From contig NZ_AP014809.1 of NCBI RefSeq assembly GCF_002355515.1, positions 2,814,501 through 2,878,500 of the forward strand: DNA of 64,000 nucleotides. Direction: 5' to 3'. Below the pieces are notes generated by a model. That model ran no database searches, was not told where the DNA came from, and saw only the letters and a list, made by a program, of their open reading frames with translations. Shown here piece after piece: positions 1 to 64,000 of the stretch. The stretch is from Methylorubrum populi (GTDB lineage Bacteria; Pseudomonadota; Alphaproteobacteria; Rhizobiales; Beijerinckiaceae). Position 1 is the stretch's first letter; each line of letters starts with the position of its first letter. The position numbers and the translations under genes are program-made.

Positions 1-2
1 CT

Positions 3-410
3 CAGGTCATCGCCCTGCTCGAAGAGCGCGACACCCTTCGCGAGACCATTCGCCAGCTCGAAGACATCCTCGTGCCCTTCATGGTGCTGCCGAAGGACTG
101 GCGGCTTACGACCTCCGAACAGCGGATGATGCGGGCACTGCGCGCATCCGCACCCGGCATCCTCCACAAAGAGCGCGCGATGATCGCGATGTACGGCACG
201 TGGGAGGACGCGCCGGAGCAGAAGATCGTCGACGTCTTCATCTGCAAGATCCGGCGCAAGCTCATGGAGGCGCAGACCCGCATCCACATCGAGACGATCT
301 GGGGGCGCGGCTGGAGGCTGACGCCCGAGAGCATCCAGATCTTCGACGGGATCGTCGCGGCTGATGCGGCCGACTATCCCGCGTGGCCCTCTGCCGAGAG
401 GGCGGCATGA
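3..410 (+). CDS. Winged-helix transcriptional regulator, OmpR/CtrA-type DNA-binding domain without visible receiver (5' partial)
   Basis: The reading frame is open from the first bases of the window, so the true start may lie upstream; an internal GTG at 72 is also possible. The N-terminal ~25 visible residues are Glu/Arg/Leu-rich and look like a short coiled coil. The C-terminal ~100 residues resemble the OmpR-type winged helix: the stretch VDVFICKIRRKL followed by IETIWGRGWRL matches the recognition helix and wing of CtrA-like regulators. No phosphoacceptor receiver domain is visible, so it probably acts as a phosphorylation-independent regulator of the element. The next gene overlaps by 4 bp, suggesting co-transcription. 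Confidence 0.7.
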   Translation, partial: QVIALLEERDTLRETIRQLEDILVPFMVLPKDWRLTTSEQRMMRALRASAPGILHKERAMIAMYGTWEDAPEQKIVDVFICKIRRKLMEAQTRIHIETIWGRGWRLTPESIQIFDGIVAADAADYPAWPSAERAA

Positions 411-859
411 GCGCCCTCGGCATCTACTGCGCCGATTGCGGCACCGAGTGCGAGCGGATCACCGGTCGCGAGGCCGGCACCCGCGAGCCGGACCTGCTCG
501 ACGCCCAGGTCTGGGCCTGCACGGTCTGCCCCGAGGCGTGGGCTCCGTGCGCGCCCGACGGCACCGCAATCGGGCTCCCAGCCGGCGAGAAGACTCGCGA
601 GGCCCGCGCCATGCTGCGCGAGCGCCAGGTCGAGCGGTTGATCGGCGAGGCCCTGCGCCACTGCCCGAACGGTCGGACGATCGCCGAGGAGCGCGTCGCG
701 TCCTTCCTTGCCCATGCGCTCAGCCTGCCGCCGGCAGAGGCCGCGATCGACCGTCTCAACCTCGAATGGTGCCGCCGCGCGTGGCGGGCGCTCCAGGGCG
801 CCTCCTACGCCGACGCCGTGCGCCACGCCCAGACCTATCGCCCGAGGAAAGCAGCCTGA
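407..859 (+). CDS. Small zinc-finger protein, zinc-ferredoxin/DUF3268-like
   Basis: 150 residues starting at an ATG that overlaps the preceding stop (ATGA). Two Cys-x-x-Cys pairs near the N-terminus (YCADC and ACTVC) form a plausible zinc ribbon. They are followed by a short basic and acidic helical segment, GEKTREARAMLRER, reminiscent of the DUF3268 zinc-finger proteins found in phages and integrative elements. The C-terminal half is helical and not recognised. The alternative upstream ATG at 383 would lengthen the overlap and is less likely. The role is unknown; family assignment is tentative. Confidence 0.65.
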   Translation: MSALGIYCADCGTECERITGREAGTREPDLLDAQVWACTVCPEAWAPCAPDGTAIGLPAGEKTREARAMLRERQVERLIGEALRHCPNGRTIAEERVASFLAHALSLPPAEAAIDRLNLEWCRRAWRALQGASYADAVRHAQTYRPRKAA

Positions 860-894
860 TGCGCCCCCTGATCATCGACAGCTTCGCGGGCGGC
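859..894 (+). pseudogene. 5' stub of a DNA (cytosine-5) methyltransferase gene
   Basis: The ATG overlaps the upstream stop (TGATG). The first twelve codons read MRPLIIDSFAGG, the characteristic N-terminus of phage-type C5 cytosine methyltransferases, where the FAGGGG loop binds S-adenosylmethionine. Homology stops abruptly after GG: the frame continues as Arg/Ser-rich sequence without methyltransferase motifs. The break falls next to the stop codon of an opposite-strand gene (900). This looks like a deletion or recombination joint that removed almost the whole enzyme. Confidence 0.55.
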
Positions 895-899
895 GATCC

Positions 900-1184
900 T
901 CAGCGCGCTTCCCGCAACACCCGCCGGGCTTCCTGCTCAAACACCGTGTGCCGAACCGAGGCCGGACCATCGGTCGGCGCGTCTCTGCCTTCCTCACGCA
1001 CGCAGCGGAGGAACCGCTGCCGGCTGAACCCAAACGGGCGAAGGCTGGTGGTCAGCGCGCGCAGCACGAGGCGCATGGCCTGCTCGCGCTCTTCGGCGAC
1101 TGCAAGGCGCGCCTTCAGCGTCTCCAGCTCACTCGGGGGTTCCGGCACCAGCATCGGCAGCCCTGATCGCTTGTCACCAGCCAC
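900..1184 (-). CDS. Small coiled-coil protein of unknown function, opposite strand to its neighbours
   Basis: 94 residues. The GTG start at 1184 is chosen because AAGGAG lies about 9 nt upstream on the minus strand; longer versions from further upstream lack this. Residues ~15-45 (SELETLKARLAVAEEREQAM) form a strongly predicted heptad helix, and the rest is basic. I do not recognise the family. It is the only minus-strand gene in this part of the element apart from the integrase, and its 3' end abuts the truncated methyltransferase. Confidence 0.5.
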   Translation of the reverse strand: MAGDKRSGLPMLVPEPPSELETLKARLAVAEEREQAMRLVLRALTTSLRPFGFSRQRFLRCVREEGRDAPTDGPASVRHTVFEQEARRVLREAR

Positions 1185-1334
1185 CCTGATTCTCCTTGGT
1201 CTCGGCGACAGGCTTTTGGCTCGCGGCTCGTCTGTTGTCGATCGGACCGCGGGCACAATCGGACGTTATCCGCGCCGCCCAGCCGTCGCCGCCCGCCGCC
1301 TCCCCTCGACCTCTCTCGCCGCGGAGTGACGCCC

Positions 1335-1760
1335 ATGGTCGCCTACAGCTTCAAGAAGCGGTTCGGCCCGCCGATCCTCGCCGGCACCAAGGCGCAGACG
1401 ATCCGCGCCGACCGGAAGCGGCACGCTCGGCAGGGCGAGCAGCTGCAGCTCTACACCGGGATGCGGACGAAGCACTGCCGGCTCCTCGGCCGGCCGACCT
1501 GCCTCTCTGTCATGCCCGTGCGCCTGTGCTTCTCCGAGCGCAGCGCGACCGAGCTATTCGAGGTGGGCGGCGAGCTGCTCAGCCCGGCGCGGATGGACAC
1601 CTTCGCGCGCGAGGACGGCTTCGAGAGCGTCGAAGACATGGCCCGCTTTTGGTGGGCCGAGCACCCGCCGGAGGAGGGCGATCGCATCGCCTTCGAGGGC
1701 GTGCTGATCCGCTGGCAGCCTCTCGCCGACGCCCCCGTCCTTCCCCTTGCAGCCGAGTGA
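1335..1760 (+). CDS. ASCH-domain protein
   Basis: 141 residues. The N-terminus MVAYSFKKRFGPPILAGTK followed by QTIRADRKRHARQGEQLQLY is the layout of ASCH/PUA-like beta-barrel proteins common in alphaproteobacterial prophages, thought to bind RNA or modified nucleotides. The ATG at 1335 is preferred to the GTG at 1326 because it places the conserved MVAYSF at the start. The gene is followed after 5 bp by the next one, in the same direction. Confidence 0.65.
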   Translation: MVAYSFKKRFGPPILAGTKAQTIRADRKRHARQGEQLQLYTGMRTKHCRLLGRPTCLSVMPVRLCFSERSATELFEVGGELLSPARMDTFAREDGFESVEDMARFWWAEHPPEEGDRIAFEGVLIRWQPLADAPVLPLAAE

Positions 1761-1765
1761 CCGCC

Positions 1766-2842
1766 ATGCCCGAGGTATCCCGCAAGCTCGACATCAACCT
1801 GCACGACACGTCCGTTGGCATCTGGCAGGACGACCCGAACGACCCGACCTTTCGATCCGAGATCTTCGAGCCGCTGACCGCCTGGATGCGGCGGCGAGGC
1901 TGGCGCGTCACGGCCGATCCGGAGGTGCTGAAGCGCCACCGCTGCATCAGCAAGGGCTACCGTGTCGCCGAGCGCGGAGACCTGCGCGCGAGGGGCGAAT
2001 GCCACGGACGGTCCATCGAGGTGACGTTCTGGTCCGAGCGCGCCGTGCAGGAGAACCGCAACGGTCGGCGCTATGACTTCGACAAGCGCGACCGCGCGCC
2101 GTACCTCGACCGCCTGCGGATGGACTTGGAGGCGCGGCGCATCCTGGCATGGCTGGGCGCGCGTGCCGAGCTGACGATCCGCGAGCGGCGCACCCCTCGC
2201 TGCGGGGCTGGGGCCGGTGAACTGCCGGCCGCGGCATGGATCGAGCAAAACGCCCGCGCGTCAGGCCACTATGCGCCCGAGTTGGGCCGGGCCCGCTACA
2301 CCAACGGCGATCGGTGCCGTGCAACGAAGGACGGCGGGCTCCTGGAGCACGGCTCAGTCGCGTGGTTCATCGACCGCAAGGGCCGCGTTCTGCGGGGTCG
2401 CGCCTTCTACTCGCTCAACGACCGGTGGGCCATTCAGGTCGGCCGGTTCGGCGTCACCTTCGCCTCGGCCTTCGAGATGTTCACCGCGCCGCCGCCAGAA
2501 CTCCGGCGGAAGCGGAACGAAGAGGCTCGCCGCAAGCAGCTTGAGCGAGAGATCGGCCGCGCCGTCAGGGGCGAGGACTTCGAGCGCGCGGCGCTGCTGA
2601 AGAGGATCGCGTTCGGATCAGAGCCCGTTTACCGGATCTGGTCACGCAAGAACGACTGCTATTACGGCCCGCAATACTGCGGCTACACCGCAGACATGAC
2701 CTTCGCCGGTCGCTACACGCGCGAAGAGGCAGAGGCCGAAGTCCTTCGCGTCCCGCACATCCTCAGCCTCGTCACGCCCGCCGGCAAGCACCTGCGCGCC
2801 GAGGACTTCGCGGCGCCTTCCATTCTGATGGCTGCGGAGTAA
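1766..2842 (+). CDS. Element-encoded protein with a UvrB/UvrC-like motif, unknown function
   Basis: 358 residues. The N-terminal half (~1-150) is a compact alpha/beta region rich in Arg and Trp. Around residues 250-275 the segment LEREIGRAVRGEDFERAALLKRI matches the UVR motif that mediates UvrB-UvrC contact and also occurs in unrelated proteins. The C-terminus has many aromatic residues (CYYGPQYCGY). No nuclease or helicase motif is visible, so it is not a UvrB or UvrC. It lies 5 bp after the ASCH gene and 5 bp before the DUF5131 gene, probably in one transcript. Confidence 0.6.
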   Translation: MPEVSRKLDINLHDTSVGIWQDDPNDPTFRSEIFEPLTAWMRRRGWRVTADPEVLKRHRCISKGYRVAERGDLRARGECHGRSIEVTFWSERAVQENRNGRRYDFDKRDRAPYLDRLRMDLEARRILAWLGARAELTIRERRTPRCGAGAGELPAAAWIEQNARASGHYAPELGRARYTNGDRCRATKDGGLLEHGSVAWFIDRKGRVLRGRAFYSLNDRWAIQVGRFGVTFASAFEMFTAPPPELRRKRNEEARRKQLEREIGRAVRGEDFERAALLKRIAFGSEPVYRIWSRKNDCYYGPQYCGYTADMTFAGRYTREEAEAEVLRVPHILSLVTPAGKHLRAEDFAAPSILMAAE

Positions 2843-2847
2843 TCGTC

Positions 2848-3993
2848 ATGGCCGAGACCAGCACCATCGAATGGACCGACGCGACGTGGCAGATCGTAAC
2901 CGGCTGCTCCCTTGAGAGCCCCGGCTGCACGAACTGCTACGCGATGAAGCTCGCCGGCACGCGGCTTCAGCACCACCCCTCGCGCGAAGGGTTGACGGTC
3001 CCGAGCAAGGCCGGCCCGGTGTGGAACGGGAAGGTCCGGTTCAACGAGGAATGGCTCCTGCAGCCGATGCTCTGGACCCGCGGCCGCAACATCTTCGTGG
3101 CCGCGCACGGCGACCTGTTCCACCCGGAGGTGGCAGACGAGGTGCTCGACCAGGTGTTCGCCGTCATGGCAGCATCACCGCAGCACACGTTCCAGGTGCT
3201 CACGAAGCGCTCGGCCAGAGCCCGCGCCTACCTGACGGCCCCCGATGTCGTCGCCCGGATCATCGCGGCGCTGGAGGCGCTCGCCGAGATCATCGGACCC
3301 GGCAAGAATAGCCGCGACCCGAAGGGCGGCGCGGGCTGGAACGCGTGGGCGGCAGCCGAGAACCTGAAGCTCGGCAACGTGCAAAGCTCCTGGCCGCTCT
3401 GGCCCCTGAAGAACCTCTGGCTGGGCGTCTCGGCCGAGGATCAGCGGCGCGCCGACGAGCGCGTGCCGGACCTGCTCGCGACACCCGCGGCCGTCCGCTT
3501 CGTCAGCGCTGAACCGCTGCTTGGGCCGATCTCATTCTTCGACCTGCTGAGCGAGCCGGGCCGACGCGTAGACGCCCTTCGCTCCGGCCTCGCATGGCTA
3601 CAGACCGAGGAGGGATGGCTCGGCGGGGCGGACTGCCATCCTGCGCTCGATTGGATGATCGTTGGCGGAGAGAGCGGCCCGAACGCACGGCCGATGCACC
3701 CGGCATGGGCCCGCAGCATCCGCGACCAGTGCGCAGCGGCCGGCGTCGCCTTCCACTTCAAGCAGCACGGGGCTTGGGCGGCGATCGATCAGAGCGCAGG
3801 CGCCGATGAGGCTGGCTGGCAGGGCCGCGGCGACTGGATGATCCTGTCCGCCGACGGCGACCTCGACATTCCCGACGATCGCTGGCCGGACGAGGCCGCC
3901 GGCGAAGTCGCCGTGGTCCGCGTCGGCAAGAAGACCGCCGGCCGCCTCCTCGATGGAGTGGAGCATAACGGCATGCCCGAGGTGCGGATATGA
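2848..3993 (+). CDS. DUF5131 / phage Gp37-Gp68 family protein
   Basis: 381 residues. The opening IEWTDATWQIVTGCSLESPGC followed by TNCY is the signature of this family: Cys residues in CSLESPGCTNC spacing form a presumptive metal or iron-sulphur site reminiscent of radical-SAM folds. Downstream HGDLFHPEV, FQVLTKRS, LWLGVSAE, RFVSAEPLLG and WMIVGGESGPNARPM are the other conserved family blocks. Such proteins are widespread in phages and mobile elements; biochemical function is unknown. Length and motifs indicate an intact protein. Confidence 0.85.
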   Translation: MAETSTIEWTDATWQIVTGCSLESPGCTNCYAMKLAGTRLQHHPSREGLTVPSKAGPVWNGKVRFNEEWLLQPMLWTRGRNIFVAAHGDLFHPEVADEVLDQVFAVMAASPQHTFQVLTKRSARARAYLTAPDVVARIIAALEALAEIIGPGKNSRDPKGGAGWNAWAAAENLKLGNVQSSWPLWPLKNLWLGVSAEDQRRADERVPDLLATPAAVRFVSAEPLLGPISFFDLLSEPGRRVDALRSGLAWLQTEEGWLGGADCHPALDWMIVGGESGPNARPMHPAWARSIRDQCAAAGVAFHFKQHGAWAAIDQSAGADEAGWQGRGDWMILSADGDLDIPDDRWPDEAAGEVAVVRVGKKTAGRLLDGVEHNGMPEVRI

Positions 3994-4298
3994 GCGCCCG
4001 CGCCCCGAAGCCGCCATGCCCGATCTGCGGCGACCCCAACGCCTATCCGCTCTGGGCAGATCAGGCGCAGCCCGAAGCCTGCGCCGCAGACGCCGCCTCT
4101 TGGCACGGAGGCGGACCCGTCACGTTCCGGACCGTTACCGAATGCCCCCTGCAGATGAACCGGGCTCGGCAGGCTGCGGCGTTCCGGAAACTGGTGCCCG
4201 ACGCCTTCGACACCAACGGCAAGATGCTTCCCGGCCAGCTCGCCCGCGTGCTCGGCGCCTATGCGAAGGCCTATCCCGGTCGGAGTGTCGTGCTGTGA
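3990..4298 (+). CDS. Small zinc-binding-like phage protein
   Basis: 102 residues; the start overlaps the DUF5131 stop by 4 bp (ATGA). An N-terminal CPICGD knuckle and Cys residues at about 31 and 51 suggest a metal site. The C-terminal half (RKLVPDAFDTNGKMLPGQLARVLGAYAK) is an amphipathic helical region. I do not recognise a named family. The start-stop overlaps on both sides indicate translational coupling in an early-gene operon. Confidence 0.6.
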   Translation: MSARAPKPPCPICGDPNAYPLWADQAQPEACAADAASWHGGGPVTFRTVTECPLQMNRARQAAAFRKLVPDAFDTNGKMLPGQLARVLGAYAKAYPGRSVVL

Positions 4299-4651
4299 CG
4301 AAGCGAGCCTCAAAGCCTCTCCCGCCGCCGACCGACGAAGAGCGCCGCGTCGCCGGTGAAGCGGCCCGAGCCCTCCGCGCGGCGATCGCCAATCCGAGCA
4401 CGAGAGGCGCCGAATCCGTCGTGCACATTGATCTCGCCCGCCCGCGCCGCGGTGAGTGGTGGACGACATGGGCGAACCTGCCCGGCTTCGTCCGGGTGAA
4501 CGGGTACGGCGGGCACTACTGGCACGCCTGCCTGCCGGGCTGGACCTACAGCCGGCGCGAGATCGTCGCGGAGATGATCCCCGACCTCGAGGCCCTGGCC
4601 GAGCACGGCGTGCGGCCGACCGAGGCGACGAGCAAGGGAGCAGCCGCGTGA
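4295..4651 (+). CDS. Small protein of unknown function
   Basis: 118 residues from a GTG that overlaps the preceding stop (GTGA). The first 30 residues are Lys/Pro/Glu/Arg-rich, followed by a possible helix and a Trp/Tyr-rich core (GEWWTTWANLPGFVRVNGYGG, then WTYSRREIVAEMIPDLEAL). No known domain recognised. Its coupling to both neighbours supports it as a real gene of the element. Confidence 0.55.
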   Translation: MTKRASKPLPPPTDEERRVAGEAARALRAAIANPSTRGAESVVHIDLARPRRGEWWTTWANLPGFVRVNGYGGHYWHACLPGWTYSRREIVAEMIPDLEALAEHGVRPTEATSKGAAA

Positions 4652-5127
4652 CCCGCCGTTTCGCCGCCGACACGTCGGTCTCGATGGACCGCAGCATCGC
4701 CGAGATCCGGACGACAGTCCGGCGCTACGGGGCCAACGAGTTCATGCACATGGAGAGCGACGAGCGCGCCGCCGTCTCGTTCGCGATGCGCGGGCGCCGC
4801 ATCCTCTTCCGGGTGCCGATGCCCGATCAGAAGGACCGCGCTTTCACGCACACCGAGACCGGCAAGCTGCGGGCGGCCAACGTCGCCGAGGCAGCATGGG
4901 AGCAGGCCTGCCGTGCGAGCTGGCGGGCGCTCGCCCTGGTCATCAAGGCGAAGCTCGAAGCGGTCGAGGTCGGCATCGTCGTCTTCGAGGACGAGTTCCT
5001 GGCGAACACCGTCCCGCCGGGCTCCAGCGTCACCCTCGGCGAGGCCATGCGCGAGCCCATGCGGATCGCACACGAGACCCAGAGCAGCACGCCGCTGCTG
5101 CCGTATCTCGGGGAGGACGGCCGATGA
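4648..5127 (+). CDS. Conserved phage/mobile-element protein of unknown function
   Basis: 159 residues from a GTG start overlapping the previous stop by 4 bp. The pattern RFAADTSVSMDRSIAEIRTTV, a predicted beta-sheet core (AVSFAMRGRRILFRVPMP), then WRALALVIKAKLEAVEVGI and FEDEFLANTV matches a protein that I recall from many actinobacterial and proteobacterial phages. Its function has not been established to my knowledge. It sits in the middle of the start-stop-overlap series, between an unknown gene and the HD hydrolase. Confidence 0.65.
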   Translation: MTRRFAADTSVSMDRSIAEIRTTVRRYGANEFMHMESDERAAVSFAMRGRRILFRVPMPDQKDRAFTHTETGKLRAANVAEAAWEQACRASWRALALVIKAKLEAVEVGIVVFEDEFLANTVPPGSSVTLGEAMREPMRIAHETQSSTPLLPYLGEDGR

Positions 5128-5633
5128 AGGCGACCGTCTCCCCCGCGGCCGAGGCATTCGCCCGCCGCGTCCACGCCGGCCAAGTCGACAAGGGCGGCGC
5201 GCCCTATACCGGGCATCTCGGACGCGTCGCAGCCCGCGCCCGCGCGCATGCCGAGGCGATGGGGCTGCCGATCCAGCACGCCAAATGGTGCCAGCAGGTC
5301 GGATGGCTGCACGACACGATCGAGGATACGGGAACCGAGGCGGACGACCTTCTCGACGCTGGTTTCGATCCGGCTGTCGTGCAGGCCGTCCAACTGCTCA
5401 CCCGACCGCCGGGCAAGCCGTACCTCGAATGCGTCGCCGGCATCATCGCCAGCGGCGATCGGCTCGCGATGATCGTGAAGCTCTCCGACAACGAGGACAA
5501 CCTCGACCCGGCGCGGGCCCTACCGAATGCGTCTCCAGATCACGCCCTGCGCTACCAGCGATCAGCGGAGATGCTGCGCGCCGCGCTCGCCCCGACACCA
5601 TCCACCACCACCGCACGAGGCCGAGATGCGTAG
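5124..5633 (+). CDS. HD-domain hydrolase resembling the small ppGpp hydrolase (SpoT/MESH1) fold
   Basis: 169 residues; ATG overlaps the preceding stop. Conserved metal-site features of the RelA/SpoT hydrolase fold are present in order: RVHAGQVDKGGAPYTGHL, WLHDTIEDTG (HD...ED) and VKLSDNEDNLD (final Asp). In SpoT/MESH1 these ligate the metal that cleaves the 3'-diphosphate of ppGpp. No synthetase domain exists. A ppGpp- or other nucleotide-hydrolysing activity is an inference; related HD proteins have other nucleotide substrates. It is the last gene of the overlapping run before the AlpA-like gene. Confidence 0.7.
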   Translation: MKATVSPAAEAFARRVHAGQVDKGGAPYTGHLGRVAARARAHAEAMGLPIQHAKWCQQVGWLHDTIEDTGTEADDLLDAGFDPAVVQAVQLLTRPPGKPYLECVAGIIASGDRLAMIVKLSDNEDNLDPARALPNASPDHALRYQRSAEMLRAALAPTPSTTTARGRDA

Positions 5634-5688
5634 CGCCAGCACCGACCGCCGGGCGCACGAGCCCTCTTCATCCAGCAGGAGCCAAGTC

Positions 5689-5889
5689 ATGCCGCCGACC
5701 GATCCCGTCCGGAGGGTCGTCCGCTTCCCCGACGTCGCCCGCGAACTCGGTGTCTCGCCGACCACGCTCCGCCAGATCTGCAAGAGGGGCGAAGGGCCGC
5801 CCCTACTTCGTCTCAGCGAGCGGTGCTTCGGCGTCCGGCGGGGCGATCTTGATGCTTGGATCGAGACCCGCAAGGTGGGCGGCCCATAG
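5689..5889 (+). CDS. AlpA/excisionase-like helix-turn-helix protein
   Basis: 66 residues. The ATG at 5689 has AGGAG 7-8 nt upstream; an earlier ATG at 5626 would add a low-complexity tail. The segment RFPDVARELGVSPTTLRQICKRGEGPP, followed by LSERCFGVRRGDLDAWI, is a MerR-like winged helix of the AlpA/Xis type. Its 3' end overlaps the convergent integrase gene by 87 bp (5803-5889). Position and fold suggest a recombination directionality factor or integrase regulator, by analogy with P4 AlpA. Confidence 0.7.
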   Translation: MPPTDPVRRVVRFPDVARELGVSPTTLRQICKRGEGPPLLRLSERCFGVRRGDLDAWIETRKVGGP

Positions 5890-7008
5890 GTCGAGGGCCG
5901 CCCGCTTCTCCGGGTTGTAGAGGGCGTAATTGTAGACGCCCGCGACCCCGGCCTTTGTGCCCGAGATGTGGTTCAGCACGGCCTCGACGACGTGCGGCAG
6001 CACCCCGAGGTTTCCCATGCCGGTGGCGGCGGTCCTGCGCAGGTCGTGCAGCCGCCAGCCGGTGACCCCCGACGCCTTGTCGAGCGCAGCCTTCGCCCGG
6101 GTGAAGCCCTGGAAGCCGCCGACCCCGCTCCCGAACACGAGATCCCGCCCGACGATCGCGGGCGCGCCCGCCAGGATCGAGAGCGCGGCGTAGGACAGCG
6201 GCACGTCGTGCGGGAGGCTGTTCTTCGTCCGCTCCTCTGGCAGGTGCCAGATCCCGGCCGCGAGATCGACCTCCGCCCACGCCATCTCCGCGACTTCGTC
6301 CCGCCGCTGCGCGGTCAGCAGCAGCAGCCGGACGATGCGGCCGAAATCGCCCTCCGGTAGCGCCTTCAGGATGGCCGCGATTTCCTCCGGCCGAAGCACG
6401 CGCTGCCGGCGCTCTTCCTTGATCGGCTTGCGGGTGCCGACGACCGGGTTCGCCTCGGCTGCACCTTCCGCGATCAGCCACGTGAAGAAGGAGGAGAGCG
6501 TCGTGCGCGCCCGGTTCGCGGCGTGCGGTCCCGAGCCCTTCGCGATCTCGCCCAGCCGCTCGGCGACCTGCGCCCGCGTCACGCCATCGACCGGCGTCTT
6601 GTGCAGCGGCGCCCACGCTTTCTGCAGGTAGTAGGTCGATTCGCCGAGCCCCTTCGCGCGTACCCGCGGCGCCAGCGCCTCAAGGTATGCCGGGATCTTC
6701 GTGGCGACGGTAACGGCCGCGCGCTTTCGCTCGGCCTCCCGTTCCGCGCTCGGGTCGGCGCCGAGCCGCACGCGAGCGAGCCGCTCGGCCGCCGCGCGCC
6801 GGGCATCGGTCGCGGACAGCACGCCGACCTTGCCGAGGGTTTCCCGCTTCGTCTGCCCGGTGGCGTTGCGGTACTGCACGACCCAGACCCGCGAGCCGCC
6901 CGCGTTCGCCCGCATCCCGAACCCGGCCAGATCCTCGTCGAAGACGATGACGTAGGCCTTCCCCTCCGGCACCTTCAGAGCTGCCGCCGATTGGTTCGTG
7001 AGGCGCAT
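5803..7008 (-). CDS. int: Tyrosine recombinase (P4-type integrase)
   Basis: 401 residues. The N-terminus (MRLTNQSAAALKVPEGKAY ... DLAGFGMRANAGGSRVWVVQYR) is the DUF4102 arm-binding domain; a core-binding helical region covers about 95-180. The catalytic domain carries Arg in TAQRRDEVAEM, Lys in RTKNS, HDLRR, LNH and the probable nucleophile Tyr in VYNYALY. It drives insertion into a tRNA gene: its 5' end is about 160 bp from a tRNA 3' fragment at 7170-7215. It is intact, and its 3' end overlaps the AlpA-like gene on the other strand. Confidence 0.92.
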   Translation of the reverse strand: MRLTNQSAAALKVPEGKAYVIVFDEDLAGFGMRANAGGSRVWVVQYRNATGQTKRETLGKVGVLSATDARRAAAERLARVRLGADPSAEREAERKRAAVTVATKIPAYLEALAPRVRAKGLGESTYYLQKAWAPLHKTPVDGVTRAQVAERLGEIAKGSGPHAANRARTTLSSFFTWLIAEGAAEANPVVGTRKPIKEERRQRVLRPEEIAAILKALPEGDFGRIVRLLLLTAQRRDEVAEMAWAEVDLAAGIWHLPEERTKNSLPHDVPLSYAALSILAGAPAIVGRDLVFGSGVGGFQGFTRAKAALDKASGVTGWRLHDLRRTAATGMGNLGVLPHVVEAVLNHISGTKAGVAGVYNYALYNPEKRAALDLWAAHLAGLDPSIKIAPPDAEAPLAETK

Positions 7009-7013
7009 CGGCT

Positions 7014-7136
7014 GGTAAGCGTCCGGTAAGCAGGTAGTAAGCAGATGGGGCCAGCGCCGACGCGCGCCCCGCGCGAGACGGAGATGGTATCGGCGAAAAC
7101 GTGCACGTCCTCAAGCGGTTTGGGAGGCTGGTAAGC
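7014..7136. repeat. Short direct repeats between integrase and attachment site
   Basis: GGTAAGC occurs at 7014-7020, 7025-7031 and 7130-7136, with a variant AGTAAGC at 7036-7042. The first three copies are spaced 11 bp apart, about one helical turn. They lie between the integrase start and the tRNA fragment, where arm-type integrase sites usually occur. Their role as binding sites is inferred from position and spacing only. Confidence 0.45.
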
Positions 7137-7169
7137 GCGGGATGATCGCCGATTACTGGCGGACATCTG

Positions 7170-7215
7170 TTTTACACGGAGAGGGTCGGGGGTTCGAGTC
7201 CCTCACCGCCCACCA
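7170..7215 (+). other. Attachment site: 3' portion of a tRNA-Val gene (anticodon loop to CCA)
   Basis: TTTTACACGGAG gives an anticodon loop with TAC (Val) and its 3' stem. GGGGG-TTCGAGT-CCCTC forms the T arm, and ACCGCCC-A-CCA is the 3' acceptor strand and tail. No matching 5' acceptor (GGGCGGT) or D arm lies upstream, so this is not a complete tRNA. It fits an att site: the full tRNA should lie at the far (left) end of the element, outside the window. Chromosomal backbone starts after 7215. Confidence 0.75.
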
Positions 7216-7627
7216 ATCGGATCAGGCACTTAGCGCAGGTCTCGGATGCGCCGCACCCTGAAGCCAATGGTTCGGGTGCCGATACCTTCTATCTGCTGCT
7301 CTCGTGACGGCCGGTGGAGCGCGTGTGCGCCCGAGCTCGCCGCGCCCGGTCAGTTCCCCGATCCACATGCGACCTGCAGGCGAAAAGGGCGCGAGAGAGG
7401 TTGACTAGGGGCGACCGGACTGCGCCGCTCGATCAGCGCTTGCCGCGCAGACGATCAATCCGAGCACAGCGCTCCGTTGAACCGATTTACTTGCAATTTG
7501 ACCCTGAATTATTCGTGCAACTGAGCGTAGTTCTGATCGCTGACGAGCGATGTATCTCGAAACGATGCATTAATATCAGGAATTTAACCAGTTAGTCCCG
7601 AGTTGATATAAATAACAAGTGTTAGTT
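7216..7627. other. Intergenic region without recognised gene
   Basis: Between the attachment site and the chemoreceptor. A 93-codon frame at 7314-7595 has unconvincing composition and no ribosome site, so I do not call it. The last ~80 bp before the chemoreceptor are AT-rich and probably hold its promoter, but I cannot define boxes. Confidence 0.5.
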
Positions 7628-9301
7628 ATGCGTTCAATACGTTCGCGCGTCTACGCCACGCTCGCCAGCTTGTTTTCTGCCGTTGTCCTCATGGCCGGAG
7701 TTGGTTGGTATGCATCCAGCACGGCGAACCGAAGCATGGAGAGCATCTACGCCGACCGGGTGGTGCCGCTGCGTGATCTGAAGACGATCGCCGACATGTA
7801 TGCGGTCAAGATCGTCGACACGTCGCACAAAGTGCGCAACGCAAATATTTCGGCGCCTGAGGGTATCGCAGCCGTCACGGAAGCGCAGGCCCGTATCGGG
7901 CAGCTCTGGAGCGCTTATGCCGCAACGAACATGGACAGCGGGGAGAAGCGACTCGCGGACGCCGCCAAGTCTGCCATGATTTCAGCCGATGCCGGCGTCT
8001 CAGAATTGCTGGCGGCCCTGCACAGCAGTGACAAGGCGAACATCGAGCGATTTGTGAGCGATCGCCTGTACAGGGCGATCGATCCGGTGAGCGAGGTCAT
8101 CGGTCAACTAGTGGATCTCCAAATCGACGAGGCTCACGCGGTTCACCTGCAATCCTCGCAGGCCTACGCAGCGGCGGAGAAGATCGGCCTCGGAGCGCTT
8201 ATCCTCGGTCTTCTGGCTGCAGGGTTTGCTCTGAAGACGACGGTGGGGGGTGTGCTCGCTCCTCTCTCGGCGATCACCGAGATGATGCAGCACCTCGCCG
8301 CCGGCGACGTGACCCGATCGGTGCCCGGAGCCGGCCGGCGCGATGAAATCGGTGCGATGGCCGGCTCGGTTCAGGTCTTCAAGGACAACATGATCCGCAC
8401 CCGTGCCCTGGAGGCGGAGACTGCGCAGGCGCGGGCTTCCGCCGAGGAGCAGCGCAGGGCCGGCATGCGGCAGATGGCCGACCGCTTCGAGGCTGCCGTC
8501 GGCGGGATCGTCGGCAGCGTCTCCTCCTCGGCCACCGAACTGCAGGCGACCGCGCAGCAGATGACATCCACCGCGGGCGAGACGGCCTCGCAATCCACCG
8601 CCGTGGCCGCGGCCGCCGAGGAGGCCGCCTCCAACGTCAACACCGTGGCCGCGGCGGCCGAGGAGCTCGGCTCGTCGGTCGGCGAGATCGGCCGGCAGGT
8701 CGCCGGCTCGGCCTCCCTCGCCCAGGCGGCCGTGGGCGAGGCCGACCAGACTATGCATCTGGTCGAGGAACTGTCCGAGGCCGTCGCGACGATCGGTGAC
8801 GTGGTCGGCCTGATCTCCACCATCGCGGGCCAGACCAACCTGCTCGCACTCAACGCCACCATCGAGGCGGCGCGGGCGGGTGAGGCGGGGCGGGGCTTCG
8901 CGGTGGTCGCATCGGAGGTCAAGGAACTCGCCTCGCAGACCGCCCGCGCCACCGAGGAGATCGGCCGGCATATCGGCCGTGTTCAGGGGGTGACGGGGCA
9001 GGCGGTGGGCGCCATCGGCGCGATCACGCTGCGCATCCGCGAGATCAGCGCCGTGGCAGCTTCCATCGCGGCAGCCGTGGAGGAGCAGGGCGCGGCCACC
9101 CAGGAGATCGTGCGCAATGTCGCCCATGCCGCCGCCGGCACGGGCGAGGTCACGCACAACATGGCGGGGCTGGCCCAGGCTTCGGAGGAGACCGGCGCGG
9201 CGGCCACGCAGGTGCTCGCCTCGGCCTCCGAGCTGTCGCGCCAGTCCGAGCACCTCTCCGCCGAGGTGCAAAGCTTCCTCGACACCGTGCGCGCGGCCTG
9301 A
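7628..9301 (+). CDS. Methyl-accepting chemotaxis protein
   Basis: 557 residues. A TM helix lies at ~10-30, a four-helix-bundle-like periplasmic sensor at ~35-185, a second TM helix at ~190-207 and a HAMP domain at ~208-262. The cytoplasmic signalling domain has the invariant hairpin-tip sequence ([20 protein letters not shown]) and Ala/Glu-rich methylation helices. It senses an unknown ligand and would control CheA through CheW. The ATG at 7628 is preferred; a GTG at 7619 is possible. No che genes are adjacent, so it is an orphan receptor beside the element. Confidence 0.93.
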
Positions 9302-9328
9302 AACGATCGATCAGGTCAGCATCTTGGT

Positions 9329-9352
9329 GACCCGTCCCAAGGCGGGCGGGTC
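9329..9352 (+). terminator. Hairpin after the chemoreceptor gene
   Basis: GACCCGTCC and GGGCGGGTC form a 9-bp stem (one G-U) with a 6-nt loop, 28 bp after the stop. No T-run follows, so it may be only a weak or Rho-assisted terminator. Confidence 0.4.
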
Positions 9353-9477
9353 GATCATCCGGCGCCATCAATCGGCTTCGGTGCCGCGTTGATGCCTCCT
9401 TCTTCCACGGGCTGCGCGGAGAACTGAAACGGACGCGCTCGGTCGCGTTCCCCTTTCAGGCAGGAGCGGAGGACGAC

Positions 9478-9585
9478 ATGGAAGGCGGACTGATCTGGCT
9501 CGGCATCATCGCCGGCATCCTGGGGCTGAGCGGCGTCGGCTATCTCTTCGCGTCCTGGGCGAAAGCGCGCAGGACGCCGCGCTAA
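9478..9585 (+). CDS. 35-residue single-pass membrane microprotein
   Basis: The ATG is preceded by a strong purine-rich ribosome site (GGAGCGGAGG). The product starts MEGGLIWLGIIAGILGLSG and continues as one hydrophobic helix, ending in a basic tail (AKARRTPR), which predicts an N-out/C-in single-pass peptide. No homologue is recognised. It stands alone between the chemoreceptor and the glycosyltransferase. The start signal and composition support it, but its size keeps confidence moderate. Confidence 0.55.
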   Translation: MEGGLIWLGIIAGILGLSGVGYLFASWAKARRTPR

Positions 9586-10191
9586 GAAGCCTCGCGGCGA
9601 TGCGGGTCAGGCAGACCCTGCACCTTGCTTCGCGGCGAGGGACGGTTGCCAGCCGTGCCGCTCCTGCGGCGCCGGGGCAGCCTGCCCGGCCGTGTTGTCG
9701 TTGTCGCCGGACCGTCGGAGCCCGGTCCCCATCCGCTCCGTCTTCGCTTGCGCGCGGAGCAACAGCGGCACGAGGCGCGGCGAACGGCGATGGATCCAGG
9801 CCGCCTGCCGCCCGCGCAGGGGGCGGCCGTACTGGACGCTTTCTCTTCCAAACATGCTCATTGTTCACGGGACGGTTTGGCTAAATCGCCTGGTAGGCTA
9901 ACCGCAGACCGCGCGGATGACTTGACTGAGCGTCCCAAATTTTCGGGCCCCCGAGAGAGTTCCTCCGGGCGCAGCCTTCTTGCAACGCGTGGGTCGAGGT
10001 TCGACCGGATTTCGGCGTCCCCTGCTTCGGCCGGGCCGCAGGCGAGCGTCGGCCGCGGTTTTTTGCGCCGGCGAAGCTGCGCCGCGGATGAACATCCCCT
10101 CCTGAGCCGCTCAACCAGTGGCGCCGTCGAAGGCACGTGCCGGCGCCTGCCGGCTGAAGCTGACGCGAGAGGAGGGGGCTGGAGCTCCGGA
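9586..10191. other. 606-bp intergenic region without recognised gene
   Basis: Open frames here (for example the upstream extension of the glycosyltransferase frame from 9625) have Arg/Pro/Ser-rich composition typical of GC-rich noncoding DNA. I see no tRNA, clear promoter or strong terminator. It presumably holds the promoter of the glycosyltransferase. Confidence 0.45.
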
Positions 10192-11430
10192 ATGACGGAT
10201 TTCCTGTTCGTCCATAACCACTTCCCGGGCTCCTTCGGATTTCTCGCCGAGGCGTTGCAGGATCGGGGGCACCGCTGCGCGGCCATTGCCGGGGAAGGCG
10301 CACCGGGTCTCGACGGCCTGCCGATCCTGCGGTGGCGTCCGGGACGGAAGGCGACGCCGGGTCTGTTTCCGCTCGCCCATCCCATGGAAACGGCGCTGAT
10401 CAACGCCACCGCCGCCCTGCGATGCGCCATCGACCTGCGCAAGCACGGCTTCGATCCGGCCGTCGTCGTCTGCCATCCGGGGCGCGGAGAAACGCTGCTG
10501 CTGAACCAGATCTTCCCTCGTGCGCGCCGGCTCGCCTACGCCCCGTACTATCGGGCGGAGGGGGATGCGCTGGGCTTCGATCCGGAATGGACGCGGCCGC
10601 CCAACCTCGAAGACCGTCTGCGCGACCGGGCCGGGAACGCGGCCCTGGCCATGGCCTATGCCGAGGCGGAAAGGCTCGTCTGTCCCACCGAGTTCCAGCG
10701 CAGCCTCCTGCCGCCGGCCCTGCGGGCGCAGGCGAGCGTGATCCACGAGGGCATCGATACGGATGTGGTGCGCTACGATCCCGATGCGGCGCTGCGTCTG
10801 CCGAACGGGCGCGTCCTGACCAAGGCGCGGCCCGTCGTCACCTTCATCGCCCGGCAGCTGGAGCCCTTGCGCGGCTTTCCGACCTTCATGCGTGCTCTGC
10901 CGCGCCTGCTCGAAGCGGTGCCTCAGGCCGAGATCCTGATCGTGGGAAGCGACGGACGCCGGGACGCCGCGGCGAAGGGAGCCTCGGCGCAGACTTGGAA
11001 GGCGCGCCTCCTGACTGAGCTCGACGGCCGGCTCGATCTCGAGCGCATCCACTTCGTGAGCCGTCTCTCGCATGACGAGATCCTGGCCGCCCTTTCCGTA
11101 GCGACGGCCCATGTCGCCTACACTTATCCCTTCTCGCTCTCGCGGGTCTTCCTGAAGGCGATGGCCTGCGAGTGTCTCGTGATCGCCTCCGACACCGCAC
11201 CCGTGCGGGAGGTGATGCGGGACGGCGTGAACGGGATCATCCGAAACTTCTTCGACGCGGATGCGCTGGCGGAGGCGCTCATCCATGCCTGCCGCATGCC
11301 GGAACGGACGCGCCCTCTGCGGGAGGCGGCCCGGCGCACGGTCATCGAGCGCTACGACCGGCGCCGGCACTGCCTGCCGACCTGGCTCGCACTCCTCACC
11401 TTTCTCGCGGACACGCCGGCCCGTGCTTGA
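10192..11430 (+). CDS. Glycosyltransferase family 4 protein
   Basis: 412 residues. The ATG at 10192 has GGAG 7 nt upstream. The N-terminal domain starts FLFVHNHFPGSFGFLAEAL and carries HPGRGETLLLNQIFP and YYRAEGDALGFDPEW, the pattern of the Glyco_trans_4_3 N-terminal domain. The C-terminal GT-B half has FIARQLEPLRGFPTFMRAL and ILIVGSDG. A weakened EX7E-like segment (SRVFLKAMACECLVIASDTAPVREV) follows. It should transfer a sugar from a nucleotide donor, probably in surface polysaccharide synthesis. No other glycan genes adjoin it; acceptor and donor are unknown. Confidence 0.85.
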   Translation: MTDFLFVHNHFPGSFGFLAEALQDRGHRCAAIAGEGAPGLDGLPILRWRPGRKATPGLFPLAHPMETALINATAALRCAIDLRKHGFDPAVVVCHPGRGETLLLNQIFPRARRLAYAPYYRAEGDALGFDPEWTRPPNLEDRLRDRAGNAALAMAYAEAERLVCPTEFQRSLLPPALRAQASVIHEGIDTDVVRYDPDAALRLPNGRVLTKARPVVTFIARQLEPLRGFPTFMRALPRLLEAVPQAEILIVGSDGRRDAAAKGASAQTWKARLLTELDGRLDLERIHFVSRLSHDEILAALSVATAHVAYTYPFSLSRVFLKAMACECLVIASDTAPVREVMRDGVNGIIRNFFDADALAEALIHACRMPERTRPLREAARRTVIERYDRRRHCLPTWLALLTFLADTPARA

Positions 11431-11460
11431 AAATCGATGGCCGTTCTTCGAGAGGACGCT

Positions 11461-12420
11461 TTACCGTGCCTGGAACAGGTGCAGGCTGAAACCGCTGTCG
11501 TCGTCGATCCAGAGGCGGACCGGCTCCCAGCCCTGCGCCGTCGCGAGGGCCCGGAAGACCTCGGGTGGGTACTTGTGCGAGGTGTCGGTGCGGATGCTCT
11601 CACCCGCCTCGAAGCGGATCGTTTGACCCCCGAGCTGATAGGTGCCTGCTCGAAGGGCTACGAGGTGGGCCTCGACCCGGAATGGATCCTCGGCGAGCCG
11701 CGCCTCGTGACGGAATGCGCTGCGGTCAAAGTCGCTTCCGAGCTCCCTGTTCAGCCGGTCGATGAGATTAAGGTGGAGGGCCGCCATCAGGCCGCCGGCC
11801 TCGCCGTAGGCGCGGCGTAGACGGATTGGGTCGCGGGTCGGGTCGGCGCCCACCAGGAAATGGCTCGGCCCCAGCGTTTCGCGAGCGCGTGCGAGGAAGC
11901 CGCCCGCCTGCTCCGGTGTGAAGTTGCCGATGCTGGTGCCGGGGAAGAAGCCGAGGATCGGCGGTGCCGCCGCCCCCGGCGGCAGGCGGACCGGCTTCGA
12001 GTAGTCGGCGACGACCGGCATCATCGCCACGCTCGGATAGTCCGATGCGAGCCGCCGGATCGCCGCTTCGAGATAGGCGCCGGATATGTCGAGGCCGAGA
12101 AAGGCGGCAGGCGCCTTCAGGGCGTCGAGCAGGGTGCGGATCTTCCGGCTCGCACCGCTGCCGAACTCCACGACGCTGACGCCCGGACCGACCAGGGCTG
12201 CGACCTCGGCGGCAACCTGCGGCAGGAGCGCCATTTCGCGCTTCGTCGGGTAGTAGTCGGGATGGGCGCAGATCCGGTCGAACAGGTCGGAGCCGGTCTC
12301 ATCCCAGAGATACTTGCCGGGCAACGTCTTCGGGTTGCCCGACAGGCCGGCCAGTGCGTCGCGCAGGAATTCTGCGCGCTCGCTTGTCCCATCCTCTGCC
12401 ACGCCTTCCGTCGCGCTCAT
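11461..12420 (-). CDS. EgtD-like SAM-dependent amino-acid N-alpha-methyltransferase
   Basis: 319 residues, the usual EgtD length. It has the SAM motif EFGSGA (85-90), FFPGTSIGNF (158-167) with the substrate-carboxylate Asn, and Tyr205 in RRAYGEAGG. EgtD trimethylates histidine to hercynine. Compared with my memory of M. smegmatis EgtD, the position equivalent to Met252 is Ala251 and that of Glu282 is Asp279 (RTDTSHKY). Both shape the substrate pocket, so another amino-acid substrate is possible. No egtB adjoins. It overlaps the upstream methyltransferase gene by 4 bp and is last in the operon. Confidence 0.85.
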   Translation of the reverse strand: MSATEGVAEDGTSERAEFLRDALAGLSGNPKTLPGKYLWDETGSDLFDRICAHPDYYPTKREMALLPQVAAEVAALVGPGVSVVEFGSGASRKIRTLLDALKAPAAFLGLDISGAYLEAAIRRLASDYPSVAMMPVVADYSKPVRLPPGAAAPPILGFFPGTSIGNFTPEQAGGFLARARETLGPSHFLVGADPTRDPIRLRRAYGEAGGLMAALHLNLIDRLNRELGSDFDRSAFRHEARLAEDPFRVEAHLVALRAGTYQLGGQTIRFEAGESIRTDTSHKYPPEVFRALATAQGWEPVRLWIDDDSGFSLHLFQAR

Positions 12421-13436
12421 CGCACGCCGTCCCGGCGCGTCGCGGTGAGGACGACGAGGGCGATGCGCTCGGCTGCCGCGTAGCCGGGGTCGTCGAGTTC
12501 CTCGCCGTACTCGTCCGGATCGAACTCGCGGTAGGACCATTCGAGACCTGACCGTTCGCAGATCGCGCCCGCCTCGGCCCGGAAGCCGTCATGGCCCTCG
12601 ACGATGGCCGAACCGGTGAACAGGACGAGGGAACCGCCCGGCGCCAGACGCTCGGCCGCCGCTTCCACGACGCGCAGCGAGAGCCCGGCACCGAGCGGCC
12701 CGCCGCCGTGCCGATAGGCCCGCTCTCCGGCATCGACCATGAAGGGAGGGTTGGAGACGATGAGATCGAACACGCCCTCGACGCCGCTGAGCATGTCGCT
12801 GTGGACAGTGCGCACGTTTTCGACGCCCGCGAGGCGGGCATTGATCCCCGCCACGCGCAGGGCTGCGGGATTGATGTCGACGAGAGTGACCTCGGCCTCG
12901 GGTAAGCGTTTGGCGACGAGGATGCCCGCCGCGCCCGAGCCGCAGCCGATATCGACGGCCCGCCGCGGCGCCGGTCGCCCGGTTCGGGCCCGCTCTTCGA
13001 GATGAGCGAGAACCGCCTCAGCGAAGCGCATCGTGTCGGGGCCGAAGAACACCGAATCCGCCGCGAGCGGCGGATAGGCGGCGTGCAGGAACAACTCGTC
13101 ATCCAGGCTCGACAGGCGGATGCGCGCCTTCAGGAGGGTGTCGTCGGGACCCTCCTCAGCACGATCGAGCACGCCCGCCTGCTTCATCAGGTCGGTCAAT
13201 CCGGCCGGGATCGCATCCTCGCGGAATGGGCGGCTCCAACCCAGTACGTCGCGCAGAGACCGGGCGACGGCGTTCTCAGGCCGGGCGTTGACCCGGGCAT
13301 GCGTCGCGGGGGTCACCGTGGTGAAGCGGTAGCCGCTGTCGCGGACGGCGCGCGCCAGGGCGAGAAGCGCCTCGTCCGGATTCGCGTCGCGAGAGCTGGT
13401 CTCGGCCGGGCGGGTCAGGGTATCGGCCGTGGTCAT
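12417..13436 (-). CDS. Class I SAM-dependent methyltransferase (MTS/HemK-like)
   Basis: 339 residues. An N-terminal domain of ~150 residues (RFTTVTPATHARVNARPEN ...) precedes a Rossmann methyltransferase with motif I VDIGCGSGAAGILV, acidic residue in VTLVDINPAALRV, and SNPPFMV. The NPPF motif usually means methylation of a planar amide or amine nitrogen, as in PrmC or the RlmG group. It starts 2 bp downstream of the YqcI/YcgG stop and overlaps the EgtD-like start (ATGA). Its substrate is unknown; context suggests a small-molecule pathway rather than a translation factor. Confidence 0.8.
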   Translation of the reverse strand: MTTADTLTRPAETSSRDANPDEALLALARAVRDSGYRFTTVTPATHARVNARPENAVARSLRDVLGWSRPFREDAIPAGLTDLMKQAGVLDRAEEGPDDTLLKARIRLSSLDDELFLHAAYPPLAADSVFFGPDTMRFAEAVLAHLEERARTGRPAPRRAVDIGCGSGAAGILVAKRLPEAEVTLVDINPAALRVAGINARLAGVENVRTVHSDMLSGVEGVFDLIVSNPPFMVDAGERAYRHGGGPLGAGLSLRVVEAAAERLAPGGSLVLFTGSAIVEGHDGFRAEAGAICERSGLEWSYREFDPDEYGEELDDPGYAAAERIALVVLTATRRDGVR

Positions 13437-13438
13437 CC

Positions 13439-14194
13439 TCAGCCCTCCATCTGTCCGGCGACGAAGGCGCCCGAGCGGAGATCCGCCGCGACCTGCTGCG
13501 CATCCCATTGCGCGGCTCCCTCCCGCCGCCGGTACGGGCAGACCCAATCGTCGGGCACCGCCCGTCCGCTGAACTGCCGTGCGGCCGAGCGCTCGCCATG
13601 CTGGGCCAGCATCGGATTCACCGAGCCGGTCCAGGCCACATCCCGCTCGACGATCGACTCGCGCAGCCGCTCGTAGCGACCCTCCGCGCGCAGGCGCTCG
13701 AACTGGTCGTGCAGATTGAACACCAGCACCGGATGATCGAAGCGGCGCGCCTTGCGGCTCGCGCCGGGATGCAGCCCGACGATGAAGAAGCCCTCGCCGC
13801 CCAGGCTCATCGAGAAATGCGGGTCGTCCGGGTCGGCCGAGACCCGCGGATCCTGAACATGTCCGACCCCGCTGTCACGGTCGGACAGCGACTGCATCCG
13901 GCGCCAGAGAGCCGCCTCGAAGGCTTCTTCCGTGAGGCTGCGGGAATCCTCGAACACGACGGCGAAGCTCTGGAACTGGTCGCGGCTGGCGCGGTAGCGG
14001 CAAATGAAGGCCAGGAGCGCCGGATAGATCCGCGCGTCGTCCGCATCGGAGGCGATGTCGCGGGCGACCAAGACCTTGAGCTGTCCGCGGGACAAAGCGG
14101 ATTTGGCGCCGACGCAGGGGAACGGCTGTTGGCGGATGAAGTGCCGGAAGCGCTCAGCGAGCGGATGACCGGTGTCGTCGGTGGGCAGCAGCAT
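13439..14194 (-). CDS. YqcI/YcgG-family protein, GntA-like heme-dependent N-hydroxylase candidate
   Basis: 251 residues. Family blocks are clear: FIRQQPFPCVGAKSAL near the N-terminus, then FQSFAVVFE, DDPHFSMSLGGEGFFIVGLHP with SRKARRF, VFNLHDQFERLR, NPML, RQFSGRAVP and WVCPYRR. Members include GntA of guanitoxin synthesis, a heme-dependent enzyme hydroxylating a guanidino-type nitrogen; I recall DcsA of D-cycloserine synthesis acting similarly on arginine. Activity here is inferred. The ATG at 14194 is preferred because upstream extension lacks family similarity. Its stop lies 2 bp before the next methyltransferase. Confidence 0.75.
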   Translation of the reverse strand: MLLPTDDTGHPLAERFRHFIRQQPFPCVGAKSALSRGQLKVLVARDIASDADDARIYPALLAFICRYRASRDQFQSFAVVFEDSRSLTEEAFEAALWRRMQSLSDRDSGVGHVQDPRVSADPDDPHFSMSLGGEGFFIVGLHPGASRKARRFDHPVLVFNLHDQFERLRAEGRYERLRESIVERDVAWTGSVNPMLAQHGERSAARQFSGRAVPDDWVCPYRRREGAAQWDAQQVAADLRSGAFVAGQMEG

Positions 14195-14479
14195 GACACC
14201 TCGTGTGGGGCGGGCAAGCGGACGTCGCGACCGGACCTGACGGCCCGATTCGGTGAAGAGCGCGAGAGGGAAGCCGGCCGACACGCGGTCCGCCGGTCGT
14301 CGGAGAAGGTGAACTGCGCGGGGAACCTCGGCTCCCAACCATTGTTCCGCGAAGCTTGGGGATAACGGTGGGCATAAGCCCTGTTGGTCATCTGCGGATT
14401 GTCTTGATCAGCCGCGGCATCGTGGCGCAGACTTTGGTCGGCACGCGAAAACAACTTACCGACACAATTCCTTCAAGCG

Positions 14480-15076
14480 TCAAGACTCGATCTCGTAGTG
14501 AATCGGCTTGAAGGAGAAGTTGTTCGATTGCAGTGCCGAGCAGGCGGTCAGGCCGATGACGAGGTTCTCCTCCGCCACGAAGCTCACCCGGTCGCCGGCC
14601 CGGCTGAGCGGCGGGCGCACTGCGATCTCGCCGCTCTGCCCGTCGATGGTGACGTGCATGAAGACGTTGAAGGCGACCGGAATGCGGTCCGGCACGATGC
14701 CGTAGGGCGCCAGCGCATCGGCGAGATTGCCGAAACAGCCGCGGTGCGGATGTTCGTCGCCGTAGATGATCCGGAACGTGTCGGCCGAGCAGGGCGTGAG
14801 CAGGAAGTCGTGGCGGCCCACCGTGTCCTCGACGATGCGCAGGAGCACGTTCGAACGGTTGGAGTAGATCGGATCGCCCGTCGTCAGAAAGATGCGCGAG
14901 GCGTAGTCGATCGTGCGGCCCGAGGAGATGACCTCGTCGAGGTCGTCCCGCCGGAAAGCGACGAGGTCGGCCACCTGCTCCCCCTGGGGATCGATCACCG
15001 TGAGACGTTGGCCGCGGTCGAGGGTGAAGGCCGCCCCGGAGCGCGGCGGGATCTCGTGACGCACGGGTCGGCTCAT
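14480..15076 (-). CDS. DUF1989 (urea carboxylase-associated) family protein
   Basis: 198 residues. LDRGQRLTVIDPQGEQVADLVAF, then TIDYASRIFLTTGDPIYSN, FLLTPCSADTFRIIYGD, HRGCFGNLADALAPYGI and AFNVFMHV are the conserved beta-barrel blocks of DUF1989. Relatives accompany urea/guanidine carboxylase genes, but the reaction is not known to me. It is first in the leftward cluster, separated from the YqcI/YcgG gene by 285 bp, which includes no gene. A divergent 170-bp region separates it from the OPT transporter. Confidence 0.8.
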   Translation of the reverse strand: MSRPVRHEIPPRSGAAFTLDRGQRLTVIDPQGEQVADLVAFRRDDLDEVISSGRTIDYASRIFLTTGDPIYSNRSNVLLRIVEDTVGRHDFLLTPCSADTFRIIYGDEHPHRGCFGNLADALAPYGIVPDRIPVAFNVFMHVTIDGQSGEIAVRPPLSRAGDRVSFVAEENLVIGLTACSALQSNNFSFKPIHYEIES

Positions 15077-15245
15077 CGGTCGTTCTCTCTCTGGTGCGGG
15101 GCAGGCCCGCGGGATCGCGCCGGTTCATCGCCGAACCAGGCTTGGCAGCAGTGATGGCGCGACGGGGGATCAGACGAGGGGCCCGTCGGGTTCCCGAACG
15201 GTGGCAACGTCCCGAGCCGTGGGGCGATACCGGAGACGCCTGCCC

Positions 15246-17267
15246 GTGGATGCACGATCCGACGAACGTTCCTCACCCCCCGGCGCGGCCGACCGGGACG
15301 GCTCTCGTCACATCGCCGAACTGACTCTGCGCGGCCTTCTGCTCGGCGCGGTGATCACGGTCGTGTTCATGACCGCCAACCTCTACATGGGACTGAAGAC
15401 CGGGGTGACCTTCTCGACCTCGATCCCGGCGGCCATGCTCTCGATGGGCTTGCTGCGCCTGTTCGGCGGGTCCGGTATCCTCGAGAACAACATCGTCCAG
15501 ACCCAGGGCTCGGCGGCGGGCACTCTGTGCAACGTCATCCTCGTCCTGCCGGGCCTCGTCCTGATCGGCCACTGGCACGGATTCCCGTTCTGGCAGACCA
15601 CCGCCGTCTGCCTCATCGGCGGGCTGATCGGACTCGTCTACTCGATTCCCCTGCGGCGCGCGCTCGTGATGGGCGCCGGGCTTCCCTATCCCGAGGGCAC
15701 CGCCGCGGCCGAAGTGCTGCATGCGGGCGAGGCTGGCGATCGCGGCGGCCTCAGCATCCTGCTCGGCGCGGCCGGGGCAGGCGGATTGATCGGGCTCGCC
15801 ACCACCGGCTTCCGTCTCCTCGCCGAGGGCCTCCACGCCACCCTGGCGGTCGGGCCGGCCCTGTTTCGGTTCGCCACCGGCTTTTCCCCCGCTCTCGTCG
15901 GAGTCGGCTATCTCGTCGGGCTCGGTGCCTGCCTCGCCCTGCTCGCCGGCGTGGCCCTCGCCTGGGGCGTCGCGGTACCGCTGCTCACCGCCTTCGGCGG
16001 TGGCGTGGGCACCGCGGGTGCGGAGGCGGCGGCGCGGGCGGTTTGGTCGGAGAAGGTTCGCCTCATCGGTGCCGGCATCATCGCCGTCGGCGCGATCTGG
16101 ACCGTTGCCTCCCTCGGCCGCTCCATCCTCGGCAGCATCCGCTCCGCCTTCGGTGCGGCGCGGGGCGGCGGCCACGCCCTGCGCCAGTTGCCCCGCCAGG
16201 AGCGCGACCTGCCGATCACCTGGGTCGCCGGTGCCTCGCTCCTTCTCGCGCTGCCGCTGGCGTGGCTCTTCGTCCATTTCAGCGCGGGCGCCGAACTCGG
16301 GGGGAGGCGCCTCGCGCTGGTGGCGGTCGCGACCCTGTTCACGGTCGGCTTCGGCTTCCTGATGGCGGCGGCCTGCGGCTACCTCGCCGGCCTGCTCGGC
16401 TCGTCCTCCAGCCCGATCTCCGGCATCGGCATCCTGACAACCCTGCTCGCGGCCCTGCTCCTGCCGCTTCTGCTCGGCCGCGCCGCCGGGCCGGAAGGCG
16501 AGCGCTTCGTCGTCGCCGCGGTCCTGCTGCTCTCGTCCATCGTCGTCACCACCGCCTCGATCGCCAACGACAACCTTCAGGACCTCAAGACCGGCCAACT
16601 TGTCGATGCCACGCCTTGGCGGCAGCAGGTGGCGCTGGCGGCCGGCGTCGGCGTCGGCGCCCTCGTCATCGCACCGCTCCTCGACCTCCTCTACAATGCC
16701 TACGGCTTCGCTGGTGCGCTGCCACGCGAGGGGATGGACGAAGCTTCGGCCCTGCCGGCGCCGCAGGCCGCCCTGATGACCCAGATCGCCGGCGGCATCG
16801 TGCGCGGCGAGTTGCCCTGGTCGATGGTGGCGACGGGGGGCGGACTCGGGGCACTTCTCGTCGCCCTTGAGGCACGTCTGCGCCGCAGTGGCCGCTCGTT
16901 CCCGGCGCTCACCGTCGGGATCGGCATGTACCTCCCGCTGGAGGTGGTCGTGACGATCGCCTTCGGCGGCCTCATCGGCTGGCTCGCCGCGCGCCGTCTG
17001 CGCCGGGCCAGCGAGGCCGAGCAGGCGGGCGGGCGCCGCCGCGGTGTGCTGCTGGCGTCGGGGTTCCTCGTCGGCGAGAGTGTCGTCGGCGTGCTGCTCG
17101 CGGCCGCCGACACACTGAGCGGCCGCAGCGCCTCCCTGGCCTTCGCGGCGGATGCGCTGGGCGGGGCCGGGCCGTGGCTCGGTCTCGTCGTCTTCATGAT
17201 GGTGCTGACGGCGTTCTACCGTATCGCCTCGCACACGGACGAGGCGGGCCGTCGCGGCACTCGCTGA
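15246..17267 (+). CDS. OPT-family oligopeptide/metal-chelate transporter
   Basis: About 673 residues with roughly 14-16 hydrophobic segments. LRGLLLGAVITVVFMTANLYMGLKTG and SIPAAMLSMGLLR near the N-terminus, ENNIVQTQGSAAG, and LPYPEGTAAAEVL are hallmark OPT motifs. The family imports oligopeptides, or in the YSL branch metal complexes, by proton coupling across the inner membrane. A GTG at 15246 or 15201 may start it; the hydrophilic first ~35 residues make this uncertain. It diverges from the DUF1989 gene, so transport of the cluster's product or precursor is a reasonable inference. Confidence 0.88.
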   Translation: MDARSDERSSPPGAADRDGSRHIAELTLRGLLLGAVITVVFMTANLYMGLKTGVTFSTSIPAAMLSMGLLRLFGGSGILENNIVQTQGSAAGTLCNVILVLPGLVLIGHWHGFPFWQTTAVCLIGGLIGLVYSIPLRRALVMGAGLPYPEGTAAAEVLHAGEAGDRGGLSILLGAAGAGGLIGLATTGFRLLAEGLHATLAVGPALFRFATGFSPALVGVGYLVGLGACLALLAGVALAWGVAVPLLTAFGGGVGTAGAEAAARAVWSEKVRLIGAGIIAVGAIWTVASLGRSILGSIRSAFGAARGGGHALRQLPRQERDLPITWVAGASLLLALPLAWLFVHFSAGAELGGRRLALVAVATLFTVGFGFLMAAACGYLAGLLGSSSSPISGIGILTTLLAALLLPLLLGRAAGPEGERFVVAAVLLLSSIVVTTASIANDNLQDLKTGQLVDATPWRQQVALAAGVGVGALVIAPLLDLLYNAYGFAGALPREGMDEASALPAPQAALMTQIAGGIVRGELPWSMVATGGGLGALLVALEARLRRSGRSFPALTVGIGMYLPLEVVVTIAFGGLIGWLAARRLRRASEAEQAGGRRRGVLLASGFLVGESVVGVLLAAADTLSGRSASLAFAADALGGAGPWLGLVVFMMVLTAFYRIASHTDEAGRRGTR

Positions 17268-17335
17268 ACTGTCCTCGATTTCGTCGCGATTTCCGGCGAG
17301 TCTGACGACGCGACCGCCCCGTTGCGACGGATCTC

Positions 17336-18130
17336 ATGAACGCCCAAGCCCCGTCTCTGCCTTATCGCCAGAGCTTTCTCGACGTCTACCTGCGCGTCCT
17401 CAGCGCCTTGATGCTGCGCGATATGCGCAGCCGTTTCGGCGGAACCTATTGGGGCTATCTGGTTCAGGTGCTGTGGCCCTGCGCCCATCTCGCCATCCTT
17501 GTCGGCGCCATGACCTTTCGCGGCATCAAATCGCCGATGGGGGACGATCCGATGGTCTTCATAGCGTCGGGTGCACTCCCAGCGCTCGCCTTTCAGTACA
17601 TCTCGCGTGAGGTGATGAAAGGTTACATGATTCACAAACCGTTGACCTACTTCCCGCAGGTGAAGCGCTTCGACACCGTCGTCGCGCGCATCCTCGTCGA
17701 AATCGTCAGCAGTTTCCTGGGCGTCTGTCTTGTCTGCGTCGTGCTCCTCTGTTTCGGTGCCGATCCTGTTCCTGTCGATATGACGATGGCCATCGGCGGC
17801 TATCTGGCCGCGATCGCGCTTGGAATTGGGGTTGGAACAATCAATGTTGGAATATGCTCAGTTTTTCCGGGATGGGCTCTTGGCTATATATTAGTAACTT
17901 TGACCTTATATCTATCAAGTGGTGTTTACTTCATAGCATGTTATATGCCAGATGAGATTTACTATTACATGAAATGGAATCCGATAACCCAGATCATCGA
18001 GTGGGTTCGGCTCGGCTATGATCCGACCATCCCTGTTCAGGTTGATTACCTCTACCTCTTCGGCTGGGTTTTCGGCAGCCTCACCATCGGTCTGCTGATG
18101 GAGCGTTACGTGGTGAGGGCGCAGCAATAG
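17336..18130 (+). CDS. ABC-2 type transporter permease (polysaccharide-export type)
   Basis: 264 residues with six predicted TM helices. The start SFLDVYLRVLSALMLRDMRSRF and following GYLVQVLWPCAHLAILVG resemble the KpsM/Wzm group, which exports capsule or O-antigen with a KpsT/Wzt ATPase. No ATPase gene is adjacent, so its partner must be encoded elsewhere. Codons from about 17821 to 17990 are strikingly AT-rich relative to the rest of this gene and its neighbours, suggesting mosaic origin. Confidence 0.82.
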   Translation: MNAQAPSLPYRQSFLDVYLRVLSALMLRDMRSRFGGTYWGYLVQVLWPCAHLAILVGAMTFRGIKSPMGDDPMVFIASGALPALAFQYISREVMKGYMIHKPLTYFPQVKRFDTVVARILVEIVSSFLGVCLVCVVLLCFGADPVPVDMTMAIGGYLAAIALGIGVGTINVGICSVFPGWALGYILVTLTLYLSSGVYFIACYMPDEIYYYMKWNPITQIIEWVRLGYDPTIPVQVDYLYLFGWVFGSLTIGLLMERYVVRAQQ

Positions 18131-18257
18131 CCGAAGTCGGACGGTATCGGCCGGTCGAAGATCCGCCCAGCTGCAGGCTCCCGATCAACGCCCGGGACGG
18201 CAGGAGCGATTGGATGAAGAGGCGGCTCAAAAAATCGGCCAAGCCTCGAAAAAGGGG

Positions 18258-18286
18258 TTGAGTCCCGCCGATCCTCCGCTTATAGA
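18258..18286 (+). promoter_or_regulatory. Sigma-70-type promoter for tRNA-Ala
   Basis: TTGAGT (18258-18263), a 17-bp spacer and TATAGA (18281-18286) lie 71 bp upstream of the tRNA. Spacing and box quality are good for a housekeeping promoter of a stable RNA in an alphaproteobacterium. Confidence 0.65.
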
Positions 18287-18357
18287 ACCGCCCATCGCCG
18301 ACGCACTCAGCGCCGCCGGCGAGGCCAAGGACCGAAGCAGGTCGCGGCAAAAATGAT

Positions 18358-18433
18358 GGGGCCTTAGCTCAGCTGGGAGAGCGCTTCCATGGCATGGAAG
18401 AGGTCATCGGTTCGATCCCGTTAGGCTCCACCA
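18358..18433 (+). tRNA. tRNA-Ala (anticodon GGC)
   Basis: A 76-nt cloverleaf: acceptor GGGGCCT pairs with AGGCTCC (one G-U), D arm AGCTCAGCTGGGAGAGC, and anticodon arm CTTCC-ATGGCAT-GGAAG giving GGC, which reads GCC alanine codons. The T arm holds GGTTCGATCC, and CCA is encoded. It is complete, with no integration at its 3' end. Confidence 0.97.
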
Positions 18434-18623
18434 TCATACTTCCTTCGCAGAGGACAGCGGCGCCCGGGAACTGGGTGCAAGATCTGCGAAGTCGTCACAA
18501 AGGTGATCCCATCAATGAGCGTGTGTCTGGGCTTGTTGCCGTCCCACGCGCCTCAGCCACTTCCTGCGCCAATCGGCCGCCTCGTAGCCGGCTGATGAGC
18601 GCATTTCGCCGTGCGCTCGTGCC

Positions 18624-19322
18624 CTAGCGGGCGACCTGCCACGGGCTGATGATGCGGGTCGGGGCCGAACCCGTTTCGGCACGGGCCTGTCGGTTGAGTG
18701 GCTCGATCGCCTCCCGAGAGCCGAGGCGGCTGGCCTTGGCGAGCAGTTTTCGCGCCTCCTCGGCCGGCACGGCACCGTGCGGCAGCATCATCGCCATCAA
18801 TTGCCGACGAGTCTTTGCGTTGATCGTGCGCGATTGCTTCACGTCCTCGAAATCGCTCATCCGATGGCGCGCGGCTTTCGCACCGCGACCGCGATCGGAG
18901 CGACCCATGAAGACCTTGGGCCCGCTCGGCATGACGACGATGTCACCTGGGCGAAGGGTTTCGTCGCGCAGGAGAGCTGCGGTCGGATTGGCGGCGATCG
19001 CCTTCGAATCGACCGGTTGCTTGCCGCTGATCCCGGTGCCCTCATCCTTCGGCAGGGCTGCGTAGCGAACCTTCGGACGGCTCCGTTCCGCCGTTCCGCG
19101 GTGGCGGCGCCAGCGGTAGCGCTCGTTCACCTCGCCACCGCCGTAAGAGGGCACGACCGGTGCCGGGGCAGGCGCTGCTTGCCGTGGGGCGAAGAGCTGC
19201 TGAAACAGGCCGCCGAGACCGCCTTCTTGAGCGTGCACGCCGGCGACGGTGGAGAGGACAAGTGCGGACGAGGCCAGGACGAGCGCGAAGCGACGTCCGG
19301 AGCGGGGCGGGGTCGAGGGCAT
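18624..19322 (-). CDS. Secreted protein of unknown function
   Basis: 232 residues. An N-terminal signal peptide (RRFALVLASSALVLSTVAGVHAQ) ends near residue 32. Next come a Gly/Pro linker, a basic stretch and a C-terminal helical part with KTRRQLMAMMLPHGAVPAEEA. The middle contains RPGDIVVMPSGPKVFMG, reminiscent of a short SAF-like or beta-barrel segment. I do not recognise a family. It is transcribed away from the YihY-family gene across a 222-bp gap. Confidence 0.65.
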   Translation of the reverse strand: MPSTPPRSGRRFALVLASSALVLSTVAGVHAQEGGLGGLFQQLFAPRQAAPAPAPVVPSYGGGEVNERYRWRRHRGTAERSRPKVRYAALPKDEGTGISGKQPVDSKAIAANPTAALLRDETLRPGDIVVMPSGPKVFMGRSDRGRGAKAARHRMSDFEDVKQSRTINAKTRRQLMAMMLPHGAVPAEEARKLLAKASRLGSREAIEPLNRQARAETGSAPTRIISPWQVAR

Positions 19323-19544
19323 CGACGGCTCCTGAAGCGAGTGGTCGCGTTCGACCGATGCGCTGTCAACTGAAGCCGATCTTAACAGTTCCGGCGAAAA
19401 CTTGGCGCGAATGTGGATTTTTTGGGGTGCCCGAGTTGAATACGCTTCTGCTCGGACGGTCTCCCGTCGGTGTGAACCCAAAGTCGGGGCGGAGGGTTGC
19501 CGATCAGCACCGCCGTCGAGGCGGTGGACGGAGCCGATCTCTCG

Positions 19545-20723
19545 ATGCCTACCCTCAACCGAGATGTTCCCGGAGCTACCGAAGGTTCAGGCGGCGACCC
19601 GCGCTATCCGACTCTATGGACGATGGCGCTGGCGGCCGCGCTGCTCGGCGTCGTCGCGCTCCCGCGCCGACCTGTCGCGGTCGCGGGGCGAGCTCAGCCG
19701 CACGATGACCCAGCTCAGGATTCGGCCCGCCAGGAATCGCCTTCGCACGAGGGCGCTGACGCCCATCGGGTCGCGCGAACCCAGCACGACCGAGGCCGAT
19801 CCGCCGACCGGCCGACCGAGGTGCCGGCCGCGGGTTGGAAGGACATCCTCAAGCGGACCTATCAGGATATCGGCGAGAATCGCCTCACCCTGGTGTCGGC
19901 GGGCGTGACCTTCTTCGTGCTCCTCGCAATCTTCCCGGCCATCGCGGCCCTGGTCTCCGTCTACGGGCTCGTCGCCGACGTCTCGACCATGAACCAGCAG
20001 ATCGATGCGTTGCGCGGCGTGCTGCCGTCCGGCGGCGTCGATATCGTCTCGGAGCAGGTGAAGCGGCTGACGGAGAAGGGCGACACGACGCTCGGCCTCA
20101 CCGCGCTGATCGGCATCGCCCTGTCGGTCTGGAGCGCCAATGGCGGCGTGAAACACGTCTTCGACGCGCTCAACCTCGTCTACAATGAGCGCGAGCGTCG
20201 CGGCTTCTTCAAGCTCAATCTCGTCTCGCTGGCCTTCACCGCGGGGGCGCTGCTCTTCATCGTGCTCGCGCTTGCCGGCATCGTCGCGGTGCCGGTGGCG
20301 ATCCAATTCCTGGGGCTCTCGGGCGATGCATGGTGGCTGGCGCTGCTGCGGTGGCCGGCGCTGTTCGTCGTGGTGATCCTGATGCTCGCCGTACTCTACC
20401 GCTACGGCCCGAGCCGGGATGCGCCGCGCTGGCGCTGGGTGACGCCGGGCGGCACGTTCGCCGCCTTCCTTTGGCTGGCCGGCTCGCTGCTGTTCTCGTG
20501 GTACGTCTCGAATTTCGGCAGCTACGACAAGACCTACGGTTCGCTCGGCGCCGCCATCGGTTTCATGACCTGGATCTGGCTCTCGACCACGATCGTGCTG
20601 CTCGGCGCGCAGCTCAATGCCGAACTCGAGCACCAGACCGCCAAGGATACGACGGTGGGTGCGCCGAAGCCGCTCGGTACGCGGGACGCCCGCATGGCGG
20701 ATACGGTGGGGGCCGCCGCCTGA
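19545..20723 (+). CDS. YihY/BrkB-family inner-membrane protein
   Basis: 392 residues. A ~100-residue hydrophilic N-terminal region, with one hydrophobic stretch near 24-38, precedes WKDILKRTYQDIGENRLTLVSAGVTFFVLLAIFPAI, the family signature, and five or six further TM helices. YSLGAAIGFMTWIW-type sequence near the C-terminus is typical. Formerly called ribonuclease BN, the family is now viewed as a membrane protein of uncertain role. The start at ATG 19545 is preferred; a TTG at 19497 is also in frame. Confidence 0.85.
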   Translation: MPTLNRDVPGATEGSGGDPRYPTLWTMALAAALLGVVALPRRPVAVAGRAQPHDDPAQDSARQESPSHEGADAHRVARTQHDRGRSADRPTEVPAAGWKDILKRTYQDIGENRLTLVSAGVTFFVLLAIFPAIAALVSVYGLVADVSTMNQQIDALRGVLPSGGVDIVSEQVKRLTEKGDTTLGLTALIGIALSVWSANGGVKHVFDALNLVYNERERRGFFKLNLVSLAFTAGALLFIVLALAGIVAVPVAIQFLGLSGDAWWLALLRWPALFVVVILMLAVLYRYGPSRDAPRWRWVTPGGTFAAFLWLAGSLLFSWYVSNFGSYDKTYGSLGAAIGFMTWIWLSTTIVLLGAQLNAELEHQTAKDTTVGAPKPLGTRDARMADTVGAAA

Positions 20724-20738
20724 GCGCGGCCCTCTCCG

Positions 20739-21257
20739 TCAGTTCTTGGTCCGGCTCGGGTCATCGGTGGGATCGAGGTAGTCCACGCTGAACGGACCGC
20801 TGCCGTTGACCTGAAGGACGACCGGCTCGCGCGTCGTCCAGAGCGCGTGCGGCATCTTCTCGGGGAGGAAGACGAAGCCGCCGGCCTTCAGTTCGGCGCC
20901 CTTCGTCCGGTCGATCCTCGTGCCGTGCTGATGGAAGATGGAGCCCGACAGGATCGTCAGCGTCTCGGCCTGGGAATGGGTGTGAGGCGCGATCACCGTG
21001 TCGGCGGGAAACTTTACCCGCAGCACGAACGGGCCCCGCTTCGACGGGTCGCCCGCCAGGATGCTGATCTCGGTCCCCTTCGGCAGATCGGGCGGCCCTT
21101 TCGCCCATTGTGCGGCGGATCCGTCGGCCAGGGTGACGGCGGCGGTGTGGGCGCCGTCCGTCCCGTCCGCGGCCCGTGCGGAGGGGAGGGGGCCTATCAG
21201 TGCGCCAGCCAGGGCTATGCCGAGCGCGGCGGCGCCCAGGCGTGATCCGAGGGTCAT
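20739..21257 (-). CDS. Secreted cupin-domain protein
   Basis: 172 residues. A signal peptide (RLGAAALGIALAGALIGPLPSARA) is followed by a single cupin barrel. Motif 1 is IAPHTHSQAETLTILSG, with His-x-His and Glu metal ligands, and motif 2 is FVFLPEKMPHALW. A periplasmic metal-binding small-molecule or sensor role is likely; substrate unknown. It converges with the YihY-family gene, 15 bp apart. Confidence 0.82.
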   Translation of the reverse strand: MTLGSRLGAAALGIALAGALIGPLPSARAADGTDGAHTAAVTLADGSAAQWAKGPPDLPKGTEISILAGDPSKRGPFVLRVKFPADTVIAPHTHSQAETLTILSGSIFHQHGTRIDRTKGAELKAGGFVFLPEKMPHALWTTREPVVLQVNGSGPFSVDYLDPTDDPSRTKN

Positions 21258-21442
21258 TCTTGTCCTCCCAGCATGCAATCGCGGGACAGGCGGCCGGTCG
21301 TCCCGTTCGCTCCAGCCGCGCGCGGCGGCAAACGTGGCGTCAGGGCCTTCGTTGCCTGTGGGCAGACCGGATCACGCAAAAGAGAACGGCGAGGCTCGCG
21401 CCCCGCCGTCCCAACTCAATGCCGAATGCTGACCGAGGCCGC

Positions 21443-21871
21443 TCAGTAGGCCGTGCGGCCGTAGGCGGCCGAACGGTCGAGCGGCTCGCCGTAACGGCCG
21501 TTGGCCTGATAGGCGGTGTAGCCCGCCGGACGGCGGACCGAGCCGGTGACGACATCGCCCGCGGCATCCACGGTACCGCCGACCACGTTGCCTGCCGCGT
21601 TCACGGTGCCGCCGACGATCGTGCCGGCCGCGCCGAGTGTGCCGCCAACGATGGTGCCCGCTGTATTGGTCACGCCGCCGACCACGTTGCCGACGCCGCC
21701 GAGAAGGCCGCCGCGCTCGCGGGCCGGGTCGATATGCGCACCCCAGACATTGAGAGTGCCGTCACGGTTGTAGCTGGCGCTGTCGGACGGAACGCCCTGC
21801 GCGAGGGTCGGGGTCGCGGCGAGGCCGAGAGCGACGGCGAGAGCGGCGGTGATCTTGGTGCGGTTCGTCAT
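21443..21871 (-). CDS. Secreted glycine-rich repeat protein
   Basis: 142 residues with a signal peptide (ITAALAVALGLAATPTLAQ). The central part consists of four to five tandem ~11-residue repeats of the type AAGTIVGGTVN, with Gly at fixed spacing and alternating Val/Ile. A Tyr-rich tail (YTAYQANGRYGE) follows. The periodicity resembles glycine-zipper or fibril-like repeats of outer-membrane proteins. No family is recognised. Isolated gene. Confidence 0.7.
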   Translation of the reverse strand: MTNRTKITAALAVALGLAATPTLAQGVPSDSASYNRDGTLNVWGAHIDPARERGGLLGGVGNVVGGVTNTAGTIVGGTLGAAGTIVGGTVNAAGNVVGGTVDAAGDVVTGSVRRPAGYTAYQANGRYGEPLDRSAAYGRTAY

Positions 21872-22377
21872 GATCTATCCTTCAATTGACTGTGCGGGCA
21901 GCTCTTCACGGGGCCTAACCTGTATTGTTGCCGGGTCTGGCTGCCGCCCGTCTTCGATGGACAGGATCTGGGATCGATGGTCGGGCAGACAATACACGTT
22001 TTGTCGCAGCGCAGCATCGATATAGTTCAGGGTAGGGGATTTGTGCGCGCAATTTCGTGCAGCGACACCGCGCGCATGCCAAAAACCGCAGTTTCACCAA
22101 CGGGTTTCCGCATCTGCGATATGGAAAATCCGCCCGGTGCACGAGCGCACATGCGGCCGTGCCGTGGACGACTTTTTCGAGCCTTTCGCCGCTTGATTGG
22201 CCGATGAGCGGGCGCGGCGTTCGCCAACGCGCCGACGGCGCGGGCCTCCTTGATCGCGAGAGAACCGGGGACCTGCGGCATTTCCCGGCGCCGGGGCGAT
22301 GTTCCGGGGCCGCCAAAATGCTCTATGGATCGACGCGCCCCGCCTCGGGGCCCCGCTCGCCGATGGCTGCTCGACCG
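21872..22377. other. 506-bp intergenic region upstream of polA
   Basis: Divergent spacer between the glycine-rich gene and polA. Frames that run through it are continuations of polA without a start signal. I see no RNA gene or clear promoter boxes. Confidence 0.45.
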
Positions 22378-25300
22378 ATGACCGCTGAGACGCAACCGCA
22401 ACCGGACAAGCCCGTCGGCGCCGACGACCGGGTGATCCTCGTCGACGGCTCGTCCTTCATCTTCCGGGCGTACTTCCAATCGATCAATCAGGACCAGAAG
22501 TACAACACGCGGCCCTCCGACGGCCTGCCGACGGGGGCGGTGCGCCTGTTCTGCACCAAGATCGCCCAGTTCCTTCAGGACGGCGCGGCCGGCGTGAAAC
22601 CGACCCATCTCGGCATCGTCTTCGACAAGTCCGAGGGCTCGTTCCGCAAGGAGCTTTTTCCGGACTACAAGGGCCATCGCCCCGACGCGCCCGACGACCT
22701 CAAGCGCCAGATGCCGCTGATGCGCGACGCGGTGCGCGCCTTCGGCCTGCACGCGGTGGAGCTGGAGCGCTACGAGGCCGACGACCTGATCGCGACCTAC
22801 GCGCGCCAGGCCGAGGCGCGGGGCGCCGAGGTGATCATCGTGTCCTCCGACAAGGACCTGATGCAGCTCGTCTCGGACAGGATCCGGTTCTACGACTTCG
22901 AATCCGGCGCCAAGGGCAAACCCGGCTACCGGCCCGAGCGCAACCTCGACCGCGACGCGATCATCGCCAAGTGGGAGGGGCTGACCCCGGAGCAGATCGG
23001 CGACGCGCTGGCGCTGATCGGCGACACCTCCGACAACGTGCCGGGCGTGCCTGGCATCGGCCTGAAGACGGCCGCCGCGCTGATCAAGGAATACGGCAGC
23101 CTCGCGCAGCTTCTTGAGCGGGCCGCCGAGATCAAGCAGCCCAAGCGCCGGGAGACGCTGCTGGCCAACATCGATCAGGCCAAACTCTCGCGCCGCCTCG
23201 TGGCGCTCGAAGAGAGTGTGCCGGTGCCGGTGCCCCTCGACGAACTCGGCGTGCCGCAGCCCGACCCGCAAAAGCTCGTCGGCTTCCTGAAGGCGATGGA
23301 GTTCAACACCCTGACGCGGCGCATCGCGCAGATGCTCCACGTCGATCCCGAGGCGGTGAAGCCCGATCCGGCGCTGCTGCCGGGCGCCCAGCCCCACGCC
23401 TACACCAACGCCGCCGGCGGCAGCGACGCGGTGCCGTTCTTCGGCGATGCCGTGCCGGTCGATCCCGAGACCGCCGCCGCCCCGGAACGGACCGACGGCG
23501 CGGCGCCGCCCGAGGCGAGGGAGGCCGATCCCTTCGCCGATCTCGACCTGCCGGATCAGGCCCCGAAGAAGAAGCGTGGCCCCTCCGAGCCGACGCCGGC
23601 CAACCTCGTCGCGGCCCGCGCGGCGGAGGCGGTCAAGCCGTTCGACACCTCCGCCTACGAGACGATCTCGACGGTGGAGCAGCTGGAGACCTGGATCGCC
23701 GAGAGCTACGAGGCCGGCGTGATCGCGGTCGATACCGAGACCGACGCCCTCGACGCGGCCAAGGCCGGCCTCGTCGGGGTCTCGCTGGCCACCGCGCCGG
23801 GGCGCGCCGCCTACATCCCGCTCGCCCATGTGAAGCCCGAGGTGAAGGGCGGCGACCTGTTCGGCGACGGCGGCGCGGGCGCGGACGATTCCGACAAGCA
23901 GCCCGGCCAGATCGATTTCGACACGGCCCTGAAGCTGCTGAAGCCGCTGCTGGAGGATCCCGGTACGCTCAAGGTCGGGCAGAACCTGAAATACGATCTC
24001 TCGGTGCTGCACCGCTACGGCATCGACGTGGCGCCCTTCGACGACACGATGCTGATCTCCTACGTGCTCGATGCCGGCAAGGGCGGGCACGGCATGGACG
24101 AACTGGCCCGCCGCCATCTCGGCCACCAGCCGATCACCTTCGCCGACGTCGCCGGTACCGGGCGCAACAAGGTCACCTTCGACCGCGTGGCGATCGACAA
24201 GGCCACCGCCTACGCGGCGGAGGACGCCGACGTGACCCTGCGCCTGTGGCGGATGATGAAGCCCCGCCTCGTCGCCGAGCACCGGGTGACCGTCTACGAG
24301 ACCCTGGAGCGTCCGCTCGTGCCGGTGCTGGCGCGGATGGAGCGGGCGGGCATCGCCATCGACCGCAACATGCTGAGCCGCCTCTCCGGCGACTTTTCGC
24401 AGATCCTGGCGCGGCTCGAAGAGGAGATCCAGGAGGACGCCGGCGAAAAATTCCAGGTGTCCTCGCCGAAGCAGATCGGCGACGTGCTGTTCGGCAAGAT
24501 GGGCCTGCCCGGCGCCAAGAAGACGCCGTCCGGCCAGTGGGCCACGCCCGCGACGTTGCTCGAAGAGCTGGCCCAGGCCGGCCACGACCTGCCGAAGAAG
24601 ATCCTCAACTGGCGCCAGCTCTCCAAGCTGAAATCGACCTACACCGACTCGCTGCAGGAGCATGCCGACCGCGGTACGAACCGGGTCCACACCTCCTTCG
24701 CGCTCGCCGCGACGACCACGGGCCGGCTCTCCTCCTCGGACCCGAACCTTCAGAACATACCGATCCGCACCGAGGAAGGGCGGCGCATCCGCCGCGCCTT
24801 CGTCGCGCCCGAGGGCAAGAAGCTGATCTCGGCCGATTACAGCCAGATCGAGCTGCGCCTGCTCGCCCACATCGCCGACATCCCGCAACTGCGCGAAGCC
24901 TTCGAGCAGGGACTCGACATTCACGCGGCCACGGCCTCCGCGATGTTCGGCGTGCCGCTCGACCAGATGACCGGCGACCTCCGGCGGCGCGCCAAGACCA
25001 TCAATTTCGGTATTATCTACGGCATCTCGGCCTTCGGTCTGGCCGACCGCCTCGGTATCGGCCGCGAGGAGGCCTCGGCCTTCATCAAGCAGTATTTCGA
25101 GCGGTTTCCGGGCATCCGCGACTACATCGACACCACCAAGCGCTCGTGCCGCGAGAAGGGCTACGTCACGACCCTTTTCGGTCGCGTCTGCCACTACCCG
25201 CAGATCCGCTCCAACAACCCGTCCGAACGGGCGAGCGTGGAGCGTCAGGCGATCAACGCCCCGATCCAGGGCACCGCCGCCGACATCATCCGCCGCGCCA

Positions 25301-25521
25301 TGACGCGGATGGAGGATGCGCTGGAAGCGAGAAAGCTCACGGCGCGGATGCTGCTGCAAGTGCACGACGAACTGGTGTTCGAGGTGCCGGACGACGAGGT
25401 GGTGGCGACGATCCCGGTGATCGCGCGCGTAATGGAGGAGGCGCCGGCGCCTGCCCTGTCACTCAGCGTGCCGCTGGTGGTCGAGGCGCGAGCGGCGGGG
25501 AACTGGGAAGAGGCGCACTGA
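22378..25521 (+). CDS. polA: DNA polymerase I
   Basis: 1047 residues. The 5'-3' exonuclease (flap) domain covers about 18-330 (ILVDGSSFIFRAYF, YEADDLIATYA, SSDKDLMQL, GDTSDNVPGVPGIG). The proofreading 3'-5' exonuclease lies at about 430-640 and keeps its acidic residues (AVDTETDALD). The polymerase covers about 650-1047, with motif A SADYSQIELRLLAHI, motif B RRRAKTINFGIIYG and motif C VHDELVFEV. It works in Okazaki-fragment processing and excision repair. A long acidic, Pro/Ala-rich linker (~345-425) makes it larger than the E. coli enzyme. ATG 22363 is an alternative start. Confidence 0.97.
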   Translation: MTAETQPQPDKPVGADDRVILVDGSSFIFRAYFQSINQDQKYNTRPSDGLPTGAVRLFCTKIAQFLQDGAAGVKPTHLGIVFDKSEGSFRKELFPDYKGHRPDAPDDLKRQMPLMRDAVRAFGLHAVELERYEADDLIATYARQAEARGAEVIIVSSDKDLMQLVSDRIRFYDFESGAKGKPGYRPERNLDRDAIIAKWEGLTPEQIGDALALIGDTSDNVPGVPGIGLKTAAALIKEYGSLAQLLERAAEIKQPKRRETLLANIDQAKLSRRLVALEESVPVPVPLDELGVPQPDPQKLVGFLKAMEFNTLTRRIAQMLHVDPEAVKPDPALLPGAQPHAYTNAAGGSDAVPFFGDAVPVDPETAAAPERTDGAAPPEAREADPFADLDLPDQAPKKKRGPSEPTPANLVAARAAEAVKPFDTSAYETISTVEQLETWIAESYEAGVIAVDTETDALDAAKAGLVGVSLATAPGRAAYIPLAHVKPEVKGGDLFGDGGAGADDSDKQPGQIDFDTALKLLKPLLEDPGTLKVGQNLKYDLSVLHRYGIDVAPFDDTMLISYVLDAGKGGHGMDELARRHLGHQPITFADVAGTGRNKVTFDRVAIDKATAYAAEDADVTLRLWRMMKPRLVAEHRVTVYETLERPLVPVLARMERAGIAIDRNMLSRLSGDFSQILARLEEEIQEDAGEKFQVSSPKQIGDVLFGKMGLPGAKKTPSGQWATPATLLEELAQAGHDLPKKILNWRQLSKLKSTYTDSLQEHADRGTNRVHTSFALAATTTGRLSSSDPNLQNIPIRTEEGRRIRRAFVAPEGKKLISADYSQIELRLLAHIADIPQLREAFEQGLDIHAATASAMFGVPLDQMTGDLRRRAKTINFGIIYGISAFGLADRLGIGREEASAFIKQYFERFPGIRDYIDTTKRSCREKGYVTTLFGRVCHYPQIRSNNPSERASVERQAINAPIQGTAADIIRRAMTRMEDALEARKLTARMLLQVHDELVFEVPDDEVVATIPVIARVMEEAPAPALSLSVPLVVEARAAGNWEEAH

Positions 25522-25584
25522 CCGCCGGTTCGCCTGCGCTGTCACTGCTGATACGGTCTCCGCTGGATCGCTTCGGTGTCTCTT

Positions 25585-25677
25585 CGTCATTGCGAGGCGA
25601 AGCCGTGGCAATCCAGGGCTCCGCATTTTCCGGAGATGTCGCGCCCTGGATCGCTTCGGCTTCGCCTCGCGATGACG
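25585..25677. repeat. Intergenic palindromic repeat (type 1)
   Basis: CGTCATTGCGAGGCGAAGCC (from 25585) is mirrored by GGCTTCGCCTCGCGATGACG (to 25676), with inner arms ATCCAGGGC and GCCCTGGAT; the central ~25 bp is unpaired. Such elements recur between genes in Methylobacterium and relatives, as I recall. It could fold as a long hairpin after polA. Confidence 0.7.
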
Positions 25678-25728
25678 GTGTCGGGCAAAAACTGAAGCGA
25701 TCAACCGGAACCGGTATGACACGACAGT

Positions 25729-25860
25729 CCTCATGCTGAGGCGCTGCGTCAGCAGCCTCGAAGCACGCCGCGACGCTTCTCCCAGCAAAGGGGCGTCACG
25801 GACTCGACCGTTCCGGCGTGCTTCGAAGCCGAGCTTCCGCTCGGCGACTCAGCATGAGGA
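25729..25860. repeat. Intergenic palindromic repeat (type 2)
   Basis: TCCTCATGCTGAG (25729) is mirrored by CTCAGCATGAGGA (to 25860), with inner arms CTCGAAGCACGCCG and CGGCGTGCTTCGA. The roughly 130-bp unit has a variable centre. It is distinct in sequence from the neighbouring repeat. Together they fill the polA-nfi gap. Confidence 0.7.
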
Positions 25861-25886
25861 GCGTCGAGGTTACCAAAGTCGGTCGA

Positions 25887-26549
25887 TCAAAAATCGCCGG
25901 CCGTCCTGTGCGCGAGCCGGATCGGCTCCGGCAGGCGGTATTTCGGCGAGCAGGCCAGCACCAATTCGACCGCGCTCGGGATGTCGGCGAGGTGGCCCGG
26001 CGAGATGAAAAGCGGGAGTGTGGCCGTGCGCGTACGGACCACGGCGCCGACGGTCTCGCCGCGGTCGATCAGGGGAACGTGCGCACCCTTCTCCTCGGAG
26101 AGCGGCGCATTGGTGCCGACGAGCCGGGTCTTGCCGACGCCGATGGTCGGGCGCTGCAGCCACAGGCCCATATGGCTGGCGATGCCGATGCGGCGGGGAT
26201 GGGCGGTGCCCATGCCGTCGAACAGGAAAACGTCCGGCTCCGCTCGCAGGCGCTCGAACGCCTCTTCCAGAACCGGCCCCTCGCGGAAGCTGAGGAGGCC
26301 GGGGATGTACGGAAACGGCGTCGGCCGCTCGGCGACCGCCGTCTCGACGAGCAGGAACCCCGGAAAGGTCACGACGACGACGGCCGCGCGGGAACGCTCG
26401 TTCTTCACGCTGACATCGACGCCGGCCACCAGCCGCACCGCGCCGAGATCGATCGGCCGATCAGCCACGATCTCGGTGCGAAGCCTGCGCTGGAGCGCGA
26501 CGGCCTCGGCCGGCGTCAGGTCCCAGGCATGGCGCGGGTGAAGCTCCAT
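25887..26549 (-). CDS. nfi: Endonuclease V
   Basis: 220 residues. VRLVAGVDVSVKN carries the first catalytic Asp. PGLLSFREGPVLEEAF, DVFLFDGMGTAHPRRIGIASHMGLW and TIGVGKTRLVG, followed by SPGHLADIPSAVELV, are the conserved endonuclease V blocks. The enzyme cuts DNA one nucleotide 3' of hypoxanthine for repair of deaminated adenine. The ATG at 26549 gives family length. It follows ychF at 13 bp in the same direction. Confidence 0.9.
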   Translation of the reverse strand: MELHPRHAWDLTPAEAVALQRRLRTEIVADRPIDLGAVRLVAGVDVSVKNERSRAAVVVVTFPGFLLVETAVAERPTPFPYIPGLLSFREGPVLEEAFERLRAEPDVFLFDGMGTAHPRRIGIASHMGLWLQRPTIGVGKTRLVGTNAPLSEEKGAHVPLIDRGETVGAVVRTRTATLPLFISPGHLADIPSAVELVLACSPKYRLPEPIRLAHRTAGDF

Positions 26550-26562
26550 GCCGCGAACCCCG

Positions 26563-27660
26563 TCAGTTGGCGAAGCGGAAATGCAGCACGTCGCCGTCCT
26601 GCACCACGTAGTCCTTGCCCTCCAGCCGCAGCTTGCCGGCATCGCGGGCGCCCGCCTCGCCGTTCAGCGCCGTATAGTCCTTGAAGGCGATGGTCTCGGC
26701 GCGGATGAAGCCCTTCTCGAAGTCGGTGTGGATCACGCCTGCCGCCGCCGGGGCGCGCGTCCCCTTGGTGATGGTCCAGGCGCGGGCCTCCTTCGGGCCG
26801 ACGGTGAAGTAGGTGACGAGGCCGAGCAGGTCGTAACCGGCGCGGATCACCCGGTTGAGGCCCGGCTCGGTCAGGCCCACGGCTTCCAGGAACTCGGTCT
26901 GGTCGGCCGGCGGCATCACCGCGATCTCGCTCTCGATCTTGGCCGAGACGACGACGGCGACCGCGCCCTCCGCCTTCGCCCGGTCGAACACCGCCTGCGA
27001 CTTGGCGTTGCCCTTGTCGGCGTCGCCCTCGTCGACATTGCAGACGTAGAGCACGGGCTTGGCCGTCATCAGGCCGAGCTGCTGGAACAGCCGCTCCTCC
27101 TCGGGCTTGCGCTCCACGAGCCGGGCCGGCTTGCCGTCGCGCAGGAGCGGCAGGGCGCGGTTGACGAGGTCCAAAAACTCCTTGGCCTCCTTGTCGGAGC
27201 CCTTGGCGCGCTTCTCCAGGGCAACGACCCGCTTCTCAAGGCTGTCGAGATCGGCCAGCATCAGCTCGGTCTCGATCGTCTCGATATCGGCGATCGGATC
27301 GACCTTGCCCTCGACATGGGTGACGTCGCCGTCCTCGAAGCAGCGCACCACGTGGGCGATCGCATCGACCTCGCGGATATTGGCGAGGAACTGGTTGCCG
27401 AGGCCCTCGCCTTTCGATGCACCGCGCACGAGGCCGGCGATGTCGACGAAGGTCAGTCGCGTCGGGATGATCTCCTTCGAGGAGGCGATCTTGGCCAGCT
27501 CATCGAGGCGCGGATCGGGCACGGCCACCTCGCCGACATTCGGCTCGATGGTGCAGAACGGGTAGTTCGCGGCCTGGGCCGCGGCGGTCTGCGTCAGCGC
27601 GTTGAAGAGGGTCGACTTGCCGACGTTCGGCAGGCCGACAATGCCGCATTTGAAGCCCAT
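26563..27660 (-). CDS. ychF: Redox-responsive ribosome-associated ATPase YchF/Ola1
   Basis: 365 residues. [12 protein letters not shown] is the P-loop, [20 protein letters not shown] the G3/switch region, and VCNVDE replaces the usual NKxD, giving ATP rather than GTP specificity. A coiled-coil insertion and the C-terminal TGS domain ([15 protein letters not shown] ... [13 protein letters not shown]) complete the family architecture. The protein binds ribosomes and affects stress responses. It lies between pth and nfi on the same strand. Confidence 0.96.
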
Positions 27661-27739
27661 GGCTGGTCCTAGAAATCCGTTGTGATCGGTCGGGGGCCGC
27701 GCCCGGAAGCCCGCTCCATCGGGGTCCGGTGGGCTCGTG

Positions 27740-28372
27740 TCAATTCGCGTCGCGCGCTTTCGCCTTTCCGGCCTCCGCCGGCGTCTTCACCGCGTCCCAG
27801 CCGCGGCCGGCCATGGCCAGATGCACCTTGTTCTGGAAGCTCGCATCCTCGCCGGCCGCGAGCAGCGGCGCATGGTCGGCGGTGGCACGGCAGAGATCCT
27901 CGACCCAGGGCTCCTCCGACTTGGCGAAGTCGTTGAGGACATAGGCGTGCACCAGCGCCTTGTCGCCGGGATGCCCGATGCCGAGGCGGACCCGGCGGTA
28001 ATCGTTGCCGCACAGAGCGGTGATCGAGCGCAGGCCGTTATGGCCGGCATTGCCGCCGCCGAGCTTCACCCGCAGCTTGGCCGGCGCAAGGTCGAGTTCG
28101 TCGTGCAGCACGATCACGTCGGCGAGCGGGATCTTGAAGAAGCGCTGCGCCTCGCCGACCGAGCGGCCGGATTCGTTCATGAAGGTCTGGGGCTTCAGCA
28201 GGATGGCGCGCTCGGAGCCGAGCAACACCTCGGCGGCCTCTCCCTGGAAGCGGCGCCGGAACGGGGCCGCCCGGTGGACGCGGGCGATCTCGTCCACGGC
28301 CATGAAGCCGATGTTGTGGCGGTTGCGCGCGTAGCGCTGCCCAGGATTTCCCAATCCGACGATGAGCCGCAT
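27740..28372 (-). CDS. pth: Peptidyl-tRNA hydrolase
   Basis: 210 residues. It has [19 protein letters not shown] with the catalytic His-20-type residue (RHNIGF), [26 protein letters not shown] and [13 protein letters not shown]. It releases tRNA from peptidyl-tRNA lost by ribosomes. The family typically sits next to rplY and ychF, as here. The C-terminus is about 15 residues longer than E. coli Pth, with an Ala/Lys tail. Confidence 0.96.
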
Positions 28373-28402
28373 GCGTGCTCCCGATACGATTCCCGACAAA
28401 CG

Positions 28403-28432
28403 GAAAATGCCCCGGCCGGGCGGCCGGGGCAT
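28403..28432 (-). terminator. Rho-independent terminator after rplY
   Basis: A perfect 11-bp inverted repeat (ATGCCCCGGCC and its complement, 28407-28432) with a 4-nt loop, followed on the minus strand by TTTTCCG. It lies 43 bp after the rplY stop and before pth. Confidence 0.75.
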
Positions 28433-28475
28433 CGAGCGTTGCGCAAGACGGGTGCGCGCGGCACCCGCCCGTGGC

Positions 28476-29162
28476 TTACTCCTCGGTCTCGTTCTTTTCG
28501 TTGGTGGCCTCGGCCTCGGCTTCCGCCTTCTCCTCGGCGGCCTCGGCGGACTGCGCCTCGGCGATCGCGGCCTCCTCGGCCTCGACCTCGGCGCCGAGCA
28601 CCGTCGGCGGCAGGATGTTGGCGACGGTGTCGGTCGGCTCGCCGGTATAGGTGCCGGCCGGCAGGCGCAGGTCGGAGGCGTGGATCACGTCACCGATCTC
28701 GCGGCCGGTGAGGTCGACTTCAATCGCGTCGGGGATCTGGTCGGGCGCCACGTCGAGGGACACCGTGTGCAGCGCGACGTTGAGGGTGCCGCCCTTCTGC
28801 TTGATGCCCGGGGCCTTCTCGTCGTTCAAGAAGTGCACGGGAACGTCGACCGTGACGGTCTGGCCGGAGACGACGCGCAGGAAGTCGACGTGCAGCGGCA
28901 CGCCGGAGACCGGGTCGAGCTGGTAGTCGCGCGGGATCGCGCGGGTCTTCTTGCCGCCGACGGTGATGTCGAACAGCGTGGTCTTGAAGCCGCCGGCGTA
29001 GATCAGCGTGCGGGTGCGGATGAGGTCGACGGCGATGGCTTCCGGGGCCTGGTTGCCGCCGTAGATGACAGCGGGAATCTGGCCCTGGCGACGAACGGCC
29101 CGGGCGGCCCCCTTGCCGACCCGGTCGCGTGCCACGGCCTCAAGCGTCTTGGTGGCGCTCAT
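28476..29162 (-). CDS. rplY: 50S ribosomal protein L25/general stress protein Ctc
   Basis: 228 residues. The N-terminal L25 domain carries [30 protein letters not shown]; the C-terminal TL5-like domain has [10 protein letters not shown] and [22 protein letters not shown] highly acidic Ala/Glu tail occupies the last ~40 residues, typical of alphaproteobacterial Ctc. It binds 5S rRNA in the large subunit. It sits upstream of pth, separated by a terminator. Confidence 0.95.
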
Positions 29163-29206
29163 GGCGTGATCCTTTTGTAGAAAAATGGAGCCGGGCCAAC
29201 GACAAA

Positions 29207-29227
29207 GGCCGCCCGAAGCGGACGGCC
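29207..29227 (-). terminator. Hairpin after the pilus N-domain gene
   Basis: GGCCGCCCG and CGGACGGCC form a 9-bp stem with one mismatch and a 3-nt loop. On the minus strand it is followed by TTTGTCG. It lies between the 29333-29809 gene and rplY and probably separates their transcripts. Confidence 0.5.
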
Positions 29228-29332
29228 CGACCGTTTCCCAGCGCGCCCGTGCCTCCAAGGGTGTCTCAAGGGCGCGGGCGGGCCTTACACGCTTCGACGC
29301 CGCGTGGCAACGGCCGGCCGGGCAACGAGGGT

Positions 29333-29809
29333 CTACCGGTTCGCGGTCGCCATGCCGCGGCGGGCCTCGGCCTGCTTGCTGGTCTCGTCGAAATACTTGG
29401 TGGCATCGCCGAGCTGCACCGAGGGCTGGCAGTTCGGGGTGCAGGAATAGGATTCGCGGTCCAGGCCGCGCTGGACCGTGATGATCGAGGCCTGCGGCGC
29501 CTGCACGCTGATGGTCGATTCGGCGATCATCGCCCCCTTGCCGTCGAGCGCGATGAGATTGGTGGTGCCGAAGCTCTTGCCCGTGAGCACGACCACGCCG
29601 TTCTTCTGCAGGGTGATGTCGGCGATCATCGGATTGCCCACCACCACGGTCTGCGTCTTCTCCGGCAGGCGGATCACCTTGGCGTTGTCCACCTGCACCG
29701 AGACCGTGCCCTGCGGCACCGGCTCGTTCGCGCGGGCGGGGACCGTCAGCGCGAGTAGTGTGAGGAGCGCCGACAGGGCGTGCATCGGGAAAGGGCGCAG
29801 GCGGGTCAT
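29333..29809 (-). CDS. Secreted pilus-assembly protein with secretin N-domain (CpaC N-terminal-like)
   Basis: 158 residues. A signal peptide (HALSALLTLLALTVPARA) is followed by one domain resembling the N-terminal domain of RcpA/CpaC secretins: VDNAKVIRLPEKTQTVVVGNPMIADI and GKSFGTTNLIALDGKG. No secretin barrel follows. The tail has a Cys-x4-Cys pair (SCTPNCQ) and a charged end. It is divergent from flp across 373 bp and likely works in the Tad pilus envelope channel or regulates the secretin, by position and fold. Confidence 0.8.
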   Translation of the reverse strand: MTRLRPFPMHALSALLTLLALTVPARANEPVPQGTVSVQVDNAKVIRLPEKTQTVVVGNPMIADITLQKNGVVVLTGKSFGTTNLIALDGKGAMIAESTISVQAPQASIITVQRGLDRESYSCTPNCQPSVQLGDATKYFDETSKQAEARRGMATANR

Positions 29810-30182
29810 GGAGGGTCGGTCCGATCGCGCGGAGTGCGGGACCTGCCGCCGGATGCCGTGCCATATCCGCGGCACAGGTCCGGAGCGGGCGCATCTCCCG
29901 TCGCGGCACGGAACAGGAAACTGATGAAGGAAGCGCTAACCGTAATCGACGCGGCGGCCTTCAGCAGTCCGTGCCGCGCCCCGCACGGCACTGTACCGAC
30001 CATTCGAGCGATCTGTGCAATACGTCATTAACTGATCGCCACAAACGCCTGGCGGAAGGCTTGGTTGGGAGATCGATTTAACGCAAATGCAACGCGTCGG
30101 GACTACATCTCGACCTGTCGCCGATCGGGGCCTCTACAGACTTCCGACGGTCGCCCATCAGACTAAACGAGTGGAGATCATC
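29810..30182. promoter_or_regulatory. Divergent regulatory region between pilus N-domain gene and flp
   Basis: 373 bp without a gene, less GC-rich than its surroundings around 30000-30080. It must hold promoters for both the leftward pilus gene and flp. No box is clear enough to assign. Confidence 0.45.
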
Positions 30183-30377
30183 GTGAAGAACATTGCCCAG
30201 CGCTTCATCTCCGACGAGTCCGGCGCCACTGCCATCGAGTACGGCATGGTTGCCACCATGGTCGGTATTGCCATCGTCGGTATCTTCGCCAGCTTCGGCA
30301 GCAAGCTGTCGACGGCCTTCTCGACGCTCGGGGATGGCCTGAACACCCAGGCCGGCAAGCTGGCCACGAAGAACTAA
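30183..30377 (+). CDS. flp: Flp/Tad type IVb major pilin
   Basis: 64 residues from a GTG with GGAG about 6 nt upstream. A short basic leader ends at Gly before ATAIEYGMVA, the processing site with Glu+5 and Tyr+6 of type IVb prepilins. A single hydrophobic helix (MVATMVGIAIVGIFASFG) and a short polar tail follow. CpaA (30601) would cleave it and CpaF would power assembly. It is the only pilin gene seen in the window. Confidence 0.93.
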   Translation: MKNIAQRFISDESGATAIEYGMVATMVGIAIVGIFASFGSKLSTAFSTLGDGLNTQAGKLATKN

Positions 30378-30440
30378 TCTCTCGACGAGGCGACAACAGC
30401 TCTCGGAGCGTGAGGGACATTATCCATCTCGCTTTCAAGG

Positions 30441-30466
30441 CGGTGCCCCGTTCAAGCGGGGCACCG
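30441..30466 (+). terminator. Hairpin between flp and cpaA
   Basis: CGGTGCCCCG and CGGGGCACCG form a perfect 10-bp stem with a TTCAAG loop, 64 bp after flp. No T-run follows, so partial termination or 3'-end protection of the abundant pilin mRNA is more likely than a complete stop. Confidence 0.55.
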
Positions 30467-30600
30467 TCGCCCGACCTTGAGATCAGACGAACTCAGTCCG
30501 CTGACGACCGATGCCCAAGGGGATGGGCGCATCTCACGACTGCAACGGCCGACAGGCGCGTAAGGGCTGATCGGGCCGACGGGAAGATCGCGAAGGAACC

Positions 30601-31125
30601 GTGACGGTGTCGGCTATGACGTCCTACCTTCTTCTGTGCGTCGTCTTTCCCTTCCTCATGGCCTACGCGGCCGCCAGCGATCTGCTGACGATGCGGATTT
30701 CAAACCGGATCACGGGCCTCGTTTTCGTTGGGTTCGTTCTCTACGTCGTCGCGTCCGGCATGAGTTGGGACGACTTGCTCTGGCATCTTGCGGCCGGTGC
30801 GTTGACGCTGGTCATCACCTTCGCCTTCTTCGCGAGGGGTTGGATCGGCGGCGGTGATGCCAAGCTCGCCGCGGCGACCGCCCTCTGGATCGGGCTCGCG
30901 CATCTCCCGGAATACCTCGTCCTGGCCTCGATTCTCGGAGGCCCTCTGACGCTCTCGATCGTGTCGGCCCGCAAGTATCCGCTGCCGAAGCTCGCGGAAA
31001 AATTTCCGTTCGCGGTTCATCTGCACGACACTAGGACCGGCGTTCCCTATGGTATCGCGCTGGCCGCAGCCGCGCTGTTGGTGCTGCCGAACGCCGTCGG
31101 TCTCGAGCAGCTTGCGTGGCCGTGA
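30601..31125 (+). CDS. cpaA: Prepilin peptidase CpaA/TadV
   Basis: About 174 residues from GTG 30601 (or ATG 30616). Six TM segments. The two catalytic aspartates of the GxGD-type protease are visible in AAASDLLTMRISN and IGGGDAKLAAATALWIG. It is the short form without the cytoplasmic methylase domain, as usual for Tad systems. It should process Flp and pseudopilins at the inner membrane. Confidence 0.93.
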   Translation: MTVSAMTSYLLLCVVFPFLMAYAAASDLLTMRISNRITGLVFVGFVLYVVASGMSWDDLLWHLAAGALTLVITFAFFARGWIGGGDAKLAAATALWIGLAHLPEYLVLASILGGPLTLSIVSARKYPLPKLAEKFPFAVHLHDTRTGVPYGIALAAAALLVLPNAVGLEQLAWP

Positions 31126-31150
31126 ACGACGGTAACAATTCCGATTGAGC

Positions 31151-31180
31151 AGGCCGCCTTCCGGGCGGCCTTTCTGTTTT
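31151..31180 (+). terminator. Rho-independent terminator after cpaA
   Basis: AGGCCGCC and GGCGGCCT form an 8-bp stem with a short loop, followed by TTCTGTTTT. It separates flp-cpaA from the cpaB operon. Confidence 0.75.
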
Positions 31181-31317
31181 GGCAGGTTAGGCGCGAATGT
31201 CGGCCGGGACAGAACTGAAAAGGCCGCGGTGACGCTCGGTTAACCCTAACTTGACGAATCCCGGGCAAGTCTCGGAACCGGACGGCGACGGAGCCGTCGC
31301 CACGGTTCCAAGCCCCC

Positions 31318-32103
31318 ATGAAACCAGCCCGTCTCGCCGTTCTGGGAATCGCACTCGTCGCGGGCTGCGGCGCTGCCCTGCTGATGCGGGGTGAGGAGAG
31401 GGCGCCCGAGCCCGCACCCGTCGCCAGGGCCGAGCCCGTCGCGCCCATTGCGATGAGCGAGGTGCTGGTCGCCGCTGCCGAACTGCCCATGGGTCAGACC
31501 CTCAAGCCCGAGGATCTGCGCTGGATGCCCTGGCCGGAGCAGGCGATCTCGCCCGGCCTGATCGACCGCCGTGCCGCTCCCAAGGCGCTCGAGGACTCGG
31601 TCGGCGCGATCATTCGCACCGGCTTCTCGGCCAACGAACCGATTCGGCCCGAACGTCTGGTCAAGGCCGGCAGCGGCTTCATGTCGGCGATCCTGCCGCC
31701 GGGCATGCGGGCGGTGGCGATTACGACCGATACCCGCGGGTCGAGCTCCGCCGGCGGCTTCATCCTGCCGAACGACCATGTCGACGTCATCAAGACCAGC
31801 AATGAGGGCAGCGACCAGTTCGCCGAGACCCTGCTGACCAATGTGCGCGTGCTCGCCGTCGGCCAGATCGTGCAGGAGAAGAACGGCGCCAACGTCGTGA
31901 CGGCGGAAACCGCCACCCTGGCTCTCACGCCGGTCCAGGCCGAGACCGTCACACTGGCGCAGAAGATCGGGCAGCTCTCGCTCGTCCTGCGCAGCATCCA
32001 GGATTCGGCCCGGACCGCCGCCATCTCCGAGGAGGCGGATATGCCGCCCGAAGGCCCGTTGACCGTGGTGCGATTCGGCGTCGCCAAGCAGCAGCGCCGG
32101 TGA
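31318..32103 (+). CDS. cpaB: Flp pilus assembly protein CpaB/RcpC
   Basis: 261 residues. An N-terminal hydrophobic anchor (ARLAVLGIALVAGCGAALL), then the SAF domain (EVLVAAAELPMGQTLKPEDLRW) and the RcpC/CpaB domain (GMRAVAITTD, GFILPNDHVDVIKT, TLLTNVRVLAVGQ). It is periplasmic and works with the secretin CpaC. It heads the operon after the terminator at 31151; the stop lies 11 bp before the cpaC start. Confidence 0.93.
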   Translation: MKPARLAVLGIALVAGCGAALLMRGEERAPEPAPVARAEPVAPIAMSEVLVAAAELPMGQTLKPEDLRWMPWPEQAISPGLIDRRAAPKALEDSVGAIIRTGFSANEPIRPERLVKAGSGFMSAILPPGMRAVAITTDTRGSSSAGGFILPNDHVDVIKTSNEGSDQFAETLLTNVRVLAVGQIVQEKNGANVVTAETATLALTPVQAETVTLAQKIGQLSLVLRSIQDSARTAAISEEADMPPEGPLTVVRFGVAKQQRR

Positions 32104-32114
32104 GGACAGGACCG

Positions 32115-33614
32115 ATGACGACCCCCGCTCGCTTCCGCGGCTTCACCCTCTCCCTGCTCTCCGGCGCCTGTCTCGTCTCAGCGCTCCTGTGCGGATCGGT
32201 TGCCGCCCAGTCCGGCCCCGTCGGCACCTCTCCGGTCCTGACGATCGGGCCGAACGAGGCCGCGGTCTCCCGGCGCGTCGAGCTGAGCAAGGGCCGATCG
32301 CTCATCGTCGATCTGCCCCGCGACGCAAAGGAGGTGTTCGTGGCCAATCCGGCGGTTGCGAATGCGGTCGTGCGCTCCAGCCGCAAGCTGTTCCTGATCG
32401 GCATCGACAACGGTGCCACCTCGATCTTCGTGATGGATGCCGAGGGACGCCAGATCGCGGCGCTGGACGTCACCATCGCCCGTGACATCAACGTGCTGCG
32501 CCAGTCGCTGCAGCAGAGCCTGCCCGGCGGCCGCTTCGACGTGAAGGCGGTCGGCGAATCGCTCGTTCTCTCGGGCAGCGTGAGTTCCGCCTCGGAGGCG
32601 CAGCAGGCGCTCGACATCGCCAACGCCTTCGTTGGTCTGGGGGCCGGCGCCGGGACGGGGGTGCGCGGCGCCGTCATCAACAACCTGACGATCCGCAACA
32701 AGGATCAGGTGATGATCCGCGTCACCGTGGTCGAGGTGGCGCGCACGGTTCTGAAGCAGTTCGGCATCAACGTGACCGGAAACTGGGCGGCTCTGAATCC
32801 CCTCAACCCGACTGGCAACGTCCTGACGAACAATACACTGTTTCCGATCACCGGTGCCTACACGCCGGACGGCAACGTCCTGTCGGCCTCTGTGCGCTCC
32901 GGTGGCGCCTCCCTTCAGGCGACCTTGCGCGCCTTTGAACAGGCCGGCGTTTCCCGCATCCTCGCCGAGCCGACGCTGACGGCGATCTCCGGCGAGTCGG
33001 CCAAGTTCACGGCGGGCGGCGAGATCCCCGTTCCCTCGAACTGCGCCGCGGGCGTGGCCGGCGCCGCCTGTACCGTCGCGCTCGAGTTCAAGCCCTACGG
33101 CGTGAGCCTCGCCTTCACGCCGGTGGTGCTGGCGGAGAACCGCATCTCGATCCGGGTCGCAACCGACGTGACCGAGCTCGACCGGCAGAACAGCTACAGC
33201 TTCTCCTTCCCGGGCTCGAACCGGGTGACCCCCGTCCCGGCCACGACCCGGCGCAGCTCCGAGACGACGGTGGAACTCGCCTCCGGCGCCACGATGATGA
33301 CAGCCGGTCTGATCCAGCAGAAGAACCGCGCCGTGATCGGCGGCCTGCCGGGGTTGATGAACCTGCCGATCCTCGGCGCCCTGTTCCGCTCCCGCGACTA
33401 CCAGCGTGACGAGACCGAACTGATGATCATGGTCACGCCCTACATCGCGCAGCCGATGGAGGCGCGCCAGGTCCAGCGGCCGGACGACGGCTTCGTCGAC
33501 GCGTCGGACGGGCAGGCGGTGCTGCTCGGACGCCTGAACAAGATCTACGGCACGGTCGGCGGCGGCACCCTCGGGCCGGCCTATCGCGGCCGGGTCGGCT
33601 TCATCGCCGACTAA
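32115..33614 (+). CDS. cpaC: Tad pilus outer-membrane secretin CpaC/RcpA
   Basis: 499 residues with a signal peptide to about residue 35. The secretin N-domain has VFVANPAVANAVVRSSRKLFLIG, a BON-like region follows (SGSVSSASEAQQALDIAN), and the secretin barrel contains ILAEPTLTAISGESAKFTAGGEIP and the terminal PILGALFRSRDYQRDETELMIMVTPYI. It forms the multimeric pilus pore. The start at 32115 has GAGGACAGG upstream. Confidence 0.95.
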   Translation: MTTPARFRGFTLSLLSGACLVSALLCGSVAAQSGPVGTSPVLTIGPNEAAVSRRVELSKGRSLIVDLPRDAKEVFVANPAVANAVVRSSRKLFLIGIDNGATSIFVMDAEGRQIAALDVTIARDINVLRQSLQQSLPGGRFDVKAVGESLVLSGSVSSASEAQQALDIANAFVGLGAGAGTGVRGAVINNLTIRNKDQVMIRVTVVEVARTVLKQFGINVTGNWAALNPLNPTGNVLTNNTLFPITGAYTPDGNVLSASVRSGGASLQATLRAFEQAGVSRILAEPTLTAISGESAKFTAGGEIPVPSNCAAGVAGAACTVALEFKPYGVSLAFTPVVLAENRISIRVATDVTELDRQNSYSFSFPGSNRVTPVPATTRRSSETTVELASGATMMTAGLIQQKNRAVIGGLPGLMNLPILGALFRSRDYQRDETELMIMVTPYIAQPMEARQVQRPDDGFVDASDGQAVLLGRLNKIYGTVGGGTLGPAYRGRVGFIAD

Positions 33615-33739
33615 CCCCGCCCTGCACCGTTCTCGACCCCGCTGCGGCTGGGAGCGGTTCCAGGACCTTGTTTGAACGCGCTCTTACCTGGAGCCGACCG
33701 CCCGTTCGGCGGAAAACGCTCCTGCAGGATCGAAGCCCG

Positions 33740-34486
33740 ATGTCTTCCCCCGCCCGCACCCTCGTCGTTCGCGCCCGGCCCATCGCCGCCGCCGTTCTCG
33801 TGGCCGCCCTGCTCGGCGCTTGCCGCGCGGATCGCGTCGCCACCACCGGCTCGACCTACCCGATCGATGTCCGCACCCGGCACCCGATCGTGCTGGCGGA
33901 TGCCGATCGCAGCCTCGATATCTTCCCCACCGGGATCGGCCATATCGATCCGCGCCAGCGCGCCGACCTCGAAACCTTCCTCGTGGAATATCGGCGCTAC
34001 GGCCGCGGCCTCCTCGTCGTCGAGGTGCCGCGCGGCGTGTCTCCGGCCCTGGCCGGACCGGTGGCGCATACGGGCGAGTCGATCCGGCGCCTCGCGGCGG
34101 AGATGGGCGTGCCGGCGGGTGGCGTGCGGGTCATCAGCTACCCGATCGCCAACCCGACGCTCGCCTCGCCGGTGCGCCTGAGCTTCCAGCGGATGCAGGC
34201 CAAGGTCGCCGACAAGTGCGGGCTCTGGCCGCGCGACCTCGGCGTCAGCGACCTGCGGGCCGGCTGGTCGAACGAGCCGACCTGGAACCTCGGCTGCGCG
34301 ATGCAGGCGAACGTCGCCGCCCAGGTCGCCGACCCGATCGACCTCGTGCGCGGTCGGCCGGAGGGCCGCATCGACACGATCCGGCGCACGCAGGATATCG
34401 GCCAGCTCCGCGAGGGCAAGGATCCGTCAACCCGTTGGCGTCAAGATGGAAAGGCGAATGTCAGCAGCGACGTGAAGAGCCAGTAG
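33740..34486 (+). CDS. cpaD: Tad pilus lipoprotein CpaD
   Basis: 248 residues. The signal peptide ends in a lipobox (LLGAC), so the mature protein is a lipoprotein. YPIDVRTRHPIVLAD, RQRADLETFLVEYR and GVRVISYP match CpaD, which helps place the secretin. The C-terminal NLGCAMQANVAAQVADPIDLVRG block is well conserved in the family. It lies 125 bp after cpaC with no terminator seen. Confidence 0.93.
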   Translation: MSSPARTLVVRARPIAAAVLVAALLGACRADRVATTGSTYPIDVRTRHPIVLADADRSLDIFPTGIGHIDPRQRADLETFLVEYRRYGRGLLVVEVPRGVSPALAGPVAHTGESIRRLAAEMGVPAGGVRVISYPIANPTLASPVRLSFQRMQAKVADKCGLWPRDLGVSDLRAGWSNEPTWNLGCAMQANVAAQVADPIDLVRGRPEGRIDTIRRTQDIGQLREGKDPSTRWRQDGKANVSSDVKSQ

Positions 34487-34574
34487 CGCCGCCGGCCCCC
34501 CGTCCGCTGCCCGCTCGAACCCTGTCGATCACCGGCCGCGCCCTCCTCGGCACAAGAACCGGAAACCACGCACC

Positions 34575-35819
34575 ATGCCGGACACTCACGAGGCCTCAGA
34601 GCGAACCATCGCCCCGGTCCCTCGCATCACGATCCAGGCCTTCTGCGAGACGCCGGAGACCGCGGCGATGATCGAGGGCACCGCGTCCGATCGGCGGATG
34701 CAGAAGGCCCATGTCAAGGTGCAGATGGGCGGGGGCGCGGCAGCCCTCGAGGCCTACCGGCACGCGCCGACGCCTAATATCATCGTGATCGAGTTCGTGG
34801 GACTGAAGTCGCGGCCGCTCGAATGCCTCGACCAGCTCGCCGAGGTCTGCGACGAGGGCACCAAGGTGCTCGTGATCGGCCACGTCAACGACGTGCTGCT
34901 CTACCGGCAGTTCATCCAGCGCGGGGTGAGCGAGTACCTGATGGCGCCGGTCGAGCCGGTCGATCTGATCGCCGCCATCTCCGATCTGTTCGCGGCGCCG
35001 GGGGCCAAGCCGGTCGGGCGCACCATCGCCGTCTACGGCGCGCGCGGCGGCGTCGGCAGCTCGACCATCGCTCACAACCTCGCCTGGACGGTGGCGCGCG
35101 AGCACGGCACCGCGACCGTGATCGCTGATCTGGACGTCGCCTTCGGCACGGCGGGGCTCAACTTCAATCAGGACCCGCCGCAGGGCATCGCCGAGGCGGT
35201 GTTCGCGCCCGAGCGCCTCGACGCCAACCTCCTCGACCGGCTGCTCTCGAAATGTGCCGACAATCTCAGCCTGCTCTCGGCGCCGGCCACCCTCGATCGC
35301 ACGGTCGACTTGACCGAACCCGCCTTCGATGCGCTCACCGACCTGCTGCGGGCCACCGTGCCCTGCATCGTCCTCGACGTGCCGCATCAATGGAGCGCCT
35401 GGAGCCGTCGCGTGCTGGTCAGCGCCGACGAGATCCTGATCGTGGCCTCACCGGATCTGGCGGGGTTGCGCAACGTGAAGAATCTGCTCGCGCTGCTGCA
35501 CCAGCAGCGTCCCAACGACGCGCGGGCCCGGGTCGTCCTCAATGGTGTCGGCATGCCGAAGCGGCCGGAGATCGCCGCCGCCGAGTTCGCCAAGGCGCTC
35601 GATGTGCCGCTCCAGGCCGTCATCCCGTTCGATCCGGCTCTGTTCGGGACCGCGGCCAACAACGGCCAGATGATCGCCGAGGTGCAGGCCGGTTCGAAGC
35701 CCGCCGAGATCTTCTCCGAATTGGCCGCGACCGTGACCGGCCGGGCCGAGATCCGTCGTGCCAGGGCGAATCTCCTGGAACCGCTGCTCGCCCGGCTGAC
35801 GCGTAAGAAGGCGTCCTGA
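34575..35819 (+). CDS. cpaE: Tad pilus localisation ATPase-like protein CpaE/TadZ
   Basis: 414 residues. The first ~130 form an atypical receiver domain (IIVIEFVGL, EYLMAPVEPVDLIAAI) lacking obvious phosphoacceptor context. The ParA/MinD-type domain follows with a degenerate deviant Walker A (GARGGVGSST), lacking both lysines. ADLDVAFGTAGLNF and IVLDVPHQW are other conserved parts. It places the pilus machine in the cell. The Walker changes suggest weak or no ATPase, as reported for some TadZ proteins. Confidence 0.92.
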   Translation: MPDTHEASERTIAPVPRITIQAFCETPETAAMIEGTASDRRMQKAHVKVQMGGGAAALEAYRHAPTPNIIVIEFVGLKSRPLECLDQLAEVCDEGTKVLVIGHVNDVLLYRQFIQRGVSEYLMAPVEPVDLIAAISDLFAAPGAKPVGRTIAVYGARGGVGSSTIAHNLAWTVAREHGTATVIADLDVAFGTAGLNFNQDPPQGIAEAVFAPERLDANLLDRLLSKCADNLSLLSAPATLDRTVDLTEPAFDALTDLLRATVPCIVLDVPHQWSAWSRRVLVSADEILIVASPDLAGLRNVKNLLALLHQQRPNDARARVVLNGVGMPKRPEIAAAEFAKALDVPLQAVIPFDPALFGTAANNGQMIAEVQAGSKPAEIFSELAATVTGRAEIRRARANLLEPLLARLTRKKAS

Positions 35820-35866
35820 CGGTGGTCCGCGCTCACTCCTCCCAACATTGCTGAAGGCGCGGCGCC

Positions 35867-37315
35867 ATGTTCGGTCGACGCTCCAACGCCGCATCGGCTC
35901 CTGCCCCGGCCACCGCCGCGGCCGGGCCGACGACGGCTGCCCCGCCGGTTCTCCAGCAGGAGGTCGTGCGCGCCCATCCCGAGCCGCCGCGCATCCCAGT
36001 GCCTCAGGCGCCGCTGCCGAAGTCGGAGGACTATTTCCGCACCAAGAGCATGATCTTCGGTGCGCTGATCGAGGCTATCGATCTCGCGCAGCTCGCCCGG
36101 CTTGAGGGCGAGGCCGCGCGCGAGGAGATCCGCGACATCGTCTCCGAGATCATCGGCCTCAAGAACATCGTGCTGTCGATCGCCGAGCAGGAGGAGCTGC
36201 TCGACGACATCTGCAACGACGTACTCGGCTACGGCCCGCTGGAGCCGCTGCTCGCCCGCGACGACATCGCCGACGTGATGGTGAACGGCGCCGATCGCAC
36301 CTTCATCGAGGTCGCCGGCAAGATCCAGCTCACCTCGGTGCGCTTCCGCGACAACCAGCAGCTGATGAATATCTGCCAGCGGATCGTCAGCCAGGTCGGC
36401 CGGCGCGTGGACGAATCCTCGCCGATCTGCGACGCGCGTCTGCCCGACGGCTCCCGCGTCAACGTCATCGCCCCGCCGCTCGCCATCGACGGGCCGGCGC
36501 TGACCATCCGTAAGTTCAAGAAGGACAAGCTCACCCTCGACCAGCTCGTGCGCTTCGGAGCGATCTCGCCCGAGGGCGCGAAGATCCTGCAGATCATCGG
36601 TAAGGTGCGCTGCAACGTCGTGATCTCGGGCGGCACCGGCTCGGGCAAGACGACCCTGCTCAACTGCCTCACCGCCTTCATCGAGCACGACGAGCGCGTC
36701 ATCACCTGCGAGGACGCCGCCGAGCTGCAACTGCAGCAGCCGCACGTGGTGCGCCTCGAGACCCGCCCGCCGAACCTGGAGGGGCAGGGGCAGGTCACCA
36801 TGCGCGATCTCGTCAAGAACTGCCTGCGCATGCGCCCCGAGCGCATCATCGTCGGCGAGGTGCGCGGACCGGAAGCCTTCGACCTGCTACAGGCGATGAA
36901 CACGGGCCACGACGGCTCGATGGGCACGCTCCACGCCAACTCCCCGCGCGAATGCCTCGCGCGTATCGAGTCGATGATCACTATGGGCGGCTTCTCGCTG
37001 CCCTCGCGGACCCTCCGCGAGATGATCACCGGCTCGGTCGACGTGATCATCCAGGCCATGCGCATGCGCGACGGTTCCCGCCGCATCACGCACATCACCG
37101 AGGTGATGGGGATGGAGGGCGACGTCATCATCACTCAGGATCTGTTCGTCTACGACGTGCTGGGCGAGGATGCGAACGGGCGCCTGATCGGCCGTCACCG
37201 CTCGACCGGAATCGGCCGTCCGCGCTTCTGGGAGCGGGCGCGATACTACGGCGAGGAGCGGGCGCTGGCGGCCGCCCTCGACGCCGCCGCCGATACCGTG
37301 GAGCAGCCCCTGTGA
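35867..37315 (+). CDS. cpaF: Tad pilus secretion ATPase CpaF/TadA
   Basis: 482 residues. A Pro/Ala-rich N-terminal linker precedes the ATPase: Walker A SGGTGSGKTTLLN, Asp box EDAAELQLQQPHVVRLE, Walker B PERIIVGEVRGPEAFDLL, and His box GHDGSMGTLHANSP. It powers assembly and secretion of the Flp pilus at the inner membrane. The tadB start overlaps its stop by 4 bp (GTGA). Confidence 0.96.
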   Translation: MFGRRSNAASAPAPATAAAGPTTAAPPVLQQEVVRAHPEPPRIPVPQAPLPKSEDYFRTKSMIFGALIEAIDLAQLARLEGEAAREEIRDIVSEIIGLKNIVLSIAEQEELLDDICNDVLGYGPLEPLLARDDIADVMVNGADRTFIEVAGKIQLTSVRFRDNQQLMNICQRIVSQVGRRVDESSPICDARLPDGSRVNVIAPPLAIDGPALTIRKFKKDKLTLDQLVRFGAISPEGAKILQIIGKVRCNVVISGGTGSGKTTLLNCLTAFIEHDERVITCEDAAELQLQQPHVVRLETRPPNLEGQGQVTMRDLVKNCLRMRPERIIVGEVRGPEAFDLLQAMNTGHDGSMGTLHANSPRECLARIESMITMGGFSLPSRTLREMITGSVDVIIQAMRMRDGSRRITHITEVMGMEGDVIITQDLFVYDVLGEDANGRLIGRHRSTGIGRPRFWERARYYGEERALAAALDAAADTVEQPL

Positions 37316-38283
37316 GCGCGCTCAACGCTCCCCTCGCGGCCGGCCTCGTGGCGGTCGCGGCCGGCGCGCTCGCCTACGTCTTCCTGTTGCCGGCGCTCTC
37401 GGGCGAGCGGCGGGCCGAGCAGCGGCGCAAGGCGCTGGGTCAGCCGCGCACGACGCTCGCCGAGCGCGGTGCCGCTGCCAACCGCCGCGAACAGGTCGCC
37501 AAGAGCCTCAAGGAGCTTGAGGCCAAGAAGGACAAGACCAAGGTTACCCTGGAGCTGCGCATCGCCCGCGCCGGTCTCGATTGGAGCCGTCAGAAATACT
37601 ACGTCGTCTCCGGGATCATGGCGGCCGTGCTCGCCCTCGTCGCCGTGCTCGTCTCCCAAAACGTGGTCGTTGGTCTGCTCGCCCTCTTCGCGGGTGGGTT
37701 CGGCCTGCCCGCGTGGATGCTCAAGTGGCGGCAGAAGCGGCGCGTCGCGGCCTTCGTCGAGGAACTGCCCAACGCCATGGACGTGGTGGTGCGCGGCCTG
37801 CGCTCCGGCATTCCCTTGGGCGATTGTCTGCGCATGATTTCGCGTGAAGCGAAGGAGCCGCTGCGCAGCGAGTTCCGGGTGGCGATCGAGGCACAGGCGC
37901 TCGGCCTGCCGATGGCGGACGCGATCCTGCGCATGTACGAGCGGGTGCCCGTGACCGAGGTGAACTTCTTCTCGATCGTGATCGGCATCCAGCAGAAGGC
38001 CGGCGGCAACCTTTCCGAGGCACTCAGCAACCTGTCGCGGGTGCTGCGCGAGCGCAAGAAGATGGCCGGCAAGATCGATGCGATGAGCATGGAGGCCAAG
38101 GTCTCGGCGGGGATCATCGGTGCTCTGCCATTCCTCATCGGCGGCGGCACCTATCTCTCGAGTCCGGACTACACGTCGCTGCTGTGGACGACCTCGGTCG
38201 GTAAGATCGCCCTGGTGATATCCGGTCTGTGGATGCTCGCGGGGGTCCTGGTGATGAAGAAGATGATCAGTTTCGACGTCTGA
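37312..38283 (+). CDS. tadB: Tad pilus inner-membrane platform protein TadB
   Basis: 323 residues with a GTG start overlapping cpaF. N-terminal TM, then a cytoplasmic GspF/T2SSF domain (FVEELPNAMDVVVRGLRSGIPLGDCL, FFSIVIGIQQKAGGNLSEAL, MSMEAKVSAGIIGALPF) and C-terminal TM helices. It forms the inner-membrane platform with TadC. Confidence 0.94.
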   Translation: MSALNAPLAAGLVAVAAGALAYVFLLPALSGERRAEQRRKALGQPRTTLAERGAAANRREQVAKSLKELEAKKDKTKVTLELRIARAGLDWSRQKYYVVSGIMAAVLALVAVLVSQNVVVGLLALFAGGFGLPAWMLKWRQKRRVAAFVEELPNAMDVVVRGLRSGIPLGDCLRMISREAKEPLRSEFRVAIEAQALGLPMADAILRMYERVPVTEVNFFSIVIGIQQKAGGNLSEALSNLSRVLRERKKMAGKIDAMSMEAKVSAGIIGALPFLIGGGTYLSSPDYTSLLWTTSVGKIALVISGLWMLAGVLVMKKMISFDV

Positions 38284-38388
38284 TCCGGCTCTGCGACCGG
38301 GAGCCGAACGCCCCGCTCCGAGGGGCCATGTCGAGGGGAACGGGGCAGCGCGAGCCGCGCCGCGAGGGATGAGCTGGACCGGACTGAC

Positions 38389-39360
38389 ATGCTGGATGAC
38401 TTTGTCAACACGGCGTTGGCCCCGCGCACCGTCGCCGCGGTGCTGACCGGCATTGCCGCGGCGGCCACGGTCTTCACCCTGGTTCAACCTCTGCTCGAAG
38501 GCGACCAGCTCGCCAAGCGGATGAAGCTCGTCAGCGACGAGCGCGAGCAGATCCGGCAGCGCGAGCGCGAGCGGCTCAACAGCCGCGCAAGCCTGCGCGT
38601 CGAGCCGAAGGCCTACATGAAGCGGGTGGTCGAGCAGTTCAATCTCAACCGCTGGCTCGGCACGGAGACCGCCAAGGCGAAGCTGGTTCAGGCCGGTTAC
38701 CGGGGTGCCGGCGCCGAGACCGCCTTTCTGTTCTTCCGCCTCGTGATGCCGATCGTCCTCACGGCCGTCGCCCTGTTCTACCTGTTCGTGCTGGAGGTGC
38801 TCGATCAGCCCCTCGCGATCCGGGCCGGCCTCGTCCTGGCCGCCGGCTTCATCGGCCTGAAGCTGCCGGAGGTGTACCTGTCGAACATCACCACCAAGCG
38901 GCAGGCGGAAATCCGCCGCGCCTGGCCCGACGCCCTCGACCTGTGCCTGATCTGCGTCGAATCCGGCATGTCGGTCGAGAACGCCTTCCGGCGCGTCAGC
39001 CTGGAGATCGCGAGCCAGTCGACCGTGCTCGCCGAGGAACTGGCGCTCCTGACCGCCGAGCTGTCCTTTCTCCCCGAGCGGCGCGTGGCGTACGAGAATC
39101 TCGCCCTGCGAACGGGTCTCGAGATCGTCAAGTCGCTCACCACGGCGCTGATGCAGGCCGAGCGCTACGGCACGCCGGTGGGTCAGGCGTTGCGCGTGCT
39201 GGCGCAGGAGAGCCGGGACTTCCGCATGACCGAGGCCGAGAAGAAGGCGGCTGCGCTGCCTCCGAAGCTGACCGTGCCGATGATCCTGTTCTTCCTGCCG
39301 GTCCTCTTCGTGGTGCTCCTGACGCCCGCCGGGATCCAGGCCTACGCGCTGATGAAGTGA
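38389..39360 (+). CDS. tadC: Tad pilus inner-membrane platform protein TadC
   Basis: 323 residues. It shares the GspF-type layout with TadB: hydrophobic N-terminus, YRGAGAETAFLFFRLVMPIVL, then AWPDALDLCLICVESGMSVENAF, TAELSFLPERRVAYENLALRTG and a final TM (FFLPVLFVVLLTPAG). It is the last Tad gene here; tadD and the pseudopilin genes are not adjacent. Confidence 0.94.
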   Translation: MLDDFVNTALAPRTVAAVLTGIAAAATVFTLVQPLLEGDQLAKRMKLVSDEREQIRQRERERLNSRASLRVEPKAYMKRVVEQFNLNRWLGTETAKAKLVQAGYRGAGAETAFLFFRLVMPIVLTAVALFYLFVLEVLDQPLAIRAGLVLAAGFIGLKLPEVYLSNITTKRQAEIRRAWPDALDLCLICVESGMSVENAFRRVSLEIASQSTVLAEELALLTAELSFLPERRVAYENLALRTGLEIVKSLTTALMQAERYGTPVGQALRVLAQESRDFRMTEAEKKAAALPPKLTVPMILFFLPVLFVVLLTPAGIQAYALMK

Positions 39361-39459
39361 GGCGGCTTCCGGGTGGATGGCCTTCGAGATCATCACCGGA
39401 TGCGCTCGGCCGTTCGATGATGTAGCCACGCGCGGAGTTCTCCCGCGGTGCGGCATCCC

Positions 39460-40458
39460 ATGGCTCTGCTTTCTCTCGACGACCTCGCTCCCGGCCAGGA
39501 GTTCACGGCCGGTCCGATCACGGTGAGCCGGGACGAACTCGTCGCCTTTGCGCGGGTCTACGATCCCCAGCCCTTTCATCTCGACGAGGAGGCCGCCAAG
39601 GGCACTTTCGTCGGCACCCTGATCGGCTCCGGATGGCAGACGGCGGCTTTGGGCATGCGGCTGTTCGCGCAGGCGCTGATCTCGCACTCGACCTCGATGG
39701 GCTCGCCGGGCATCGCCGCCCTGCGCTGGCTCAGGCCCGTCCTGCCGGGGGATGCCCTGAGCGCCGTCATCCGCGTCGAGGAGGTCCGCCCGTCATCCTC
39801 GAAGCCCGACCGCGGCATGGCGCGGCTCGCGATGACGCTGACGAACGGGCGCGGCGAGGCGGTGATGACGCAGGCCTTCGCGGTCCTGTTCGCGCGCGCC
39901 GGGGCCGTGCCCGCCCCGCGTCCGGTCGACCTCGCGACGGAGCGCGGACCCGTGACGGAGCCGGACGACGCGGTGCCGCTGCCTTACCTCGCCGACGCCG
40001 AGCTCGGCCTGGCCCGCGACCTCGGTGCCCACCGCTTCGAGGCGGACGACATCATCGCCTTCGCACGGGCCTACGATCCGCAGGTCTTCCATCTCGACGC
40101 ACAGGCCGCGCGGGCCACGCATTTCGGCGCGCTCTGCGCCTCGGGCTGGCAGACCGCCGCGGTCTGGATGAAGCGGCTCAACGCCACCTTCGCCCGCGAC
40201 ATCGCGTTGACCGCCCGCTCCGGCCCGGTGCCGCAACTCGGCCCCTCGCCGGGCTTCAAGGACCTGAAATGGCTGCGGCCGGTCTATGCCGGCGACACCA
40301 TCCGCTACGCCAGCACGCTGATCGACCGGCGCGCCTCCGCCTCGCGGCCGGGCTGGGGCATCGCCACGCACCGCAACACCGCCGAGAACCAGCGCGGCGA
40401 GCCGGTCTTCGAATTCACAGGCACGGTGTTCTGGCAGTGGGAGCCCTCGGCCGCATGA
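39460..40458 (+). CDS. Tandem MaoC-like hot-dog domain protein
   Basis: 332 residues made of two similar hot-dog domains. The first (~1-155) has FARVYDPQPFHLDEEAA, SGWQTAALGMRL; the second (~180-332) has FARAYDPQVFHLDAQAA, SGWQTAAVWMKR and LKWLRPVYAGDTI. Both carry the Asp/His dyad region of (R)-specific enoyl-CoA hydratases. It probably hydrates enoyl-CoA or acts on a related acyl-CoA; the fused duplication resembles eukaryotic hydratase-2. The following transporter overlaps by 4 bp. ATG 39460 is chosen; a GTG at 39448 is in frame. Confidence 0.85.
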   Translation: MALLSLDDLAPGQEFTAGPITVSRDELVAFARVYDPQPFHLDEEAAKGTFVGTLIGSGWQTAALGMRLFAQALISHSTSMGSPGIAALRWLRPVLPGDALSAVIRVEEVRPSSSKPDRGMARLAMTLTNGRGEAVMTQAFAVLFARAGAVPAPRPVDLATERGPVTEPDDAVPLPYLADAELGLARDLGAHRFEADDIIAFARAYDPQVFHLDAQAARATHFGALCASGWQTAAVWMKRLNATFARDIALTARSGPVPQLGPSPGFKDLKWLRPVYAGDTIRYASTLIDRRASASRPGWGIATHRNTAENQRGEPVFEFTGTVFWQWEPSAA

Positions 40459-41717
40459 GCGCCCCGTCCGCCCGCCGGATCCTGGTCGCGAGCTTCGTCG
40501 GCACCGCGATCGAGTTCTACGACTTCTACATCTACGCCACCGCCGCCGCCCTGGTGATCGGGCCGATCTTCTTTCCCCAGGGCGAACCCGGCGTTCAGAC
40601 GCTTCAGGCGTTTGCGACCTTCGCCATCGCCTTCCTCGCCCGGCCGATCGGGGCGGCGGCCTTCGGCCATTTCGGCGACCGGATCGGCCGCAAGGCGACC
40701 CTGGTCGCCTCGCTGATGATCATGGGCCTGTCCACGGTGCTGATCGGTTGCCTGCCGGGCTATGCCAGCATCGGCTGGTGGGCGCCGGCCCTGCTCTGCC
40801 TGCTGCGCTTCGGCCAGGGGGTCGGTTTCGGCGGCGAATGGGGCGGGGCGGCCCTGCTCGCGGTGGAGAACGCGCCGCCGGGGCGCCGCGCACTCTACGG
40901 CATCTTCCCGCAACTCGGCGCGCCGATCGGCTTCATCGCCGCCAATCTCCTCTTCCTCGGGCTCAGCGTGGCATTGAGCCCGGCGGATTTCGAGGCTTGG
41001 GGCTGGCGGCTTCCGTTCCTGGCCTCGGCCGCCCTCGTCGGCGTCGGGCTCTATGTCCGCCTCAAGCTCACCGAGACGCCGGCCTTCCGCGCCGCCCTCG
41101 AACAGGCCCCGCCGGAGCGGGTGCCGCTGGCCACGATCTTCTCCGCACATCTGCGCGCAACGCTGCTCGGCACGCTGGCGATGGTGGCGGCCTACGCCGT
41201 CTTCTACCTCTCGACGGTGTTCGCCCTGAGCTACGGCACCGGCACGCTCGGTTACGCGCGCAAGACCTTCCTGCTGTTCGAGTGCGTGGCAATCCTGTTC
41301 ATGGCGCTGGCGATCCCCCTTTCGGGCTGGTCCGCCGACCGGTTCGGCCGCAAGCCCGTGATGGTCTCGGGTCTTGCCGTGACGGGCGCGCTCGGCGCCG
41401 TTCTCGGGCCGATGCTCAGCAGCGGCGATCCCGCCCTGGTCCTCGGTTTCCTCTGCCTCGCTCTCTTCGCCATGGGCTGGATCTTCGGGCCGATGGGCGC
41501 GCTCCTGCCCGAACTCTTCCCGACCCGGGTGCGCTACACCGGCGCCTCCGTCACCTACAATCTCGCCGGCATCGTCGGCGCGTCGGGTGCGCCCTTCGCC
41601 GCGCAGTGGCTCGCCAATTGGGGCGGCATCGGCCTCGTCGGCCTCTACCTCGCAGCCGCGGCGGGGATCAGCCTCGCCGCCATCGCCCTCATGCCGGAGA
41701 CCGGTCGCGACGCCTGA
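40455..41717 (+). CDS. MFS transporter, metabolite:H+ symporter (MHS) type
   Basis: 420 residues, 12 TM helices. FVGTAIEFYDFYIYATAAALVIG at the N-terminus, FGHFGDRIGRK between TM2 and TM3, GFGGEWGGAALLAVENAP, and FGRKPVMVSG are characteristic of the ProP/ShiA/KgtP group, which import organic acids, shikimate or osmolytes with protons. Overlap with the MaoC-like gene (ATGA) suggests uptake of a substrate later handled as a CoA thioester. Confidence 0.9.
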   Translation: MSAPSARRILVASFVGTAIEFYDFYIYATAAALVIGPIFFPQGEPGVQTLQAFATFAIAFLARPIGAAAFGHFGDRIGRKATLVASLMIMGLSTVLIGCLPGYASIGWWAPALLCLLRFGQGVGFGGEWGGAALLAVENAPPGRRALYGIFPQLGAPIGFIAANLLFLGLSVALSPADFEAWGWRLPFLASAALVGVGLYVRLKLTETPAFRAALEQAPPERVPLATIFSAHLRATLLGTLAMVAAYAVFYLSTVFALSYGTGTLGYARKTFLLFECVAILFMALAIPLSGWSADRFGRKPVMVSGLAVTGALGAVLGPMLSSGDPALVLGFLCLALFAMGWIFGPMGALLPELFPTRVRYTGASVTYNLAGIVGASGAPFAAQWLANWGGIGLVGLYLAAAAGISLAAIALMPETGRDA

Positions 41718-41767
41718 AGCCGAGGGGCGCTCGATTCTCGACGGGCGGTCATGCTTACGGCGAATGG

Positions 41768-41796
41768 ATTGCGCACGATTTAGATTGCGCACAATT
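41768..41796 (+). promoter_or_regulatory. Tandem OhrR-type operator boxes upstream of ohr
   Basis: Two nearly identical inverted repeats ATTGCGCACGATT (41768-41780) and ATTGCGCACAATT (41784-41796), centre-to-centre 16 bp, match the OhrR operator form ATTGNGCACAATT. They lie 70-100 bp upstream of ohr. OhrR (MarR family) represses ohr until oxidised by organic peroxides. The ohrR gene is not in the window. Confidence 0.7.
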
Positions 41797-41867
41797 CAGT
41801 TTGCCGGTAATCACAGCCCGAGCCGAGCGGATCGGCCTCGTTCAACCCTGATCACGAGGACAGACCC

Positions 41868-42293
41868 ATGACCGTCGATGTGAAGTACCGCACCACCGCC
41901 TCCGCCACCGGCGGCCGCGACGGCTCCGCCCGCACCGAGGACGGCAGCTTCCAGGTCCAGCTCTCGACCCCGAAGGAACTCGGCGGCGCCGGCGGCCCGG
42001 GTGCCAACCCCGAGCAGCTCTTCGCGGCGGGTTACTCCGCCTGCTTCATCGGCGCCCTGAAGGTCGCCGGCGGCCAGCTCAAGCTGAAGGTTCCGGCCGA
42101 GACGACCGTCACTGCGAATGTCGGCATCGGCCCGCGCTCCGAGGGCGGCTTCGGCATCACCGCCGACCTCAAGGTCAGCCTGCCGGGCCTCGACCGTGCG
42201 GACGCCGAGCGCCTCGTCGAGGCCGCCCACCAGATCTGCCCGTATTCCAACGCGACGCGCGGCAACGTCGATGTCGGGCTGACGGTGGCCTGA
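41868..42293 (+). CDS. ohr: Organic hydroperoxide resistance protein Ohr
   Basis: 141 residues, the standard length. The two catalytic cysteines lie in YSACFIGAL and HQICPYSNATRGNV, and the conserved Arg and Glu of the active site fit ATGGRDG and NPEQLFAAGYSA. It is a thiol peroxidase of fatty-acid and other organic peroxides, using lipoylated proteins as reductant. Upstream OhrR-type boxes indicate peroxide-inducible control. Confidence 0.95.
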   Translation: MTVDVKYRTTASATGGRDGSARTEDGSFQVQLSTPKELGGAGGPGANPEQLFAAGYSACFIGALKVAGGQLKLKVPAETTVTANVGIGPRSEGGFGITADLKVSLPGLDRADAERLVEAAHQICPYSNATRGNVDVGLTVA

Positions 42294-42314
42294 CCCTCAC
42301 GCTCCCGCCTCATG

Positions 42315-42340
42315 CGCCCTCGGCTTCATCGCCGGGGGCG
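42315..42340 (+). terminator. Hairpin between convergent ohr and CoA-binding gene
   Basis: A 10-bp stem (CGCCCTCGGC with GCCGGGGGCG, one G-U) and a TTCATC loop, 22 bp after ohr. A weak CTCGTTTC follows. It may serve both convergent genes. Confidence 0.55.
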
Positions 42341-42348
42341 GCCTCGTT

Positions 42349-42930
42349 TCAAGGTCCCTCGATCGTCCGCTTCTGCACCCCGCCCCGCGCCATCTGAGGC
42401 TTCTTCGCGCTGAGGATGCGGGAGTTCACACCGGTCCAGCCGATCTCGCCGGAGAGCCGGCCGTACTCGATCTTCGGGCAGCGGTTCATGATCACCGTCA
42501 CGCCCGCGGCCTCGGCCCGCGAAGCGGCCGCGTCGTCGCGCACGCCGAGTTGCATCCAGATCACCTTCGGCGGCACCGGCAGCGCCAGCGCCTCATCGAC
42601 CAAAGGGCCCGCCGCGGCGGAATTGCGGAAGATCTCGACCATGTCGACCGGCCCGGTCAGGTCGGACAGCCGCGCGATCACCGGGCGGCCGAGCAGGGTC
42701 TGACCCGCCAGTCCCGGATTGACCGGCGTCACCGTGTAGCCGCGCTCACTCAGATATTTGAAGACGATGTAGCTCGGCCGCGCCGGGTTGGCCGAGGCAC
42801 CGACAAGGGCGATCGAGCGCGTCGCCTTGAGCACGGCGCGGATCTGCGCATCGGGGTAGCGGTCGTGCCGGGTGGCGATGCCTTCGGGCGCGGTGTCGAT
42901 CGTCGGGATCATGCCGCTCTTGTCCGCCAT
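42349..42930 (-). CDS. CoA-binding domain protein
   Basis: 193 residues. ATRSIALVGASANPARPSYIVFKYL is the Rossmann nucleotide-binding start of the CoA_binding_2 family. PVNPGLAGQTLLGRPVI, VDMVEIFRN, WMQLGVRDDAAASRAEAAGV and MNRCPKIEYGRL complete it. The family consists of stand-alone relatives of the succinyl-CoA synthetase alpha domain; function is unknown. It diverges from the thioesterase gene. Confidence 0.88.
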   Translation of the reverse strand: MADKSGMIPTIDTAPEGIATRHDRYPDAQIRAVLKATRSIALVGASANPARPSYIVFKYLSERGYTVTPVNPGLAGQTLLGRPVIARLSDLTGPVDMVEIFRNSAAAGPLVDEALALPVPPKVIWMQLGVRDDAAASRAEAAGVTVIMNRCPKIEYGRLSGEIGWTGVNSRILSAKKPQMARGGVQKRTIEGP

Positions 42931-42956
42931 GCGCTGACATGCTGCAAGGCTCAGTC

Positions 42957-43388
42957 ATGAGCGAGACCGTGATGAGCCTGGAGGAAACCGCTGCCTTTCT
43001 GGAGCGCGATTTCCCGCAGATGAATGCGGGTGGGCGCCACTTCCATCTGGAGGCGGTGGGGCCGCTCTCGGCGCGGATGCGTCTCGATTATCATGAGCGC
43101 CACCTGCGCCCCGGCGGCACGGTCTCCGGCCCCTCCATGATGGCGCTGGCCGACTACGCGCTCTACGCGGCGATCCTCTCGAATATCGGCCCGGTGGCGC
43201 TCGCCGTGACGACGAATCTGAACGTCAACTTCCTGCGCCGGCCCGGCCCCGCCGCGCTCGTGGCCGAGTGTCGGCTGCTGAAACTCGGGCGGCGCCTTGC
43301 CGTTGGGGAAGTCGCCATCCGCAGCCAGGGCGGCGAGGCGATCGTCTGCCACGCCACCGGCACCTACTCGATCCCGCCGGAGCGGTGA
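42957..43388 (+). CDS. PaaI-type hot-dog thioesterase
   Basis: 143 residues from ATG 42957. The hot-dog fold has LRPGGTVSGPSMMALADYALYAAIL (catalytic loop and helix with Asp), AVTTNLNVNFLRRPGPAALVAECRLLKLGRRLAVGEV and HATGTYSIP. It should hydrolyse an acyl- or aryl-CoA thioester; substrate unknown. It lies 26 bp from the divergent CoA-binding gene, so the two share a promoter region. Confidence 0.88.
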   Translation: MSETVMSLEETAAFLERDFPQMNAGGRHFHLEAVGPLSARMRLDYHERHLRPGGTVSGPSMMALADYALYAAILSNIGPVALAVTTNLNVNFLRRPGPAALVAECRLLKLGRRLAVGEVAIRSQGGEAIVCHATGTYSIPPER

Positions 43389-43422
43389 GGCGGTGGAGCC
43401 GCGCGCGGCTCGGCGGCAGGCG

Positions 43423-44751
43423 CTACTCCGCCGGTGCCGCGAGCGGCGTTGCCGGAGTCCGCGGCGGGGCATCGGTCGGGCGGGGCTGGTAGCCGAGCGT
43501 TTCGGGCATGAACAGCAGGTAGAGCGCGAAGCCGACCGCCGCGATCGCCGCCAGCACGAGGAAGGCCGCCGAGTAGCCCGCCCCCACGATCACCACGCCG
43601 GCCAACGTCGCGCTCAGCGCCGCGCCGAGACCCTGCGCCGTCGCCGCCGCACCCTGGGCGACGTTGAAACGGCCGGTGCCGCGGGTGAGATCGGCGACCA
43701 CGATCGGGAACAGCGCGCCGTAGATGCCGGCGCCGACGCCGTCGAGGCACTGCACCGCCACGAGGTAGAAGGGGTTGTCTGAGAACGTGTAGAGCACACC
43801 CCGCAGGGCCAGGACGCCGAAGGCGACCAGGAAGATCGGCTTGCGTCCGAAGCTGTCGGCCTTGGCACCCACCAGCACCGCCATGGGCACCATCACGCAT
43901 TGCGCCGCGACGATGCAGATTGCGATCAGCGACGTCGCGTTGTCCTTGCCCACGACCTTGGTGAGCAACTGCCCGACCGAGGGCAGCATCGCCGCATTGG
44001 CGAGATGGAAGGCGGCGCAGAGAAGCGCGAACAGCATCAGGTGTCGGTTGCGCAGCAGCAGGCTGAGTCCCGACGGCTGCTCGCAATTCTGGTCCTCGGC
44101 GCAATCGAGACCGCGGGCGAGATCGTCGTCGATCTCCTCGCCCGGCACCATCAGCATCGCGGCGATGGAGGCGGCGGCGAGAAGTCCCATCAGCCAGAAC
44201 ACCACCACGGGTCCGAACAGGTAGGCCAGACCGCCCGCGAGCATCGCCGAGATCGCGTTTCCGGCGTGATTGAACCCTTCGTTGCGGCCGATGCGCTTCG
44301 AGAACAGCTTGGGTCCGACGAGGCCGAGCGTGATGCCGGTCAGCGCAGGCGCGAAGACGGAGCCCGCCATGCTGGCGAGCGCCTGCGTGCCGGCCACCAG
44401 CGTGAAGTTCGAGATCCAGGGTAGGACGAGGCAGCTCAGGGTCACGACGACGGCTGCGGCGATCACGACGCTGCGCTTGGCATTGGTGCGGTCGATCAGC
44501 GCGCCCGCAGGCGTCTGGGCCAGCAGCCCGGCAATGCCCGCAATCGTCATCACCAGGCCGATCGTGGCCTCGTTCCAGCCCTGCTCCGGCCCGCGCACTG
44601 CGAGCAGGTAGATGGCGAGGTAGGGGCCGAGCCCGTCGCGCACGTCGGCGAGGGTGAGGTTGAGCAGATCGAGACCGAGCAGGGCGCGCCGGGAGGGCTC
44701 GCGCACGGTGGAATCGGGGGAGGCGGGCGACGAATGTGTTTCGACAGGCAT
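43423..44751 (-). CDS. MFS transporter, 12-TM
   Basis: 442 residues. TM1-TM2 region LLGLDLLNLTLADVRDGLGPYLAIYLL, motif LLAQTPAGALIDRTNAKRSV, and VGAKADSFGRKPIFLV before TM8 are MFS motif A-like. Such transporters of ~440 residues with the DVRDGLGPYLA pattern are common in Methylobacterium and Rhizobiales; the substrate is unknown, drug efflux possible. A hydrophilic loop with two Cys lies between TM6 and TM7. Confidence 0.85.
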   Translation of the reverse strand: MPVETHSSPASPDSTVREPSRRALLGLDLLNLTLADVRDGLGPYLAIYLLAVRGPEQGWNEATIGLVMTIAGIAGLLAQTPAGALIDRTNAKRSVVIAAAVVVTLSCLVLPWISNFTLVAGTQALASMAGSVFAPALTGITLGLVGPKLFSKRIGRNEGFNHAGNAISAMLAGGLAYLFGPVVVFWLMGLLAAASIAAMLMVPGEEIDDDLARGLDCAEDQNCEQPSGLSLLLRNRHLMLFALLCAAFHLANAAMLPSVGQLLTKVVGKDNATSLIAICIVAAQCVMVPMAVLVGAKADSFGRKPIFLVAFGVLALRGVLYTFSDNPFYLVAVQCLDGVGAGIYGALFPIVVADLTRGTGRFNVAQGAAATAQGLGAALSATLAGVVIVGAGYSAAFLVLAAIAAVGFALYLLFMPETLGYQPRPTDAPPRTPATPLAAPAE

Positions 44752-45113
44752 CGGCAGTCCCCACGGGCAAGCGCGACGTCTCGGGTCCAGATCGCAGCCT
44801 CATGAGGACAGCAACCCGGTCATTCGCGTTTCGATTGCCCGGTTCGCCTCCGAAGAGGGCGAGGGGCGACGCGATTCCGGCGCTAAGTCTTGCTTGGCCC
44901 GTTCGTTCCAGGTGCGACGATTTCTAATCCCGACGCCTTGATCACATCTTTGTGCAGCGCGGCGAGCCTTGCGGCGTAAGCTATTGCCTTCCGATCAGAG
45001 GTAACGACGCTTTAGCCATGGAGGGATCCGGGCTCATCCTCGCGGTGGCTGCGAAAGGTTTGGTTAGCGCGCCGCACCGAGAGAGGTAGGCCGACACACA
45101 AGAAACGACGCCG
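44752..45113. other. 362-bp divergent intergenic region
   Basis: Between the MFS transporter (leftward) and the diguanylate cyclase (rightward). I see no gene, RNA or repeat. It presumably holds both promoters. Confidence 0.45.
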
Positions 45114-46712
45114 ATGCCCCCCTCCGATGACGAGAAGAACCGGGCGAAGGATGGGGGCGTGCCGCCGGAATCCCGATCGCGGCGCCGGCTGCGACTTCCT
45201 TTGGCCCGTCACCTCCGCTCGGCCCGGAACTGGATCGCGCTCGGTGTCCTCGCGCCTGTCGGCATGCTGGTGCTCTCGGCCATCATGCTGCTCGATCTGC
45301 GGCGCGACGCCTGGGAGAAGGCCGAGCAGACCTCGAAGAACCTGCTCCAGGTGATCGAGCGCGACATCGCCCGCAACATCGAGATCATCGACCTGTCGTT
45401 GCAGGCCGTCGTCGACAACATCAAGGCACCCGGCGTCGCCGAGATCAGTCCGGCCCTGCGCCAGTTGGTCCTCTTCGACCGCGCCACGACCGCCCGCGAC
45501 ATGGGCGTGATGCTCGTTCTCGATGAGAACGGTGACAGCATCCTCGATTCCAATGCGGTGCCCGCCCGGCGCGTCAACAACGCCGACCGGGGCTATTTCC
45601 AGCTTCATAAGGCGAACGCCGATCTCGGCCTCCACATCAGCCCGCCGCTGAAGTCGCGCCTGCTCGGCGAAACGGTGCTCGTGCTGAGCCGCCGGATCGA
45701 CCGGCCGGATGGCTCCTTCGGCGGCGTGGTCCTGGCGAGCCTCAAGCTGTCCTACTTCAGCACCCTGTTCGACCGGATCGGGCTGGGGCGGGAAGGCGGC
45801 ATCAACCTCTACCTGCGCGATGGCACGCGCCTGATGCGCTATCCCGCCGTGGAGGCCGATATCGGCGCCAACATTGCCGGGGCGCCGACCTTCCAGCGCT
45901 TTCTCGCCGAACATAGCGGCAGCTTCAGGGGCCTGTCCGTTCGCGACGGCGTCGAGCGGTACTATGCCTACACGCAAGTCGGGGATCGGCCGCTCATCCT
46001 CAACGTCGCGCTCGGAACCCATGAGATCGAGGCGGAGTGGCAGGCTAAGGCCGCGGTGCTCGGTCTGGCCGTCCTCGTCCTGTGCGGTTTGACCGTGCTG
46101 CTCTCGCTCCTGTTCGGACGGGAGCTGCGCCGGAGCGCGACGATGCAGGCGGAATTGGCCAAGCTCGCGCGGACCGATTCCCTGACCGGATTGGCGAACC
46201 GGCGGCAGTTCGAAGAGGCGTTCGAGCGAGAGTCCCGCGCGTCAGCGCGCACTGGCCGGCCGCTGGCGTTGCTCGTGATCGATGCCGATCACTTCAAGAC
46301 CTTCAACGACCGCTTCGGCCACGCCGTCGGGGACGCCGTGCTCAGAGGTTTGGCGGATACGCTGATGCGGAGCGTGCGCCGGCCGGGCGATCTCGCTGCC
46401 CGCATCGGCGGGGAAGAATTCGCCGTGCTGATGCCCGGGACCGATCGTGAAGGGGCGGGGCGGGTCGCGGCCGCCATCCACGACACCACGCGAACGCTCA
46501 TGCTGCCGTCCGCCGGGATCGGGCCGGGCTCCGTGACCGTGAGCATCGGCCTCGCCGTGAGTTCGGCGGGCGGTGCGGCGGACCTCTTTCGTCGGGCGGA
46601 TGCCGCACTCTACGAGGCCAAGAGCGGAGGGCGCAATCAGACCCGTTCTGCGTCCGACGGGGCGAGTGTCCCGCCGCCCGACCGGCAGAGTCCCCGGCTC
46701 GCCGCCATCTGA
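45114..46712 (+). CDS. Membrane diguanylate cyclase with periplasmic Cache-like sensor
   Basis: 532 residues. TM1 at ~40-62 and TM2 at ~303-328 enclose a dCache-like sensor (DRGYFQLHKANADLGLHIS, VLSRRIDRPDGSFGGVVLASL). The GGDEF domain starts DSLTGLANRRQFEEAF. The active site is RIGGEEF, with an I-site RPGD five residues upstream, so the enzyme should make c-di-GMP and be product-inhibited. Isolated gene; c-di-GMP could connect it to the pilus and motility genes, by inference. Confidence 0.93.
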   Translation: MPPSDDEKNRAKDGGVPPESRSRRRLRLPLARHLRSARNWIALGVLAPVGMLVLSAIMLLDLRRDAWEKAEQTSKNLLQVIERDIARNIEIIDLSLQAVVDNIKAPGVAEISPALRQLVLFDRATTARDMGVMLVLDENGDSILDSNAVPARRVNNADRGYFQLHKANADLGLHISPPLKSRLLGETVLVLSRRIDRPDGSFGGVVLASLKLSYFSTLFDRIGLGREGGINLYLRDGTRLMRYPAVEADIGANIAGAPTFQRFLAEHSGSFRGLSVRDGVERYYAYTQVGDRPLILNVALGTHEIEAEWQAKAAVLGLAVLVLCGLTVLLSLLFGRELRRSATMQAELAKLARTDSLTGLANRRQFEEAFERESRASARTGRPLALLVIDADHFKTFNDRFGHAVGDAVLRGLADTLMRSVRRPGDLAARIGGEEFAVLMPGTDREGAGRVAAAIHDTTRTLMLPSAGIGPGSVTVSIGLAVSSAGGAADLFRRADAALYEAKSGGRNQTRSASDGASVPPPDRQSPRLAAI

Positions 46713-46717
46713 GAGCG

Positions 46718-46748
46718 CCCCGCGCGCCGATTTCGTCGGCGCGCGGGT
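46718..46748. terminator. Bidirectional hairpin between convergent genes
   Basis: A perfect stem of about 12 bp (CCCGCGCGCCGA type arms) with a TTTCG loop lies between the cyclase stop and the convergent BA14K gene. No T-run on either side, so strength is uncertain. Confidence 0.5.
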
Positions 46749-46769
46749 GAGCCGGGCACGGCGCTTCGC

Positions 46770-47189
46770 CTACGGACAGGGGTGACGGGCGCCGTCATTG
46801 CCGAGATAGGTACCGCTCCGAGCATCGTAGGAGCGGAAGCGGCGGGCGCAGGCCGCCACGGCCTCGGGATCCGGGCCGCCCTGAACCACGACCGGGGCGG
46901 CCTGTGCCTGGGAGTTGGCGAGAGCGCCGCCGAGGATCGCCCCCGCCGCGAGACCCGCGACGCCCGCGCCGACGGCCGCCCCGACACCCGGACCCCGCCG
47001 ATAACCCCGGCCGTAGCCGTAGCGGCGATGACCGTAATGGCGGTGGCCGAAGCGGCGGTATTGGGCGTAGCCGGTCGGGAGATCGCTCCGGACCAGGGCC
47101 TCCACCGGACCCTGCGGCGCCGGAGCGGCCGATGCGGGCGCACCGGCGAGCAAGGCGGCAAAGGCAGTGAGCGCGAAGGTCGACTTCAT
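46770..47189 (-). CDS. BA14K-family secreted lectin-like protein
   Basis: 139 residues. Signal peptide (STFALTAFAALLAGAPASA), then a His/Tyr/Arg-rich region (HRHYGHRRYGYGRGYRR), a Gly-rich hydrophobic segment that may insert into membranes, and the C-terminal BA14K motif CARRFRSYDARSGTYLG. The founding Brucella protein binds carbohydrate and is immunoreactive. Envelope-associated here, role unknown. Confidence 0.85.
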   Translation of the reverse strand: MKSTFALTAFAALLAGAPASAAPAPQGPVEALVRSDLPTGYAQYRRFGHRHYGHRRYGYGRGYRRGPGVGAAVGAGVAGLAAGAILGGALANSQAQAAPVVVQGGPDPEAVAACARRFRSYDARSGTYLGNDGARHPCP

Positions 47190-47351
47190 CAGTTAAGCAA
47201 CTCCGTGATCATCCATGAGAGAGGCCGTGAACGAGAGCGCTGGTTCCGCCAGCGCTCACTTTCTCTCTGCAAACGTGCGGGCGGCATCATCGCATCCGGC
47301 CCTCCGGCCCGGTGGCCGTGAGGACCGGATCCCCGGTTACGGCCTCTCGCA

Positions 47352-48263
47352 TCAATCGCGGAAGGTCAGGGGCGCCGGCTTCGGCGCGGCCAGGAGCCCG
47401 CCGAGGAAGGCGGCGATGGCACCGAGGACCAGAGCGATCGAGGCGTAGAGCGCGCCCTGGGTCGCGACCGACTTCGCCGTCTTGGCCGCCTCTTCCGCCT
47501 GCTTCTTGGCGCTGGCCACCGCCTGTTCGTACTGCTTCTGATAGTCCTGAACCTGCTGACGCGCCTGATCGACCGGGATGTTCTGAGCCTTGGCGAGCGC
47601 GTCGGCGGCGCGGCTCTCGGCCTGCTGCTTGTCGGCGGCATCACCCGAGAGCAGGGCGCGCATCGCCGAGACGGCCGCGTCCCGCGCAGCCTGCGGATCC
47701 TGGCCCGCCGCCTGATCCTTCACCCGCTGCTCGATCCGGTCGAGCGGGTTCGGGATCTTGGTCAGCGACGGAGCAGCGGCCTGCGCCGCGGTCTGGACGG
47801 ATCCGCCGACGAGATTGCCCGCTCCGCCCAGGGCCGAGCCCACCGTGCCGACGGCGGTCCCGACGACGCCGCTCGCGGCGGACGTTAGCAGGTAGAGAAC
47901 GACGAGCGTGGTGACGACCCAGGACACGAGGCCGTGCAGTCCGGCAATTCCGCGAAGGGGCTTGCCCGCGAGGCGGCCGGCGACCAGACCGCCGATGAGC
48001 GACGCGACGATGCCCGAGCCGACGAACCAGGCACCGGCGCCGAGGGAGAACGTCGACGCGGTCGGATTCTCGGCCGTGTCGAGCCCGACCGAGGCGAGGC
48101 CTGCGGCCACGCCTGCGAGGTTGACGACGACTTGCGCCACCAGAGCCGTCGCGGCGCCGGCGAAGACGGCCCCCCAGGAGACTTGGTTCAGGGCGACCGT
48201 TTCATGTGCGACGCTCCGCGTGCCGTCCACGGACGAGGGTTGGAAACCGGAAGGATAGGTCAC
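47352..48263 (-). CDS. PhnA-like multi-pass membrane protein
   Basis: 303 residues. N-terminal VSWGAVFAGAATALVAQVVVNLAGV and GSGIVASLIGGLVAGRLAG, four TM segments, an amphipathic Ala/Gln/Lys coiled region (~190-265), and a final TM pair (GALYASIALVLGAIAAFLGG). Alphaproteobacterial proteins of this layout are commonly named PhnA-like, but have no demonstrated function and no relation to phosphonate metabolism. It lies downstream of the CsbD gene (46-bp gap). Confidence 0.72.
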   Translation of the reverse strand: MTYPSGFQPSSVDGTRSVAHETVALNQVSWGAVFAGAATALVAQVVVNLAGVAAGLASVGLDTAENPTASTFSLGAGAWFVGSGIVASLIGGLVAGRLAGKPLRGIAGLHGLVSWVVTTLVVLYLLTSAASGVVGTAVGTVGSALGGAGNLVGGSVQTAAQAAAPSLTKIPNPLDRIEQRVKDQAAGQDPQAARDAAVSAMRALLSGDAADKQQAESRAADALAKAQNIPVDQARQQVQDYQKQYEQAVASAKKQAEEAAKTAKSVATQGALYASIALVLGAIAAFLGGLLAAPKPAPLTFRD

Positions 48264-48309
48264 GCTGAGACTCCGAAGTCTGCGGCGGTTCTCGGAAGAG
48301 AGCCGGGCC

Positions 48310-48642
48310 TTAGTTGCGTCCGCGGACGAGGAGACCGAGGCCGAAGCCGATCAATCCGGCGACGAGCAGGGAGGCGTGCGGCCACTCGGCCGACCGTTCG
48401 TGACCCTCCTGCAGCGTGCGGCGGCCGCGATCATAGATGTCCTCGGCCGCGTCGTAGGCCTCGTCGGCAACGTGCCGCGCAGTGTCCTTGGCCTGTCCGT
48501 AGAGGCTCTCGGCCCGGCCGGCGGCTTCGCGCACCCGGCCTTCGACGGAATCGTCTCGGGAGCCGGTCAGATCGCCGAAGGCGCCCTGAACCTTGCCGCC
48601 CAATTCCCGGGCGGCCCCTGTGATCCTATTGGTATCGACCAT
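48310..48642 (-). CDS. CsbD/YjbJ-like stress protein with C-terminal membrane anchor
   Basis: 110 residues. Residues 1-35 (RITGAARELGGKVQGAFGDL) match the CsbD repeat. An amphipathic Ala/Glu/Asp-rich helix and a C-terminal TM (SLLVAGLIGFGLGLLV) follow, as in DUF883-type ribosome/membrane-associated proteins. Stress induction is known for CsbD relatives; here it is inferred. It probably forms a transcription unit with the downstream PhnA-like gene. Confidence 0.8.
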   Translation of the reverse strand: MVDTNRITGAARELGGKVQGAFGDLTGSRDDSVEGRVREAAGRAESLYGQAKDTARHVADEAYDAAEDIYDRGRRTLQEGHERSAEWPHASLLVAGLIGFGLGLLVRGRN

Positions 48643-48945
48643 GGTCGCGAACCCTCGCTCCAAGATAATGGTGTCGCTCCGCCCGTCACGGACGCAGCGC
48701 CTTCTCCCGCCGGCCGTGCGCTCGACACGGCAGCGGTGCACGAACGGGTTGCAAACCCGCTGGTTCCGGCGCCGCCGAACGGATCCACAGTCACAATCGC
48801 GACAGGGCTCGGCACAGTTTCAACGGGTGACGCCGCGCGCGGTGCCCGTTGCGGCGTGATTGCGTTCAAGGACGGTTCAACCAGCCCGCCCTAGATCTCG
48901 TGAACCGGCGCGGCGCCCCGCCGCCCGAGATGTCGGGAGATCGAC
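48643..48945. other. 303-bp divergent intergenic region
   Basis: Between the CsbD-like and helix-hairpin-helix genes. A short inverted repeat at about 48747 resembles a tRNA anticodon arm, but no complete tRNA can be folded. No gene is visible. Confidence 0.45.
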
Positions 48946-49311
48946 ATGCGTTCCAACCTTCTGCGCACCTTCACGATCCTGATCGGCCTCGCCGCCGCCC
49001 CCGCACTCGCGCAGGCGCCGAGCCCGGCCACGCCGCCCACCACCGCGAAGCCGCCCGCGGCCGCGCCGGCCACCCCGCCGGCGGCTGCGCCGAAGGCCGA
49101 TGCGAAAACGGATGCGAAGGCTGAGCTGATCGACATCAACTCCGCCAGCGCCCAGGAGCTGAGCCAGCTCAAGGGGATCGGCGAGGCGCGCTCCGCGGCC
49201 ATCGTCAAGGGCCGCCCGTACCGGGGCAAGGACGAGCTGGTTCGCAAAAAGATCCTGCCGGAATCGGTCTATGCCGGCATCAAGGATCAGATCATCGCCA
49301 AACAGAAATAG
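48946..49311 (+). CDS. Secreted helix-hairpin-helix (ComEA-like) protein
   Basis: 121 residues. Signal peptide (LRTFTILIGLAAAPALAQA), a Pro/Ala linker of about 35 residues, then a single HhH domain IDINSASAQELSQLKGIGEARSAAI and GKDELVRKKILPESVYAGI. ComEA-type proteins bind DNA in the periplasm for uptake; this short form is widespread in alphaproteobacteria and its role is uncertain. Confidence 0.82.
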   Translation: MRSNLLRTFTILIGLAAAPALAQAPSPATPPTTAKPPAAAPATPPAAAPKADAKTDAKAELIDINSASAQELSQLKGIGEARSAAIVKGRPYRGKDELVRKKILPESVYAGIKDQIIAKQK

Positions 49312-49406
49312 CGTTTCACGTCCCCGGCTGCGGAGGTGGGCTATCGGGACGGCGCGCGCGATGCTACGCGCCGCCGGACCCGATCTTTGAACACGCTCGA
49401 TCAACG

Positions 49407-50036
49407 ATGCCCGCCGCCCATTCTCGGATCCTCCTGCATCACGGCGACCTGCCGCCCGATTTCGTGCCCGGCACGGCGATCGCCATCGATACCGAGACCC
49501 TGGGGCTCAACCCGCACCGTGACCGGCTCTGCGTCGTGCAGGTCTCTCGCGGCGACGGCAGCGCCGACGTGGTGCAGATCCGGCCCGGCGATCCGGCGCC
49601 CGAGCGGCTGGCGGCCATCCTCGCTGACCCGCAGGTGATCAAGATCTTCCACTTCGCCCGGTTCGATCTCGCCGTGCTGTTCAAGGCCTTCGGCGTGATG
49701 CCGGCACCGGTCTATTGCACCAAGGTCGCGTCGAAGCTCGCGCGGACCTACACCGATCGGCACGGCCTCAAGGACGTTGTGCGCGAGCTCGTGGGCGTCG
49801 ATCTCTCGAAGCAGCAGCAATCGTCCGATTGGGGCGCGGACGCGTTGAGCCAGGCCCAGATCGATTATGCGGCCTCCGACGTGCTCTACCTGCACGCTGC
49901 CCGAGAGCGGCTCGACGCGATGCTCGCCCGCGAGGGGCGCGCAGAGATGGCGCGGGCCTGCTTCGACTTCCTGCCGACCCGGGCCCAGCTCGACCTGGCC
50001 GGGTGGCCCGAGGTCGACATCTTCGCTCACGCCTGA
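49407..50036 (+). CDS. Short ribonuclease D-type 3'-5' exonuclease
   Basis: 209 residues. The DEDDy exonuclease domain is complete: AIDTETLGLN (Exo I), FHFARFDLAVL (Exo II) and SQAQIDYAASDVLYL with the Tyr and Asp of Exo III. The HRDC domains of long RNase D are absent. This short form, common in alphaproteobacteria, should trim RNA 3' ends. It lies 269 bp upstream of lptC. Confidence 0.88.
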   Translation: MPAAHSRILLHHGDLPPDFVPGTAIAIDTETLGLNPHRDRLCVVQVSRGDGSADVVQIRPGDPAPERLAAILADPQVIKIFHFARFDLAVLFKAFGVMPAPVYCTKVASKLARTYTDRHGLKDVVRELVGVDLSKQQQSSDWGADALSQAQIDYAASDVLYLHAARERLDAMLAREGRAEMARACFDFLPTRAQLDLAGWPEVDIFAHA

Positions 50037-50305
50037 GTCGCGCCCGCACTTCGACGCCCGCCGGATCCGCAAAAACGGGCAATGCCGCCGGACAGGCGAG
50101 GTGAGATCGGCTCCGGCAGCGATGCCGGCCAGCAACGCCCGCGCGGAAGAGTGCCGAGGCGCGGCGTTTCGCGCTGCTTTCGGTGCGGGGGCACACGCGG
50201 GCGACGTTGATCATTTGTCGAAGACGAGGCCATAACTTCGCCACCGCACCGGGGCATCCGGCCGGCAGGGCGCGACCGCGAGCGCGCCGACCCTTCAGGA
50301 ACGCG

Positions 50306-51064
50306 ATGCAGGCGGCCGACACCATTCAGACGGAGACGGATCTCCTCGCGCTCGCCGCGAACGAGAACGCGCGTCGCAGGCGGGCGCACGGGCGGGCGCG
50401 CCGGCACAGTGCGCAGGTGCGCACGTTGCGCCGGGTGATCCCCGTCGCCGCCGGACTCGCCGTGCTGGGCCTCGCGGGGATCGTGCTGTGGAGCCCGCTC
50501 TCCGGCAGCATCCCCAACGTCTCCATCGGTCCGATCAGCGTCTCGGGCACCAAGGTCACGATGGAGAACCCGCGCCTGTCCGGCTTCCGCAAGGGCGAGC
50601 GCGGCTACGAAGTGGTTGCCGACGCCGCGCAGCAGGACGTGCGCAAGCCCAGCATCATCGAGTTGCAGGCCATGAAGGGCCACGTCGCCACCGACGACAA
50701 GGGCGGGCGCGCCTACCTCCAGGCCCAGGGCGGCGTGTTCGACTCCACCCGCGAGTCGCTCAATCTCGAGAACGACATCCGCCTGTGGACCGATAAGGGC
50801 GAAGAGGTCCGCCTCTCCGTTGCCACCGTCGATTTCAAGACCGGGAGCTTGCGCTCCTCCAAGGCCGTCACCGTGACGGTGCCGTCGGGATCTATCGTCG
50901 CCGACACCCTCGATGTCGTCGAGAACGGCCGGGTCATCTCCTTCGTCGGCCGCGTCCACGCCGTGTTCCACGGCGAGGATGGCGAGAAGGAGAGCGGTGC
51001 CAAGGTCGCCGCGCGGGCGGACGTCGAGCGCATCCACACCTCCGCGGCGGAACCCACGCGATGA
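50306..51064 (+). CDS. lptC: LPS export protein LptC
   Basis: 252 residues. One N-terminal TM helix (VIPVAAGLAVLGLAGIVLW) anchors a periplasmic beta-jellyroll (LptC/YrbK family: VTMENPRLSGF, YEVVADAAQQD, LQAQGGVFDSTRESLNLENDI). It transfers LPS from the LptB2FG complex to LptA. The start overlaps no neighbour; lptA overlaps its stop by 4 bp. ATG 50306 is preferred. Confidence 0.9.
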   Translation: MQAADTIQTETDLLALAANENARRRRAHGRARRHSAQVRTLRRVIPVAAGLAVLGLAGIVLWSPLSGSIPNVSIGPISVSGTKVTMENPRLSGFRKGERGYEVVADAAQQDVRKPSIIELQAMKGHVATDDKGGRAYLQAQGGVFDSTRESLNLENDIRLWTDKGEEVRLSVATVDFKTGSLRSSKAVTVTVPSGSIVADTLDVVENGRVISFVGRVHAVFHGEDGEKESGAKVAARADVERIHTSAAEPTR

Positions 51065-51825
51065 AGCGGTGTCTCGGTCCGGCGCTCGCCGCCGGCCTCG
51101 CTCTCCTGCTGGCCCCTCTCTCGGCCCAGTCCGTTGCCGCCGCACCGGCCAAGGAGGCCGCCAAGGATACGGCGAAGGAAAAGGCCGCGCCGCTCGGTAC
51201 CGTCGGCGGCGGCAAGGGGCCGATCAAGATCGATGCCGATCGGCTCGACGTGTTCGACAAGGAGAACAAGGCGATCTTCGCCGGCAATGTCGTGGCGGTG
51301 CAGGGCGAGAGCACGATTCGCTGCTCGGCCATGACGGTCCACTACAAGCGCGACAAGGACAAGGATCCGGGCAAGGACGCCGCGAAGGGTGATCCGAAGG
51401 CCGAGACGCAGGCGGCCGAGGACGCGAAGGCCAAGGCGGCGATGGGCGGCAGCGGCATCCGCAAGGTCGAGTGCGCCGGCCCCGTCACCGTCGCGCAGAA
51501 GGATCAGGTCGCCACCGGCGATAACGCGGTGTTCGATCAAGAGGCCAAGCGCATCGTGCTGACCGGCAATGTCGTGCTCAGCCAGTGCCAGAACGTCACC
51601 CGCGGCTCTCGGCTCGTCTACGACATGGCGACGGGCCGGGCGAACATGGACCCGGTGGCGGGCGGTCGCGTCTCCGCGATGTTCGTGCCCGGCGAGGGGG
51701 GCGACGCCAAGGGCGGGCAGGCCGGCGGCCAGCCGAAGGGCTGCACCCAGCCGGCCGTGGCCGGAAAGCCGGGTTCCAAGGCCGCCGAGAAGCCGGCCGT
51801 GAAGACGCGGGCGCAGGCGAACTGA
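51061..51825 (+). CDS. lptA: LPS transport periplasmic protein LptA
   Basis: 254 residues. Signal peptide (CLGPALAAGLALLLAPLSAQ), then the OstA-like domain: IKIDADRLDVFDKENKAIFAGNVVAVQGESTI, GNVVLSQCQNVTRGSRLVYDM. A charged Lys/Asp/Ala insertion (~100-130) and a low-complexity Ala/Lys tail make it longer than E. coli LptA. It bridges the periplasm for LPS. ATGA overlap with lptC. Confidence 0.92.
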   Translation: MKRCLGPALAAGLALLLAPLSAQSVAAAPAKEAAKDTAKEKAAPLGTVGGGKGPIKIDADRLDVFDKENKAIFAGNVVAVQGESTIRCSAMTVHYKRDKDKDPGKDAAKGDPKAETQAAEDAKAKAAMGGSGIRKVECAGPVTVAQKDQVATGDNAVFDQEAKRIVLTGNVVLSQCQNVTRGSRLVYDMATGRANMDPVAGGRVSAMFVPGEGGDAKGGQAGGQPKGCTQPAVAGKPGSKAAEKPAVKTRAQAN

Positions 51826-51842
51826 CCGTGACGGGAGCCGGG

Positions 51843-52712
51843 ATGCCTGCGGGCGTGCCGCTGCGGGCGGTCGTCGAACCGAGGCCGGCGAGAAGCGGCC
51901 GCAAGGGCTCGTGGCTCGGTCGCCTGTTCGGGCGCGGTGGCTCCACGCCGCAGGCCGCGCCCGACCCCGCGCTCGCTGAGGGGGGCGGTCCGGGCGTGCT
52001 GCACGTCCGGGGCCTTCGCAAGAGCTACGGCGCGCGCACCGTCGTCCATGAGGCGGGGCTCACCGTCCACAACGGCGAGGCGGTAGGGCTGCTCGGGCCG
52101 AACGGCGCGGGCAAGACCACGATCTTCTACATGATCACCGGTCTCGTGCCGGCCGATCGCGGCTTCATCAGCCTCGACGGCATGGAGATCACCCATCTGC
52201 CGATGTATCAGCGCGCCCGGCTCGGCATCGGTTACCTGCCGCAGGAAGCCTCGATCTTCCGCGGGCTGTCGGTCGAGGACAACATCCGCGCCGTGCTGGA
52301 AGTGGCCGAGCCCGACCGCAGGGCGCGCGAGCGCAAGCTCGACTCGCTGCTCGAGGAGTTCGATATCGCGCGGCTTCGCAAGTCGCCCTCCATCGCCCTG
52401 TCGGGCGGCGAGCGTCGCCGCTGCGAGATCGCCCGGGCGCTCGCCTCCTCGCCGACCTTCATGCTGCTCGACGAGCCCTTCGCCGGCATCGACCCGATTG
52501 CGGTGGGCGACATCCAGGACTTGGTGAAGCACCTGAAGCAGCGCGGCATCGGCGTGCTCATCACCGACCACAATGTCCGCGAGACGCTGGGCCTGATCGA
52601 CCGCGCCTACATCGCCCATTCCGGCCGTATCCTCACCGAGGGCACGCCCGAGCAGATCGTGGCCAATGAGGATGCCCGCCGGCTCTATCTCGGCGAGGAT
52701 TTCCGGCTCTGA
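51843..52712 (+). CDS. lptB: LPS export ABC ATPase LptB
   Basis: 289 residues. ABC ATPase core: Walker A GPNGAGKTTIF, IGYLPQEASIFRGLSVEDNI (Q-loop and LptB-specific), signature ALSGGERRRCEIARA, Walker B MLLDEPFAGIDP and DHNVRETLGLIDRAYI switch His. An N-terminal basic extension of ~45 residues precedes the core. It powers LPS extraction with LptFG. ATG 51843 is preferred over GTG 51828. Confidence 0.95.
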   Translation: MPAGVPLRAVVEPRPARSGRKGSWLGRLFGRGGSTPQAAPDPALAEGGGPGVLHVRGLRKSYGARTVVHEAGLTVHNGEAVGLLGPNGAGKTTIFYMITGLVPADRGFISLDGMEITHLPMYQRARLGIGYLPQEASIFRGLSVEDNIRAVLEVAEPDRRARERKLDSLLEEFDIARLRKSPSIALSGGERRRCEIARALASSPTFMLLDEPFAGIDPIAVGDIQDLVKHLKQRGIGVLITDHNVRETLGLIDRAYIAHSGRILTEGTPEQIVANEDARRLYLGEDFRL

Positions 52713-52969
52713 TCTGGCCGGCCCGCGCGGCAGAGGCCGCCGGGGTGCCGTCGATCGCCGTCTTGAAAATGAGGCGATAGCGGTAACGGCCCCTGAACTA
52801 CGCGCGCCGATGCCCAGGTCGTGCGCAAGGTTTTCTTGAGCCTTGAAATGCAATCCATCCGCAACGTCTCACGCAGTGCGTGTAGAGGTTTCGCGGGGCT
52901 TGATCGGTGCAGGTCTGTGGCGCTGCTGCCCACCCAAGTGGAATTCAGGGTGCGGATGCCAATCAGACT

Positions 52970-52997
52970 TTGACGAGCGGTTCGGATGGGGCTAGAC
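52970..52997 (+). promoter_or_regulatory. Candidate promoter for rpoN
   Basis: TTGACG (52970-52975), 16 bp, then CTAGAC (52992-52997). It lies 94 bp upstream of the rpoN start and about 260 bp after lptB, in a 378-bp gap that is otherwise without a recognised feature. The -10 box is only partly canonical. Confidence 0.4.
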
Positions 52998-53021
52998 CTA
53001 AACAAAGGAGAAGCAAAGAAC

Positions 53022-53075
53022 GTGCCGAATGTGGTGCGGCTCACGCCTGGGCTGCGATTTGTCAACAATTTCTGA
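53022..53075 (+). CDS. Candidate leader peptide (17 codons) upstream of rpoN
   Basis: GTG at 53022 opens a frame of 17 sense codons (VPNVVRLTPGLRFVNNF) ending at TGA 53073-53075, 15 nt before the rpoN ATG. AAAGGAG lies 11 nt upstream of the GTG, a much better ribosome site than anything directly before rpoN. It could couple or attenuate rpoN translation. Evidence is limited to one sequence. Confidence 0.3.
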   Translation: MPNVVRLTPGLRFVNNF

Positions 53076-53090
53076 GAGTTGGACGTCGCG

Positions 53091-54626
53091 ATGAGTCTGC
53101 TGCAACGGCTTGAAATGCGCCAGGGCCAGTCCCTGGTGATGACGCCGCAACTGCTGCAGGCGATCAAGCTTCTCCAGCTCTCGCAGCTCGATCTCGCCGC
53201 CTATGTCGATGCCGAGCTGGAGCGCAATCCGCTGCTGGAACGCACCGAGGGCGAGCCAGCCTCCGAGCGCGAGGCGCCGGAGGCAACTGGCGACGGCGAG
53301 TACGAGGGCGGCGACGGGCCGGAGCCCGAGGCGTGGCTCGCCTCCGACATGACGCCGAGCCGCAGCGAGATCGAGGGCGACCTCGACACGCGCCTCGACA
53401 ACGTCTTCGCCGACGAGAATCCCGCCCCGCGCGAGAGCGGGACCGGCGACATGCTCTCGCTGACGCCCGCGCCCTACGGCAATACCGGCGGCAGTTTCGA
53501 CGGGGAGCTTCCCGATTTCGAGGCGTCGCTCACCGCCGAGACGAGCCTGCGCGAGCACCTCGCCGCCCAGCTCGACCTCGCGACCCGGAACCCGTCCGAC
53601 CGGCTGATCGGCAGCTTCCTCATCGATGCGGTGGACGATGCCGGTTACCTGCGCGAGGACATCGACGGCGTGGCCGAACGGCTCGGCGCCTCGCTCGACG
53701 ACGTCGCCCGCATCCTGAGGCTCGTCCAGACCTTCGACCCGCCGGGCGTGGCCGCCCGCGACCTCGCCGAATGCCTCGCGATCCAGCTCCGCGAGCAGGA
53801 CCGGTTCGATCCGGCGATGCAGGCCCTGGTCTCGCGCCTCGACCTCGTGGCCAAGCGCGACTTTCCGGCCCTGCGCCGCCTCTGCGGCGTGGACGACGAG
53901 GATCTCGTCGAGATGCTGGCCGAGATCCGCCGGCTCGACCCGAAGCCGGGCCGCGCCTTCGGCTCGCACGCCGTCGAGGTGCTGGTCCCCGACGTGTTCG
54001 TCCGCCCGGCGCCGGACGGATCCTGGCTGGTGGAGCTGAACTCGGAGGCGCTGCCGCGGGTGCTGGTCAACCAGAGCTACTATGCCCGCGTCTCCAAGGG
54101 GGCGGTGGCGGATGGCGACAAGGCGTTTCTGTCGGAGTGCCTGCAGACCGCCAACTGGCTCACCCGCAGCCTGGAGCAGCGGGCGCGCACGATTCTGAAG
54201 GTCGCCACCGAGATCGTGCGCCAGCAGGATGCCTTCTTCCTCCACGGCGTCGCCCACCTGCGCCCGCTCAACCTCAAGACCGTCGCCGAAGCGATCGGCA
54301 TGCACGAATCGACCGTCTCGCGGGTGACCTCCAACAAGTCGATCGGCACGAGCCGCGGCACCCTGGAGATGAAGTACTTCTTCACCGCCGCAATCCCTGG
54401 CGCCGCCGGGGCGGCCGCCCATTCCTCGGAAGCCGTCCGCCACCGCATCAAGCAGCTCGTCGATGCGGAAGCCTCGGATGTTCTGTCCGACGACGCGCTG
54501 GTGCAGCGCCTGCGCGACGAGGGCGTCGACATCGCCCGCCGCACCGTCGCGAAGTACCGCGAGTCGTTGCGCATTCCCTCGTCGATCGACCGCCGCCGGG
54601 CGAAAATGGCCTCCGCCGCCCGCTGA
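53091..54626 (+). CDS. rpoN: RNA polymerase sigma-54 factor
   Basis: 511 residues. The Gln/Leu-rich activator region I is GQSLVMTPQLLQAIKLLQLS. An acidic region II follows (~50-130), then the core-binding domain. The HTH is LKTVAEAIGMHESTVSRV and the RpoN box is ARRTVAKYRE near the C-terminus. It directs transcription of nitrogen and other enhancer-dependent genes. Position between lptB and hpf is the conserved proteobacterial arrangement. Confidence 0.96.
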   Translation: MSLLQRLEMRQGQSLVMTPQLLQAIKLLQLSQLDLAAYVDAELERNPLLERTEGEPASEREAPEATGDGEYEGGDGPEPEAWLASDMTPSRSEIEGDLDTRLDNVFADENPAPRESGTGDMLSLTPAPYGNTGGSFDGELPDFEASLTAETSLREHLAAQLDLATRNPSDRLIGSFLIDAVDDAGYLREDIDGVAERLGASLDDVARILRLVQTFDPPGVAARDLAECLAIQLREQDRFDPAMQALVSRLDLVAKRDFPALRRLCGVDDEDLVEMLAEIRRLDPKPGRAFGSHAVEVLVPDVFVRPAPDGSWLVELNSEALPRVLVNQSYYARVSKGAVADGDKAFLSECLQTANWLTRSLEQRARTILKVATEIVRQQDAFFLHGVAHLRPLNLKTVAEAIGMHESTVSRVTSNKSIGTSRGTLEMKYFFTAAIPGAAGAAAHSSEAVRHRIKQLVDAEASDVLSDDALVQRLRDEGVDIARRTVAKYRESLRIPSSIDRRRAKMASAAR

Positions 54627-54739
54627 CACCGGGTGCGGAGAGGCTACCCGAAAGCCTTGTGCCGGCTCGCCTTCGCGTTGACTTGACCCGTCCCCCTTTC
54701 TAACTCTCGAAGCCCTCGGGAGGAAAAGCGGAGACGTCG

Positions 54740-55342
54740 ATGGCAGGTTTGCGGGTGACGGGGCATGGCCTCGATCTCGGTACGGCTCTGCGGGGCCGGG
54801 TCGAAGACCGCATGGCGGCGACGCTTTCGAAGTACCTCGATCCGCATATGAGCGGCACCTGCACCGGGCATGTGACGCTGCGGCGCGACGGCACCGCCTA
54901 CCGCACCGATTGCGTGCTGCATCTCGTCACCGGCCTGACACTCGAAGCCTCGGGCGCCGCGCACGACGTGCATGCGAGTTTCGAGCAGACCGCCGACAAG
55001 CTCGAGAAGCGCCTGCGCCGCTACAAGCACAAGCTCAAGACGCACAGTGCGCCGAGCCCCAACGGAGCGGAGATCGAGGCGGCCTACGCCGTCTTCGCCG
55101 CGCCCGACGAGGAGACCGACGACGAGTCGTTCGAGGCGGAGGAGGGCGACCATCCTCCGGTCGTGGCCGAGAGCACCCGCACCTTGAAGCGCCAGTCGGT
55201 CAGCGAGGCCGTCACTGCCCTCGACATGACCGGGGCTCCGGTGGTCGTTTTCGTTCACGCTGGCACCGGGCGCATCAACGTCGTATATCGGCGCAGCGAC
55301 GGCGCGATCGGGTGGGTCGATCCTCCCGCCGATCGGGGTTGA
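54740..55342 (+). CDS. hpf: Long ribosome hibernation-promoting factor
   Basis: 200 residues. The N-terminal S30AE domain (LRVTGHGLDLGTALRGRVEDRMAATLSKY) binds the 30S decoding region. After an acidic linker, the C-terminal dimerisation domain (VVAESTRTLKRQSVSEAV, GRINVVYRRSDGAIGWVDP) allows 100S dimer formation. Long HPF sits downstream of rpoN in alphaproteobacteria as here. No separate short HPF is seen. Confidence 0.94.
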   Translation: MAGLRVTGHGLDLGTALRGRVEDRMAATLSKYLDPHMSGTCTGHVTLRRDGTAYRTDCVLHLVTGLTLEASGAAHDVHASFEQTADKLEKRLRRYKHKLKTHSAPSPNGAEIEAAYAVFAAPDEETDDESFEAEEGDHPPVVAESTRTLKRQSVSEAVTALDMTGAPVVVFVHAGTGRINVVYRRSDGAIGWVDPPADRG

Positions 55343-55540
55343 GGCACGGCCCCGTTTCGGATCACCGCGGGCGGGGAAGCGAGCGTCCCTCACGAAGTTC
55401 CGGCTGCACTCCCGCCGCCGGACGAGGGACCGCCCGGATCCTTGACGCGAGCGGCTCGGTGCCGGGGCCACCCGTCCCGGGGGCGTGCATGGGAACGCGG
55501 GACCGCCGGATGGATCCCGCCGACGAGGCGTTAAGTTTTC

Positions 55541-56008
55541 ATGCCGATGCTCGAATTCCTGAACCCGGACTCGGTCGTCTCTGCCTTGCGCGTGCGGGAC
55601 AAGAAGCACGTGCTCCAGGAGCTGGCCATTCACGCCGCCCGCCGCCTGCCGGGCCTGTCCGACCGCGACATCTTCGAGACCCTGCTTCAGCGCGAGCGCC
55701 TCGGCTCCACCGGTATCGGCGACGGCGTGGCCATCCCTCACGGTAAGCTGGCGCAGCTCGACCGCCTGTTCGGCCTCGTCGCCCGGCTGGAAAAGCCTGT
55801 GGACTTCGATGCCCTCGACGGCCAGCCGGTCGATGTCGCCTTCCTGCTGCTCGCCCCCGAGACGGCGGGTGCCGACCACCTCAAGGCCCTAGCCCAGGTG
55901 GCCCGGCTTCTGCGCGAGCCCGGCATGCTGGAACGGATCCGCAGCGCCCGCGACGCCACCGCCCTCTACGCTCTGCTGGCCAACGGCCCGACGACGCAGG
56001 CCGCCTGA
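55541..56008 (+). CDS. ptsN: PTS nitrogen-regulatory IIA protein PtsN (EIIA-Ntr)
   Basis: 155 residues. The phosphorylatable His is in GVAIPHGKL (about residue 67); RERLGSTGIGDG before it is conserved. It receives phosphate from PtsP/PtsO and controls potassium, nitrogen and stringent functions. The lptB-rpoN-hpf-ptsN order is canonical. The preceding 198-bp gap has no recognised feature. A small secreted-protein gene follows after 2 bp. Confidence 0.95.
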   Translation: MPMLEFLNPDSVVSALRVRDKKHVLQELAIHAARRLPGLSDRDIFETLLQRERLGSTGIGDGVAIPHGKLAQLDRLFGLVARLEKPVDFDALDGQPVDVAFLLLAPETAGADHLKALAQVARLLREPGMLERIRSARDATALYALLANGPTTQAA

Positions 56009-56010
56009 TC

Positions 56011-56340
56011 ATGCTCGTAGTCTCTGCGCGTACCGCCCTGGTTCTGGCGGCGCTTCTGGCTCCCGGCACCCTGCACGCTCAGAGCGATGCGGCCTGTGCC
56101 CGCGACGTGCTGGTGGCCGGTTCGATGCAGAGACAGGCGATCGAGCAGCTCGAAGGCGGGGGCGAAGACGAGGCGAGCCTCTGCCGCGTCTGGCGCCGTC
56201 ACGTCGAGACCATGCGGCGGATCGCTGGCGTCTACGGCCGCTGCCTGTCCGGTCCCGAGCGGACCGAGCGCCTGTCTCAGGTTCAGGGCTCGGAAAAGGA
56301 GTTCGCGGGCCTCGTGCGCAGCCGCTGCCGCGGCCTGTGA
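56011..56340 (+). CDS. Small secreted Cys-containing protein of unknown function
   Basis: 109 residues. Signal peptide (RTALVLAALLAPGTLHAQ) followed by an all-helical ~90-residue domain with four Cys (CARD, LCRVWRRH, GRCLSG, SRCRGL), probably two disulphides. No family is recognised. It begins 2 bp after ptsN and is likely co-transcribed. Confidence 0.65.
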   Translation: MLVVSARTALVLAALLAPGTLHAQSDAACARDVLVAGSMQRQAIEQLEGGGEDEASLCRVWRRHVETMRRIAGVYGRCLSGPERTERLSQVQGSEKEFAGLVRSRCRGL

Positions 56341-56558
56341 AGCGCGGCGCCGACGCCCGGCGCGATCACCACCCGAACGGCAGGCCCGCACGTCGCCCGG
56401 GCGACGCGCGATTTGCTTCGCGACGCGGGCGATCGAACGTCGTCCGAGCCGCCCGGCGGAGCCGAGCGCGGCTGTTCGCGCCGTGCAATTCGTGCATGAT
56501 CGCTGCAACCGCCCGTGAGCCTCATCCCGGGCCCCACCGGTCCGGAAGCTGATCGCGC

Positions 56559-57596
56559 GTGCCCCCCTTTCCCTTCACCGCCATCGTTGCCCAGGAGGAG
56601 ATGAAGCGGGCGCTGCTGATCGCGGCCGTCGATCCCTCGATCGGCGGCGTCCTGATCTTCGGGGACCGGGGCACCGGCAAGTCCACCGCCGTGCGGGCGC
56701 TGGCGGCGCTGCTGCCGAAGATCCCGGCGGTGGCAGGCTGCCCTTATTCCTGCGCGCCCGACAGCCCGGCCGAGGCCTGCCCGCACTGTGCCGGGCAGAG
56801 GGGCGAGGGCAAGAGCGGGAATAGGATCAAGACCCACCTGATCCCGGTGCCGGTGGTCGATCTGCCCCTCGGCGCCACCGAGGACCGGGTGGTCGGCGCC
56901 CTCGATTTGGAGCGGGCGCTCACGCGGGGCGAGAAGGCGTTCGAGCCGGGCCTCTTGGCGCGGGCGAACCGCGGCTTCCTCTATATCGACGAGGCGAACC
57001 TGCTCGAGGACCATCTCGTGGACCTCCTGCTCGATGTCGCTGCCTCCGGCGTCAACACGGTGGAGCGCGAGGGCCTGTCGCTGCGCCACCCGGCCCGCTT
57101 CGTCCTCGTCGGCAGCGGCAACCCGGAGGAGGGGGAACTGCGCCCGCAGCTTCTCGATCGCTTCGGCCTCGCCTGCGAGGTGACGACGCCCACCGAGATC
57201 GCCACGCGCATCGAGGTGGTGCGGCGGCGCGACGCCTACGAGCGCGACAGCGAGGCGTTCTGTGCCGCCCAAGCCAAGGCGGAGAAGGCACTGCAGAAGA
57301 CGATCCTGTCCGCCCGCGAGCGGCTCGGCGGCGTGAGCGTGCCCGACGCGGTGCTGGAGAGCGCAGCCCGGCTCTGCCTCGCGCTCGGCACCGACGGCCT
57401 GCGCGGCGAACTCACGCTGATGCGCACCGCCCGGGCACTCGCCGCCCTCGACGGGGCGGGGACGGTCACGGCCGCGCATCTGCGGCAGGTGGCGCCGAGC
57501 GCGCTCCGCCACCGCCTGCGCCGCAACCCCCTCGACGAATCGGGCTCCACGGCGCGCGTGGCGCGGGCCGTGGAGGAGGTGCTGGGCGCAGGGTGA
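56559..57596 (+). CDS. bchI: Magnesium chelatase ATPase subunit BchI
   Basis: 345 residues from GTG. AAA+ features: FTAIVAQEEMKRALL, Walker A FGDRGTGKSTAV, the Cys-rich BchI insert (GCPYSCAPDSPAEACPHC), Walker B FLYIDEANLLEDHLVDLLLD, and sensor region GSGNPEEGELRPQLLDRFGL. BchI, with BchD and BchH, inserts Mg into protoporphyrin IX for bacteriochlorophyll synthesis, implying an aerobic anoxygenic phototroph. bchD does not follow; convergent gpmA is 9 bp away. Confidence 0.95.
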   Translation: MPPFPFTAIVAQEEMKRALLIAAVDPSIGGVLIFGDRGTGKSTAVRALAALLPKIPAVAGCPYSCAPDSPAEACPHCAGQRGEGKSGNRIKTHLIPVPVVDLPLGATEDRVVGALDLERALTRGEKAFEPGLLARANRGFLYIDEANLLEDHLVDLLLDVAASGVNTVEREGLSLRHPARFVLVGSGNPEEGELRPQLLDRFGLACEVTTPTEIATRIEVVRRRDAYERDSEAFCAAQAKAEKALQKTILSARERLGGVSVPDAVLESAARLCLALGTDGLRGELTLMRTARALAALDGAGTVTAAHLRQVAPSALRHRLRRNPLDESGSTARVARAVEEVLGAG

Positions 57597-57605
57597 CCCG
57601 CGCCG

Positions 57606-58244
57606 TCAGTCGTCCTGGTCGATATCCTTGTCGAGGATCAGCTTCGACTCGACCGTCGTATCGGCCTTGAGCCGGTAGACCAGCGGGATGCCCGTGGCGA
57701 TCTCCAGGCTGGCGATGGTCTTGGTGGTCATGCCGTCCAGCACCATCACCAGCGCCCGCAGCGAGTTGCCGTGGGCCGCGACCAGCACCCGCTCGCCCGA
57801 CATCACGCGCGGCAGGATCGTCTGGATGTAGTAGGGCAGCACCCGCGCGGCGGTGTCCTTGAGGCTCTCGCCGCCGGGCGGCGGCACGTCGTAGGAGCGG
57901 CGCCACTCGTGGACCTGGGCATCGCCCCAGCGCTCGCGCGCGTCGTCCTTGTTGAGGCCGGAGAGATCGCCGTAATCGCGCTCGTTCAGCGCCTCGTTGC
58001 GGATCGTCTCCAGACCGCCCTGACCCATCTCCTCGAGGATCAGCGCGCAGGTGTTCTGGGCGCGCCGCAGGTTCGAGGTGAAGGCTACGTCGAACTGCGT
58101 GCCCTGGGCCTTGAGCCAGCGTCCGGCCCGGCGTGCCTCGGCAACGCCGAGCTCCGTCAACTCCGGGTCGCGCCAGCCGGTGAACAGCTTCTTCAGGTTC
58201 CACTCGCTCTGGCCGTGCCGAGCGAGGACGAGCAGGCGCTCCAT
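57606..58244 (-). CDS. gpmA: 2,3-bisphosphoglycerate-dependent phosphoglycerate mutase
   Basis: 212 residues. [12 protein letters not shown] carries the phospho-accepting His; [20 protein letters not shown] and [18 protein letters not shown] are the other active-site blocks. It interconverts 3- and 2-phosphoglycerate in glycolysis and, in methylotrophs, the serine cycle (organism context inferred). The protein is slightly shorter than E. coli GpmA, as usual in alphaproteobacteria. Confidence 0.94.
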
Positions 58245-58387
58245 GGGACGGGTCTCTCCGGAGAAGGTCAAGGCGAGGCCGCCACGTCACGGGACCTCGC
58301 CAGCATGGGCCGGGCCTCTACCAGAGGCGGCGACACCTCCCAAGCCCAAGCCTGACGTTCCGCCGGAATCGTTATTCCGACGAAGGT

Positions 58388-59191
58388 CTAATCCCTCAGC
58401 CCCAGCACGTCGTCCATGCCGTAGAGGCCCGGCGGCTTGTCGAACGCCCATTGTGCGGCCCGCACGGCGCCGCGGGCGAAGATCGCCCGGTCCTCGGCGT
58501 GGTGGGAGAGGGTGATCCGCTCGGAGGGACCGGCGAAGATTACGCTGTGGTCGCCGACCACCGAGCCGCCGCGCAGAGTCGCGAAGCCGATATCGCCGGG
58601 CCGCCGCGCGCCGGTATGGCCGTCGCGGGTCGAGACGCGGGTCTCGGTGAGACGCACGCCGCGGCCCTCCGCCGCCGCCTCGCCGAGCAGCAGGGCCGTT
58701 CCCGAGGGCGCATCGACCTTCATGCGGTGGTGCATCTCCAGCACCTCGATGTCGAATTCCTCGCCCAACGTCGCGGCGACCTTGCGCACGAGGCCGGCGA
58801 GGAGGTTGACGCCGAGCGACATGTTGCCCGAGCGCACGATGCGGGCATGGTAGCTGGCCGCCTCCAGCCGCTTCAGGTCGTCCGGCGAGAGCCCCGTGGT
58901 GCCGACGACATGGACGATGCGGGCCTGCGCCGCGAGTTCGGTGAAGGCGACGGTCGCGGCGGGGGCGGTGAAGTCCAGGACACCGTCGGCCGCTACGAAC
59001 AGGGAGAGCGGATCGTCGCTGACCGTCACGCCGAGATCGCCGATGCCGGCCAGGCGTCCGGCATCCTGTCCCAGGGCGGGCGATCCCGGGCGCTCGACCG
59101 CGCCGTGCAGCGTGCAGCCCTTGGCCTCGGCGACCGCCCGGATCAGCATCCGACCCATGCGCCCCTCGGCGCCGACAACGACGAGCTTCAT
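58388..59191 (-). CDS. dapB: 4-hydroxy-tetrahydrodipicolinate reductase
   Basis: 267 residues. [15 protein letters not shown] binds the nucleotide. GTTGLS is followed by [12 protein letters not shown], and the catalytic [19 protein letters not shown] block carries the catalytic His and Lys. It reduces dihydrodipicolinate in the lysine and diaminopimelate pathway. It is upstream of gpmA on the same strand with a 143-bp gap. Confidence 0.96.
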
Positions 59192-59273
59192 GATGGTCGA
59201 CTTCCCGCTCCGATGGATGCCCGGCTCTCGCCGGGCCATTTGTCGCCCGAAAGGCCGCCGTTGAACCGTCCGC

Positions 59274-59963
59274 CTAGACCCGTTGCGATGCGATCAGCGG
59301 TCCAAGGACATCCGATACACCGTTGACGGTGATCTGCGTGCCGACACACAGCAGCAGGAATGCCGAGAGCCGTCCGAGCACCCGCGCCCGCACCGGCCCG
59401 ATCAGGGTCACGACCCGGTCCGCCGATCCGTAAGCGACGCGGATCATACCGGCAATGGCCATGGCCGCCAGCGAGGCGCCGATGAAGAAGCCGGCGAGGT
59501 CGCCCGGCTCCGAGGGACGGTTGGCGCCGAGCGCGATGGCGACCGCGATGGTGCCGGGTCCCGTGGTGAAGGGGAGGGTGAGCGGGAAGAAGGCGACTTC
59601 TGCGAGGTTCTCGCCGGCCTCCGGCTCGGCCTCGGCATGTTTGCGGGCCTCCCGCGTCTCGGGCGCGTTGAGCAGGGTCCACGCAAAGGCTGCCACGAAC
59701 AGGCCGCCGGCAATGCGAAGCGCTGCCAGCGACACGCCGAAGAAGTTGAGGATCGGGGCGCCGGCCCAGAGGGCAGCGAGCATCACCAGGGCGGCGTAGA
59801 AGCCGATGCGGCGCGACAGTTCCGCCCGCTCCGCCTGCGAGCGGTCCGCGGTGATCTGCGCGAACATCAGCGCCGAGCCGACCGGATTGACGATGGAGAA
59901 CAGGCCGGACAGCGCGAGCAGGAAGCTCGTGAGCACGGTCTCGAATCCGATGGATGCCAGCAT
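59274..59963 (-). CDS. MarC-family integral membrane protein
   Basis: 229 residues with six TM segments. [17 protein letters not shown] near the N-terminus and [22 protein letters not shown] in the middle match the two conserved NPxG/GPG regions of MarC. A charged cytoplasmic loop ([18 protein letters not shown]) separates the halves. Function of the family is unknown; it is no longer linked to multiple antibiotic resistance. Confidence 0.9.
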
Positions 59964-60002
59964 GCGGGCCCGGCTCGGCAGATCGCGGGAGGGGAGCGGG
60001 CT

Positions 60003-60737
60003 TTAGCCCGGCTGTCCGGCCGGCACCAGCACCCGCGCCGGCACGCGGCTCTCCAGGCGGCGGACCTGCCGCACCGCGACCGGCCGGTAGAGCTGCTTGG
60101 TCGCATCGACCACATGGAGGCCGGCGAAAGGCATGGCGAGGCCGGTACCGAACCGCTCCCAGGCCGCGGCGGTGCGCAGCCAGAAGCGGCTACGGATCGG
60201 CGGCATGTAGAGGGTCTCCGCCCAGCCTTCCGGCGAGAACAACGTGTCGCGCATCAGCCGCGAGAGCTGCGAGCGGCTGTAGGGCTGGCCGTGGCCAAAG
60301 GGCGTCGCGTCGCGCCGCGCCCAGACGCCGGTGCGGTTGGGGACGACGAGGATCAGGCGCCCGCCCGGTGTCAGCACGCGCCAGACGTCGGCCAGCAATT
60401 CGCTCGGGCTCTCGACGGCTTCGAGCGCGTGGACGAGGATGACGCGATCGACCGCCGCCTCGGGAAGGGGCAGCATGGTGAGGTCGGCGAGCGCCGTCAC
60501 CGAACGGCCGCTGGAGGGCCAGTTCACCACGCCTTGCGTCGCCGGCATGAAGGCGAGCGTGCGCTCGGCGATGACGTGGACCGGGCCGAGATAGGGCGTG
60601 ACGTAGCCGAGCCCGAGCACGCGCAGGCCCGAGACCGAGCCGAGGAAGCCGTGAATGGCTCGGCCGACCACGCGGTGGGTGACGACGCCGAGCGGCGAGG
60701 CGTAGAAGGCGCGCAGGTCCGTGACGTCGAGGCGCAT
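60003..60737 (-). CDS. Class I SAM-dependent methyltransferase (methyltransferase type 11)
   Basis: 244 residues. Motif I is weak (RVLGLGYVTPYLG), post-motif ALADLTMLPLPEAAVDRVILVHALE and GGRLILVVPNRTG are typical of methyltransferase type 11. The family in alphaproteobacteria commonly sits divergent from gloB, as here. Substrate unknown. A GTG start at 60755 would add six residues. Confidence 0.82.
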   Translation of the reverse strand: MRLDVTDLRAFYASPLGVVTHRVVGRAIHGFLGSVSGLRVLGLGYVTPYLGPVHVIAERTLAFMPATQGVVNWPSSGRSVTALADLTMLPLPEAAVDRVILVHALEAVESPSELLADVWRVLTPGGRLILVVPNRTGVWARRDATPFGHGQPYSRSQLSRLMRDTLFSPEGWAETLYMPPIRSRFWLRTAAAWERFGTGLAMPFAGLHVVDATKQLYRPVAVRQVRRLESRVPARVLVPAGQPG

Positions 60738-61072
60738 CGGATGGGGTGCCGGCACGGCCGGTTGTCCTCCACGAGACGGATGTCGCAAGGCTGATGCGGC
60801 ATCAATGGGGATCGCGGGCCCGTCCGGCAAGCGGGGGTGACAAGCTGGTTCGGCAAGTCGGTCCGGCAAGTCGGCGAAGTCCGCCAGCGCGACGCGCGCA
60901 AGCGTGGCAGTGCTCCGGCTTTGGAACCGTGACGATCCTGCAACGGTTCCGAAGCCGGCGCGTCCCGCGCTCGGCTTGTCCCTGGCTTAACCTGGGCTTG
61001 TCCTTGGCTTGTGCCACCGGTCCGAGCGAGAAAGCCGGCCGAGTGATGTCAGTTCTGGCGAAAGGGTCTTCG

Positions 61073-61852
61073 ATGACGAGAGCGGCCCCCGAAATCCGCA
61101 CCTTCCTCTGCCGGAGCGACAATATCGGCGTGCTGATCCGCGATCCCGCGAGCGGCGCCTGCGCCGCCATCGACGTGCCGGAGGCGGCGCCCGTGCTCGC
61201 TGTCCTCGACGCGGAGGGCTGGCAACTCACCGACATCCTCGTCACCCACCGCCACGGCGACCACATCGAGGGGATCCCGGAGGTGGTCGAGCGCACCGGC
61301 GCCCGGGTGACCGCGCCGGAGAAGGCGCGCTCGGCGGTGCCGGATGCGGCCCGTTACGTCCGGGAAGGCGACACGGTGACGGTCGGCGGTCTCTCGGCGG
61401 CGGTGTGGGAAACACCGGGCCACTGCGCCGATCACGTCACCTATCATTTCGCGGATGCCGGCGTGGTGTTCGCGGGCGACACCCTGTTCACCCTCGGTTG
61501 CGGCCGGGTGATGGAGGCCGAGCCGGCGACGCTCTGGCGCTCGCTCGCCCGCTTTCTCGACCTGCCCGACGCGACGAAAGTCTATAGCGGCCACGATTAC
61601 GTGCCCTCAAACGGTCGCTTCGCGCTCGCCGCCGATCCGGACAACGCCGACCTGAAGGAGCGCGTGGCCGAGGCCGGGCGGCTCTCCGAGACGGGCGGCT
61701 TCCTGATCCCCTCGACCATCGGCGAGGAAAAGGCCACCAACCCGTTCCTGCGCGTGGGTGAGCCGGTCCTTGCCCGATCGGCCGGGCTTGAGCCGGGCTC
61801 CGATCCGTCCGCGGTTTTCACCGCCCTGCGCGCCTGGAAGAACCGGTTCTGA
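61073..61852 (+). CDS. gloB: Hydroxyacylglutathione hydrolase (glyoxalase II)
   Basis: 259 residues. The metallo-beta-lactamase motif THRHGDHIEG, GHCADHVTYHF, FAGDTLFTLGCGRVMEA and SGHDY supply the binuclear metal ligands; the C-terminal HAGH domain ends with TALRAWKNRF. It hydrolyses S-lactoylglutathione to lactate and glutathione. ATG 61073 is chosen; ATG 61046 would add nine residues. Confidence 0.93.
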   Translation: MTRAAPEIRTFLCRSDNIGVLIRDPASGACAAIDVPEAAPVLAVLDAEGWQLTDILVTHRHGDHIEGIPEVVERTGARVTAPEKARSAVPDAARYVREGDTVTVGGLSAAVWETPGHCADHVTYHFADAGVVFAGDTLFTLGCGRVMEAEPATLWRSLARFLDLPDATKVYSGHDYVPSNGRFALAADPDNADLKERVAEAGRLSETGGFLIPSTIGEEKATNPFLRVGEPVLARSAGLEPGSDPSAVFTALRAWKNRF

Positions 61853-62018
61853 CGACCGGGCAGGGGAGGGCAGCGGTCTCGCGGCGAGTCCATTGACCGC
61901 GTCGCCTGTGTTCGGCGAGACCTTGCCTTTGCCTCGGGGCCGTGTGATCGAAGCCCACGGTTTGCGCATCGCAACACGACCCGCTCGTCCGCGTATCCTC
62001 GGCGAAAGGCCGGTTCCC

Positions 62019-62171
62019 TTGCCCACCCTGTTCCGTTTCCTCGCCACGATCGCGATCCTCGCGGGCCTCGTCTTCGCCGGCATGTTCGCCCTGGCGACCT
62101 TCGTCCAGCCGACGCCGCGCGAGATGAGCGTGACGATTCCGCCCGCGAAGCTCCAGCCGGGCGGCCGATGA
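62019..62171 (+). CDS. 50-residue membrane protein translationally coupled to xerD
   Basis: Starts at TTG 62019 (LPTLFRFLATIAILAGLVFA). One TM helix (~8-30) is followed by a short tail with FVQPTPREMSVTIPPAKLQP. The stop overlaps the xerD start (ATGA). I recall similar small proteins upstream of xerD in Methylobacterium and Bradyrhizobium. The TTG start is the best available in frame and is preceded by AAGG. Function unknown. Confidence 0.6.
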   Translation: MPTLFRFLATIAILAGLVFAGMFALATFVQPTPREMSVTIPPAKLQPGGR

Positions 62172-63139
62172 GCGCGGACGGTTCCGCGCCCTCGGACGGG
62201 GCGGAGGATCCGGGTCAACTCTTTCTCGACATGCTCGCCGCCGAACGGGGCGCGGCCGCCAACACCCTGGCGGCCTACCGCCGCGATCTCGACGATTATC
62301 TCGGATATCTCGCGGAGGGCGGGATCGACCCCGAGGAGGCGAGCGCCGACCACGTCCGCGCCTACATCGCCTCCCTGGAGCCCCGCGGGCTGAAGGCATC
62401 CTCCGCCGCCAGGCGCCTCTCCTGCATCCGCGGCTTCCATCGCTTCCTCTACGCCGAAGGCTATGCCGAGACGGACCCGACCGCGCCGGTCGCCGCGCCG
62501 CGCCGCGCCAAGGGCCTGCCGAAGATCCTTTCGGTGGAGGAAGTCGACCGTCTGCTCGCGACGGCGCGCGAGCGGGTCGATGCGGCCGGCGACAACCGGT
62601 CGGAGGCCCGCGCCGCCTCCCGGATGCTCTGCCTGCTCGAACTGCTCTACGCCACGGGCCTGCGCGTCTCAGAGCTGGTGGCGCTGCCGCGCTCGGCCGC
62701 CGCGACCCGCGAGCGCTACCTCGTGGTCAAGGGCAAGGGCGGACGCGAGCGTCTCGTGCCGCTGACCGACCTCGCGCGGGATGCGATGCGCGCCCACGTC
62801 GCGCTGCTGCCCGCGGACGGTCCCTGGCTGTTCCCGGCGGAGAGCGAGAGCGGCCATCTGACCCGTCAGGCCTTCGCCCGCGACCTCAAGCACGCCGCTG
62901 CCGCGGCGGGCCTGCGCACGGACCGGGTGAGCCCGCACGTTCTGCGCCACGCCTTCGCCAGCCACCTGCTCCAGAACGGCGCCGATCTGCGCGTCGTCCA
63001 AGAATTGCTGGGGCATGCCGACATCTCGACGACCCAGATCTATACCCATGTCCTCGACGAGAGGTTGAAGGGCATGGTGCGCGACCTCCATCCGCTGAAC
63101 GATTCAGGCGATTACATCGAGGTCGGAACTGTTTCCTGA
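62168..63139 (+). CDS. xerD: Site-specific tyrosine recombinase XerD
   Basis: 323 residues. N-terminal SAM-like core-binding domain (LAAERGAAANTLAAYRRDLDDYLGYL). Catalytic residues: Arg in YATGLRVSELV, Lys in VVKGKGGRERLVPL, HVLRHAFASHLL, LGHADISTTQIYTHV with the Tyr nucleophile. With XerC it resolves chromosome dimers at dif. It is chromosomal, distinct from the element integrase at 5803-7008. Confidence 0.95.
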   Translation: MSADGSAPSDGAEDPGQLFLDMLAAERGAAANTLAAYRRDLDDYLGYLAEGGIDPEEASADHVRAYIASLEPRGLKASSAARRLSCIRGFHRFLYAEGYAETDPTAPVAAPRRAKGLPKILSVEEVDRLLATARERVDAAGDNRSEARAASRMLCLLELLYATGLRVSELVALPRSAAATRERYLVVKGKGGRERLVPLTDLARDAMRAHVALLPADGPWLFPAESESGHLTRQAFARDLKHAAAAAGLRTDRVSPHVLRHAFASHLLQNGADLRVVQELLGHADISTTQIYTHVLDERLKGMVRDLHPLNDSGDYIEVGTVS

Positions 63140-63327
63140 GAAGAACTGCATCGAATTATCTAACATTGCCTAATTTATGGAATGTTTGGTCGCGAATTGC
63201 TGCTAAATTCGCACCCCTTGTGCTTTGATACAGTTGACATTGTGACCGTGGTCTGACCCTTTAGGTGGATTACGACCCGGGGGAGGAGACGCAAAAGTTC
63301 GCTTGGCCGAACCTTTGCCAGGATGCG

Positions 63328-64000
63328 ATGCGCCTCGATCTCCCGACGCTTTTCATGATGACGGCCGCCGTCACCTTCACGGTCGGTGTGCTGTTCCTGC
63401 TGTCGTGGAGTCAGGCCCGCCGCCAGCGTGCCCTGGTGGTCTGGGGCATCGCGCATATCGTCGGCAGCGGCGCCTCGCTGCTGTTGTCCCTGCGCGGTCA
63501 GATCCCGGACAGTCTGTCCATCGGCGTCGCCAACGCACTGATGATCGGCGCCTACGGTCTGATCTGGAGCGGCGTGCGGGCCTTCGAGCGCCGCCCCTTA
63601 CGTCTCGACTGGGCCTTGGCCGGCGCCGTCACGTGGCTCGCCGCCTGTACCGTTCCCGCCTTCTACGAGTCGCTGCCGGCCCGTGTCATCCTCGCCTCGA
63701 CGAGCGCGGGGATGTATTGCGGTTTCGGCGCGCTCACGATCTGGCAGGGCCGCGGCGAGTCTCTGGTGTCGCGCTACCCGGCCCTCGTCCTGCTCGCGAC
63801 TTATGCCGCTCTCTACTGGATCCGCGTGCCGCTGGCCGTTACCACGCCGATCCCGGCCTCCGTGGCGACCGCCTCGCCCTGGTTCGCTATCCTCTGCTTC
63901 ACCGGCACGCTGTTCTCGGTGGCGATCGCCTTCGTGTTCATGGCGCTGACCAAGGAGCGGGCCGAGCGCGAGCAGCGGCTGGCTGCCGAGACCGATTCCC
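63328..64000 (+). CDS. Multi-pass membrane GGDEF-type protein (3' partial)
   Basis: The frame from ATG 63328 is open to the window edge (224 codons). Six or seven TM segments are visible (LFMMTAAVTFTVGVLFLLSW, WGIAHIVGSGASLLLSL, WALAGAVTWLAACTV and others). The end RAEREQRLAAETDS is the usual entry into a GGDEF domain (ETDxLTGL), whose catalytic part is outside the window. A diguanylate cyclase or degenerate relative is therefore inferred. It follows xerD after 188 bp, where a separate promoter is likely. Confidence 0.7.
   Translation, partial: MRLDLPTLFMMTAAVTFTVGVLFLLSWSQARRQRALVVWGIAHIVGSGASLLLSLRGQIPDSLSIGVANALMIGAYGLIWSGVRAFERRPLRLDWALAGAVTWLAACTVPAFYESLPARVILASTSAGMYCGFGALTIWQGRGESLVSRYPALVLLATYAALYWIRVPLAVTTPIPASVATASPWFAILCFTGTLFSVAIAFVFMALTKERAEREQRLAAETDS

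Follow-up and report, generated by a model that had tools for sequence, protein, structure and literature searches.

Five neighbouring genes in a 64,000-nucleotide stretch of Methylorubrum populi DNA (the window, whose positions are used as coordinates throughout) encode an EgtD-like protein (EgtD2), a second methyltransferase (MT), a YqcI/YcgG protein (YqcI), a DUF1989 protein and an OPT-family transporter, and comparative genomics supports a functional link among them. We give an even chance to the reading of the whole set as a pathway for biosynthesis and transport of a modified amino acid, most likely one derived from arginine. The first-pass annotation had proposed a single five-gene pathway. 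The linkage stands, but the architecture is changed to a YqcI-DUF1989 pair as the core with MT, EgtD2 and OPT as an add-on. It had also known of no described pathway with this gene set, and searches of an open-access library turned up no account of one.

The five genes lie where they had been placed, coordinates and family profiles agreeing. The profile scan, with Pfam-type domains and NCBIfam models, covered eight genes at the locus. EgtD2 (11461..12420, minus strand) scores 297 bits against PF10017 and 314 bits against TIGR03438, for which the cut-off is 290.9. MT (12417..13436, minus strand) is a class I SAM methyltransferase with matches to PF05175 and to HemK/RsmC-type profiles and with an NPPF motif. 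YqcI, of GntA type (13439..14194, minus strand), is the leading gene of the YqcI-MT-EgtD2 operon, and scores 190 bits against PF08892 (cut-off 27) and 249.5 bits against the GntA model NF041366 (cut-off 145), both obtained with a version whose start is 16 codons longer than these coordinates. The DUF1989 gene (14480..15076, minus strand; PF09347, 185 bits) is 285 bp upstream on the same strand. These matches bear out the earlier EgtD-like, GntA-like and DUF1989 identities. OPT (15201..17267, plus strand; PF03169, 345 bits, and TIGR00733, 605 bits, both above cut-off) diverges from DUF1989. The 4-bp overlap of MT with EgtD2 (12417-12420) and the 2-bp gap between YqcI and MT (13437-13438), which had been claimed for 11461-14194, are both exact.

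The 124 bp between DUF1989 and OPT (15077..15200) contain blocks conserved in an alignment of 11 loci, probably the promoters of the two genes. A candidate 10-codon leader ORF (MPRLIKTIRR), or an operator, is at 14388..14420 on the minus strand, 226 bp before the YqcI start and within a conserved inverted repeat. Of the 12 loci in the window's clade, 10 have an ORF of the same length, as against 0 of 22 other operon-clade loci checked. Arginine-leader attenuation was set aside, the ORF being confined to that clade and sitting in the inverted repeat. Riboswitch control was rejected, as Rfam at its gathering threshold returned only tRNAs, and no guanidine riboswitch, from the window and eight related loci.

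To ask how far the set holds together, we examine 99 genomes of Methylobacterium/Methylorubrum. MT and EgtD2 are in the same 54 of them, with EgtD2 defined by matches of at least 380 bits and the truncated copy of genome G018 included. Of the 99, 84 have both YqcI and DUF1989, 2 have only YqcI, 0 have only DUF1989 and 13 have neither; the two YqcI genomes of the 86 that have no DUF1989 are G045, where YqcI is a fragment with a stop, and G057, which is 91% complete. MT is present in 54/86 YqcI-positive genomes versus 0/13 YqcI-negative ones, and 32 genomes have YqcI and no MT. OPT at 65% identity or more is in 51/54 MT genomes versus 5/45 others, using a cut-off picked after the list was seen and with two MT-free genomes just under it at 64%; counting any match at E = 1e-60, it is in 51/54 versus 11/45. 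Fragments of OPT in G007, G019 and G884 were scored as present. For G013, where the YqcI ahead of MT is broken, for G881, whose order resembles that of the window, and for G884, the calls come from coordinates or short contigs. The co-occurrence with MT makes OPT the probable carrier of the product. Damaged copies are also seen: an in-frame stop interrupts MT in G040, G077 and G886, EgtD2 is truncated in G018, and several OPT copies have stops or are in pieces. The matches for YqcI, MT and EgtD2 are separated by -9 to 99 bp in 30/30 measured loci. A chance arrangement is excluded, because the co-occurrence of five families over 99 genomes is far beyond expectation and the tight spacing is kept.

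Gene order varies in an informative way. The order YqcI-MT-EgtD2 is found in 32 of 34 tree members of one YqcI clade, and the opposite order, MT-EgtD2-YqcI-DUF1989, is found in loci L162-L165, whose YqcI proteins form a separate supported lineage; from these sequences we conclude that two YqcI lineages joined MT-EgtD2 separately. Twelve MT-EgtD2 loci have no adjacent YqcI and 3 hold remnants only; their genomes keep YqcI elsewhere. Where sets are split they stay paired: G025, with MT and EgtD2 on different contigs, has EgtD2 divergent to OPT, and G049 has DUF1989 divergent to OPT, away from the YqcI-MT-EgtD2 trio. On a 95-tip gene tree of egtB-egtD, MT changes at least 25 times and OPT at least 20 times. 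Dependent evolution is preferred over independent for MT and OPT (p = 6.8e-15, or 8.6e-10 with the looser OPT set) and for MT and YqcI (p = 2.3e-3), the fitted rates having reached their bounds. Four genomes with no canonical EgtD coordinate listed (G011, G063, G065, G072) are absent from this tree and from the canonical EgtD alignment used below. The first-pass annotation had asked for a neighbourhood comparison and had held that genes limited to one strain, or scattering independently in relatives, would argue against a pathway. The set recurs in many species and in several arrangements, and gains and losses of its genes are correlated; strain limitation is contradicted, and scattering is seen in part, in the 12 loci just described. 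Recurrently near MT-EgtD2 are also genes for an SDR, a YdcZ-type exporter, YgjV, DUF4336, DUF2243 and a metallo-beta-lactamase-fold protein, mostly as shared local synteny.

Outside the genus, YqcI and DUF1989 are adjacent in 23/23 loci found. The pair is seen without MT in Pseudomonadota and in those Deinococcus and Hymenobacter plasmids that were opened (eight of 19 plasmid records with YqcI). Because it is present without MT there and in the 32 MT-free genomes of the genus, the core must also be useful by itself. This distribution, along with the 12 MT-EgtD2 loci apart from YqcI, is what a reading as two independent neighbours would draw on, with a housekeeping YqcI-DUF1989 pair, oxidising guanidine or arginine to serve nitrogen, redox or NO chemistry, beside an unrelated MT-EgtD2-OPT group, and no common substrate. 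We regard it as rather unlikely, given that MT is never found in the 13 genomes without YqcI, that two YqcI lineages were joined separately to MT-EgtD2 with correlated change on the tree, that MT-EgtD2 follows nearly the whole operon clade of YqcI, and that DUF1989 in G049 is divergent to OPT and away from the trio.

Judging from its family and conserved residues, YqcI is probably a thiolate-heme guanidine N-hydroxylase. In AglA, Cys44 ligates the heme and Phe152/Phe182 clamp, as a sandwich, the arginine side chain (PMC12866846). These map to Cys27 and Phe137/Phe165 of YqcI, all invariant in 23/23 rows of an alignment leaving out L138 and the partial L080 row. YqcI is weakly similar to AglA, with E = 0.07 in the pairwise alignment and 1.4e-4 for a profile match that does not reach the heme cysteine; the Phe pair is aligned by both methods, and Cys27 by the weak pairwise alignment only. 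The GntA score might nominate a guanitoxin-type cluster, or one for graminine or another diazeniumdiolate, and GrbE, ChmN and DcsA are described in the literature as related arginine oxygenases of other pathways. We consider such a cluster highly improbable. NF041366 also matches the YqcI of YqcI-DUF1989 pairs in unrelated bacteria, no other gnt gene was matched by NCBIfam models among the eight genes scanned, and a heme-oxygenase-like profile, built here from the non-genus MT loci described below, found no GrbD/SznF-type partner at E = 1e-6 among the ORFs at 52 MT loci of the genus. At NCBI, 14 of the 19 plasmid YqcI records carry a guanitoxin-derived name, and many genomes may be misannotated, because the YqcI so named travels with DUF1989 instead.

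DUF1989 has Cys96, Cys114 and Cys179 invariant in 18/18 rows, so that a three-cysteine zinc site is predicted to be intact, the zinc role being taken from the TMAO demethylase literature. PDB relatives are 3oru/3siy, and the TMAO demethylase is also related. Carboxyguanidine deiminases of guanidine utilisation are kin of DUF1989 as well, and OPT-family proteins are mostly importers, which would fit a catabolic set: OPT would import a guanidino peptide or betaine, YqcI and DUF1989 would open the guanidine and free its nitrogen, and the methyltransferases would detoxify intermediates. This we judge unlikely, as it would be unusual for a catabolic set to have two dedicated methyltransferases, none of the eight scanned genes encodes a urea or guanidine carboxylase, and the Rfam search brought up no guanidine riboswitch in the window and the eight related loci.

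MT is probably a methyltransferase of planar nitrogen, of the HemK/RsmC/7rc2 type, as far as its profile matches indicate. All 16 MT family members examined match the PrmC profile, matches being counted irrespective of cut-off, and the window MT is under the cut-off of every HemK, PrmC and RsmC equivalog, the best being 84.9 versus 199.1 bits. Relatives of MT in genome contigs number at least 568, of which the best 80 were kept. Among these best-scoring relatives, 38 of 48 loci outside the genus adjoin a PF14518-type (heme-oxygenase-like) gene and 10 of 48 do not, and the non-genus loci are without EgtD2, YqcI or DUF1989; L203, which carries EgtD2 and OPT, was left out of the 48, and L057 was left out of the MT alignment.

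EgtD2 is 42% identical to the ergothioneine-type EgtD of the same genome. Its side-chain pocket is altered: the positions of M212, A251 and D279 are M, A and D in 50/50 EgtD2 rows (leaving out G013, G018, G025, G881 and G884). The corresponding T213, M252 and E282 of canonical EgtD are T, M and E in 95/95 rows, and M, A and D stand at these three imidazole-site positions in 0/95. We take M252 of EgtD to have a side-chain-site role. The amino-acid-binding residues Y56, N166, Y205 and S281, ligands of the alpha-amino and carboxylate groups, are kept. For T213 a side-chain-site role is described in PMC8593015. The genome has its own egtB-egtD pair about 0.96 Mb from the locus, and an egtB match is beside canonical egtD in 95/95 fetched loci. 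The gene adjoining the genome's other EgtD copy (L001) we presume to be egtB from its motif, rather than from a profile. From its pocket, EgtD2 looks dedicated to a substrate other than histidine, and its reading as a plain ergothioneine enzyme was rejected in view of the pocket residues and the separate egtB-egtD locus. There is also the reading that EgtD2 is a second histidine methyltransferase supplying hercynine, with MT modifying RNA or protein and the other neighbours incidental. EgtD2 does exceed the TIGR03438 cut-off, and MT does match HemK, RsmC and PrmC domains. We find this reading quite improbable, since the imidazole-site changes separate all EgtD2 from all canonical rows, an egtB-egtD pair exists elsewhere in the genome, the window MT is far under the HemK, PrmC and RsmC cut-offs, and MT and EgtD2 are confined to the same genomes.

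Returning to the arginine-derived product, our best reading is an alpha-N-methylated, side-chain N-hydroxylated amino acid of arginine type, moved by OPT. YqcI would hydroxylate a guanidine nitrogen of the arginine-type substrate, as its family and conserved pocket residues suggest. DUF1989 would then process the N-hydroxyguanidine, for example by hydrolysis to a citrulline-type N-hydroxyurea; MT would methylate the planar side-chain nitrogen or its hydroxyl; EgtD2 would methylate the alpha-amino group up to the betaine; and OPT would transport the end product through the inner membrane, with import the likelier direction. A further proposal, which we offer tentatively and with some doubt, is that the product defines a new class of small betaines, alpha-N-trimethylated and with the guanidine converted to N-hydroxyguanidine or N-hydroxyurea, acting extracellularly as a ligand for metals or a donor of NO/HNO and recovered through OPT, in which YqcI and DUF1989 would be a widespread two-gene module for guanidine oxidation and the methyltransferase tailoring would have been added in Methylobacterium.

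If the arginine-derived pathway is true, culturable plant- and soil-associated bacteria hold an undescribed metabolite pathway, and EgtD has a paralogue whose pocket is remodelled and for which candidate substrates can be assayed straight away. The YqcI-DUF1989 pair would then be a widespread module of two genes, to which NCBI often gives a guanitoxin name despite its different partner. The repeated association of the MT family with genes of oxygenase type, the heme protein YqcI in this set and heme-oxygenase-like proteins elsewhere, would help in the search for N-oxygenated natural products.

Several known systems resemble parts of this set. With EgtD, the histidine alpha-N-methyltransferase of ergothioneine synthesis, EgtD2 shares the full family profile and the alpha-amino and carboxylate ligands, but it has M, A and D for T, M and E, and no adjacent egtB in the window. 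The match of MT to 7rc2, 7rc3, 7rc5 and 7rc6 spans the N-terminal region into the catalytic domain. We take the methyltransferase of 7rc2-7rc6 to be AerE, an asparagine side-chain N-methyltransferase. MT differs from the 7rc2-type, HemK and RsmC enzymes in scoring only 40-45 bits, in having other partners, and in its probable small-molecule substrate. The guanitoxin enzyme GntA resembles YqcI to the extent that YqcI is far above the curated NF041366 cut-off, whereas this gene travels with DUF1989, in the window as well as outside the genus. The systems GrbD/GrbE (gramibactin) and ChmM/ChmN (chalkophomycin) likewise join a YqcI-related arginine N-oxygenase to a second processing enzyme, but that enzyme is heme-oxygenase-like or a cupin and the product enters an NRPS, where the window has DUF1989 and the eight scanned genes include no NRPS. 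AglA, of argolaphos synthesis, shares with YqcI the YqcI/YcgG family, the heme-ligating cysteine and the Phe pair. Its Gln177 and Arg179 are replaced by Asn160 and His162 in the window YqcI, and the two enzymes may therefore bind the backbone differently and differ in regiochemistry. Its partners are a phosphonopeptide cluster, where those of YqcI are DUF1989, MT, EgtD2 and OPT, and free arginine is scarcely a substrate of AglA (PMC12866846). Finally, CgdA/CgdB (UAAP1/2) and the TMAO demethylase share with DUF1989 the domain and the Cys3 zinc site. The window protein differs in scoring 100.3 bits against the UAAP2 cut-off of 284.7, 77.9 bits against the UAAP1 cut-off of 205.95 and 78 bits against the TMAO demethylase cut-off of 1100, and, unlike these relatives, it is paired with YqcI.

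Gene calls and profile scans of the window place the five genes where the first-pass annotation had put them: the EgtD-like methyltransferase EgtD2 (11461-12420), the middle NPPF methyltransferase MT (12417-13436), the GntA-like, putative heme protein YqcI (13439-14194) and DUF1989 (14480-15076), all on the minus strand, and the divergent transporter OPT on the plus strand (15201-17267). G+C is 0.66-0.70 over 10001-18000, inside the whole-window range of 0.64-0.72. The genome belongs to a Methylobacterium/Methylorubrum relative. Among the matches listed, which may omit the window's own record, the named MT loci nearest to it are those of Methylobacterium sp. R2-1, Methylorubrum aminovorans and M. 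thiocyanatum. The set is flanked by genes for a glycosyltransferase, a chemotaxis receptor and an ABC-2 permease, and in the fetched loci this neighborhood is partly common to close relatives and mostly absent in more distant species. A 10-codon ORF, MPRLIKTIRR, at 14388-14420 on the minus strand sits in an inverted repeat and is followed by a conserved hairpin; within the window's clade its length is unchanged in 10 of 12 loci. It may be a leader peptide or an operator. At 7122-7215 on the plus strand ARAGORN predicts a tRNA with a stop anticodon (tta); the call is probably spurious, because Rfam has no match there at the gathering threshold.

Presence and absence were scored for all genes over one set of 99 genus genomes. 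The genome sets of MT and EgtD2 are identical (54/99 each); YqcI is in 86 genomes and DUF1989 in 84, every time with YqcI. With relatedness ignored, MT is found in 54 of the 86 YqcI-positive versus 0 of the 13 YqcI-negative genomes (p = 1.2e-5), and OPT at 65% identity or more in 51 of the 54 MT genomes versus 5 of the 45 others (p = 1.4e-18), or 51 versus 11 if any match at E = 1e-60 is counted (p = 1.4e-13). On the 95-genome egtB-egtD tree used for the correlated-change test, MT needs a minimum of 25 changes, OPT 20 and YqcI 9. A model of dependent change outperforms one of independent change, at p = 6.8e-15 for MT and OPT (8.6e-10 when OPT is counted at the looser cut-off) and p = 2.3e-3 for MT and YqcI; these tree-based p-values are rough, since the tree is a gene tree and some of the rates reached their bounds in the fit. 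Both the counts and the tree-based test bear out the proposed linkage, and a functional linkage of the five genes is strongly supported.

The order YqcI-MT-EgtD2 holds in 32 of the 34 loci in the operon clade of the YqcI tree, including one with a broken EgtD2 (L038); one exception has lost MT and keeps an EgtD2 fragment (L039), and the other has YqcI alone (L045). Four loci from three genomes (L162-L165) have the order MT-EgtD2-YqcI-DUF1989; their YqcIs belong to another lineage with good support, which branches among pair-type and lone copies. Since the EgtD2 copies of these four loci stand beside the operon-type locus L062 in the EgtD2 tree, the YqcI partners of MT-EgtD2 look exchangeable. 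In another 12 MT-EgtD2 loci YqcI is not adjacent, and in 3 more it is reduced to remnants; all their genomes retain YqcI elsewhere. In genome G025, EgtD2 is separated from MT and divergent to OPT, and in G049 it is DUF1989 that is divergent to OPT, apart from the YqcI-MT-EgtD2 trio. OPT has no match in 18 fetched genus loci with the YqcI-DUF1989 pair and no MT. Lone extra YqcI copies without adjacent DUF1989 also occur (L078-L080, L082, L083, L089, L090, L092); they are multiplied in some genomes (G040 has five YqcI matches), and stops occur in some of the copies.

Outside the genus, DUF1989 lies directly downstream of YqcI on the same strand in all 23 YqcI loci found (L075, L114, L118, L123-L142; ten families by handle), YqcI being in two pieces in L142. 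Eight of the 19 plasmid records with a YqcI match were opened, and 6 carry the pair: two from Sphingomonas and one each from Skermanella, a Comamonadaceae bacterium, Deinococcus and Hymenobacter, the last in two pieces. The Streptomyces and Rahnella records, both among the most divergent, have no DUF1989 beside YqcI. MT, EgtD2 and OPT have no match in the fetched stretches of the non-genus pair loci or in the opened plasmids. NCBI names 14 of the 19 plasmid YqcIs GntA, for guanitoxin biosynthesis, but most YqcIs in the opened records adjoin DUF1989, with no other gene bearing a gnt name; the label therefore looks over-extended. The Rahnella sikkimica plasmid, typed as conjugative, has a different-looking cluster (5956-11241 of L149), in which a divergent YqcI heads a same-strand run including an SDR, a 2Fe-2S protein, a LysE exporter and a MOSC protein.

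An ergothioneine-type egtB-egtD pair, its EgtB presumed from a motif, lies elsewhere in the same genome, at 3.78 Mb and some 0.96 Mb away from EgtD2. A canonical-level EgtD match is found in 99/99 genus genomes, with coordinates for 95 among the matches listed, and an egtB match adjoins it in 95/95 fetched loci. The residues given roles in holding the amino acid in PMC8593015, Y56, N166, Y205 and S281, are retained in EgtD2. However, 50/50 EgtD2 rows show M212, A251 and D279 in place of the T, M and E of 95/95 canonical rows, and M. smegmatis EgtD aligns as the canonical rows do. Vit et al. (2015) reportedly mutated EgtD M252 and E282 to shift the enzyme towards tryptophan. The change at positions 212, 251 and 279 points to an amino acid other than histidine as the substrate of EgtD2.

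The best solved relatives of MT are HemK and RsmC, and 7rc2-7rc6, which we take to be the asparagine N-methyltransferase AerE, match over a longer stretch. Among the matches listed (the best 80 of at least 568), non-genus relatives of MT are 52-63% identical. Of 48 such loci, 38 have a heme-oxygenase-like gene, assigned to PF14518 by Pfam in three representatives, directly beside MT and in the same orientation; 4 have it elsewhere in the locus and 6 not at all. Some of these loci also have a GCS2 carboxylate-amine ligase. This conserved cassette, seen in L196-L250 from Pseudomonas, Stutzerimonas, Actinoplanes, Roseomonas, Belnapia and others, is apparently a biosynthetic unit, for which we found no match to a known product. 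The heme-oxygenase-like profile has zero matches in 52 genus MT loci, and so two unrelated oxygenase types, YqcI and the heme-oxygenase-like proteins, accompany one MT family. Heme-oxygenase-like proteins include N-oxygenases. PMC11705231 is in line with this.

According to PMC12866846, six YqcI/YcgG enzymes are functionally characterized and hydroxylate guanidine nitrogens of arginine derivatives; in AglA, the guanidine N-hydroxylase of the argolaphos pathway, Cys44 is the heme ligand and alanine mutants of Phe152 and Phe182 are dead. AglA is the only solved relative that a profile of 23 relatives retrieves (E = 1.4e-4). Its Cys44 corresponds to Cys27 in a weak pairwise alignment only (E = 0.07), and Phe152/Phe182 to Phe137/Phe165 by pairwise and profile alignment; all three are invariant in 23/23 YqcI rows. 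Gln177 and Arg179 of AglA are replaced by Asn160 and His162, and substrate positioning may therefore differ from AglA; some pair-type copies have arginine at the His162 position. DUF1989 keeps three zinc-type cysteines in 18/18 rows; its relatives include carboxyguanidine deiminase (PMC11271267) and TMAO demethylase (PMC12560246, and also PDB matches), but its scores fall well short of the curated cut-offs for the two. Searches of an open-access library listed no published description of the five-gene set, as the first-pass annotation had supposed, and the proposed pathway chemistry, though plausible, is unproven. These are known enzyme families in a combination that is new to us.
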